33,568 bases of DNA, taken from IMG/VR virus record IMGVR_UViG_3300013014_000081, positions 1-33,568 of that record; one strand, written 5' to 3'. The notes under the pieces are model-generated. The model was not told the DNA's origin and made no database searches. It saw only the letters and a list, made by a program, of their open reading frames with translations. Below, piece after piece: positions 1 through 33,568 of this stretch (position 1 is the stretch's first letter; each line of letters starts with the position of its first letter). This DNA is from a virus. The position numbers were made by a program, and so were the translations under genes.

Positions 1-123
1 CATAATTTTAGCTTGTTCCTTGCCCAAATGCGCCCCAGCGTGGCGGTCGGTCGTAAATGAGCAATCCATGCCGTGGATGTTGAACCGCCGGTAGCCAAGC
101 GCCGCCATGACGTTCATCGCCCG
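1..123. repeat. Terminal direct repeat, left copy
   Basis: These 123 bases are repeated exactly at the right end of the window (33446-33568). The repeat lies inside the coding region of a DUF115 gene, and joining the ends restores one uninterrupted reading frame. That is the mark of a circular contig whose ends overlap, from either a circularly permuted or a circular genome. A true packaged terminal repeat is possible but usually lies outside essential coding frames. Confidence 0.95.
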
Positions 124-579
124 CTGCCCGACCGAACTGCCGCCGCCAATCATGCTGTTTGCGCCCTCGGGGTGATTTTGCATCACCCATGCCACGGTTT
201 CTAGGTCATCGCCGTTGATCAGATGCCACAACCGCACTTGGCGGCCCTTCAGCACTTCCCAATATTTCGGATGGCAGACGGTTGCCATCAGGTAGATGGT
301 TTTGGCCTGCGGGTTTTGTAGCATCCGCGCCTTGTGTTCCCTTGGGTCGCAATCCACATGGAAATCCGGCACGATTCCGCGCCTGACAAGATAGTCATGT
401 GCGCCTGACACCGTGACAATGGGTCGCTTTATCAGCTTCCAAGTGTCGGCAAGGCTTGGGCCATAGCAGACAATGGATGCCCATTTGTCGTTAAATTTGG
501 GCCTTTTTTTGAGCATTTGCCCATGTGCCTGCGACATTTGGGCATGGCGCTCATTGTTGCTTAGGACACCTTGTAGCAT
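1..579 (-). CDS. DUF115 (Maf/MptE-like) protein, N-terminal part, cut by window start
   Basis: This is the first 193 codons of a gene that continues at 33445 and stops at 33290; across the circle it gives 244 residues. DUF115 is the domain of Maf-type flagellin glycosylation factors and is related to MptE-like 6-hydroxymethylpterin pyrophosphokinases. The frame shows the family pattern: a nucleotide-fold strand with CYGPSLADTW, then VSGAHDYLVRRGIVPDF, the acidic DCDPREH motif, a CHPKYW strand and a MIGGGSSVGQRA helix start. The same blocks occur in the N-terminal half of the protein at 1001-2641. I chose the ATG at 579, which overlaps the methyltransferase stop by 19 nt and has AGGG upstream; ATGs at 537 and 516 are alternatives with no better ribosome site. 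The role in the phage is unknown; glycan transfer or nucleotide-sugar chemistry is inferred. Confidence 0.8.
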   Translation of the reverse strand, partial: MLQGVLSNNERHAQMSQAHGQMLKKRPKFNDKWASIVCYGPSLADTWKLIKRPIVTVSGAHDYLVRRGIVPDFHVDCDPREHKARMLQNPQAKTIYLMATVCHPKYWEVLKGRQVRLWHLINGDDLETVAWVMQNHPEGANSMIGGGSSVGQRAMNVMAALGYRRFNIHGMDCSFTTDRHAGAHLGKEQAKIM

Positions 580-1163
580 TCAACCCTCATATCTCGGAAT
601 GGAAAGTGATAGCGCGGGTCAAAGAATTCGATGCGTTCCATGCCTACCGATTGCAGCATTTGGCGCAACGGGGATTCAAACCAACCCCACCGGTGGCACA
701 TGGCAGAGTCTTTGTATTTAGGGTCGCCCCACAGCGCATAGGTGGTCATGAACGGCTGCAATGACTGCTTATGCACCACGCAATTGTGGATGTAGGCAAA
801 CACCTTGTCCATGCACGGCAATTCAAGAATCATCTTGCCGCCTGGCTTGAGGACGCGCATCCACTCAGACAGCAAGGCGTGTACTTCCCATTCGTAGAAA
901 TGCTCCAGCACATGAATGGCGGCGACCGCATCGGCTGAGTTGCTGGCAAGTTCCAGCTTCCGCAAGTCGCATTTGATGTCCGATGTTTCGGAATAAAGGT
1001 CTACGTTGACCCAACCGTTCCAATGCTTTTTTCCGCATCCGAGGTTGTAGGCCGTTTCGTAATCGTCTTCCATGCATCGATCACTGTTTGCGGCCCATAT
1101 TTTTCCATCACGAATTGTTGCGCCGCCAAGATATTGTTCGACAAGTTCCGCTTTATTGTCCAT
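561..1163 (-). CDS. SAM-dependent methyltransferase
   Basis: A 200-residue class I methyltransferase. The SAM-binding motif I is NLGCGKKHWNGWVNVD at residues 40-55, followed by the acidic strand DLRKLELASNSADAV, the motif HVLEHFYEW near 84-92 and the post-motif LKPGGK at 105-110. This layout is the Methyltransf_11 type, common in sugar and small-molecule modification clusters. The start at 1163 has AGAGGG six bases upstream; a longer frame to 1244 lacks such a site. The first 54 codons overlap the end of the upstream DUF115-glycosyltransferase gene in another frame, and the stop overlaps the start of the second DUF115 gene. It sits inside a glycan-type module, so O-methylation of a sugar is the simplest guess, but the substrate cannot be read from the sequence. 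Confidence 0.85.
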   Translation of the reverse strand: MDNKAELVEQYLGGATIRDGKIWAANSDRCMEDDYETAYNLGCGKKHWNGWVNVDLYSETSDIKCDLRKLELASNSADAVAAIHVLEHFYEWEVHALLSEWMRVLKPGGKMILELPCMDKVFAYIHNCVVHKQSLQPFMTTYALWGDPKYKDSAMCHRWGWFESPLRQMLQSVGMERIEFFDPRYHFPFRDMRVECYKVS

Positions 1164-2641
1164 TCGATGCCCTCTTTGATGTTGCCAATCCAAATGCCAG
1201 GAAAGCCCTCCAATGCTGGATGCGGCTCTGCGACTACAAAACAACCCTGACGGGTTGCCTCAATTGCCCGATTTGGGCTTTTGTAGGTATCGGTGGCGGG
1301 TATCACCACAATGTCAGCGCGGGCAAATTCTTCCAACATGGTTTCATGCGACCAAGGGATTGCCCCGCCAAAGTTAGACACCACCCGCAGCGGGTAATGC
1401 TCAATTTCCGGCAGGATGCGCCGTAGGCTTTCTTTGTTAACGGCGTGTCCATACCACAGCAAATTAACGCCGTTGCAGTGCGGCGGCATCTCATCGTACT
1501 CAAACGGGTCAGGAATGACCACGGCATCTTTGCCCAATGCCTTGATGCGCTTTGCCATTTCTTGGGTCGGGCAAGTCACCACATCGGCAATCCGCAGCGC
1601 CTCGGTATAGTGCATCCAATCAAAATGGTCATCGCAAAAGTCCACAATGACCCGTGCACCACGCGCCTTTGCTTGCGCCATGTCCATCAATTCTTTTGCT
1701 TGCGGCTTGGCAAACACCAATGTGCCCGCCGTGAAGTCATTGAGGGTTGCCCAATCTCCTGCCGGTATCTTGGCCCTGTAGCGCCAGCTTGCCGACCAAT
1801 GATCACCAAAGTGAATGAACGAAACCCGATCATTTTGCTGCGCTTGGGTGTTGATGAGGTCGCCCAATGTCATCATGTTTTCTTCCCTTTTGCGGATGAT
1901 GGCTTGAATCAGGCCATGCCCGTGACCATTGAATACCGCATCCGGTAGGTAATCGTAATAGGTTTGGAAATGCTCGGCTTGCAGCGCCATTGCCGTGTTG
2001 CAGTGAAACGTCTCGCCATCAGGGTCAATCCTTACCTCAATCAGCTTATCGCCGTCCTTGAGTCCATCGCCGTTAACCCGCAGCTTGTCGCCGGTGTTGC
2101 AAGAATCAAACCCAAACAGTTCAAATTGGCGGTATCCAAGGACGTAGAACAGCGAAATGGCGCGTAGGCCGGAGGTAGTGCCACCGCCAATCAGCATGAC
2201 GTTTGTGGGGCGATTTTGGCCCTTGGTGATGTATGGATGCCAAATGGTGACATCGCAGCCTTCAAGGTTGTCAAACATCGCCGGATGGCATTGTGATGCA
2301 ATCATGTAGCGCACAGCCTTGTGGGGCTTGTAGAACGCGATCCGATGCTCTTGTGGGTCGATTGCTAATGCGTAATCAGGAAACACGCCGTTGTCAATTA
2401 GCCAATCGTGTGCGCCCTTAATGGCAACAACCGGCGCACCGGTTGCTTGCATTTTCTTGATGAGTTCTAGTTGCCCTGTGACACTTGGGGCGCTTGCCAC
2501 CAACAAGATCGGGCCAGCGTGTGCGTGTTGATTGTGAACAACCTGTGGATAACCTCGCGCTATCGCAGCATCCATGTGCGCGAACAGCGTGTTGTCATCC
2601 GCAACACATTGACCAGTGACTTTGAGGGGTAGAAAACTCAT
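1001..2641 (-). CDS. DUF115 - glycosyltransferase fusion protein
   Basis: A 546-residue two-domain protein. Residues 43-180 are DUF115-like: GPILLVASAPSV, IKGAHDWLIDNGVFPDY, IDPQEHR and MLIGGGTTSGLRA, parallel to the smaller DUF115 protein next door. Residues 270-525 look like a GT-B glycosyltransferase: an IADVVTCPT strand, a mid-domain LLWYGH strand that begins the second Rossmann fold, then the donor-binding region SPNRAIEATRQGCFVVAEP at 455-473 and a terminal EKYGPQTVIDAW helix typical of GT4-type enzymes. It probably transfers a sugar to a virion or host-surface acceptor; DUF115 in bacteria acts on flagellin. The start codon lies directly behind the U-tract of a terminator hairpin and has no Shine-Dalgarno. 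Expression may depend on read-through or a hidden promoter. Confidence 0.8.
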   Translation of the reverse strand: MSFLPLKVTGQCVADDNTLFAHMDAAIARGYPQVVHNQHAHAGPILLVASAPSVTGQLELIKKMQATGAPVVAIKGAHDWLIDNGVFPDYALAIDPQEHRIAFYKPHKAVRYMIASQCHPAMFDNLEGCDVTIWHPYITKGQNRPTNVMLIGGGTTSGLRAISLFYVLGYRQFELFGFDSCNTGDKLRVNGDGLKDGDKLIEVRIDPDGETFHCNTAMALQAEHFQTYYDYLPDAVFNGHGHGLIQAIIRKREENMMTLGDLINTQAQQNDRVSFIHFGDHWSASWRYRAKIPAGDWATLNDFTAGTLVFAKPQAKELMDMAQAKARGARVIVDFCDDHFDWMHYTEALRIADVVTCPTQEMAKRIKALGKDAVVIPDPFEYDEMPPHCNGVNLLWYGHAVNKESLRRILPEIEHYPLRVVSNFGGAIPWSHETMLEEFARADIVVIPATDTYKSPNRAIEATRQGCFVVAEPHPALEGFPGIWIGNIKEGIEWTIKRNLSNNILAAQQFVMEKYGPQTVIDAWKTITKRPTTSDAEKSIGTVGST

Positions 2642-2668
2642 TAAGAAAACCCCGCTTCTTTAGCGGGG
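2641..2668 (-). terminator. Rho-independent terminator or attenuator after the capsid genes
   Basis: Read on the minus strand, CCCCGCT and AGCGGGG form a perfect 7-bp GC-rich stem around the 5-nt loop AAAGA, followed by TTTTCTT. It lies 9 bases after the stop codon of the decoration-type gene (2678), and its T-tract runs into the ATG of the DUF115-glycosyltransferase gene (2641). It would end or attenuate leftward late transcription after the head genes. All downstream genes to 18952 continue in the same direction, so partial read-through is likely. Confidence 0.88.
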
Positions 2669-2677
2669 AATCCGGTT

Positions 2678-3211
2678 TTAGCCTGCTCCGACCATGATCA
2701 AGCCAGCATTGTTGACCATGCAGAATGGTGCAGATGCTGACGTTGCCGAGGTGTTAGCCACAATACCTTGGATGAAACCGGCAGACACGGTAGTGTCGTC
2801 CAGCGATCCAGCGGTAGCTGTGGTGTACAAAGGCACTTTAGGCTGGCAAGCAACCAGCAAGTTCACCTTGAGCAAACCGTTTAGACCAACCCAGCCGTAG
2901 TAGCTGGAGGCAATTGCGGTTTGTGCAAAGCCAACCATGTTAAAACCCAGCGCAGCGGCATTGGTGGTGGTCACGGGCACAGCACGCATAACGGGAGTGG
3001 TACTCGCCGAGTCTGCATAACTGGACATGATCACAGCATCAAATGCGTTGATGGTGGATTCGGCGCGGACAAAAATATACACGCCGTTGTTGGAAGTGCC
3101 GACCCGAGTGCCAGGGGTAACGGGGAACAGGGTAGTGGAACCGGCAGACGTGGACGCATAAGTTGCGGTTAGGTCAATACCAATTTTTCCATCGGTGACG
3201 TAATCAGGCAT
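2678..3211 (-). CDS. Putative capsid decoration/cement protein
   Basis: A 177-residue protein directly downstream of the major capsid gene, 10 nt apart, with a good ribosome site (AAGGAG, 7 nt before ATG). The composition is rich in Ala, Ser, Thr, Val and Gly with alternating hydrophobic stretches such as VGLNGLLKVNLLV, as expected of a beta-rich virion surface protein. No catalytic motif is visible. Position after the coat gene and before the terminator suggests a highly expressed structural protein, most likely a DUF2190-like cement or decoration protein. The family assignment is inference from context and composition. Confidence 0.6.
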   Translation of the reverse strand: MPDYVTDGKIGIDLTATYASTSAGSTTLFPVTPGTRVGTSNNGVYIFVRAESTINAFDAVIMSSYADSASTTPVMRAVPVTTTNAAALGFNMVGFAQTAIASSYYGWVGLNGLLKVNLLVACQPKVPLYTTATAGSLDDTTVSAGFIQGIVANTSATSASAPFCMVNNAGLIMVGAG

Positions 3212-3221
3212 GATTTTCTCC

Positions 3222-4202
3222 TTATTCAGTCATTACGCCTTGGAACTGGAGTCCCGAGGCAGTCATATTGCCAGCCCATCCAATCAGGCGCACGATGGCA
3301 TCCTGGTTGGTACTCATGCGCTCATCGCCAATTGGGACGAAGTTGCGATTGGTGTGTGGTCGGAAGAAAATGTACTTGCTATTCAAGAAATAGCCAGTTG
3401 AGGTGGGGATATTGCCACCAATACCACCGTCCAACACCACATCAGCGTTCATGTACTTCGATGCAACAAAGCCGAGTTCAGCCATCTTGCTAGAGCCAGG
3501 GAAACGCTGGATGTTTTGCAGGGAAGACATGAAGAATCCCCACAGGTTGTTGTCCAACAGAATCAAGTCAACCACATCGCTACCACGCGAGGTCTTTGCA
3601 TACAGGCGGTTGAAACCGGTCTGAATGTTAGACGACGATGCAGATGCGCCAAGGTCGGTTGAGAAGTCAAACGTCTGATTGCGCCAAAAAGACCATGTGC
3701 TGCGATCAATACCGCCGACCACGCCGGTTGCCGGATTAGCGACCACCATAGCTTGCAGACCAGTGATCTGCTTGCCGTTGTTGGCTGTGCCGTCCGAATA
3801 GATACCGGTCGAGATCAAGTTCTCAATCGATGCCTCGGCAACGTCCAAACGTGCGTCAAACAAATCGATGATTTGTTCTTCGCCGCTGTTTTGGAGCATT
3901 TCCAAGCCATTGATGGTCACTGCAACAGCGGCCTGCTTGATGGGGAACTGAGCCGCGCTGATAACGTCCGCAGGGCTGATGTCCAAGACTTCAGCGCCTG
4001 AGTAGTACATTGCGGTACTGTTGGCTTGGAAAGACAATTCTTGCAGAATCGTGCTACCGCCGGTGAACGGCTTGTACCGTCCTTTTTCACGCAGACGGGT
4101 CAGCAAAGCATTGTTTTTGGTCACGTTGTCGGCGACTGTGCCGGAACGCGATTCAATGGTCGTTGCCAAAACGTCTGAGTAGTTTGCATTTGCGTATGCC
4201 AT
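3222..4202 (-). CDS. Major capsid protein
   Basis: A 326-residue coat protein, expected to form the icosahedral shell. It starts with a helical N-arm (ANANYSDVLATTIESRS, KNNALLTRLREKG) followed by the E-loop-like strand GGSTILQELSF, a spine-helix region with GEEQIIDLFDARLDVAEASI, and a C-terminal strand with NRNFVPIGDERM and a hydrophobic WAGNMTASGLQF end. This order matches HK97-fold coat proteins of environmental podoviruses. A strong ribosome site (AGGAG) precedes the ATG. It lies between the scaffold-like gene upstream and the decoration-like gene downstream, the usual order portal, scaffold, coat. The exact coat family cannot be fixed without a profile search. Confidence 0.88.
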   Translation of the reverse strand: MAYANANYSDVLATTIESRSGTVADNVTKNNALLTRLREKGRYKPFTGGSTILQELSFQANSTAMYYSGAEVLDISPADVISAAQFPIKQAAVAVTINGLEMLQNSGEEQIIDLFDARLDVAEASIENLISTGIYSDGTANNGKQITGLQAMVVANPATGVVGGIDRSTWSFWRNQTFDFSTDLGASASSSNIQTGFNRLYAKTSRGSDVVDLILLDNNLWGFFMSSLQNIQRFPGSSKMAELGFVASKYMNADVVLDGGIGGNIPTSTGYFLNSKYIFFRPHTNRNFVPIGDERMSTNQDAIVRLIGWAGNMTASGLQFQGVMTE

Positions 4203-4215
4203 GACTAACTCCTAG

Positions 4216-5268
4216 TTAACCGAAAGACCGTAGCGCATTGGCTATCACGGCCCGCCGGTCGGTTTGATTAATTACGGGGTTTGCGCTGCCACCAGGTGCG
4301 CCGCGCACACTTACCGCCGCTGTTCTTGCTCTCTGCACTTGGGCTTGCGCTTGCGACTGTTGTTGCTGTTGAGCATACAAACTTTGCGCGATTTGCGGAT
4401 CAAGCCTAATTGCCGTGTCATATGCCAATTGCAATTTCTCGCGTTCAGACATCTGACTTGTGTCACCCAAAACCTGTGGCGCTTGGAGAAGCTGCAACAT
4501 CCGGTCGGAGACTGCCTCAAAGTGCATATTTGCGGGGTCGCTCGCAAACTGCTGGATAACAGAGAGTGCCCTGTTTTCGTTCGATTTCTGCGCTTGGTAC
4601 TGCTGCTGCGTTATGTGTTGCGTCAGTTGCTGTACTTGTTGCGCGAGATCATTGTAATGCGAATCCTGCTGAACCGGTGCAGTCCCGCCCAAATGGGCAG
4701 AAACTTGGTCAATCGGAATCTGAAATTGCTGAATCATGTGGGCCACGGCCTGGCTCTTTTGCGCCGGTGTGCCCGTCCGCAGCAGGGCCGCAGTCTGCAA
4801 AAGGGGAGCAATAGCCTGCGCCGGTGTGGTGTTTTCGTTCCGCAGAATCCACTCATAAGGCGCAAATTGTTCTGTGATGGCCCGTGCCTCGGCATCCCGT
4901 GTTTTGTACTGGCTAATGCCCTTTTCATAGTCAGCATCGCGCTGGGCAAAGGCTTGTTGGAGTTCCTGCGGGGCTTTTTCCCAATGGTCTTTTAGTTCCA
5001 GCCGCAAAGATTTAGGCATATCCACCCGAGGTTTTTCGGGCGTGTTGGGCGCTTGGGATTCGCCGGTTGGGAATTTGGGCGCAAACTTGCCCTTTTCACG
5101 GGGTTGGCTTGGGCTTTTGCTTTGGTTTGCAGGATCAGATGATGTTTTTGCCAATGCTTCGCGGATCGTGTCAGCACGGCTTGGCGGCTCGGGCGTGGAT
5201 GCCGCAGGCGCTTCGGGCGTTGAAACTAATTCGGTCGTGTCGGGTGCGACAACTTCGTTTTCCATCAT
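4216..5268 (-). CDS. Putative scaffolding protein
   Basis: A 350-residue acidic and Gln-rich protein immediately upstream of the coat gene, the standard place for a scaffold. The N-terminal 80 residues are Pro/Ser/Thr/Glu-rich and probably disordered. The middle (residues 85-300) is predicted mostly helical, with coiled-coil-like stretches such as YNDLAQQVQQLTQHITQQQY and QQQQQSQAQAQVQRA. The C-terminus is short and basic (TDRRAVIANALRSFG), as in scaffolds that contact the coat protein. The start at 5268 overlaps the upstream stop (ATGA) with AAGGA in front. Function is inferred from position and composition. Confidence 0.72.
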   Translation of the reverse strand: MMENEVVAPDTTELVSTPEAPAASTPEPPSRADTIREALAKTSSDPANQSKSPSQPREKGKFAPKFPTGESQAPNTPEKPRVDMPKSLRLELKDHWEKAPQELQQAFAQRDADYEKGISQYKTRDAEARAITEQFAPYEWILRNENTTPAQAIAPLLQTAALLRTGTPAQKSQAVAHMIQQFQIPIDQVSAHLGGTAPVQQDSHYNDLAQQVQQLTQHITQQQYQAQKSNENRALSVIQQFASDPANMHFEAVSDRMLQLLQAPQVLGDTSQMSEREKLQLAYDTAIRLDPQIAQSLYAQQQQQSQAQAQVQRARTAAVSVRGAPGGSANPVINQTDRRAVIANALRSFG

Positions 5269-5687
5269 TTCATCCTTTTCATTTGGTCGAGGGTCATTTT
5301 GATCATTTCCTTGCGCTCGGGCGGCGGTCGGTTGTGTAGCCGATTCGCCATCTCCACGTTCAAATTGCTGCGCTGCACCGGCGCAATGGGTGCGCCTGGG
5401 CGGTCAAATTCTTGCACCCGTGCCACTTGTCCACGCAAACGGGCGGTATGTGCTTCTTTTTTCTTTTGCCATTCAGCTTGGGCGTATTTGACATCCGAAT
5501 GGCCCATCTCAATGGTGTCGGTTGCCTTCAAGTGTTCGCGCCATTGTGCGCGGCCCATAATCATTTGACCATCAGGCGACCGAAAAGGCTCTATGTCGCC
5601 AAATATCATCATGCGGTCGGCAAGCGACCCTTTGCTTTTCTCATACGGCTCAGAGCCGTCAGACGGGAAAACCCATGTTTCTTTCAT
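5265..5687 (-). CDS. Unknown head-module protein
   Basis: A 140-residue hydrophilic protein between the portal-side genes and the scaffold, overlapping both neighbours by 4 nt (ATGA), so it is translated as part of the chain. It starts KETWVFPSDGSEPYEKSKG and has a charged helical middle (YAQAEWQKKKEAHTARLRG) and a basic C-terminus (PPERKEMIKMTLDQMKRMK). No enzymatic motif, signal peptide or membrane segment is visible. The position suggests a role in head assembly. I do not recognise the family. Confidence 0.7.
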   Translation of the reverse strand: MKETWVFPSDGSEPYEKSKGSLADRMMIFGDIEPFRSPDGQMIMGRAQWREHLKATDTIEMGHSDVKYAQAEWQKKKEAHTARLRGQVARVQEFDRPGAPIAPVQRSNLNVEMANRLHNRPPPERKEMIKMTLDQMKRMK

Positions 5688-6052
5688 AGCATTTCCAGTA
5701 GTTGTGCGATTTCTTCGTCATCACGCCGCAATCTTATCCGAAATTCAAGCTGTCTTACTTTTTCCATCATGGCGGCATAGTCAATCGGGTCACGGGCGGC
5801 AATCTCTATGGCTTGAGTCGGTGCGCTGGTTATTTCTTCGCGCTCGGCTGGCGGCAAGCCAAACAAGGCTTCGCGTAGCTTTAGCTTGCGCTGTCCTTCA
5901 GCCCGCCGGTCAGCGTCCCATTGTTCGCCGCGCTTTTTCTCATCAAATCCAAAGTGCCCGCCTAATAGAATTTCTACCGGCGGCGGTGGTGGTGGCTCAC
6001 CATCGTAAACGGCGTTAAACGGGAGTGCGGCAAAGGCTGAAAAGCCAAACAT
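5684..6052 (-). CDS. Unknown head-module protein
   Basis: A 122-residue protein with ATG at 6052 overlapping the previous stop by one base (TGATG). The TTG one codon upstream is a poorer choice. The N-terminus carries a hydrophobic stretch (MFGFSAFAALPFNAVY) followed by a polyproline run (PPPPPP), then a charged helical region with ERREE-like character and the C-terminus MEKVRQLEFRIRLRRDDEE. No known motif can be named. It lies between a fibre-like gene and the scaffold group, so a minor structural role is possible. Confidence 0.68.
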   Translation of the reverse strand: MFGFSAFAALPFNAVYDGEPPPPPPVEILLGGHFGFDEKKRGEQWDADRRAEGQRKLKLREALFGLPPAEREEITSAPTQAIEIAARDPIDYAAMMEKVRQLEFRIRLRRDDEEIAQLLEML

Positions 6053-6765
6053 CAATCACCCCACTTAGCTGCTAGTCCATCCGCATAGGTTTTATTGACA
6101 ATATCTGTGCCGCCTGACGGCGCGGTGGAAACTGTGCCGGTAGTAGCGGCGATGTTCAAAAACGTGCCATTGCGGGCTGTAGTTGCGCCGATGGTCATGT
6201 TGTCCATTGTTCCCACATTGGTCGGCGCAAGCTCAATTGAACCCGTGCCGCTTGGCTTCATGTGCACATGGCCTGTTCCGGTCGGGCTGATGTCAATCTG
6301 CGCGTTTGACCCGTTCATATTGGTCGAAACATTTACAGATATGTTGTCGCCGCCGCCAGCACCCATGTTAATTTGGGTTGTGCCAACAGAGTTTTTTAGC
6401 GACAAACCGGCAGAATTGGTGGCTTGCACAGTTGGCGTTGTCAGCTTGGTCAAAACCGCATCAGTACCAACGGTAACCGCTTTTTCTGATGGCAGCGTGA
6501 CAAACACATCTTTTGTTCCTGCGCCAAAAACAATTTTGCTGCCGGTGCTGGACGAAATCACCGTGTCGCGGGTCAATGTGCCTGCCGAATACGTCCCAAT
6601 GCCTACTTCCCATTGGGCATCTAGCGTGATGGTGTAGTAGGTGGTATTACCATTGCCTACTGCTGCAAATGACTGAAAGCCGGTTACCGACCCGTCTAAC
6701 GTGAGTGTGCCCGATCCCGTTGTCGTGGATGTCTGTCTGACCCGATCCGCGAGAACAAGGCTCAT
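6052..6765 (-). CDS. Fibre-like structural protein in the head module
   Basis: A 237-residue, Gly/Ser/Thr/Asn/Val-rich protein with the look of a beta-helical fibre: repeated short strands such as NISVNVSTNMNGSNAQIDIS and HVHMKPSGTGSIELAPTNVG. Its end, GGTDIVNKTYADGLAAKWGD, is a sequence pattern seen in tail-fibre repeats. The N-terminal part (LADRVRQTSTTTGSGTLTLDG) resembles collar/adaptor fibre N-termini. It lies directly after the portal gene (TAATG overlap), not with the other fibre genes 16 kb away on the circle, so it may be a head fibre or neck appendage. This placement is inference. Confidence 0.7.
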   Translation of the reverse strand: MSLVLADRVRQTSTTTGSGTLTLDGSVTGFQSFAAVGNGNTTYYTITLDAQWEVGIGTYSAGTLTRDTVISSSTGSKIVFGAGTKDVFVTLPSEKAVTVGTDAVLTKLTTPTVQATNSAGLSLKNSVGTTQINMGAGGGDNISVNVSTNMNGSNAQIDISPTGTGHVHMKPSGTGSIELAPTNVGTMDNMTIGATTARNGTFLNIAATTGTVSTAPSGGTDIVNKTYADGLAAKWGD

Positions 6766-9065
6766 TAGGTAGATTCCACGCCAATCACCATTCCATCAGG
6801 CCCACGAACAATGCGTTTTGGCGCACTGATCGCCTGCATTACGCCGGTAATCTGCCCCAGCGTCTGACCATGCATATCAGCCAAACGGTTAATTGCTTCG
6901 CTCATGCCGTCACCCAAAGTAGCGTCAATCTCTTCGGATGCCGCCATTTGTGCGCTCATTGCGGCTTGATTAAGCCCAGCTTTTGCGCCAATTTGAGCCA
7001 CCAAGATTTTAGTTGCTGCATCCAATTCTGCTTTCCATCGCTCATATTCTTCCTTGCCAGCCATTTCACGGGCTTTGATTTGCAATTCGTTATTTTGCTT
7101 AACCGTCTCAAAATCGGCCTTCATCTGCGCTAGTTGCATCTCGGCCTGCACCTTGGCTTGATGCATTTGCATTTCAAGCTGTGCCTTGCCTTGTTCGATT
7201 TGGGCCTGCGCCTGCATCTTCATTTGCTCAGTCTGCGCTTGCGCTTGCATCCGCATTTGTTCTGCCTGCTGGTCAGCTTGCATTTGCAGCATTTCGGGCG
7301 GCGGGCCAGGCTGTTGTTGCTGTGCCATTGCCGCTTTTTGTTCCAAGGCTTTCATGGCGCGTTCGACTGCGCTTTCCAGCCCGCGACCGGCGCGGAACCG
7401 GCGCACCAAGAACAGCAGCATCTCAGATGCCATTGGCAGGGTTTCCGGCGCTTGGCTGATCATGGGGATTGCCTCACGCAAGAACAGGCCAATGGCTTGG
7501 ATGGCCTCTTGTGCGCCTTGTTTCTCTGCTTGTTCGTCAATCTGCGCCAAGCTGTCAGCCTCGACCGCAATGTGAAAGTCGCGGATGGTGCTGTTGGACA
7601 GCATCTGCACGGCGGCTTGCAGCAATTGCGGGTTTTGCCCATCGGGTGTGTCCATTACACCGGACATCTGCACAATCAACTCAGGCGGGTAAAACTTGCA
7701 GATGACTTGCGCTTTTAGTTTGAAAATGTCAGACGCAAACCGCGCCACATCGCCTTGGCTGCTACGCATCCGCAAGCTGCCAAAGTTTGCCTTAAGCTGC
7801 TGTGCGCCAAGGGTTTCTTGGGCTTTGGATGCGCCGCGCAGAATGTCCGAAATGCCCATGATTTCGTAGATGGCCTGCTTGACTTGCTCCCGTGCGGCGT
7901 ACAGTTCCCGCAAGGTCACAATGATCTGCGAGGTGTCCATCATGTCGATAGCGCCCTTTAAGCCGCCCTTTTCCGACATTGCCGCCCATGAGGTCACGGG
8001 GAACAGCTTGTTGTCCACGCCTTCGGTGAACAACCGGCCCAATTCCTTAAATTCGGCATTGAACACACCGACCGCTTTGCAGGCCTTAGTCAGCAAGTAG
8101 ATACGCTGGGTAAGGTTGTCCAGTTCCTGCGCTTGGTCTTCGTACTCAGCGTAATCCGGCACGGGGATCATTGTCCCTGTGGTGGTGGTCGCCATCAGCG
8201 GGCGCGGGCAAGGGAAGAATTCTTCCAATTCCAACGGATCGTCGCGTTCATCTAGCGCCTGTGGATAACCTTTGGCAATCCAGCAGACCTTGCCGGTGCG
8301 CTTGTTCCAAATCTCATACACCTTTGCTTTTTTGTCATAGGTGTTGCGGGCGGTCATAGGATTCTTAGCATCCATGTCCGTGTTGCTGCTGTCCAAGCCC
8401 ACGTTCTTAAAGACATCGCCAAAACGCTCAATGCCTTCGTCTTTGGTCATGTAGACGGCACGGGAAACCCACCAAACTTCGTCCCATGTGCGGGCTGGGC
8501 TATGTAAGAAGTCTGTCCAATAGACGTAATCAATGGGGCTGTGCGCCGCATCAATGCGCTCGGTTGGCTCTTCTTGGGTGTTGTAAACCTGTGCTTCGCC
8601 TGGCTCTTCCATCATGCCAGCTTCACCCATTTCGGGTTGCTCATTGACAATCACCGGCTCATATCGAATCCACACCGTGCCACGCCCAGGCAGCAATCGG
8701 TCTTGAACCGCACCACGCATGGCATGGTCAAAGTCGCCAAATTGGGTTGTTTCATATTCCATGACCCGTTCCAGCATCGTGGATGCCAGCCGACCTACAG
8801 GGTCTTGATCCATGTAGCGGCGGGAGACTTCGGGCTTGGCCTGCCTGCCGTACAGCGCAGGAAACAGCACTTGGATGTTCGACCACAAGATGTTGTAACG
8901 AACCCTGGGCATCTCTACCGCATCGCGCTCATCTCGGAAACGCTTAACAATCTTATGCCCGCGCTTTTCCCACTTCTCAAAAACCTTTTGCGCGGCCTCT
9001 ATTTGGTCGTGCCAATACGGGCCAGGGTCATTGCCCTCGTATGCACCCATTTCTTCGTAGGCCAT
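6765..9065 (-). CDS. Portal protein
   Basis: A 766-residue portal protein, the dodecameric DNA gate of the capsid vertex. Diagnostic blocks include MPRVRYNILWSNIQVLFPA and LYGRQAKPEV at 52-80, LLPGRGTVWIRYEP at 124-137 and DFLHSPARTWDEVWWVSR at 185-202, all typical of long P22-class or environmental podovirus portals. Residues 590-690 are extremely rich in Gln, Met and Ala (repeats of MQAQAQ), matching the C-terminal helical barrel found in P22-type portals. It follows the terminase genes with only a 91-codon gene between, and ends with TAATG overlapping the next start. Length and motifs make the call secure. Confidence 0.93.
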   Translation of the reverse strand: MAYEEMGAYEGNDPGPYWHDQIEAAQKVFEKWEKRGHKIVKRFRDERDAVEMPRVRYNILWSNIQVLFPALYGRQAKPEVSRRYMDQDPVGRLASTMLERVMEYETTQFGDFDHAMRGAVQDRLLPGRGTVWIRYEPVIVNEQPEMGEAGMMEEPGEAQVYNTQEEPTERIDAAHSPIDYVYWTDFLHSPARTWDEVWWVSRAVYMTKDEGIERFGDVFKNVGLDSSNTDMDAKNPMTARNTYDKKAKVYEIWNKRTGKVCWIAKGYPQALDERDDPLELEEFFPCPRPLMATTTTGTMIPVPDYAEYEDQAQELDNLTQRIYLLTKACKAVGVFNAEFKELGRLFTEGVDNKLFPVTSWAAMSEKGGLKGAIDMMDTSQIIVTLRELYAAREQVKQAIYEIMGISDILRGASKAQETLGAQQLKANFGSLRMRSSQGDVARFASDIFKLKAQVICKFYPPELIVQMSGVMDTPDGQNPQLLQAAVQMLSNSTIRDFHIAVEADSLAQIDEQAEKQGAQEAIQAIGLFLREAIPMISQAPETLPMASEMLLFLVRRFRAGRGLESAVERAMKALEQKAAMAQQQQPGPPPEMLQMQADQQAEQMRMQAQAQTEQMKMQAQAQIEQGKAQLEMQMHQAKVQAEMQLAQMKADFETVKQNNELQIKAREMAGKEEYERWKAELDAATKILVAQIGAKAGLNQAAMSAQMAASEEIDATLGDGMSEAINRLADMHGQTLGQITGVMQAISAPKRIVRGPDGMVIGVEST

Positions 9066-9340
9066 CAGTTACCCGATGCAAAGTAGAATGTCACGTCCAT
9101 TATCCCGCCCTCAGTAAAGTAAAGGCTTGACCCGATGTTTGCAGGAAACCGATGGAATCCAATGGCGGGCGTTATCGTACCGGAAACAACCGTGCCGCTT
9201 GCGCCGCCATCAGTTAACACCATAGTGCCTGCGGTGGTGCTGTTGACGTAAAAGCCAATCAGTTGGCATGGGCCGGTTGTGACCGCCCCTGTTGCCGTCA
9301 TGTTTTTGTATGCACCTACTTCTGCGACTGGCTGGCTCAT
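9065..9340 (-). CDS. Small beta-rich structural protein between terminase and portal
   Basis: A 91-residue protein overlapping TerL by 4 nt (ATGA) and ending against the portal start. It is rich in Gly, Thr, Ser and Val with short alternating strands (CQLIGFYVNSTTAGTMVLTD, SGTITPAIGFHRFPANIGSS) and a final MDVTFYFASGN strand, suggesting a small beta-sandwich. Such small proteins between terminase and portal occur in many environmental podoviruses. A virion surface or neck protein is likely; I cannot name a family. Confidence 0.7.
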   Translation of the reverse strand: MSQPVAEVGAYKNMTATGAVTTGPCQLIGFYVNSTTAGTMVLTDGGASGTVVSGTITPAIGFHRFPANIGSSLYFTEGGIMDVTFYFASGN

Positions 9341-10659
9341 ATTCGTTCTCCACGATGGTGTTGAGTGTCATATTCCCACAACTCATCCAAAGTGATGGTT
9401 TGCAGGGTCTTACCCTTGGGCGGCGTTTGATCTCTAGCCTCTTGCCTATAGGCGACTGCAAGCATTCTAAAGGCATCGGCAGGGTGTGAGCACCAATCAT
9501 GGCGGGGATTTTGTCGAAATGCTTTCTTGTCCTCGTCGTATTCCCGCTGATATTGGCGCAATGCTTCCAGCCCATCCTCACAGCTTGGGTCGAAATAGCA
9601 CTTTGGCAGCACCATCCTGACCGCTTGGATGCCGTCTTGGATGCCAATTTCAGGCACGATTGATAGCTTACTCATGCCGCCAAGGTGCGCCGCAAGCTGT
9701 TCCACGATGGATTTGCCGCCCGATGCCAGCGTCTTTGCCCGTGCGTCATGCGGTAGGTAATGCTTGGTGTACCGATAGCCCTTATCAATCACCACTTGGG
9801 CAATGTCCTCAATGCTTGCGCCGCTGACGGCGTAGTAGTCCATGACCCTAATCTCACCTCGGATCACTTGGTAGAACCAAATGGCGGTATCGTCCCGATA
9901 GCCTAAGTCCCATGCGGTATAGACCGGTGCATCAGGATCAAACGGCAATTCTCGGATGCGTCCTTCGTCCTGCGCCAAGCGCATCTCTTGCCCATAGAAA
10001 GCGCCCATAATTGCCGCATCAAAGCTGCATTCATATTCTTGGTCGTATTGGTCTTGGCTCAATTGCGCCCGTGCCGCTTCCAATTCGGAATCAGGCAGGA
10101 TTTTGCTTACAGTCGCCGGTAGCCGCAGCAGAAACCAATCCGGCGTGTTTTGGCTGACCTTGTAGATGTCGTGGAATTGGTTTTTACCCTTGGGTGTACC
10201 GCCAAAGACCGCCCAACCCAGCCGGTCAGACAGCGTAGGCCGGATTACATTGCCCCACACGCTAGGCCGGAAGTCTCCATATTCGTCAAGATAGACCCCA
10301 TTGAAGCCCATTCCACGCATGGCATCAGCATTGTCCCCGCCAAACAGCATAATCTTTGCGCCGTTGATTAGTTCCACCATCAGGTCAGATTCATTGCTTG
10401 AACTGGTGATTGGCGCGGCGTAATACTTGAGGTAGTCCCACGCCACACGCTTGGCCTGGCTGCGGAACGGGGCAATGTAAGCATATTGTGCGCTGCGGTT
10501 GCCCTCTGTGATTGCCCGCTTAATCACATCGTTGATTGCCGCCACGGTCTTACCGGCTCTTCGGTGAGCAACCAAACATGACCAGCGGGTCGTGCGGTTG
10601 TGGAACGGCATGAATGCGTCCCGAGGGCTGTACGGCAGGATTATTTCCCGTTTGCCCAT
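9337..10659 (-). CDS. terL: Terminase large subunit (ATPase/nuclease)
   Basis: A 440-residue packaging motor. The ATPase domain has Walker A AHRRAGKT at 31-38, Walker B GVYLDEYGDF at 121-130 with the catalytic DE pair, and the coupling motif FGGTPKGKN at 152-160. The RNase H-like nuclease has acidic residues in AWDLGYRDDTA (D251), LPHDARAKT (D305) and SHPADAFRML (D395). It cuts and pumps phage DNA through the portal. Length and motif order are standard for Terminase_6/GpA-like phage enzymes. Its start overlaps the small-subunit stop by 19 nt, and its stop overlaps the next ATG (ATGA). Confidence 0.95.
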   Translation of the reverse strand: MGKREIILPYSPRDAFMPFHNRTTRWSCLVAHRRAGKTVAAINDVIKRAITEGNRSAQYAYIAPFRSQAKRVAWDYLKYYAAPITSSSNESDLMVELINGAKIMLFGGDNADAMRGMGFNGVYLDEYGDFRPSVWGNVIRPTLSDRLGWAVFGGTPKGKNQFHDIYKVSQNTPDWFLLRLPATVSKILPDSELEAARAQLSQDQYDQEYECSFDAAIMGAFYGQEMRLAQDEGRIRELPFDPDAPVYTAWDLGYRDDTAIWFYQVIRGEIRVMDYYAVSGASIEDIAQVVIDKGYRYTKHYLPHDARAKTLASGGKSIVEQLAAHLGGMSKLSIVPEIGIQDGIQAVRMVLPKCYFDPSCEDGLEALRQYQREYDEDKKAFRQNPRHDWCSHPADAFRMLAVAYRQEARDQTPPKGKTLQTITLDELWEYDTQHHRGERI

Positions 10660-10958
10660 GTCACTACCATTTCCACCGGCCCTTGGTCAGCGCCTGTGAC
10701 CTCAGTCCTTGCCAGCTTGGGCACATGGTACTCAACCACCGATTGAAACAGTTCAAACGCCTTTGCCGGATTGGGCTTGATGTCATAGTCAGGATCGCCG
10801 TAGGCGACCTTATCGAGCCAATCGGTCAATCTATGGGCATTGTCATTGACGAACAGCGCAATCGCCTCACGCGCCTCTTGCGTTAGCTTGTTGGGCGTTC
10901 CTGCACTGCGACCACCATACTTTGGTCTAGTTTTATTTACTTTAGATTCAGCCATCAT
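10641..10958 (-). CDS. terS: Putative terminase small subunit
   Basis: A 105-residue protein just upstream of, and overlapping, TerL. The N-terminus is basic (SKVNKTRPKYGGRSAGTPNK), a pattern of DUF5681-type small terminases and related DNA-binding phage proteins. A helical part follows (TQEAREAIALFVNDNAHR, PAKAFELFQSVVEYHVPK). It would recognise the packaging start and recruit TerL. ATGs at 10958 and 10955 are adjacent; no strong ribosome site separates them. No cos-like or pac-like repeat is obvious nearby. The call rests mainly on position and the basic Gly-rich start. Confidence 0.78.
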   Translation of the reverse strand: MMAESKVNKTRPKYGGRSAGTPNKLTQEAREAIALFVNDNAHRLTDWLDKVAYGDPDYDIKPNPAKAFELFQSVVEYHVPKLARTEVTGADQGPVEMVVTWANGK

Positions 10959-10982
10959 ATAAAAACCATTCTTTATGACTTT

Positions 10983-11660
10983 TTAATCGTTTGAGTCTTT
11001 CATGTTGATTAACCCATTGAGCATTCGGCTCTTGGTGTTCATCCACGGTTTACTGTAATCACAATTTGCGTAATGGTCAAATTCGGGAATGCCTAGCGTG
11101 TAGTGGGCAATTTTTGTTCGCAAATGATCGTGTTCACCTACCAGCACGTTCCATTCCCTTGGCAATTCGCCAATGAGTGAGTCGGGCAGCCATTGGAATC
11201 GGTGCAGTTCCTCGCCTGTGGATTCCTCAATGAATTCGGGTGTCAGCACCTTGTTGCGGCTATGTTCACAGTTCCACAGCACCACGCTTGACCAGTTTTT
11301 CCTTGGATAGTCGCCATTACGGGCTTCCATCGGTGTGCCAATGTACTTCCTTGGGTGCTTGGTCTGATAGTCATGCTTAACCACCTGGACGGCATAGCGC
11401 GGGTCAAACAGGCTTTCTAGGTCTTCAATGTCTGCCAACATGAGCATATCTGAGCCATCCAAAAAGATAGCCTTGCCTTGGTATCCGCACAAAAATGGTA
11501 CTAAAAACCGTTGGTAAGTGAATGCGTTTGTGCCGTCTCGCTGCTTGCCCGACAAGGGCGTGATGCTGACTAGCCCCTTGGTACGCTCTATGACCGATTG
11601 GCAGAATACATGGTAGCCCACGGCTTCCCGAGGGTCGTATCCTGCAAATATGCGAATCAT
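10983..11660 (-). CDS. GT-A type glycosyltransferase (GT8-like)
   Basis: A 225-residue enzyme beginning with the strand MIRIFAGYDPREAVGYHVF. The metal- and nucleotide-sugar-binding DxxD-type motif is in IFLDGSDMLM (D68, D71), followed by the acceptor-side blocks RKNWSSVVLWNC and a late H/G motif (IAHYTLGIPEF). This resembles GT8-family and other phage nucleotide-sugar transferases. It overlaps DUF5856 by 4 nt and precedes the terminase genes by 24 nt, so it belongs to the late transcript behind the structured leader. The acceptor is unknown; together with the DUF115/GT module it suggests the phage glycosylates virion proteins or host glycans. Confidence 0.8.
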   Translation of the reverse strand: MIRIFAGYDPREAVGYHVFCQSVIERTKGLVSITPLSGKQRDGTNAFTYQRFLVPFLCGYQGKAIFLDGSDMLMLADIEDLESLFDPRYAVQVVKHDYQTKHPRKYIGTPMEARNGDYPRKNWSSVVLWNCEHSRNKVLTPEFIEESTGEELHRFQWLPDSLIGELPREWNVLVGEHDHLRTKIAHYTLGIPEFDHYANCDYSKPWMNTKSRMLNGLINMKDSND

Positions 11661-12013
11661 TTCAGTGTCAGTTTGTAAATAGTAGAGTCCACCAACGCGG
11701 CGATTTCGTCCACGATGTTTTGCAATTGGCTGTCATCCGGCAGGGCCACGCGATTCTTCTCAATAAACGCCTTCATGCTTGCCATGTACTTCTGCGGGTC
11801 TTTGGCGTTATGGAAGTTCTCGGGGTAATCCTTGATTTTTTCATAACCGCCGTTGTATGCTTCGGCAAACTGGTCGGTCAATTCAATAATTTCGGTGTAG
11901 TACGCGCCCAATGCCATATGCACCGCAAAACTGTCGGTTGCCAAATGCATGAAATGGGTGACCGTGCCGCTGTGCAGCATGGTCGAAATGAAATCCGCAA
12001 CATTCTTTTTCAT
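11657..12013 (-). CDS. DUF5856 ferritin/Dps-like protein
   Basis: A 118-residue all-helical protein matching the DUF5856 pattern known from cyanophages: FISTMLHSGTVTHFMHLATD, then a second helix HMALGAYYTEIIELTDQFAE with the YYTEIIEL and D/E pairs typical of Dps-like metal-binding bundles, then AYNGGYEKIKDYPEN. Family function is unproven; a metal-binding or oxidative role is inferred from the ferritin-like fold. It is the first gene after the 250-base structured leader and has a good ribosome site (AAAGGA, 6 nt from ATG). It overlaps the downstream glycosyltransferase start (ATGA). Confidence 0.75.
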   Translation of the reverse strand: MKKNVADFISTMLHSGTVTHFMHLATDSFAVHMALGAYYTEIIELTDQFAEAYNGGYEKIKDYPENFHNAKDPQKYMASMKAFIEKNRVALPDDSQLQNIVDEIAALVDSTIYKLTLK

Positions 12014-12130
12014 GGCAATCCTTTAAGGTTGTTGGTGGCCTGTACCCATCTCAGGCTTGTCCTAGGACCGGTCGTTTGTGTCATTGAGAATTTCTCAGGA
12101 GATTGGACGTTCACTGCTCAACTTACGACA

Positions 12131-12250
12131 TCAAAACGCAATAGGCCTCCGACTTGGTTGTCTGATATCACCAACACGGCTGGGGACTGCGGGAATTTCA
12201 CCTTTCCCACGGGATGCATCAGAACCAAACTCTGCCGTTGCAATCCCCAT
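12131..12250 (-). promoter_or_regulatory. Structured leader RNA, cobalamin-riboswitch-like
   Basis: The gap 12014-12263 is the longest non-coding stretch in the genome. On the minus strand it carries, in order, the boxes of the cobalamin riboswitch core: GGGAA (12204-12208), GGTGAAATTCCC (12191-12202), GTCCCC (12182-12187) and AAGTCGGAGGCCT (12143-12155, compare the B12-box type AAGTCAGGAGACCT). A long-range stem encloses them: TTGGTTCTGAT (12218-12228) pairs with ATCAG and AACCAA (12154-12166) with a 2-nt bulge. GGGAA/TTCCC can form the inner hairpin. The compact size suits the short AdoCbl-variant class. Downstream, 12014-12130 holds inverted repeats at 12059-12068 and 12085-12097 that may be the expression platform. 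It would control DUF5856 and the late operon. An antiterminator RNA is an alternative reading. Confidence 0.65.
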
Positions 12251-12263
12251 GCGTGTTGACACC

Positions 12264-12581
12264 TTAATTGTAAGGCAATGGAACGTCTTTAGGCCATTGT
12301 CCGGCGCTTGTCAATGCGTTTACCGTTCTTTGGTGCGCCTGATTCCATAGCTGCTGGCGCTCATTCTTGTCCAAATTTGCGCCTTGGTCAATCTCAAAAT
12401 GGCAATGTAAGCACAACGCAGCCACCAAATTATCGTCTGCTTTGATGCCCCGACCCTTGCCGCCGCCCCAATTTGTGTGTGCGGCTTGCACCATTTGGCC
12501 CGATCCGCAGCATTGGCAGTCAAGGCTTGCCACTAATTTCAGCAGTTTTTTGCTTCTGACGTACTCGTGTTTTTTCAGCAA
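12264..12581 (-). CDS. HNH-type nuclease (Ref/YbcO-like)
   Basis: A 105-residue protein with two zinc-binding cysteine pairs (CQCCG and CLHCHFEID) framing an AAHTNWGGGKGRGIKADD block. This is the arrangement of phage recombination-associated HNH nucleases such as P1 Ref or YbcO/DUF1364. An in-frame stop directly precedes the TTG at 12581, and GGAG lies 7 bases upstream of it, so the TTG is the start. It overlaps the preceding zinc-ribbon gene by 62 nt. It sits at the end of the replication-recombination chain with NinB and VRR-NUC, supporting a role in DNA processing. Confidence 0.78.
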   Translation of the reverse strand: MLKKHEYVRSKKLLKLVASLDCQCCGSGQMVQAAHTNWGGGKGRGIKADDNLVAALCLHCHFEIDQGANLDKNERQQLWNQAHQRTVNALTSAGQWPKDVPLPYN

Positions 12582-12708
12582 TTACAGTCTCCAAGGTGGT
12601 GAATCGATGCATATTGGCGCACTCTATCCGGCGGCGGCGGCTGTTGCCAGCTTCCAATCGCGTCTCTTTTACGATTGTCCACGTCCCGCACTCAGGGCAT
12701 TTAATCAT
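12520..12708 (-). CDS. Small zinc-ribbon protein
   Basis: A 62-residue protein starting MIKCPECGTWT, with a first zinc knuckle CPEC, a basic segment NSRRRRIEC, and a single later Cys with a nearby His (CANMHRF). The pattern resembles the N-terminal zinc ribbon of NrdR or Ogr/Delta-type proteins; such stand-alone ribbons in phages are usually regulators or nucleic-acid-binding accessories. The ATG at 12708 overlaps the NinB stop by 8 nt; a TTG two codons upstream is less likely. The exact function is unknown. Confidence 0.72.
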   Translation of the reverse strand: MIKCPECGTWTIVKETRLEAGNSRRRRIECANMHRFTTLETVIAEKTRVRQKQKTAEISGKP

Positions 12709-12982
12709 CGACAAAAGCGCGAAATTTCACGCCCTGTTGTGTGCCAAAGGCTGTGGATAACTCTATCAGTTCGGTCATTTCCGGCACGGTCATCTTGCTG
12801 GTACGCGCACCAATTACGACAAAGCCGCCTTCAATGCCAGGCACTACCTTTTGTTTTTTCAGCGCGGCGGTCAAAACATCTTTCCATTCATCTTTTGTCA
12901 GCTTAACACCGTACCACGTTACTTGTTGGGCAATGTCTTCAAGATTTGCCCACATCATGCGGTTTTGGTTAAGGCTTCTCAT
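12701..12982 (-). CDS. ninB: NinB-like recombination protein
   Basis: A 93-residue protein matching the NinB/Orf family: the opening RSLNQNRMMWANLEDIAQQV, then WYGVKLTKDEWKDVLTAALK, GFVVIGARTSKMTVPEM and the C-terminal ELSTAFGTQQGVKFRAF. Lambda Orf binds ssDNA and SSB and acts as a recombination mediator in place of RecFOR. The gene overlaps its neighbours in the replication-recombination chain. The length is shorter than lambda NinB but typical for phage relatives. Confidence 0.88.
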   Translation of the reverse strand: MRSLNQNRMMWANLEDIAQQVTWYGVKLTKDEWKDVLTAALKKQKVVPGIEGGFVVIGARTSKMTVPEMTELIELSTAFGTQQGVKFRAFVDD

Positions 12983-13719
12983 TTGTAGTCTTGTTCAGCC
13001 ATGTGGCAAAAAATTGAACACTCTATGTTTTGTTCTGTAGGGTAATCACCGGCATCAAGCGGCAATTTGTCTAAGTAAACCCGTTCTCCCTTTGATTTGG
13101 TAATGCTTGCGCCGATGTTGCGCTCCAGCTTTGCCATACGGTCAAAATGCTCGGGAAAATCCACGCGAATCTTGTTCCAATAGCCAGCACCGCCTTTCAC
13201 ACAACCAATACAGTTGTTGTTGTGATAACCCAAGCGGTACATCTTGGGAAGTTCAATGTTGGCGTTCTCCAGCATTGCCAAGCAATCTTCTTTTGACAGA
13301 CCTTTGTCGATTAATGGTGTCCAAATGTCCACATCATTGTTGGCATCAATAAATCGATCTAAACGGTGCTGCTCTTCTGCCGTGTAACCAAAAACTTGTC
13401 TATCAGTTGGTTGCTCAAACTTTAAGCGCACTTCTTTTTTTAAGAATTTGGTACATGGTGCGCCAGCAATCCCGACAATGTAGCGGTTTTTTTCAAATAC
13501 GTTGTAAATGCTGCCACCATATTTTTCATTACGCAAAATTTGTATTTTTTGCCCAAACCATTCTTCGCAATCAGTTAAAAACCGCCGATTGTCGGGGTGT
13601 TCTTCTGCAACTTCGGTGTAAGCAATCACCAAAGGCAATTTGCCATTGTTTTCAGCAATAGCCAATTTTGTAGCAACCGCGCTTGCCGCACCACAGCTAA
13701 ACCAACAAACAATTCTCAT
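12979..13719 (-). CDS. PAPS-reductase-like PP-loop ATPase
   Basis: A 246-residue protein of the phosphoadenosine phosphosulfate reductase fold. It begins MRIVCWFSCGAASAVATK, where SCGAASA replaces the SGGKDS-type PP-loop, followed by YTEVAEEHPDNRRFL and a metal-cysteine region NNCIGCVKGGAGYW. Such phage proteins are widespread and their substrate is unknown; relatives take part in sulfur transfer to nucleic acids (DndC) or assimilatory sulfate reduction. The PP-loop is degenerate, so it may not reduce PAPS. It overlaps the VRR-NUC gene (ATGA), so nucleic-acid modification is a reasonable but unproven reading. Confidence 0.82.
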   Translation of the reverse strand: MRIVCWFSCGAASAVATKLAIAENNGKLPLVIAYTEVAEEHPDNRRFLTDCEEWFGQKIQILRNEKYGGSIYNVFEKNRYIVGIAGAPCTKFLKKEVRLKFEQPTDRQVFGYTAEEQHRLDRFIDANNDVDIWTPLIDKGLSKEDCLAMLENANIELPKMYRLGYHNNNCIGCVKGGAGYWNKIRVDFPEHFDRMAKLERNIGASITKSKGERVYLDKLPLDAGDYPTEQNIECSIFCHMAEQDYK

Positions 13720-13982
13720 TTCACGCCCCTAATCATGTCTAAAGCCGCTTGTGGGCAGTCAACCCTGCACAACGTACCACCGGCCCAATTTTGGAAAAAG
13801 TCGGCTTGCAAGCCCGTTAAACGCTTTTTAGAGGTGGTCTTGATCTCCATCAAGAATGTCCAGTTTTTATAGCCCACCAGCAAATCAACCGGCAAGCCAA
13901 TAATCCACACATAGCATCCAGCATCCCGCAGCGCGGCAACAATGGCCTGCTGGTTTGCGTCAACCCTTGCGGCGTGTCTCAT
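13716..13982 (-). CDS. VRR-NUC nuclease
   Basis: An 88-residue minimal VRR-NUC domain of the PD-(D/E)XK fold. Catalytic residues are visible in LPVDLLVGY (Asp), FLMEIKTTSKK (Glu and Lys of the EXK motif) and the later Gln in LTGLQADFF. Stand-alone phage VRR-NUC proteins cleave branched DNA such as Holliday junctions. It overlaps both neighbours by 4 nt and lies among replication and recombination genes, consistent with resolving recombination intermediates before packaging. Confidence 0.85.
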   Translation of the reverse strand: MRHAARVDANQQAIVAALRDAGCYVWIIGLPVDLLVGYKNWTFLMEIKTTSKKRLTGLQADFFQNWAGGTLCRVDCPQAALDMIRGVK

Positions 13983-14347
13983 GCTTTTTCTTTCACCTTT
14001 GCAATCAATTCGGCAATCCTGGCCTTGTTCTTTGCCCGTTGCTCTGCGGTCAGTTCGTTGCCCAATCGCAAGACCGGCGGCTCAACATAGCTGCGGCGCA
14101 GCAAATTGATCCATTGCGGCAGCGTAGGCGGGTCTTCCGGCAAGTTCTCTAGCGCCCGCTTGATCGTTGCCGCGCTAAACCCCGCCATCTTGTCAGCCCA
14201 ATGATTCATCGCATTCATCACACCGGCATCTGACCCGTCCGGCAACGTCTGTCCGGTCTTCCACATATTCATAAATCGAGTCCCGTAATGGCCTTGCAGG
14301 GCCGCAAACAGCCGCTGAATCCAGCCGTCAGGTAATTTTGAGGACAT
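13979..14347 (-). CDS. Replisome-loader-like protein (lambda P type)
   Basis: A 122-residue helical protein directly after the DUF1376 initiator gene, the position of lambda P after O. It has WIQRLFAALQGHYGTRF, an ANHW-like segment (MNHWADKMAGFSAATIKRAL) and the block DPPTLPQWINLLRRSY, which resembles the PPxLPEF block of lambda P-like helicase loaders. The C-terminus is basic and helical. The start at 14347 has AAGGAA upstream and overlaps the DUF1376 stop by 20 nt. It would bring the host DnaB helicase to the origin. The call is by motif and position, not by length. Confidence 0.7.
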   Translation of the reverse strand: MSSKLPDGWIQRLFAALQGHYGTRFMNMWKTGQTLPDGSDAGVMNAMNHWADKMAGFSAATIKRALENLPEDPPTLPQWINLLRRSYVEPPVLRLGNELTAEQRAKNKARIAELIAKVKEKA

Positions 14348-15023
14348 TGAAGTTCCTTTCGTCACCAAAGATGGCCCTGGCTGCGCCCATGTTCTTGTCT
14401 TGCTGTGATAACAGAGACTGCATCCATTCGGCCTTAAAGCCCGTCCAGCCCCGTTCACAGCACGTTTCCAGGGCTGTCTGTAGGCTAACCCTCGCTTTGT
14501 CTGCTTCGCGTTGTATGCCGTCTATGGCTGTTTGGGTGACCGCCGCCTTTTTTGCTTTTCTCAATTTCAACCAATCCTGCCAAACCATCACCGTCACGCC
14601 GTCAGGCGGGGCGACTGTATTTGTATTCTTTGGTTTATGGTTATTGGTTATTGGTTTATGGTTATTGGTTGCTATTGGGTTAGCATTAGGGGGGGCAATG
14701 GGGGGGGCATCGGGTGGGGATAGCCACCGTTTAGCCGCCCCACGTTTTCCAGCGTCAACCATCTCGCGGTATTTGCCAATTTCATCATCAGCACGCGCAC
14801 TTACAAAGCCTTTGTCGGTGCTGACAAAAAACTCATTCAGCACACTCAACACTTCTTGTTCATGGTCGCGCATCCCAATTTGACGGGCAATGTCCCGCTG
14901 TTTGATGGGCGATTCGTGTAAGTAATAGTGATCCAAAAGCCGCCGATAAGCAATGTCTTCCAACACCGTCAAGTGGTGGGTATGGCTTTTATAGTCCCCA
15001 ATGTGGAACTGGTAGTAATGCAT
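14328..15023 (-). CDS. DUF1376 (YdaU-like) replication initiation protein
   Basis: A 231-residue protein. The N-terminal HYYQFHIGDYKSHTHHLT and EDIAYRRLLDHYYL blocks are diagnostic of DUF1376, a winged-helix domain of phage replication initiators. A low-complexity Pro/Asn linker follows (residues about 105-140) and then a helical domain with WQDWLKLRKAKKAA. The ATG at 15023 has GGAG six bases upstream; the ATG at 15029 would touch that site. The linker DNA holds two perfect 20-bp tandem repeats and C7 and C8 runs (on the coding strand), as if an origin were embedded in the gene, as in lambda O. It is the second gene of the leftward chain after the Cro-like repressor. Confidence 0.87.
   Translation of the reverse strand: MHYYQFHIGDYKSHTHHLTVLEDIAYRRLLDHYYLHESPIKQRDIARQIGMRDHEQEVLSVLNEFFVSTDKGFVSARADDEIGKYREMVDAGKRGAAKRWLSPPDAPPIAPPNANPIATNNHKPITNNHKPKNTNTVAPPDGVTVMVWQDWLKLRKAKKAAVTQTAIDGIQREADKARVSLQTALETCCERGWTGFKAEWMQSLLSQQDKNMGAARAIFGDERNFNVLKIT
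14630..14670. repeat. Two perfect 20-bp tandem repeats in the initiator gene (candidate origin iterons)
   Basis: TTGGTTTATGGTTATTGGTT occurs at 14630-14649 and again at 14651-14670, a 21-base period, so the reading frame is kept and the protein shows a duplicated NNHKP motif. A degraded third unit follows (TTGCTATTGGG). The stretch is AT-rich and lies in the linker-coding part of the DUF1376 gene. Lambda and P22-type phages carry iterons at the same place in their initiator gene, so this is a candidate replication origin. Confidence 0.6.
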
Positions 15024-15084
15024 GGGCATCTCCGCAAACTCCCAAAAGGAAACTTCGGCAGGAGGGGAGTTCTCTTTTCGACTG

Positions 15085-15096
15085 AGTAGCTACTCT
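15085..15096. promoter_or_regulatory. 12-bp palindrome between the Cro-like gene and the initiator gene
   Basis: GAGTAGCTACTC is a perfect 12-base palindrome with further partly matching flanks (CTGA and TCAG). It lies in the 98-base leader between the repressor stop and the DUF1376 start. It could be a protein site or an RNA hairpin in the leftward transcript, for instance an attenuator or antitermination element. No T-tract follows on either strand, so it is not a simple terminator. Confidence 0.35.
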
Positions 15097-15121
15097 CAGC
15101 CTAGCCGGGTTTCGCAAAATC

Positions 15122-15277
15122 TTACTCCAAAAACCACTCAGGCCGCAAATTTTTAAGCTGCCACAGCCGCGCCTGGGGAACATTTTTCCATTGGCTGATG
15201 GCTGACAAGCTGATGCCCAACAGTTCAGCCAGCGCCTTGCGTGAGGTTGCTTTGTTGATAAGTTCCTGTTTGGTCAT
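15122..15277 (-). CDS. Cro-like repressor (P22 Cro/YdaS type)
   Basis: A 51-residue single-domain helix-turn-helix protein: MTKQELINKATSRKALAE, then LLGISLSAISQWKN as turn and recognition helix, then VPQARLWQLKNLRPEWF. The LGIS-aaxSQWK pattern is that of P22 Cro and YdaS-like antirepressor or toxin-control proteins. It is the first gene of the leftward chain and lies beside three copies of a 14-bp operator. The ATG at 15277 follows only AGG, six bases after a TACAAT box, so the mRNA may be leaderless. There is no CI-type repressor or integrase elsewhere in the genome, so it may act as an early-gene timer rather than as part of a lysogeny switch. Confidence 0.83.
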   Translation of the reverse strand: MTKQELINKATSRKALAELLGISLSAISQWKNVPQARLWQLKNLRPEWFLE

Positions 15278-15283
15278 CCTGCA

Positions 15284-15310
15284 ATTGTAAGCTAACTTAC
15301 TGGCATCAAA
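15284..15310 (-). promoter_or_regulatory. Leftward promoter of the Cro-like gene
   Basis: On the minus strand, TACAAT at 15289-15284 is a good -10 box within the context GCTTACAAT, the same nonamer as at the rightward promoter. A weak -35 (TTTGAT, 15310-15305) lies 15 bases upstream, a short spacing. Transcription would begin about 15277, at the start codon, giving a leaderless message. Operator 1 overlaps the -10 box, so the repressor would block its own gene. The -35 is poor, so confidence is moderate. Confidence 0.5.
15287..15300. promoter_or_regulatory. Operator 1, GTAAG-N4-CTTAC
   Basis: GTAAGCTAACTTAC is an inverted repeat of GTAAG with a 4-base centre. It overlaps the -10 box of the leftward promoter. 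It is the proximal of three related sites between the Cro-like gene and the rightward early genes, so it is the expected autoregulation site. Confidence 0.72.
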
Positions 15311-15340
15311 CATAGGGTTTGCCCTAACGCATTTCGCAAT

Positions 15341-15354
15341 GTAAGTTTGCTTAA
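15341..15354. promoter_or_regulatory. Operator 2, GTAAG-N4-CTTAA
   Basis: GTAAGTTTGCTTAA matches the other operators at 9 of 10 half-site bases. It covers the -35 box (TTGCTT, 15347-15352) of the rightward promoter and lies 19 bases from operator 3, close to two helical turns, so two dimers could bind the same face. Confidence 0.68.
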
Positions 15355-15376
15355 TGTGTGTAAGCTGGCTTACAAT
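15347..15376 (+). promoter_or_regulatory. Rightward early promoter
   Basis: TTGCTT (15347-15352) and TACAAT (15371-15376) with an 18-base spacer make a sigma70-type promoter. Transcription would begin near 15383, giving a 40-base leader before the first rightward gene at 15423. Operators 2 and 3 cover both boxes, so the Cro-like repressor would shut it off. It is the only promoter with a good fit that I see ahead of the rightward genes. Confidence 0.7.
15360..15373. promoter_or_regulatory. Operator 3, GTAAGC-TG-GCTTAC
   Basis: GTAAGCTGGCTTAC has 6-base perfect half-sites around a TG centre and is the most symmetrical of the three operators. It covers the spacer and the first bases of the rightward -10 box. 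It is probably the strongest site, judged only by its symmetry. Confidence 0.72.
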
Positions 15377-15422
15377 CCACTCATGCCGCAACATTCCGTA
15401 GCGGTCTTTTTAGGAAAGTCAA

Positions 15423-15515
15423 ATGACACATCAAACTTGGGACAGCATTATCACAGCGGCAGCTATTGCAATCATTAGCTACACCATTGGCTACTTTGTT
15501 GGGGGTGGTCTGTGA
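15423..15515 (+). CDS. Membrane microprotein, first rightward early gene
   Basis: A 30-residue protein: a short polar start (MTHQTWDSI) and one membrane-spanning segment ITAAAIAIISYTIGYFVGGGL that ends the protein. AGGAAA lies 6 bases before the ATG, and the stop overlaps the next gene's GTG (GTGA), supporting real translation. First genes after an early promoter are often host-takeover or superinfection factors. Function unknown; inner-membrane location inferred. Confidence 0.6.
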   Translation: MTHQTWDSIITAAAIAIISYTIGYFVGGGL

Positions 15516-15706
15516 ACACAACTAAATACACATATGAGGGCGCGGTTTTTGAAATCGCCTACGACGTTATCAAGTGTGATGACCCTAGAAAAAAATGGGT
15601 CAGCATTTGGTCAATTACGCATAACGGTGTTGAGTTCTTTGACATTTTGGGCAAAAATTTGATCAAGCATTTGGAAGAGCAACTTGACAAAACATTGGAG
15701 AACTAA
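15512..15706 (+). CDS. Unknown early protein
   Basis: A 64-residue protein starting with GTG that overlaps the previous stop (GTGA). The composition is mixed, with alternating aromatic and charged residues (YEGAVFEIAYDVIK, KKWVSIWSITHNGVEFFDIL) and a helical C-terminus (IKHLEEQLDKTLEN). It resembles its neighbour at 15707: both show a VE/YE-xx-F/Y-E start and a middle VEFFDIL / LEWIDYL block before a terminal helix, so the two look like a tandem duplication. Function unknown. Confidence 0.7.
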   Translation: MNTTKYTYEGAVFEIAYDVIKCDDPRKKWVSIWSITHNGVEFFDILGKNLIKHLEEQLDKTLEN

Positions 15707-15919
15707 ATGGCAATTGTTAACAATACACACGAAGTTGAGTGGGACAGGATGGGCAACGGCGAATTTGCCAAGCTTCTTGTGGAATACGAATGGAACACCG
15801 AAACCGATTCACTGGTGATCTGTTCTGTTGTTTATGAGGGCTTGGAATGGATCGACTACCTCAACCCAGCAACACGCAATTACTTACGCCAATACATCAA
15901 CGAAAGGCTTGAAAAATGA
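15707..15919 (+). CDS. Unknown early protein, paralogue of its neighbour
   Basis: A 70-residue protein, immediately after the preceding stop, with GGAG upstream. It has strands FAKLLVEYEWNTETDSLVIC and VVYEGLEWIDYLNP, then a short helix LRQYINERLEK. The arrangement (two or three strands, a G(V/L)E(F/W)(F/I)D block, final amphipathic helix) repeats that of the gene at 15512. It probably arose by duplication and divergence. No function can be named. Confidence 0.72.
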   Translation: MAIVNNTHEVEWDRMGNGEFAKLLVEYEWNTETDSLVICSVVYEGLEWIDYLNPATRNYLRQYINERLEK

Positions 15920-16104
15920 ATTCCGCTGAAATTATCAAAGATTGTGAAGACCGTGCCAATGCTTACAGCACCGACCGTTGCGACCGGCTTGCTTACGAAG
16001 TCGGCTGCTTGCGGGCGCAAGTGCGGCATCTTTGCCAGGAAATGGAATTTGCTGTGGAAGAAATCAGCCACATTGAAAAGATGCTGATGGGAGAACGCGC
16101 ATGA
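15916..16104 (+). CDS. Unknown early protein, coiled-coil-like
   Basis: A 62-residue mostly helical protein. It overlaps the upstream stop by 4 nt (ATGA) and the downstream start likewise. The C-terminal half has a heptad-like pattern (LRAQVRHLCQEMEFAVEEISHIEKML). Three cysteines are spread through it without a zinc pattern. Function unknown; small coiled-coil early proteins often bind host factors. Confidence 0.68.
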   Translation: MNSAEIIKDCEDRANAYSTDRCDRLAYEVGCLRAQVRHLCQEMEFAVEEISHIEKMLMGERA

Positions 16105-16337
16105 AATATTTACTATGCCTGGCGTTGGTCGGCTGCGCCAGCGACCCGCCAATGACCCATCAGCAACTGGTGATGGACAAGCAAATCCAATCAATGGGCC
16201 GATCTGAGGTCATTGATGCTGTCAAACAATGTGAGACATCCGGCTTGCGGGCAATCACGGTGTTTGGCAAACGCAAGATCAATGGCTACACCGCCGAAAC
16301 CATTGTTGATGTCACTTGTGGCCCACGATATTACTGA
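16101..16337 (+). CDS. Small lipoprotein
   Basis: A 78-residue protein with a lipoprotein signal: MKYLLCLALVGC, a short basic start, a hydrophobic core and the lipobox LVGC at 9-12. After the cleavage site comes a mature periplasmic part of about 66 residues (ASDPPMTHQQLVMDKQIQSM, then VKQCETSGLRAITVFGKRK). It would be anchored in the inner or outer membrane. Early-expressed phage lipoproteins can act in superinfection exclusion, but that is inference. GGGAG precedes the ATG. Confidence 0.72.
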   Translation: MKYLLCLALVGCASDPPMTHQQLVMDKQIQSMGRSEVIDAVKQCETSGLRAITVFGKRKINGYTAETIVDVTCGPRYY

Positions 16338-16360
16338 TGCAAAAAATTAGGAGCATAAAA

Positions 16361-16513
16361 ATGGACGACCATGTAAAACCTGACCGTGAATTGGAAGAAT
16401 ACGAATGCCCCGAATGCGGGCGAGACTGTGGGCAAAAAGTCAAAGGCGAAGCTGGCATTTGCTGGCACTATTATTGTGAATATTGTGGAATTGATTTTGG
16501 GGGTGACTTATGA
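16361..16513 (+). CDS. Zinc-ribbon microprotein
   Basis: A 50-residue acidic protein with two CxxC knuckles: CPECGRDC and CEYCGIDF, about 21 residues apart. AGGAG lies 8 bases before this ATG, which is preferred over upstream codons in the same frame. The stop overlaps the start of the ERF gene (ATGA). It probably binds zinc and may act with the ERF recombination protein or a transcription complex. No specific family recognised. Confidence 0.72.
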   Translation: MDDHVKPDRELEEYECPECGRDCGQKVKGEAGICWHYYCEYCGIDFGGDL

Positions 16514-17157
16514 AAAACATTTACGCAGCTTTTGTTAAAGCCCAAAGCGGTTTTGCACCAGCCTTAAAAACGTCTACAAACCCGCATTTTCGGTCAAAGT
16601 ACGTTCAACTATCCGGATGCATAGAAGCCGTTGTAGATGCCTTAAACGCCGCAGGAATTGGCCTTATTCAACGTACTAGCGAAGACAGCGCCGGTGTTAC
16701 TGTGGAAACCATATTTGTGCATGAATCGGGCGAAATGATGGAATGCGGAAAGCTGCACGTTCCTGCCAGCAAACAGGACGCGCAGGGCTATGGCTCGGCA
16801 TTGACTTACGCTAGGCGCTACAGCCTTATGGCGGCTTGCGGGATAGCGCCCGAAGATGATGATGGCAATGGGGCAAGTAAGGCGAAAGAAGATGAGGAAA
16901 AAGCAAAAGCAGAAGCTAAAACACCAGCCCCAAGGGTGTTAGCGACCAAGACTGACCTTGTGCCGCCTAATCGCATGGCAGTCGTTGCAGACGTTGCAGC
17001 AGCTATTGATGAGCGCATGAGCGCCAATGACGTAATCGGTGCGTTTGAAGAATATTTGGGCATTACCGATGTGGAAGAAAACACCGCTTTGTGGGCAATG
17101 CTTGATAGCAAAACCCGCAGCAGCATTAAGAAACACGGCCAATCACTAAAAGGGTAA
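16510..17157 (+). CDS. erf: ERF-family single-strand annealing protein
   Basis: A 215-residue protein of the ERF superfamily. The N-terminal domain carries the family blocks IYAAFVKAQSGFAPALKTST, NPHFRSKYVQLSGC and GYGSALTYARRYSLMAACGI, followed by PEDDDGNGA. ERF proteins anneal complementary single strands for phage recombination and genome circularisation. A charged linker (KAKEDEEKAKAEAK) leads to a C-terminal helical region with YLGITDVEENTALWAML that may contact SSB. It is followed at once by a small SSB-like gene, which fits a recombination pair. Confidence 0.92.
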   Translation: MKNIYAAFVKAQSGFAPALKTSTNPHFRSKYVQLSGCIEAVVDALNAAGIGLIQRTSEDSAGVTVETIFVHESGEMMECGKLHVPASKQDAQGYGSALTYARRYSLMAACGIAPEDDDGNGASKAKEDEEKAKAEAKTPAPRVLATKTDLVPPNRMAVVADVAAAIDERMSANDVIGAFEEYLGITDVEENTALWAMLDSKTRSSIKKHGQSLKG

Positions 17158-17159
17158 TC

Positions 17160-17408
17160 ATGTCAAAAACCAAAATGGAAGTCACTTGTATCGTTGGCAG
17201 CTACACCAATGCCGATGGTCAACAAAAGAACCGCTACCAGCGCATTGGGTCAATCATCCAAACGCACAAAGGCGAAATGCTCAAATTGGATGTGATCCCG
17301 TTGAAAGATGGCGGTTGGGACGGTTGGGCATTTTTGAATGAGCCACGCCCACGCGAGGACAAGTATCAAGGTTTGCCAAAGGAGAATGACGATGACATTC
17401 CTTTCTAG
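17160..17408 (+). CDS. SSB-like protein with acidic DDDIPF tail
   Basis: An 82-residue protein 2 bases after the ERF stop, with AAGGG upstream. The body has the strand pattern of a small OB-fold (KMEVTCIVGSYTNADGQQKN, YQRIGSIIQTHKGEMLKLDV). The last residues are ENDDDIPF, the acidic tip that bacterial SSB uses to dock partner proteins. It is shorter than classic SSB, and the OB-fold is inferred by eye. Its place next to ERF supports ssDNA binding during recombination. Confidence 0.72.
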   Translation: MSKTKMEVTCIVGSYTNADGQQKNRYQRIGSIIQTHKGEMLKLDVIPLKDGGWDGWAFLNEPRPREDKYQGLPKENDDDIPF

Positions 17409-17688
17409 AAACACCGATCCGGTGACAAGCCACATGGCTGCAGCGCAAGCCGGTGGCCTGGCTAAAGATCACGCCATCATCATTGTGGATTGTCTACAGC
17501 GGTATGGGCCGCATGGCAAGGACGGCATCATGCTGTTGACCAGGTTGGATAGAAATCAAATCAGCCGCCGGTTGCCCGAATTGGAGCGCGAGGGGCTGAT
17601 TAAGCAAACAGGCCAATTGGTTAAATCGACATCAAACCGAATGGAACGTGAATGGGCATTTCAACCACAACAGAGGTCATTGATATGA
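17392..17688 (+). CDS. Winged-helix protein
   Basis: A 98-residue protein. The ATG at 17392 has GGAG 7 bases upstream and overlaps the SSB-like gene's end by 17 nt. It has RNTDPVTSHMAA, a helix with DHAIIIVDCLQRYGPHGKDG, then a helix-turn-helix LTRLDRNQISRRLPELEREG and the wing LIKQTGQLVKST. This is the pattern of small phage winged-helix proteins that bind DNA. Regulation of early genes or a replication role are both possible; position among recombination genes slightly favours the latter. Confidence 0.78.
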   Translation: MTFLSRNTDPVTSHMAAAQAGGLAKDHAIIIVDCLQRYGPHGKDGIMLLTRLDRNQISRRLPELEREGLIKQTGQLVKSTSNRMEREWAFQPQQRSLI

Positions 17689-17822
17689 GACTGATTGAAA
17701 CCATCTTTGCGTTAATTGGCGTGTGCGCTACCGTTACAGTAGTGTTTTTCTACATTGGTTACACCATCTACAACCCGCCGTGCAATAGCCCGCTGGCAAT
17801 TTTTGCGAGGGTTTGCAAATGA
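17685..17822 (+). CDS. Membrane microprotein
   Basis: A 45-residue protein with a single strong transmembrane helix (FALIGVCATVTVVFFYIGYT) followed by a short tail with two cysteines (NPPCNSPLAIFARVCK). Start and stop overlap the neighbours (ATGA both sides), so it is translated with them. Inner-membrane location is predicted from the hydrophobic stretch. Function unknown. Confidence 0.65.
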   Translation: MRLIETIFALIGVCATVTVVFFYIGYTIYNPPCNSPLAIFARVCK

Positions 17823-17932
17823 ACGACGATGATGATTTCTTTATTGACGCGCTGAAAACCTTGCTTGGGGTTGTTTTTGTGGTGCTAATTGCGGTCACCG
17901 TTGGCCTTGTTGTATGGGAGATGATGGCATGA
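17819..17932 (+). CDS. Membrane microprotein
   Basis: A 37-residue protein with an acidic start (MNDDDDFFIDALK) and one transmembrane helix (LLGVVFVVLIAVTVGLVVW). It overlaps both neighbours by 4 nt. The charge before the helix suggests the N-terminus lies outside the cytoplasm, opposite to a positive-inside protein. Function unknown. It may pair with the 45-residue protein before it. Confidence 0.62.
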   Translation: MNDDDDFFIDALKTLLGVVFVVLIAVTVGLVVWEMMA

Positions 17933-18141
17933 TTCAAGTCATTTTTGTTCCCGTGCTTTTTGTTTGCATGAATGGCAATTGCGAATTTATGCAAGCGCAA
18001 AACTGGTACAAATCCGAACAGCAATGCCGCGCTGCGGTAGACGCACAAAAGGAAAATTTGCAAAAGATGGCGCTTAAAGGCAACAGCATGATTACGTTGC
18101 TTGAGGGCACTTGCATTGTTTTAAAGAATGGAATGTTATGA
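17929..18141 (+). CDS. Small protein with hydrophobic N-terminus
   Basis: A 70-residue protein starting MIQVIFVPVLFVCMNG, a hydrophobic stretch too short for a clear signal peptide but suggestive of export or membrane contact. Four cysteines (CMNGNCEF and CRAA, GTCIV) suggest disulfides in the periplasm. ATG overlaps the previous stop. The overall shape resembles small exported phage proteins. Function unknown. Confidence 0.65.
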   Translation: MIQVIFVPVLFVCMNGNCEFMQAQNWYKSEQQCRAAVDAQKENLQKMALKGNSMITLLEGTCIVLKNGML

Positions 18142-18326
18142 GTGGATTTAATTCAAAGCGCGAGTCGGCTGCGGACAAGTTGCAACAGCCAGCACAGCGT
18201 TTGTGGATTTGGCTATCAGATGCTGACATCAGAGAAGCCATTGAGAGCATTTGCCAATACAGCGGCGATTACGATGAATTTCTATGCAAAAAGATTGAAC
18301 GAAAAATTAAGGAATTAAACACATGA
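18138..18326 (+). CDS. Unknown small early protein
   Basis: A 62-residue hydrophilic, mostly helical protein: SGFNSKRESAADKLQQPAQR, WIWLSDADIREAIESICQYS, and a basic end KKIERKIKELNT. The ATG at 18138 overlaps the previous stop (ATGA), and the stop overlaps the next start. No known motif can be named. Confidence 0.68.
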   Translation: MSGFNSKRESAADKLQQPAQRLWIWLSDADIREAIESICQYSGDYDEFLCKKIERKIKELNT

Positions 18327-18955
18327 GTTACATTGTTGCGGCGTTGCCGCCATTAAAATGTTTTGTGCGGCGTGAGTTTTTGCACAATTTCACTAAAGGC
18401 CATGGCGAACTGGAGCCAGCAATTTGGATCAGCATCAAAGCCTTGCGTGGACAAGTGTTTCGGATTGAATCGCTGCTGCCCGCATACGGCGCGTTGTACG
18501 ACAAGCTGCCCATCCACGCCTATGTGTGGAAAGAAGACCACGGCGATTTGCCCATTGACTTCTTGCAGCTATGGGATTGCATGGGCTACCGTTTCACGGT
18601 TGTGGAAAAGATTGCCTTGCGTAATTTAGGCGTGAAATTTCTTGGCAAAGACAAGCAATGGCATCACGGCACATATCTTTTCACTGTGGATTTTTGCGCT
18701 GACGGGCAAGACTTGGACACCGGCTTTACTGAACAGGCAGAAGAACACAAATCGTTTAATTTCATGCGCCTTGAAAACGGGCAATTTGCTTGTCAGCCAA
18801 ACAACCGGTGTCTGTGGTATGACCAAAGCCTTGTGCCCACAGAAACAAAGTTTCCTGACTTCCAAGCCGCACAGACTTTTTGGACGGTCGATGGAACACG
18901 CAAGTGGTCAGCAGGCGACGATTGGTTTTACGACATCAAAGAAAAAACAAATTAA
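18323..18955 (+). CDS. Conserved phage protein of unknown function
   Basis: A 210-residue soluble protein, last of the rightward genes, with AAGGA before the ATG. Blocks KCFVRREFLHNFTKGHGELE, LPAYGALYDKLPIHAYVW, FLQLWDCMGYRFTV and GTYLFTVDFCADGQ resemble, from memory, a hypothetical protein common in marine and freshwater phages that has no assigned role. It contains no catalytic motif I can name. Its stop overlaps the endolysin stop on the other strand by 4 nt (TTAA). As the terminal early gene it may be dispensable or moron-like. Confidence 0.75.
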   Translation: MSYIVAALPPLKCFVRREFLHNFTKGHGELEPAIWISIKALRGQVFRIESLLPAYGALYDKLPIHAYVWKEDHGDLPIDFLQLWDCMGYRFTVVEKIALRNLGVKFLGKDKQWHHGTYLFTVDFCADGQDLDTGFTEQAEEHKSFNFMRLENGQFACQPNNRCLWYDQSLVPTETKFPDFQAAQTFWTVDGTRKWSAGDDWFYDIKEKTN

Positions 18956-19476
18956 GCCAGCATGGAATCCGCGCTTGATTTAACGTGATCAACTCGGGCC
19001 AGCCAGCCTTTGAGAAACTTCTGCTGGCTCGGGTTGTTGATTGCAAGACCTTTGTAAAAGCCTTGCTTTTGTTCAGCAAAATTAGCAAGTAGCCTTTGCT
19101 TATTAGTGACGGCAACCTTGCCCAATGTGCCGCTGCCAATTACGCCGTCATCCACAGCCCCTACAGCCCGCTGAAGAAACTTTGCGGCGCGGCTGACCCC
19201 TGCATTTACCGCAAAATCAAAAACGGTGTAATCAACCGCTAGAGGCAGATCGTCGCCCTTTACCTTGTCCCAATACATGGCGCGGTAAAACGACTTGACG
19301 GTTTCCTTTGTCAGTGCCTTCATCTCGCCTGGCTTAATTTCACGCCCAAGATATGCGCCCCATGCGCCAATCGTCACTCCAAGATTTGTTTCGCCACCAC
19401 GGTCTGCCGGGTCGTTGACATAGCCGCCTTCAGCCTTAATCACGCGCTCAAACGATGCATCAAAGTTTTCTTTCAT
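18952..19476 (-). CDS. Endolysin, glycoside hydrolase 108-type muramidase
   Basis: A 174-residue endolysin. The N-terminal block SFERVIKAEGGYVNDPADRG with GGETNLGVTIGAW is the active-site region of GH108 N-acetylmuramidases, with the catalytic Glu16 in KAEGGY. The second domain (FAVNAGVSRAAKFLQRAVGA, GVIGSGTLGKV) is the PG_binding_3 type normally joined to it. It cleaves host peptidoglycan at lysis. It has no signal peptide, so it needs the holin-type genes just upstream (transcriptionally). It is the last gene of the leftward transcript and overlaps the convergent gene's stop. Confidence 0.93.
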   Translation of the reverse strand: MKENFDASFERVIKAEGGYVNDPADRGGETNLGVTIGAWGAYLGREIKPGEMKALTKETVKSFYRAMYWDKVKGDDLPLAVDYTVFDFAVNAGVSRAAKFLQRAVGAVDDGVIGSGTLGKVAVTNKQRLLANFAEQKQGFYKGLAINNPSQQKFLKGWLARVDHVKSSADSMLA

Positions 19477-19706
19477 GGTTTTGGCTCCGTATCAGTTTCG
19501 CCGTGAGATAGTTTCACACCAGCCAGCAGGCCGATGAAGCCGCCGACGATGGTTTGAAAAGCAGGGCTTATGAGTTTGAAGATTTCACCGTTATCCACAA
19601 GTGGGTCAAACAGGCCAGCCATCAGCACAGCGACCATGCCGATGATGACCACGCACAGGGTGAAGCTGACCATCAGGGTCACAAAGAACGTCAGCTTGGC
19701 TTTCAT
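19473..19706 (-). CDS. Small membrane protein, candidate holin partner
   Basis: A 77-residue protein with two membrane segments: FFVTLMVSFTLCVVIIGMVA extending to residue 31, and FQTIVGGFIGLLAGVKLS near the C-terminus, then a hydrophilic tail. It overlaps the larger holin-type gene and the endolysin gene (ATGA). Two-helix size and place are typical of a class II holin or antiholin. Which of the two membrane genes makes the hole cannot be decided. Confidence 0.7.
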   Translation of the reverse strand: MKAKLTFFVTLMVSFTLCVVIIGMVAVLMAGLFDPLVDNGEIFKLISPAFQTIVGGFIGLLAGVKLSHGETDTEPKP

Positions 19707-20197
19707 TTAGCTGGCTCCGATTTAGCCAGCAATTCGGTCTTAGCTTGGCTACTAGCAGATGATCCAAAGTAGAAAGCCATTACGCCTGTCCATGCGGTTG
19801 CCAAACTTCCAAGCATCAGCATCAGTGCGTCCGATGTCTTGAAATGCTCTGTCATCAAGCCCAGCAAAATCCCAAAAAATCCGATGGTCACAAACACTGC
19901 AAGAAGCGCAGGAATCCATGATTTGGTGGCAATCTGCATATTGCGGGCAGACTGCTTATCCTCGGCAATCAGCTTGGCAAAGTCCAAATTCATGGATTGC
20001 GCCTGCTTCTTTAGTTCAAGTTCTGCAAGCTGAATAGACGCTACTTGTTCGGCGGTCAATTTGCCGCTGCTGATAACGTCCTGCACTTCATCGGGTGATA
20101 CGCCAATAGCTTTGGCAACAGCAGAGACTGCCATGCCCGCCAGTGGGCCACCTAATGCCGTAGCAATAGTGGGAGCAATTGTTTTGAGCCATTCCAT
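19703..20197 (-). CDS. Holin, GTA_holin_3TM-like
   Basis: A 164-residue protein with an N-terminal amphipathic/hydrophobic region (ATALGGPLAGMAVSAVAKAI), a helical charged middle (QLAELELKKQAQSM, KLIAEDKQSARNMQ) and two strong membrane helices, WIPALLAVFVTIGFFGILLG and LMLMLGSLATAWTGVMAFYF. This is the layout of the 3TM holins used in gene transfer agent and phage release. It lies in the lysis cassette upstream of the endolysin. Confidence in a lysis role is good; the exact family is from memory. Confidence 0.8.
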   Translation of the reverse strand: MEWLKTIAPTIATALGGPLAGMAVSAVAKAIGVSPDEVQDVISSGKLTAEQVASIQLAELELKKQAQSMNLDFAKLIAEDKQSARNMQIATKSWIPALLAVFVTIGFFGILLGLMTEHFKTSDALMLMLGSLATAWTGVMAFYFGSSASSQAKTELLAKSEPAK

Positions 20198-20685
20198 TAG
20201 AAACCCCTATTTGTGATAACGTGAAATGCGACACTTACCAAGGGCACAACAATAGCAGACGCGCCGGAAATCCACAATGTGTTCATGATGATTTTCACTT
20301 TTTCTTCCTTGTCTTTATTCTTGCGTTCCGCTTCTTCTCTATCCAAGGTGTTGCGTTCCTTTATCAGCCTTGTTCGTTCTGACATCATTTCTTCCCACAC
20401 TGGCGCATTGCCGCTGTAAAAGAGAATGTCTTTCAATTCCTTCTCGTGTTCCCGTAGCGCCTTGGATGCTAGTGCAATTTGAAGTGCTTGTGAACTGATC
20501 TGTGCGTCTGTCTTTCCAATTGAAGCAATTCTTGCCTTGGTGCTTGCTAAGTGAACGGTGTCAGCCGCCGCATAGAAACTGGAAAACTCCTTGTAAAGAC
20601 CGTGTATGTCCTTCCCCAAAGCAACGGCCTTTTTGATGCCAGCTACAGCACCTTGTGCTAAAGCAAATGCAACGAAAAGGATCAA
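20197..20685 (-). CDS. Lysis-cassette membrane protein with coiled coil; possible frameshift at start
   Basis: A 162-residue protein as read from a TTG at 20685: N-terminal hydrophobic region (VAFALAQGAVAGIKKAVALG), a long charged helix (NAPVWEEMMSERTRLIKERN and on) and a C-terminal membrane helix (LWISGASAIVVPLVSVAFHV). Relatives I recall begin MIDP. Here ATG ATT GAT CCT does occur at 20688, but in another frame. Removing one T from the four-T run (AAAA on the plus strand, 20675-20678) would join it as MIDPFVAFALAQ. So either TTG is a true start overlapping the upstream stop, or one base is extra. The role may be in lysis or virion membrane passage. Confidence 0.7.
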   Translation of the reverse strand: MILFVAFALAQGAVAGIKKAVALGKDIHGLYKEFSSFYAAADTVHLASTKARIASIGKTDAQISSQALQIALASKALREHEKELKDILFYSGNAPVWEEMMSERTRLIKERNTLDREEAERKNKDKEEKVKIIMNTLWISGASAIVVPLVSVAFHVITNRGF

Positions 20686-20852
20686 TCATTTTTGTTCACA
20701 ATTGCCCATCGGCAAATGCGTCCATCTTTGTTAAGAAACTCATTTGCGCCCATCTTCTTGTCCTCATCTGTTTTAGGAATCCGACAAACCAATACCGTTT
20801 TTGTTTCAGTGCCAGGCCAAGGATTTTCTGCTGAAACAGTCTGATCAATCAC
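20682..20852 (-). CDS. Small unknown protein, GTG start
   Basis: A 56-residue protein that fills a 163-base space between two lysis-region genes. It begins with GTG overlapping the previous stop (GTGA), and its stop overlaps the next start. The sequence has AENPWPGTETKTVLVCRIPK and a second half NEFLNKDGRICRWAIVNKND, with two cysteines. The core looks like a mature exported domain. Tight spacing and good reading-frame fit support it. Function unknown. Confidence 0.62.
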   Translation of the reverse strand: MIDQTVSAENPWPGTETKTVLVCRIPKTDEDKKMGANEFLNKDGRICRWAIVNKND

Positions 20853-21082
20853 TTGTCGGCCTTGCTTTCCAGCTTGTCAAAGATGCGCTCCAGCGTCGCG
20901 TCGATCTTGTCCAGGCGGCTCTCAATGTCTGACTTGCTGACGTAGTGCTTTGGCAAGTCAATCTCAATGGCCTTGATGTCAGCTTTAAGGGCTTTTACCG
21001 AGTCCCATATTTCTTTACACCACCAGCCGATGGCAACAAGCAATATGCCGCCGACAAAATTGAACATTGCTTGGTATTCCAT
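20849..21082 (-). CDS. Membrane-anchored coiled-coil protein, XhlA-like
   Basis: A 77-residue protein: one transmembrane helix near the N-terminus (FNFVGGILLVAIGWWCKEIW) and a charged coiled-coil tail (SKSDIESRLDKIDATLERIF). This single-anchor plus coiled-coil shape is shared by hemolysin XhlA-like and other lysis accessory proteins. It follows the fibre genes and opens the lysis cassette. Function is inferred from shape and place. Confidence 0.7.
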   Translation of the reverse strand: MEYQAMFNFVGGILLVAIGWWCKEIWDSVKALKADIKAIEIDLPKHYVSKSDIESRLDKIDATLERIFDKLESKADK

Positions 21083-21085
21083 GAT

Positions 21086-21682
21086 TTACTCGTAAAGGAT
21101 GTTGACAGAACCAGCGTCAAAGGTGTCAGTTCCGTTAACGGTGGTGATGCGAACACGGTCTAAAACAGAGCCAAGGTTTAAAACACCGCCTCCTTGGAAT
21201 GTCGGCCCACCATTTCCTATGCCATTAAACCCCGCAACATAAACATAATTGGACAACAAACAAATTGACATGACACCTGAAAAAGCTAAAGCAGCGGAAA
21301 TGTCTTTTGTCAAGATATACCCAGTAGTATCTGTTGTGCCAGTACAGGAATTTGCGCCAATATTTACATACGTCATTGTTGACACATACCCTGTTGCCGT
21401 AAAGGTTGTGTTTCCAATGCGTACTAAATAATTTGATGTTCCGTTTGTTGATACAGCGTTAAACATTACGGTGATACGTTTAACCCAAGAGGGAATGCCG
21501 GTAAAGTCAATACTCGTTCCGCTAGTAGAAGCAACAGCAGTGCCCGATGTAATTGCACCGCCTTGAATTGTCTTGTTGGTCAGTGTCTGAGTGTCAGTTG
21601 TACCGACAGCAGCGCCAGCAGTGTTGCCTACGCCGCCTGCGGGGAATGTGACCCCAGTGCTTCCGTTAATTGTGGTTGCCAT
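21086..21682 (-). CDS. Tail fibre tip-type protein A, paralogue of the next gene
   Basis: A 198-residue Gly/Thr/Ser-rich protein. The N-terminus INGSTGVTFPAGGVGNTAG plus DTQTLTNKTIQGGAI is a common tail-fibre repeat module. From residue 46 it shares a domain with the following gene: SGTAVASTSGTSIDF, IPSWVKRITVM, VSTNGT, ATGY, and the end VRIT..NGT..FDAG..NILYE. It most likely forms a distal fibre or collar-tip part that contacts the host. It was probably generated by duplication; the two copies differ strongly in the middle, where binding loops would lie. Confidence 0.8.
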   Translation of the reverse strand: MATTINGSTGVTFPAGGVGNTAGAAVGTTDTQTLTNKTIQGGAITSGTAVASTSGTSIDFTGIPSWVKRITVMFNAVSTNGTSNYLVRIGNTTFTATGYVSTMTYVNIGANSCTGTTDTTGYILTKDISAALAFSGVMSICLLSNYVYVAGFNGIGNGGPTFQGGGVLNLGSVLDRVRITTVNGTDTFDAGSVNILYE

Positions 21683-21688
21683 AGTGGT

Positions 21689-22507
21689 TTACTCGTAAAG
21701 GATGTTGATAGTGCCAGCGTCAAAAATTTCGGTTCCATTTATAGTAATGCGTACGGCAGTTAAAACTGCTCCTAACGCAAGTGACCCAGACGATAAAAAC
21801 ATTCTGGTTCCACTTGTTTCGCCTGTAGAGCCAAGTCCTGTCCATGTATTGCCCGTTAGATTTGTAAGCACAAAAGTTCCTGACGCAGTAATCCCAGCGC
21901 CACTGGGATTGATTAGAAGAAACCCAATAGTGCCAAGCTGCGTGTTCATGGTGCTTACGCCAGTAGTCAGCATTGGGGAGTTGTATCCTGTTGCTACAAA
22001 TGTAGGGCCAGCACCTGTTCCAAGTTGGAGAACGACATTTGTTGTTCCGTTTGTACTTACTCCGCTTAACATTACAGTAATCCGCTTGACCCAACTTGGG
22101 ATGCTGGTGAAGTCAATGCTTGTCCCGCTGGTAGAGGCAACAGCAGTGCCGCTAACTAAAGCAGTTGCCCGACCAGCGCCGCCGTAGACTGGATACCAAG
22201 AGGTATTGCTAGTGCGATAAACCCACGACAGGGGCTGGTTGGGAAGCAGTTGTACAGCAGGGCCAACAATTGTGCCGCCGTTGCCCGACATTGTGAGCGC
22301 CGTGATTTGCTGGTCGCTGCTGATTGTGATGGTCATGCCGTCCGCAGGCGATGCGGGCATTGTGATAGTGCCTGTAGCCAATGTGCCAGCGGGGTCGATG
22401 ATTAGCACTTGAGTGCCAGCAGCAAAAGTGTAGCTAAAGCCCGTGGTCAAGACTTGGTAGTCGTAGGACTGAAGCAGCCCGTTTGTGCCTGATATTACGG
22501 CGCTCAT
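21689..22507 (-). CDS. Tail fibre tip-type protein B, paralogue of the previous gene
   Basis: A 272-residue protein. Residues 1-112 form a different N-terminal domain (SYTFAAGTQVLIIDPAGTLA, MPASPADGMTITISSDQQIT, QPLSWVYRTSNTSWYPVYGG) like the virion-attachment or collar part of phage fibres. Residues 115-272 repeat the C-terminal domain of the neighbour. So the two genes share a receptor-type domain on unlike stalks. Start overlaps a 52-residue gene (ATGA). Confidence 0.8.
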   Translation of the reverse strand: MSAVISGTNGLLQSYDYQVLTTGFSYTFAAGTQVLIIDPAGTLATGTITMPASPADGMTITISSDQQITALTMSGNGGTIVGPAVQLLPNQPLSWVYRTSNTSWYPVYGGAGRATALVSGTAVASTSGTSIDFTSIPSWVKRITVMLSGVSTNGTTNVVLQLGTGAGPTFVATGYNSPMLTTGVSTMNTQLGTIGFLLINPSGAGITASGTFVLTNLTGNTWTGLGSTGETSGTRMFLSSGSLALGAVLTAVRITINGTEIFDAGTINILYE

Positions 22508-22662
22508 GGTTGTGCTTCCGGCGTTTCTGCCACAGGCTCAATAGGCGTTTCTGCCGCTTGTTGGGCCGCTACTGCCGCATCATGTACGGCCTGCTCTTCA
22601 GGCGTGTACTCTACTTGAGTGGTTACGCCTGTTTGTAAGTCAACTACGATTCTGTGTGTCAT
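22504..22662 (-). CDS. Small fibre-associated protein
   Basis: A 52-residue protein in the 165-base space between two fibre genes. It reads THRIVVDLQTGVTTQVEYTP followed by an Ala/Glu-rich helical tail (EEQAVHDAAVAAQQAAE, then ETPIEPVAETPEAQP). AAGGAT lies 7 bases before the ATG; the stop overlaps the next ATG (ATGA). The TG-x(5)-EYTPEEQ pattern is common in short proteins accompanying phage fibres, probably assembly helpers. Confidence 0.68.
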   Translation of the reverse strand: MTHRIVVDLQTGVTTQVEYTPEEQAVHDAAVAAQQAAETPIEPVAETPEAQP

Positions 22663-22672
22663 GATTTATCCT

Positions 22673-23284
22673 TTATCCTGCAATTTCAGTCACGGTCATG
22701 CTAGTGCGCCATGACCCGCCAAGTTTTCTGCCACCCGAAAATCCATTCCATCGCATTGCCACGGCTGTTTCACCACCAACACGAAGTTTGAATGTTGTGG
22801 ATGTTGCCGCTGTTGCTGCTACACGAAAACAAAAACTGAAATTCGCTACGTTAAGTGCGTTTGCCGCACCAGCAAGCGCGTCACCCAATGCAAAATCCGA
22901 AGCAATTGCGTCTGCGGTTGAGTCCCTAAAGATTGCAGCGATAGCACCTTGTGGGCCAGCAACGTCAGTATTTTCGGACAAATTAGCAATGACTTGAACA
23001 AGCAAATATGAACTTGCAAAATTTGGCGTCATCGTAAGGGTCAAAATTTCCGTTCCCTCTGTATTTTGAGGAATAGTGTCATCGGCAGGAATAGCCACAG
23101 AAGTAGTGCCCGAAGTGAGCAATTCTGCATAAGCAACTTGCAACACCGTTCCAGGCGTTTTATCTGAAAGCAGAGTACCCGTTACCGCTGGCAACGTGGA
23201 TGTGAAGCTGCTGGCGCTGTTGGGCGAGGCGAGGGTGAATACACCAGCCCCCGCTGCATTGCCTGTGATTGCGACTGAACTCAT
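22673..23284 (-). CDS. Tail fibre/collar-type structural protein
   Basis: A 203-residue beta-rich protein. The N-terminus SSVAITGNAAGAGVFTLASP and STLPAVTGTLLSDKTPGT resembles fibre attachment repeats. The C-terminal domain has strand blocks (EGTEILTLTMTPNFASSYLL, FCFRVAATAATSTTFKLRVG) and ends in GGRKLGGSWRTSMTVTEIAG, a pattern of phage surface jelly-roll domains in which a WNG...GG...EI block closes the fold. It may be a spike or receptor-binding part. Confidence 0.74.
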   Translation of the reverse strand: MSSVAITGNAAGAGVFTLASPNSASSFTSTLPAVTGTLLSDKTPGTVLQVAYAELLTSGTTSVAIPADDTIPQNTEGTEILTLTMTPNFASSYLLVQVIANLSENTDVAGPQGAIAAIFRDSTADAIASDFALGDALAGAANALNVANFSFCFRVAATAATSTTFKLRVGGETAVAMRWNGFSGGRKLGGSWRTSMTVTEIAG

Positions 23285-23293
23285 GTGTTCTCC

Positions 23294-24061
23294 TTAAACA
23301 ACTGACCAAGTGGAGCCTGTAGGCACAGTGACCGTCACGCCAGCGTTGATAGTTACAGGGCCAAATGTACCTGCGTTTTGCCCAGCAGTGATGCTGTAGT
23401 CAGTCGTGACTGTCTGACCATTCTCGTAAAAAACTTGATCACTTCCACCGCCTTTTGCACCGCCGCCAATTGATCCCCACGCCGAGGTGTAACCCTCAAA
23501 TGAACTTGTGCTGCTGTTGTATCGAATCAAGCCTGCTGCGCCCGTAGGACGTTCTGCCGTAGTGCCAATATTTAACTTGCTTGCGCCTGTGCCAGTCAAC
23601 GTAAAGCTGGTCGCTGACGCTACGCCCAAAATAGGTGTCACCAATGTTGGGCTGGTTGCAAGGACATTGCTGCCTGTGCCGGTGTTTGTGACGCTGACTA
23701 GGTTTTTGGACGCATCGGTTGCAACCGCGCTAGATGCTGTCAGCGCAGAAAAGACCGGAGATGCGCTGAATGTAGCCGTACCGCCGACAAACAAGCCCTT
23801 GGTGATACCTACCCCGCCAGCGGTAAAAATTGAGCCTGTAGAGCCGCTTGTAGAGTCTGTGGCAAGGGTTGAGTTGATGCCTTGTGCAAACGGGATTCGC
23901 GCAGTGGTTGCCGTCTGCCCGTCCTTTGTCATTGCTGTGGACAGGCCATTGGCTAAGTCTGCGGTCAGCGCATTGAATGCGGAACTGCTGATGACCGTGC
24001 CGGTCACCACGGGCTGGCCCGAGGTGTTGATTTGGAATGTGCCGGAGCCGTTGTAACTCAT
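23294..24061 (-). CDS. Tail fibre protein, N-terminal adaptor type
   Basis: A 255-residue protein beginning MSYNGSGTFQINTSGQPVV with VISSSAFNALTADLANGLST, a start widely seen in fibres of environmental podoviruses and prophages. Then come repeat-like beta segments (VFSALTASSAVATDASKNLV, NVLATSPTLVTPILGVASAT). It ends in ITAGQNAGTFGPVTINAGVT. It probably anchors the fibre to the short tail. It overlaps the last ejection gene (ATGA). Confidence 0.82.
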   Translation of the reverse strand: MSYNGSGTFQINTSGQPVVTGTVISSSAFNALTADLANGLSTAMTKDGQTATTARIPFAQGINSTLATDSTSGSTGSIFTAGGVGITKGLFVGGTATFSASPVFSALTASSAVATDASKNLVSVTNTGTGSNVLATSPTLVTPILGVASATSFTLTGTGASKLNIGTTAERPTGAAGLIRYNSSTSSFEGYTSAWGSIGGGAKGGGSDQVFYENGQTVTTDYSITAGQNAGTFGPVTINAGVTVTVPTGSTWSVV

Positions 24062-25863
24062 TTTTTCACCTTTGTTGCATCATAAGTGATGGATTGTTCA
24101 ACTTTTTTCTTCAGTTCGCTTTCCTTGGCAATGTCGGCGACTGTTTTTGCCAATGGAATCCGCAATGATGCCAACTTGTCCAATGCCCGCACAACCACGT
24201 TGCCGGTGTTGGAATAGTTGACCGTGCCAGGAATCTCAACAAGCGCATCGCGCAATGTGCCTTGCAGTTCTGTAAGGGTTTCGCGGCCTTTTTTGCCAAA
24301 AAGATAATCTAACTTGCCTTCTTTGTCCAATGCTTGAAGTGTCTTGGCAAATGCGTCATAAGACAATTCACCTTTTGTGCTTTTCTCAAGTCGATTTTTA
24401 AGATATTGAATGGTTTGACCTTGCAGTGCAGCATAGGCTGCTTGACCTTGATCGCCACCATTTTTGAGCAATTTTGTGACCGTCCGCATTTCTTCCAAAC
24501 TACCGTCAAGAACAACATGGGAAAACACATCATCTAATCTTACGGCGCGGTCAGCGTAACCGCCTTTTGTGCTCAACAGCGCGTCAACCCTTTTAGCGTT
24601 CTCAAATTGTTTTCCTAAGTCGGCACGTTCTGCACGGGCAGCGCGGTAAAAATCACCACCAGCGCCTTCAGTTGTTTGATTAATAACTTTTTTTACATCG
24701 CTCATAAATTTGGCAGATGCCTTGCCTGGCTCGGAAAGTTGCCCAGCAACTTGGTAAAGATTTTCCAAATCATCAATAGTTATTTTCCCATTTGTGGCTT
24801 TTTTTAGCACATCCAATTTGGCCTTAATAGTGTCAATTGCCCGAACGGTAATGGCTTCCGGCGCATTATCAACAAGCCATTGATCAAGTTTAGATGTATC
24901 CACCACTGCCTTAGTTTCGCCAGCATCTCTTGCTTTTTGGTAAGCATCATCTACCGATTTTTTCTTTGCTTCAAATTGCTTGACCAATGCGGCATCCACA
25001 GTTGTGCCAACTTTGCGAAAATCTGTTACATCAACATCGGCGTTGGTTTGTCCGATTAATTGCTCAAAACGCCCTAAAATGTCTTTCTTTTGTTTAGCTT
25101 TAAATTCCAATAAGCCTTTTGCAATATCAGGTTTATCAGTGGTGGTTTTAATTACATCCGATTCAAATTGCTGCTGTGCAAAATCTTGCAATTGCTGGCC
25201 TTTGGTCAGCGGAATGCCTTGGCTCAAAGCCCGCTGTTGGCGCAACAAGGCTTCATCTGTGGATGCTGCACCGCCGCCCATCATTGTGGATTGCGGCGTT
25301 AAAACTTTTGCCATGCGTTGCTGAGTAGCCGCCACAGTAGGAGCCACCGCCGTCCGCATTTGTCCTGTTGCAGCCGGTGCAAGAGCCGTCAATGCGCTGC
25401 CCGCTGCGCCAAGGGTTGGAGGTGCTGCGCTAAGAACCTTTGCCATGCCGCCTAAAACGTCTTGTGCCGTCTCGGTGCGCGGTTGGTAGGTGTTGCGCTC
25501 TTGAAATGCTTGCGCCTCACGCTGGCCTATTTGCACACCTTCGGGCGTTCCCATCTTGCCGCTGGTGATGCCTTTGTATAGGCCATAGGGCACGGCTGCT
25601 GCGCTTGATACCAACCCCGTTGCCATCGTTGCAGGCACTTCCAAAACAGCGCCAAGCCTGTCCATAATGGTTGGCGCGGCCTTTGGCAATGTGATAGTTT
25701 TTTCGCTACCAGGCAATTGCGCGCCAACAATGTCAAGCTGCTGAAAAAACTGCGGCCTTGGAATGTCGGAATAAAATTTTTGATGCAGCGAATCAGCCAG
25801 TTCAACGTCCGGCATATCGTTGTATTGGGGATACTTCGTGCGAAATTCAGCAAGTGTTGCCAT
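24058..25863 (-). CDS. Putative internal virion (DNA ejection) protein
   Basis: A 601-residue protein. It starts with a short helical part (TLAEFRTKYPQYNDMPDVEL, LADSLHQKFY) typical of phage internal proteins, then an Ala/Gly-rich amphipathic region (ATMATGLVSSAAAVPYGLYK, SAAPPTLGAAGSALTALAPA), and a long helical part with many Lys and Glu. P22 gp16/gp20 and T7 gp14-16 have similar composition and lie between hub and fibre genes. It would leave the capsid first and help DNA cross the envelope. Exact orthology cannot be set. Confidence 0.72.
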   Translation of the reverse strand: MATLAEFRTKYPQYNDMPDVELADSLHQKFYSDIPRPQFFQQLDIVGAQLPGSEKTITLPKAAPTIMDRLGAVLEVPATMATGLVSSAAAVPYGLYKGITSGKMGTPEGVQIGQREAQAFQERNTYQPRTETAQDVLGGMAKVLSAAPPTLGAAGSALTALAPAATGQMRTAVAPTVAATQQRMAKVLTPQSTMMGGGAASTDEALLRQQRALSQGIPLTKGQQLQDFAQQQFESDVIKTTTDKPDIAKGLLEFKAKQKKDILGRFEQLIGQTNADVDVTDFRKVGTTVDAALVKQFEAKKKSVDDAYQKARDAGETKAVVDTSKLDQWLVDNAPEAITVRAIDTIKAKLDVLKKATNGKITIDDLENLYQVAGQLSEPGKASAKFMSDVKKVINQTTEGAGGDFYRAARAERADLGKQFENAKRVDALLSTKGGYADRAVRLDDVFSHVVLDGSLEEMRTVTKLLKNGGDQGQAAYAALQGQTIQYLKNRLEKSTKGELSYDAFAKTLQALDKEGKLDYLFGKKGRETLTELQGTLRDALVEIPGTVNYSNTGNVVVRALDKLASLRIPLAKTVADIAKESELKKKVEQSITYDATKVKK

Positions 25864-26735
25864 TACCTTCTCCGCAATCCTAAAGGGTCAGGACGTTGTG
25901 CGCCTGGCAATGCAGCATTTTGAGTTTTGTTTCCGGATTGAACATCCATTGCGCGGATTGCAATTTCTCGCGCTTCACGTTTTTGCCTTACAACAGGCTC
26001 AAGATCGCCAAGCTGCGGAAAATATTTTTTCTCTTCAGCCATAAATTCTTGAGGACTAATCACTGCACCGGATTCTTTTCTCAATACTGCCGTGATGAAA
26101 TTTCGTCGGGCTTGTTCAACTTGTTGTTGTTCGGCGCTTGGGCCACCAGCCCAACTTGGCAAAACATTCATTGCTGCTGATGTTTTTTCTTCTAATTTTT
26201 CACCAATTGCAGGAATTGCGCCCAAAACACCGGAAACAACAGATCGCGTCACGCCGGTGTTGGTAATGCCTCTATCTTCCATTGCGTTCAAAATGGCATT
26301 GGATTCTTTCATCCTCATGCCAAACCCCGTTGCAAGACCCTGTCCTTCATTTTTTACTTGAGGTTTTTCTGCTTCCCGTGCTGCTTTTTCTGCCTCACGC
26401 GCCGCTTTTTCTGCTTCTGTCACGCGATTCAATTTCATTTGCTCAACAGACTTGTTCCAATCCAACATTCGCGCTCTAAAACTAGCGTTAGGCTCACCAG
26501 GTTGTTGCTTTGGTGCTGGTGGCATTGGAGGAATAGCAGGCGCGGCAGCAGCAGATGCAGCAGCAGGCGCAGCACCGGAAACTACTGATTGCATAGCGGC
26601 AACCAAAGGGTCAGGCGCAGGGGCAGATGCAGCAGGCTGGGGCATTACAACCGGCTTAACGACAACCTTTTTGGGCGCGGGCGCAGGCGCGGGCGTTGCT
26701 TCTGTTTGGTAATTTTCTTCCCAAGGTAAAGCCAT
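25863..26735 (-). CDS. Putative internal virion protein
   Basis: A 290-residue protein. ATG at 26735 overlaps the previous stop (TAATG), with GGAGGTG six bases upstream; an upstream ATG at 26753 is inside that gene. Residues 15-90 are Pro/Ala-rich (PAPAPAPKK, APAAASAAAAPAIPPMPPAP). A Lys/Ala/Glu helix (EAEKAAREAEKAAREAEKPQ) follows, and then a globular region ending NAALPGAQRPDPLGLRR. Its C-terminal region GAIPAIGEKLEEKTSAAMNV with ARRNFITAVLRKESGAVISP resembles phage or prophage internal or lytic-type proteins by look only. Confidence 0.7.
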   Translation of the reverse strand: MALPWEENYQTEATPAPAPAPKKVVVKPVVMPQPAASAPAPDPLVAAMQSVVSGAAPAAASAAAAPAIPPMPPAPKQQPGEPNASFRARMLDWNKSVEQMKLNRVTEAEKAAREAEKAAREAEKPQVKNEGQGLATGFGMRMKESNAILNAMEDRGITNTGVTRSVVSGVLGAIPAIGEKLEEKTSAAMNVLPSWAGGPSAEQQQVEQARRNFITAVLRKESGAVISPQEFMAEEKKYFPQLGDLEPVVRQKREAREIAIRAMDVQSGNKTQNAALPGAQRPDPLGLRRR

Positions 26736-28474
26736 TATTTCACCTCCACCCAATTAGATTGTTGATTGGGATCACCACCTTTAAATCTGAATTTTTTATC
26801 GCCACTGACTACAACATCGTTAATTTTTGGTGGGGCTTTTGCAACCGCAGCAGCGGGCGCAGCAGCCGCAGATGACCCACTTGGCAAAGTTGTCAAATTA
26901 GACAATGGTGGCGTAAGCCCTTTGGCATCAAATGCAATGCCAACATCGCCAAGACGCGCAGCAGCTTCTGCAATCCTAACTCTAATGTCTGCCAATCTTG
27001 CAGGCGTAATGCCGCCGGCTTGATTGATAAGGTTGTCGCGAATAACACCAGCAACCCTTGGATCGCTTTCCCACCCTTTTTTCAACTGACCAGCTTGAGC
27101 CATCTCAAGCAACAAACCTGTGTATTGCTGCGGAATGTCTCCCAATGCAACAAGAGTGCTTTCATCAACCCACCGAGTAACTGGCCTTCCTTCTGCATCG
27201 TTGGTAGAAATTTGTTTGAGGTTTCCACGAATTGGCCCTTTGATTTGGCCTTTTGCCAAACGCTGATCTGCTGGCAAATTCATGTCAACAATAACAATAT
27301 TTCCTTTGTCTTCAATTTCGCTGTAATGCGTTGGTGTTTTTGCAGCTTCTTTTTCAATTGCACCAGCTTGACGTTGAGTAGCATCAGCAATGTTGAAATC
27401 CTCGTAATAAATTTTGCCGCCACGCACAACTTCTTTCCAGTTTGATTTTTCGCCTGCCGGTGGAACTGCGCCAGCCTTAAATGATGATTCGTAATTTGGC
27501 GCATTTAAATCGTACCAACCGTAAACAGTTTTCCCATCAACAGTTTTTTGTCCTTTTTCCCATTTTGGCTGTGTTTCTTTTACTTCGGCTGGTTTTGCGC
27601 CAGCAACAAAAGAAGCCGCTTTGTCTACGGCGTTCAAATTGATCCAACCAGCCACATCCTTACCATTAACTTTTTGAGTTGTTGCTTCCCAATGAGCCGC
27701 AATTTTTTCCGGTTTTCCACCAGCAACAAATGAAGATGCTGGGTTTTCAGCATTTACGTTAATCCAACCGGCTACAGTTTTTCCATTGATTTGCCTGCTG
27801 TCTTCTTTCCACTCAGGATTCAATTTTTTCGCTGCTGCTGTTGCAGGGCCTACCAATTCTTTAAATCCACCGCCGCCAGTTCGCTCTAGCAATCTTTGAT
27901 TGTCTCCAAGCGTCACTCGCTCAGGCTCAAATTGCTTCAAATATTTAGCCATTAGCAATTGCTTGATTTCGGGAATGTCAATTTTTTGCAAGTCCGCTGC
28001 GCTGATGTAACCGGCGGGACGGGCCTCTACAAGCGCAACAGCGGCTTGGCCTGGAACAGCCGGAGATACTTCGTATTGCCCAACTTCTTGCGGCATTCCA
28101 TAGCCACCAAAGCCTTTTTCAATTTTTGGAGCCATTACCGCTGGTTTATCAGCAACAAATTCTTGGCCCGCAACACCTTTTACTTCGGGCGCAGAAATCA
28201 ATCGCGCCATTTGGCCAAGTTGAGTGTTGTAATTTGTGCGGTATTTGTCTTGCAGCGCAGTGTAGTCTTTTTGCGCTTTTGCTTCTTGATACGCACCAAG
28301 ACCGGATTCCAACACTTTTGCCAATCCTGCATAGGGGCTAATCAACACGCCAGGCGTTGTAGGCATATCAAGAACTTGCGACCCTGATTCTTGCAAGGCT
28401 TGCGCCATACGTTTTCGCCGCGCAATTTCTTCCGCTTGCTGCGAATAAGGATCAATTAGGCTAATTGTTGCCAT
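26735..28474 (-). CDS. Putative internal virion protein with 40-residue repeats
   Basis: A 579-residue protein with AAGGAA before the ATG. Residues 1-90 are helical (DPYSQQAEEIARRKRMAQAL). Residues 222-360 contain four diverged repeats of 40-43 residues with the pattern W-x(6-8)-NGK-x-VAGW-x-N-x-NA-x(4)-SF-x-AG-x-KP, starting at W222, W262, W305 and W346. Residues 410-520 are helical, and the Ala-rich tail (SSAAAAPAAAVAKAPPK) ends in a short beta unit. Place between hub and fibres suggests an ejection protein. The repeats may form a beta-rod or bind peptidoglycan; this is inference. Confidence 0.75.
   Translation of the reverse strand: MATISLIDPYSQQAEEIARRKRMAQALQESGSQVLDMPTTPGVLISPYAGLAKVLESGLGAYQEAKAQKDYTALQDKYRTNYNTQLGQMARLISAPEVKGVAGQEFVADKPAVMAPKIEKGFGGYGMPQEVGQYEVSPAVPGQAAVALVEARPAGYISAADLQKIDIPEIKQLLMAKYLKQFEPERVTLGDNQRLLERTGGGGFKELVGPATAAAKKLNPEWKEDSRQINGKTVAGWINVNAENPASSFVAGGKPEKIAAHWEATTQKVNGKDVAGWINLNAVDKAASFVAGAKPAEVKETQPKWEKGQKTVDGKTVYGWYDLNAPNYESSFKAGAVPPAGEKSNWKEVVRGGKIYYEDFNIADATQRQAGAIEKEAAKTPTHYSEIEDKGNIVIVDMNLPADQRLAKGQIKGPIRGNLKQISTNDAEGRPVTRWVDESTLVALGDIPQQYTGLLLEMAQAGQLKKGWESDPRVAGVIRDNLINQAGGITPARLADIRVRIAEAAARLGDVGIAFDAKGLTPPLSNLTTLPSGSSAAAAPAAAVAKAPPKINDVVVSGDKKFRFKGGDPNQQSNWVEVK
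27395..27811 (-). repeat. Four-unit protein repeat within the 579-residue gene
   Basis: This segment encodes the four 40-43-residue units described for the host gene. Units 1 and 2 are closest (shared GK.VAGWIN.NA...SFVAG.KP), unit 3 keeps the frame with GKTVYGWYDLNAP, and unit 4 is the most worn. At DNA level the copies differ, so the duplication is old. Confidence 0.75.
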
Positions 28475-28485
28475 TTTAATTTCCT

Positions 28486-29391
28486 TTATACGCCAAACAT
28501 TTTGGGCAATGCATATTTAGCGCCTACAGCACCTAGGCTGTACAACCCCGAGGTGTTTGCGTTTTGCGCTGCCACTTGCTGGTTGTAAAGATTTTGCTCA
28601 TATTGACCTTTCGCTTGCGTAGCTGCAAAAGTAGGCGCAGGAGCAATATTAGAACCTGAGTAGGCTTGAAATTGCGGATTTTGAATTTGACTTCCGGAAA
28701 TCAATGCAGTGATTTCATTCAACGGCATTTGACGACCTTGGATGGCTTGTGCCAATGCTTGCTGCTGTGCAGTGTTTTCAAATTGTCCAGCTTGCAGGGC
28801 TTGGTTGTACATTTGTGCGTTTGCGCTTGTGTCCAAATTAATGCCTTGCAATGCCGCTTGTGTGCGGGCATCGTTCTCCTGTTGTCCCAATAGCTGAATG
28901 GCGTTGTCGTAAGCCTCAGTTCCAGGCCGCAATCCTTGGTTTATAAGTTGGGTTTCGGTGCTAACGCGATTCTTTGCCAATGACGGCTCTAGGCGCGACA
29001 TGATGGCTTCTTGGCCCGTTGTTCCGGCATTGACCGGCATTTTGGCAATGTTGCTTAAATCCAGCGAAGTTTTAACATTTGGCCCACCAAAATCAAAAGG
29101 CTTGTCAAGAACAGTGCTTGCAATTTCAGCGCCTTTTCCGCTAAGTGATGCAAGCTGATATTGGGTTTTTTGCTGTTCTTCTAATGTCTTTTGAGCCTGT
29201 GGGGTTAGCGTTTGCGTGATGGTTGGCTGGTCGCCGTCATAGGACACCAATTGCGTTCCATATGGAGTGTATGTGTTGGGATTGTTCAACTTAGATTGAA
29301 CACGCGCCGTTTCAATGTTTTCAATGCCTTGCTGCTTTGCAGCACCTACATAATCAGGCGCTGCGGGTGCTGCTGGTGTACTTTTTCCCAT
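28486..29391 (-). CDS. Putative internal virion/ejection protein, Ala/Gln-rich
   Basis: A 301-residue protein starting MGKSTPAAPAAPDYVGAAKQ with QGIENIETARVQSKLNNPN, a start often seen in environmental podovirus internal proteins. It has a long Gln/Ala-rich helical middle (LEEQQKTQYQLASLSGKGAE, TAQQQALAQAIQGRQMPLNE) and a C-terminus with SGLYSLGAVGAKYALPKMFG, possibly membrane-active. It lies first of the internal-protein genes after the hub and acetyltransferase, where P22 gp7 would lie. Function is inferred. Confidence 0.72.
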   Translation of the reverse strand: MGKSTPAAPAAPDYVGAAKQQGIENIETARVQSKLNNPNTYTPYGTQLVSYDGDQPTITQTLTPQAQKTLEEQQKTQYQLASLSGKGAEIASTVLDKPFDFGGPNVKTSLDLSNIAKMPVNAGTTGQEAIMSRLEPSLAKNRVSTETQLINQGLRPGTEAYDNAIQLLGQQENDARTQAALQGINLDTSANAQMYNQALQAGQFENTAQQQALAQAIQGRQMPLNEITALISGSQIQNPQFQAYSGSNIAPAPTFAATQAKGQYEQNLYNQQVAAQNANTSGLYSLGAVGAKYALPKMFGV

Positions 29392-29797
29392 ATCTGATCT
29401 CCAAATATTTGCATCGTTCCTTTGGCATGGTGAAAATTACCATATCCCCGTCTGCCATTGCATTCTTGATCCGCGCTTCCTCTTGGAAACCCATTTTTTC
29501 AACAAATTTGATGCTTGTGATGTTTGCGCTGCTGACCGGCACAATAATCTTGCCGACATTACAAACATTGAACGGGTAGTCAAAGATGGCTGCTAAGTAG
29601 GCCGGAGTCATTCTGCCGGTGACCGCAATGTGGCAAGTGATTGACTTGCCATGCCAGTTTTCGTAGATGACACCGGCGACAAACTCGCCGTCTTTCTTCA
29701 ACCCGATAGACTTGCTGCGATCTTGAAAGTAGCCACCATCGACCTTTTTTGCAGTCCAATGTCCTGCTGAATGGTCTGAAGTGATCTCAAAGAACAC
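29354..29797 (-). CDS. GNAT-type N-acetyltransferase
   Basis: A 147-residue protein. The acetyl-CoA region lies near residues 70-125: MTPAYLAAIFDYPFNVCNVG, KIIVPVSSANITSIKFVEK (strand then helix after N), MGFQEEARIKNAM. The N-terminal FFEITSDHSAGHW is seen in many phage GNATs. A GTG at 29797 with GAGG six bases upstream is the preferred start; TTG at 29809 and GTG at 29800 are alternatives. It overlaps the hub gene by 11 nt and the next gene by 38 nt. It may modify a virion or host protein; the substrate is unknown. Confidence 0.75.
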   Translation of the reverse strand: MFFEITSDHSAGHWTAKKVDGGYFQDRSKSIGLKKDGEFVAGVIYENWHGKSITCHIAVTGRMTPAYLAAIFDYPFNVCNVGKIIVPVSSANITSIKFVEKMGFQEEARIKNAMADGDMVIFTMPKERCKYLEIRYGKKYTSSTRSA

Positions 29798-31334
29798 CAC
29801 CAGCCTCAAACACCAAGTCGGTTGCGACCCATTGCAATTCTATACCCTGCGTAGCAGTGTTCAACGTGGGAGCAAAAGAATATCCGATGCCGGTTGTGCC
29901 TTGCCAATCGGCAATAGGACTAAGCCCGCCGCCCCAATAGGCAATATCCCACAATCCGCTGTCCCAAACGCCATATTGTTGAGCCGAAAAATTTAGCTGG
30001 GCGCTTTGGTCGGAAAGGTCGTAATCAACGTTTACATTGCCAAAAATTGCCGGTGAACCGTTACTCAACAAGTGATAGCGGATCATCTTGCATTGCTTTT
30101 GGGTTGCCGACCCGTAGTTTTGAAAACTCTGCAAAGCAAAACCGTTGATGTTGGACGTGTCATCCACAGTCCCATTCCAAGCCAGCGCGACATAGCCATT
30201 GCCGCCAAAATAGGGGTCATCTTGATAAATTTCCCAACAAGTAGCAAGCCAACCAGTAAAGTTGCACCAGCTTTTAGTGATGGTGTTCATCACATATTGT
30301 TGCTCTTGCCCCGTTGCAATCGGGACATTCATGATCAGTTGGTTTTCCTTGGGATAGTAGAGCAAACTCCACCCAAAGTTCTGCCCATACAAGCTGACCG
30401 CTTGGCTGACCGCATATTGGATTTTGTTGGTAATCGACACCCGAGGGTCAAGGCGGGACGATTGCAAAGCGCCGGACATGGGAACCACGCCGTCTTGGGT
30501 GATGATTAGCAAATCGCCGCCGTACTTAATCCAGCAGCGCCGCCCAATAGGTGCGCCAACCTTCCACAAACCGGTCATAGCAATGCCGCTTGGCGTTGTT
30601 GGGTCAGTCAGTCGCCAAACCATTACCTCGCCATTGCTGGTGATGAAAACAAGGTAATCGTCCATGCCGTAGCCAGCATCCAGCGTCCAAGTCATAGCCG
30701 CCATGATGTAGCCGCCAAACTGGAAAAGGCTAGTCATGTCTAGCGCAATTGCAGCGCCGCCAATGCTGTTTGTGGCTAAATACCACGCCTTCAAAGACCC
30801 GTTTTCCACTAACCACACGCGATTCTTAAACAGCGTGATGTTGGAACAATTGGCGGTATTCACGCCGGTGATGTTGTAGGGCGATCCATCGCCATCTTTA
30901 TGCCAAGCAGAACCATCATATGTTCGCAGCTTGTCCTGACCATTGACCGCCATCAAATAAGATGCGGCAGGGGTTGTGATGTTGACATACTGAAACTTGG
31001 CATTGGATAGGCCAGTGACATCCGCAGCGCCCACCGCGCCAGGCGAGGTTACATCGTAAATTGAATCTATTGCCGCAGCAAAAAGCTGATTAGATGTGCC
31101 GGAACTGTAGGCAAGAATGGTTTGAACCGTGCCGGTGATGCCGATGGCGTGTTTGGTATAGCCGTTCCGCAAAATGACCGAGTTTGTGCCAGGCCAAAAG
31201 TTTGTCAGCGTGACCGCATCTAGCGGCTCCATTGCACCCAATGCATCGCGGGCATTCCAGCCGCCAATAGGCGCGGCTACAGATACCGTTTGGCTACGTT
31301 GGGTTGATGGCGCTCTGCCAAATGATGCAAGCAT
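29787..31334 (-). CDS. Tail hub protein, P22 gp10-like
   Basis: A 515-residue beta-propeller-like protein: GGWNARDALGAMEPLDAVTL with NFWPGTNSVILRNGYTKHAI at residues 28-66, then WLVENGSLKAWYL, DDYLVFITSNGEVMVWRL, YGGDLLIITQDGVVPMSGAL and FGWSLLYYPKENQLIMNVP. The opening NAxxPL-A..L.N..P. pattern is that of gp10/tail hub proteins that lie under the portal-adaptor stack in short-tailed phages. It precedes the internal-protein genes, as in P22. It overlaps its neighbours (TAATG at the start; the acetyltransferase at the end). Confidence 0.82.
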   Translation of the reverse strand: MLASFGRAPSTQRSQTVSVAAPIGGWNARDALGAMEPLDAVTLTNFWPGTNSVILRNGYTKHAIGITGTVQTILAYSSGTSNQLFAAAIDSIYDVTSPGAVGAADVTGLSNAKFQYVNITTPAASYLMAVNGQDKLRTYDGSAWHKDGDGSPYNITGVNTANCSNITLFKNRVWLVENGSLKAWYLATNSIGGAAIALDMTSLFQFGGYIMAAMTWTLDAGYGMDDYLVFITSNGEVMVWRLTDPTTPSGIAMTGLWKVGAPIGRRCWIKYGGDLLIITQDGVVPMSGALQSSRLDPRVSITNKIQYAVSQAVSLYGQNFGWSLLYYPKENQLIMNVPIATGQEQQYVMNTITKSWCNFTGWLATCWEIYQDDPYFGGNGYVALAWNGTVDDTSNINGFALQSFQNYGSATQKQCKMIRYHLLSNGSPAIFGNVNVDYDLSDQSAQLNFSAQQYGVWDSGLWDIAYWGGGLSPIADWQGTTGIGYSFAPTLNTATQGIELQWVATDLVFEAGGVL

Positions 31335-31621
31335 TAGTCTTTGTTTCTTCGTGATATGGCTTTGGATTTAGCCCTGGCATCTTCTTTTGAGCTTGCGCCC
31401 CATGCCTTCAATGACAAAGCCAATCGGGTCGGCTCACCGTTCTTTTCCATCGGGCCAGGCATATTGCCCATCCGCGCTAGAAATGATGCCCTGCGTGGGT
31501 TGTCGCCTGACTTCACGGGTGGCTTTAAGTCCATGCCTTCTGCCTTTGCCGAGGCTCTGCCCTTGGCGTTCAAACCGCCTTCGGGATTCTTGCCTTCCTT
31601 GCGTTGCCAGGCCGCTGTCAT
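31334..31621 (-). CDS. DUF6321-like small phage protein
   Basis: A 95-residue basic protein starting AAWQRKEGKNPEGGLNAKGR, then DLKPPVKSGDNPRRASFLAR and MGNMPGPMEKNGEPTRLALS. This pattern with W-R-K-E-G-(K/Q)NP.GGLN and RMxxMPGPM is the DUF6321 family of phages and environmental viruses. Function is unknown; the high charge suggests nucleic-acid or capsid contact. It lies between a small basic gene and the tail hub, with overlapping starts and stops. Confidence 0.8.
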   Translation of the reverse strand: MTAAWQRKEGKNPEGGLNAKGRASAKAEGMDLKPPVKSGDNPRRASFLARMGNMPGPMEKNGEPTRLALSLKAWGASSKEDARAKSKAISRRNKD

Positions 31622-31776
31622 TTCTTTTTCTCAGGCTTTGCAGTCTTTGCGGCTTCTTTGAAAGCCTTGGCGGTAGGTGCGCCCTCTGTGCCAGGCTTAC
31701 GCATTTTCTCGCCTGACCCTGCGGCTATCCTTGCCCTTTTTGCCTGGATGTTGGCGTAAAGTCCATCTAGTTTCAT
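31618..31776 (-). CDS. Small basic phage protein
   Basis: A 52-residue protein with AGGAG six bases before the ATG. It starts KLDGLYANIQAKRARIAAGS, then EKMRKPGTEGAPTAKAF and a Lys-rich end. The pattern LYANIxAKRxRIxxGSGEKMRxPG is familiar from many podovirus genomes, where it travels with the DUF6321 gene. Function unknown. A longer frame upstream (to 31821) overlaps the adaptor gene and lacks a ribosome site, so it was not used. Confidence 0.8.
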   Translation of the reverse strand: MKLDGLYANIQAKRARIAAGSGEKMRKPGTEGAPTAKAFKEAAKTAKPEKKK

Positions 31777-31784
31777 ACGATCTC

Positions 31785-32702
31785 CTATTGTGCGGGCCAA
31801 TTCCCGTCTTGAACACTCCAAGGGCCGACCAGCGGATTCATGCCAATCGGGGCAAGAGACTGCGCCGGTACAGGCACATCTTGCGCTTTTGTGTAACTCA
31901 ATGCCCGTGTAAATTCGCCCAATTCAATGGCGTAATCCAGCTTTTTAGCCTTGAGAAAATAAAACTTCAAACCCGCCAGCATGAGGTCATCGGGGAAAAC
32001 CGCCGTGTCGCTGTCAACGCTATATGCGCCTTTGTCGCCTGCCGTTGCGCCGCTAGACATCACCCAATAATTGCTGACGTACTCAAATGCAAAAGTGTAG
32101 ATGCTTGTCAGGGCTTGAAAAATCCGCAGGCGGTTGTTGTATATGCGGTAGCGTTCCCGTGGGCCAACAGAAATGATGCCGCCTTGCAGCCATTGCCATT
32201 CTTGGCTGGTTTTTGTTCCAAGGTTGCGCCAATGGTTTGTGCGATCCCAATTTGTATCCGAGATCATGCGGTCAAAGTCGGTCGGCATTGCATAGTCTTG
32301 CTTGGCAAACGTCATCGAAACCGCCGCCGTAGAAGTTGCAACCGGCGTGTTTAGCGTGACTTGAGTTCCCGAGTCAATGGTCAGAATTTCAGCGTATGGA
32401 GCCTGCCCTGTGCCAGTGACCACATTGCCCACTTCCAAGCCTACGGTTGTTCCCATGCTGGTGATGACCTTTGACCCTGCCGTGATTGTGCCGGTGGTGC
32501 TGATTCCAGCGGTTGTTTGCAAGACATAAGCCTTGACCAGCCGCTGCCATTCGTATTCGCGCACCAAGTCTTTGCCCAACCGCTGCGCCAAGGCCAACAG
32601 TTGGACGGTTTGGTTGTTGGTGGAGCCAATTACTGCCGCTGGTTGGGACAAGCCCAGTTCGCCCGAAACTTGGTCAACCAGTTGCAGTAATGTGTATGCC
32701 AT
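31785..32702 (-). CDS. Head-tail adaptor (P22 gp4-like)
   Basis: A 305-residue protein. It starts with a helix AYTLLQLVDQVSGELGL and LALAQRLGKDLVREYEWQ typical of gp4/T7 gp11-type adaptors. A beta insert follows (residues 65-125). Then come DYAMPTDFDRMISDTNW, GPRERYRIYNNRLRIFQALT and FAFEYVSNYWVM, and the helical end VFPDDLMLAGLKFYFLKAKK. The FP.D...l.a.l...k..k end is common in adaptors that ring the portal. It stands between a helix-rich accessory gene and the small basic genes upstream of the hub. Confidence 0.75.
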   Translation of the reverse strand: MAYTLLQLVDQVSGELGLSQPAAVIGSTNNQTVQLLALAQRLGKDLVREYEWQRLVKAYVLQTTAGISTTGTITAGSKVITSMGTTVGLEVGNVVTGTGQAPYAEILTIDSGTQVTLNTPVATSTAAVSMTFAKQDYAMPTDFDRMISDTNWDRTNHWRNLGTKTSQEWQWLQGGIISVGPRERYRIYNNRLRIFQALTSIYTFAFEYVSNYWVMSSGATAGDKGAYSVDSDTAVFPDDLMLAGLKFYFLKAKKLDYAIELGEFTRALSYTKAQDVPVPAQSLAPIGMNPLVGPWSVQDGNWPAQ

Positions 32703-33293
32703 TTATTCCACCACTTCTTCTTTGCGAGGTCTACCAACCTTTTTGGCTGTCAATTCCGTAATCATGGCACGAAGTTCAGCCATTTCAACCTCTTGGGCCT
32801 TCAATTTTTCATCAGTCTCAGCGCGGATTTTGTCCATCATTTGGCTATCTTGCGCCGCACCAATGAATGCTTGCGCCTTAGCCCGCAATTCGTTGAACCC
32901 CATGATTTTGTTGCCTGCGGAGTCCGGCAGCTTGGCAAACTGGTCAATTGTGAAGATGTTGAGCGCCCGAAATTCAGCCTTTTGCGTGTCGCTGATTGCT
33001 GCCCATGCTTCAATCGGAGTGCCATCGGATTTTTGCTCTTTCTTCTGCTCAAACCGCGCCCACTCAATTGGGAATTCTTCCTTGTCGGTTTCGCGCATTG
33101 GGCGGTCAACCACCAGCGTGGAATCGCCTGGAACCAGCTTCTTCAAGTAGATGCGTTCCTCAAAGATTGGGCGCTTTTCCAAGTCCGATTTGTAGTTATT
33201 CTTGATTTGCACAGCATGGAAAAACACCGCCATCTTGCCTCGGTTGTCCTCCATGAAACTTTCATTTGTCCATCCAGCCGTTTCGTTCTTCAT
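32703..33293 (-). CDS. Unknown conserved virion-region protein, coiled-coil end
   Basis: A 196-residue protein. The first half has strands GKMAVFFHAVQIKNNYKSDL and RPIFEERIYLKKLVPGDST with a PMRETDKEEFPIEWARFEQ block. Then comes a helical segment IEAWAAISDTQKAEFRALNI, and the last 50 residues are a charged coiled coil (EKLKAQEVEMAELRAMITEL) ending KKVGRPRKE. It overlaps the second DUF115 gene by 4 nt and lies beside the adaptor gene. Function unknown; a neck or packaging accessory is possible. Confidence 0.7.
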   Translation of the reverse strand: MKNETAGWTNESFMEDNRGKMAVFFHAVQIKNNYKSDLEKRPIFEERIYLKKLVPGDSTLVVDRPMRETDKEEFPIEWARFEQKKEQKSDGTPIEAWAAISDTQKAEFRALNIFTIDQFAKLPDSAGNKIMGFNELRAKAQAFIGAAQDSQMMDKIRAETDEKLKAQEVEMAELRAMITELTAKKVGRPRKEEVVE

Positions 33294-33568
33294 GCCATTT
33301 CCTTTAGTTGAAGTGCCGTTTCTTGCATAAGCCCGTCACCGAAAAATGCGATCTCCGCATCCTGAGTTGTGATGAATTGTTCCATCTCAATCGCTGCCTG
33401 TAGCATTTGCCTAGTGGTCTGAAATACTCGGTTTCCAGCTTTCACCATAATTTTAGCTTGTTCCTTGCCCAAATGCGCCCCAGCGTGGCGGTCGGTCGTA
33501 AATGAGCAATCCATGCCGTGGATGTTGAACCGCCGGTAGCCAAGCGCCGCCATGACGTTCATCGCCCG
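33290..33568 (-). CDS. DUF115 (Maf/MptE-like) protein, C-terminal part, cut by window end
   Basis: This is the end of the DUF115 gene whose start lies at 579. It holds the family's FNIHGMDCSF strand-loop and a helix VFQTTRQMLQAAIEMEQF, and stops at 33290 overlapping the next start (ATGA). The bases 33446-33568 repeat 1-123; after removing one copy the frame is continuous, giving 244 residues in total. Only the window's cut separates the two parts. Confidence 0.8.
   Translation of the reverse strand, partial: RAMNVMAALGYRRFNIHGMDCSFTTDRHAGAHLGKEQAKIMVKAGNRVFQTTRQMLQAAIEMEQFITTQDAEIAFFGDGLMQETALQLKEMA
33446..33568. repeat. Terminal direct repeat, right copy
   Basis: Exact copy of positions 1-123. 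It gives the circular overlap of the contig and should be counted once. It lies inside the second DUF115 gene. Confidence 0.95.

Follow-up and report, generated by a model that had tools for sequence, protein, structure and literature searches.

A conserved DUF115, glycosyltransferase and methyltransferase island in the structural operon of uncultured phages, with a possible role in virion glycan modification

The window, meaning the whole stretch of DNA analysed here, is an IMG/VR virus record of 33,568 bases. Its two ends carry an exact 123-bp repeat, and it is therefore best taken as a complete genome in circularly permuted form. On the circle the gene order is terminase, portal, scaffold, major capsid, second capsid protein, a DUF115/glycosyltransferase fusion (DUF_A-GT), a methyltransferase, a stand-alone DUF115 protein (DUF_B), a p50-like gene and a neck gene. 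The island genes named by an earlier note on this DNA were all found on the minus strand, as are the genes around them, and the circular map confirms its placement of the island between coat and neck genes. The major capsid protein (3222..4202), a candidate acceptor for any modification, matches phrog_9953 (major head protein, E 6e-106) and is 50% identical to the major head protein of Myxococcus phage Mx8, and the capsid belongs to the Mx8 family. The second, decoration-type capsid protein (2678..3211), another candidate acceptor, matches a virion structural protein family (phrog_29386, E 4e-5) and is the positional counterpart of Mx8p49. Between this gene and DUF_A-GT, on the same strand, lies a terminator-like hairpin (2650..2668). 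A GC-rich hairpin with a T-rich tail stands just ahead of DUF_A in 35 distinct intergenic sequences; its stem sequences vary, and it may act as a partial terminator holding enzyme levels below capsid levels.

DUF_A-GT (1001..2641) encodes 546 residues, and the start codon of the methyltransferase gene (561..1163) lies inside it. The overlap between the two genes is 163 nt in the window and 157 or 163 nt in relatives, where the methyltransferase and DUF_B genes overlap by 19 nt; these overlaps indicate one transcript. DUF_B crosses the circular junction (579..1, then 33568..33290), with its first 193 codons at 1..579 and its C-terminal part at 33290..33568, the latter assigned from the terminal repeat and the reading frame and overlapping positions 1-123 through the repeat. 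The protein has 244 residues in total and is not cut off. In one relative (L007) it is uninterrupted, also at 244 residues, and is followed by the Mx8p50-like gene and neck genes. In the window the start of the Mx8p50-like gene (32703..33293) overlaps the DUF_B stop, and the neck/adaptor gene (31785..32702) has a match to PF24175 (SU10_adaptor, E 2e-5) of 25.6 bits against a cut-off of 27.

The presence of a DUF115-glycosyltransferase fusion, a methyltransferase and a second DUF115 protein, proposed in the earlier note, was borne out by family searches and predicted structures. DUF_A-GT matches PF01973 (MptE-like, DUF115) over residues 42-184 (E 2e-16, 60.7 bits against a cut-off of 34.6), and DUF_B matches the same family with E 6e-19 and 68.9 bits. 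The AlphaFold2 model of DUF_A-GT (pLDDT 86.7, pTM 0.77) has a predicted Maf-like N-domain (residues ~15-251) that aligns with the Maf structure 5mu5 over 219 residues at Z 20.1. The model of DUF_B, made from the L007 copy (pLDDT 84, pTM 0.84), aligns with the Maf central domain over 217 residues at Z 19.8, above its matches to archaeal HPPK (8sd5, Z 14.0) and to sialyltransferases (Z 9-10; CstII, Z 9.6). Furthermore, a profile of the phage and bacterial DUF115 proteins matched the Maf structure with E 2e-10, against 6e-8 for archaeal HPPK. DUF_A and DUF_B are ~30% identical to one another. In a tree of the domain DUF_A forms one clade, but the Maf branches are far too long for the tree to place the phage copies relative to the bacterial ones; either the A/B split predates the radiation of the phage clade or there were two acquisitions.

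The second half of DUF_A-GT (residues ~269-534) gave weak matches when searched by sequence alone, whereas structure prediction clearly shows a GT-B domain. GT4-type enzymes such as BshA, SenB, PimA and Gtf3/GtfC match it at Z 19-22, with BshA at Z 22.1 over 259 aligned residues (270-534), and the two-Rossmann GT-B fold was confirmed in the model. Identity to these enzymes is ~10% and, unlike them, the phage domain is fused to DUF115 and carries a KSxNRxxE motif in place of a clear E-x7-E pair. The motif is invariant in the domain and its pattern recurs in a bacterial relative; it includes E461, which has no glutamate eight positions upstream. The classical pair is not evident.

The methyltransferase is a class I SAM-dependent enzyme of 200 residues that matches PF08241 (Methyltransf_11; E 7e-11, 43 bits against a cut-off of 21.2). 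Its length is exactly 200 residues in 68 distinct relatives, and motif I (NLGCG) and the NVD of the motif II region are invariant in 14 relatives. The best NCBIfam match, below threshold, is the mycofactocin oligosaccharide methyltransferase MftM (E 2e-7), and PADLOC returned weak, partial methyltransferase matches and nothing stronger that would point to a defence role. A further GT-A enzyme at 10983 had been proposed as well, and the gene concerned (10983..11660, minus strand, upstream of terS) matches phrog_28018 with E 5e-35; its GT8-like match (PF01501, E 2.6e-4) scores 21.1 bits, just under the family cut-off of 24.3. This enzyme is likely the fourth member of the set. None of the four enzymes (DUF_A-GT, the methyltransferase, DUF_B and GT-A) has a membrane-helix-like hydrophobic segment and, as the earlier note had stated, no gene for sugar-nucleotide synthesis was found among the larger ORFs scanned with Pfam.

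The conservation of the island was examined in loci gathered with two kinds of bait. Searches baited with island proteins recovered loci of which virtually all keep this gene order, in a sample that is by nature selected on the island, whereas the capsid-baited sample is not so selected, and there DUF_A-GT is present in every one of the 64 in-clade loci that extend more than 1.2 kb beyond the capsid gene. Informative relatives, the 64 capsid-selected ones among them, share the order coat, second capsid, DUF115/GT, methyltransferase, DUF115 and neck. Both DUF115 regions and the GT-A gene are present in 30/30 near-complete relatives, which were drawn from island or capsid matches and include some records split at contig ends. 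Outside the clade the picture differs: among 90 loci whose capsid homologues are 28-64% identical (10 from an annotated phage collection and 80 from metagenomes, some of them short after the capsid gene), none matches the DUF_A, methyltransferase or DUF_B profiles. Thus, the island is fixed in one clade, where it stands between the second capsid and p50-like genes. In island-free relatives the p50-like gene follows the capsid gene region without intervening DUF115 or methyltransferase genes; inspection by eye of the interval in nine of them found structural or fibre-like frames and no recognisable glycan enzyme. Across the three island genes median dN values are 0.16-0.22 against a synonymous pS of 0.62-0.74, which is near saturation, and the island proteins are therefore maintained by purifying selection. 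The order kept in informative relatives and the low rate of nonsynonymous relative to synonymous change show that chance does not explain the pattern. The clade, a common group of uncultured phages, is probably from fresh water, and the distribution of its relatives gives the impression that the hosts are freshwater Gram-negative bacteria.

The DUF115 proteins share with Maf (5mu5, PF01973, PseD) the central DUF115 fold at Z ~20, the GPS loop and a C-terminal G-x-D motif. The resemblance ends at the central domain, however, and there is no flagellar context. The Maf of M. magneticum has three domains (PMC11339370), whereas DUF_B consists of the central domain alone and DUF_A joins it to GT-B, so that both lack the N- and C-terminal domains of Maf. 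Matches to the NCBIfam PseD model were 22.7 and 19.4 bits against a cut-off of 670. The earlier note had described Maf as an enzyme that places nonulosonic acids on flagellin; the Maf-like central domain upholds that comparison in part, but read strictly it goes too far. The note had also let its reading depend on structures resembling Maf or MptE and on the presence of the genes in close relatives; the DUF115 models do resemble them and the genes are conserved, so on these points the reading was not refuted.

Relatives of the island proteins were sought in other phages and in bacteria. In 50,697 phage records, tblastn with DUF_A-GT, DUF_B and a bacterial relative gave no match, and the GT domain, searched by itself, matched only parts of glycosyltransferase-type and hypothetical genes in large phages, and these only weakly; a more divergent DUF_B used as bait found no new viral clade. 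A structure search of viral models (BFVD/UniProt) found proteins with the DUF115 fold in uncultured Caudovirales phages; several carry an MptE-like annotation and one is annotated as a methyltransferase-domain protein. Three of them (A0A6J5L5C1, A0A6J5PVH5 and A0A6J7X5Q0) share the fold at 20-26% identity, with TM 0.77-0.84 among the best, in longer proteins of 540-714 residues. DUF115 in phages is therefore not new to databases; no study of phage DUF115 proteins was found in the freely accessible literature searched.

Among bacteria, a scan of a genome collection with DUF_A found a single GT-domain relative (L235), in a betaproteobacterial locus of surface-glycan type. The DUF_B profile matched 3/398 genomes from the same phylum; one match lies within a long Maf-like protein (732-aa frame), and the rest, from two genomes of a single order, have the phage subtype and stand alone. 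A further search, at class level, turned up a Maf-like protein close to a Gfo/Idh-type gene. One phage-subtype protein lies in a lipopolysaccharide-type cluster (L387). In another cluster (L389) a DUF115 protein of the phage subtype (29-32% identity) overlaps the start of an OGT-like TPR-GT41 gene (E 2e-149), and the next gene encodes a methyltransferase start with the same motif as the phage enzyme, followed by TPR repeats and GT41. This cluster resembles the island in setting a DUF115 protein beside glycosyltransferases and a methyltransferase, but TPR-repeat GT41 enzymes stand in place of the GT-B fusion and GT-A. GT41 is the O-GlcNAc-transferase family, the known members of which glycosylate proteins. 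Taken together, these bacterial contexts lend support to a glycan role, in which the acceptor may be a protein or a surface polysaccharide.

The best explanation of the locus, to which we give a probability of about one half, would be that a virion protein is glycosylated in the cytoplasm, with a nucleotide sugar of the host as donor, and that the glycan is capped with a methyl group. In this model the island and the GT-A gene would form a cytoplasmic glycan-modification kit, produced late from the structural operon by read-through of the terminator and below the level of the coat proteins. The DUF115 proteins would move a sugar from a host nucleotide sugar onto the acceptor, for which Ser/Thr residues of the major capsid protein, the second capsid protein or another virion protein are the likeliest candidates, after which the GT-B domain and the GT-A enzyme would lengthen the glycan and the methyltransferase would cap it. 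Gram-negative bacteria make CMP-Kdo, and the donor in such a host could be CMP-Kdo or another CMP-ulosonate; a Maf enzyme that accepts Kdo as donor is described in PMC11339370. Support for the model is anatomical and comparative: the analysis shows the gene content and order, their conservation, the predicted folds, purifying selection and the hairpin, while what the enzymes do, their donor and acceptor, the sequence of steps and when and how strongly the kit is expressed are inferred.

As would be expected of a phage virion-glycosylation system, soluble glycosyltransferase genes lie in or next to the structural operon. The capsid glycosylation enzymes of mycobacteriophages differ, as far as is known, from a DUF115 pair with a GT-B fusion, GT-A and a methyltransferase. 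What is shared is that mycobacteriophages Che8, Rita and Maravista encode glycosyltransferases thought to decorate virion proteins (PMC11256854); the same paper, citing Freeman 2023, describes glycans on major capsid proteins of mycobacteriophages. The proposal that the enzymes build and attach a methylated sugar is supported by the Maf-likeness, the soluble enzymes, the structural-operon site and the lack of sugar-synthesis genes, and of the three candidate targets in the earlier note (virion, host surface and nucleotide) a virion protein is best supported by context. Ser/Thr enrichment was considered as a pointer to the acceptor and rejected: the second capsid protein has 20-25% Ser/Thr and the range in island-free phages is 12-25%, an overlap such that the content singles out no acceptor.

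The main rival is that the enzymes alter a glycan on the host surface during infection, be it lipopolysaccharide core, O-antigen or capsule, either masking receptors against superinfection or preventing progeny from adsorbing to debris. Since bacterial relatives of both the DUF115 protein and the GT domain lie in lipopolysaccharide or O-antigen-type loci, the acceptor could be a surface glycan. The closest bacterial relative of the GT domain adjoins MsbA-, GT4- and heptosyltransferase-type genes, the same-subtype DUF115 protein of L387 is flanked by heptosyltransferase and O-antigen-ligase-like genes and has a UDP-GlcNAc 2-epimerase gene close by, and GT-B and methyltransferase enzymes are frequent in such loci. 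However, the island has no membrane protein, flippase or GtrAB-like partner, no integrase was found among the scanned ORFs, and a structural-operon site with tight overlaps is less expected for an early-acting shield. We consider this reading possible but doubtful.

Improbable, and weakly supported where nucleotide modification is concerned, is a scheme in which the DUF115 proteins are pyrophosphokinase-type enzymes (MptE/HPPK-like), or in which the set makes a modified nucleotide or cofactor and no glycoconjugate. The archaeal MptE/HPPK 6-hydroxymethylpterin diphosphokinase falls within the Pfam family and the fold of the phage proteins, which counts against virion glycosylation, and T4 alpha-glucosyltransferase is among the structural matches of the GT-B domain; a PAPS-reductase-like gene at 12979-13719 also matches below threshold. 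Yet Maf comes clearly first in both structure and profile searches, the scanned ORFs hold no pterin pathway, hydroxymethylase or other base-modification gene, and the DUF115 proteins are accompanied by two glycosyltransferases and a methyltransferase. Modification of a host protein such as flagellin or pilin during infection would draw on the action of Maf enzymes on flagellin and the sub-threshold match to PseD, a flagellin modification protein, but is very unlikely given the absence of the Maf parts beyond the central domain, the lack of a flagellar link and a structural-operon position that points to a virion target.

Going beyond virion glycosylation itself, single-domain DUF115 proteins might constitute a separate class of minimal protein O-glycosyltransferases in phages and in bacterial DUF115-GT-methyltransferase clusters, with the present clade using its pair and a host CMP-ulosonate (e.g., CMP-Kdo) for a methyl-capped capsid glycan; this is a speculative extension, and as a whole it is rather unlikely. 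Few systems with glycosylated phage capsids have been reported, and most of what is known of Maf-type enzymes concerns flagellin; a compact, conserved kit in a widely sampled clade offers testable genes for how and why phages decorate their virions. For glycoengineering it provides a candidate minimal protein glycosyltransferase, and it would suggest a likely function for those DUF115 proteins of uncultured phages that now carry a pterin-kinase annotation. A weak match to phrog_2111, a family of unassigned function, was also recorded. Island-free relatives also have counterparts of the GNAT gene at 29354-29809, which is not necessarily part of the kit.

The methyltransferase gene and the DUF115-GT gene overlap at positions 1001-1163; every relative examined for this likewise has the methyltransferase start 157-163 nt within DUF115-GT. 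This overlap is conserved and unusually long. In the relative L221, the stand-alone DUF115 protein of the island (L221:9626-10456) is 277 aa versus 244, and its C-terminal extension, which reaches into the following gene, probably reflects a local change of frame or stop.

Within the clade of phages sharing the island, the major and second capsid proteins (2678-4202) are conserved far above both the portal and the island (median dN about 0.05; portal 0.11). Capsid proteins recovered by the searches were ≥95% identical inside the clade and ≤64% identical outside it. The window carries an exact 123-bp terminal repeat (1-123 = 33446-33568), and the record is therefore best read as a complete permuted genome.

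A bacterial cluster (L389:3416-11999), a candidate protein glycosylation locus, groups a DUF115 protein with a double GT41-TPR protein and with one of methyltransferase-TPR-GT41 type. Adjoining it is a long open frame with Ser/Thr/Pro-rich repeats (L389:867-3212), which may be real or an opposite-strand shadow.

Elsewhere in the window, the structural operon includes a GNAT acetyltransferase (29354-29809), whose NCBIfam match to the pseudaminic acid pathway protein PseH is weak (E 0.005); a GNAT is annotated at the equivalent region in several island-free relatives (Mx8, BUCT555). The glycosyl hydrolase 108 lysozyme with a peptidoglycan-binding domain (18952-19476) is likely the phage endolysin, and a PAPS-reductase-like protein (12979-13719) has a sub-threshold Pfam match.
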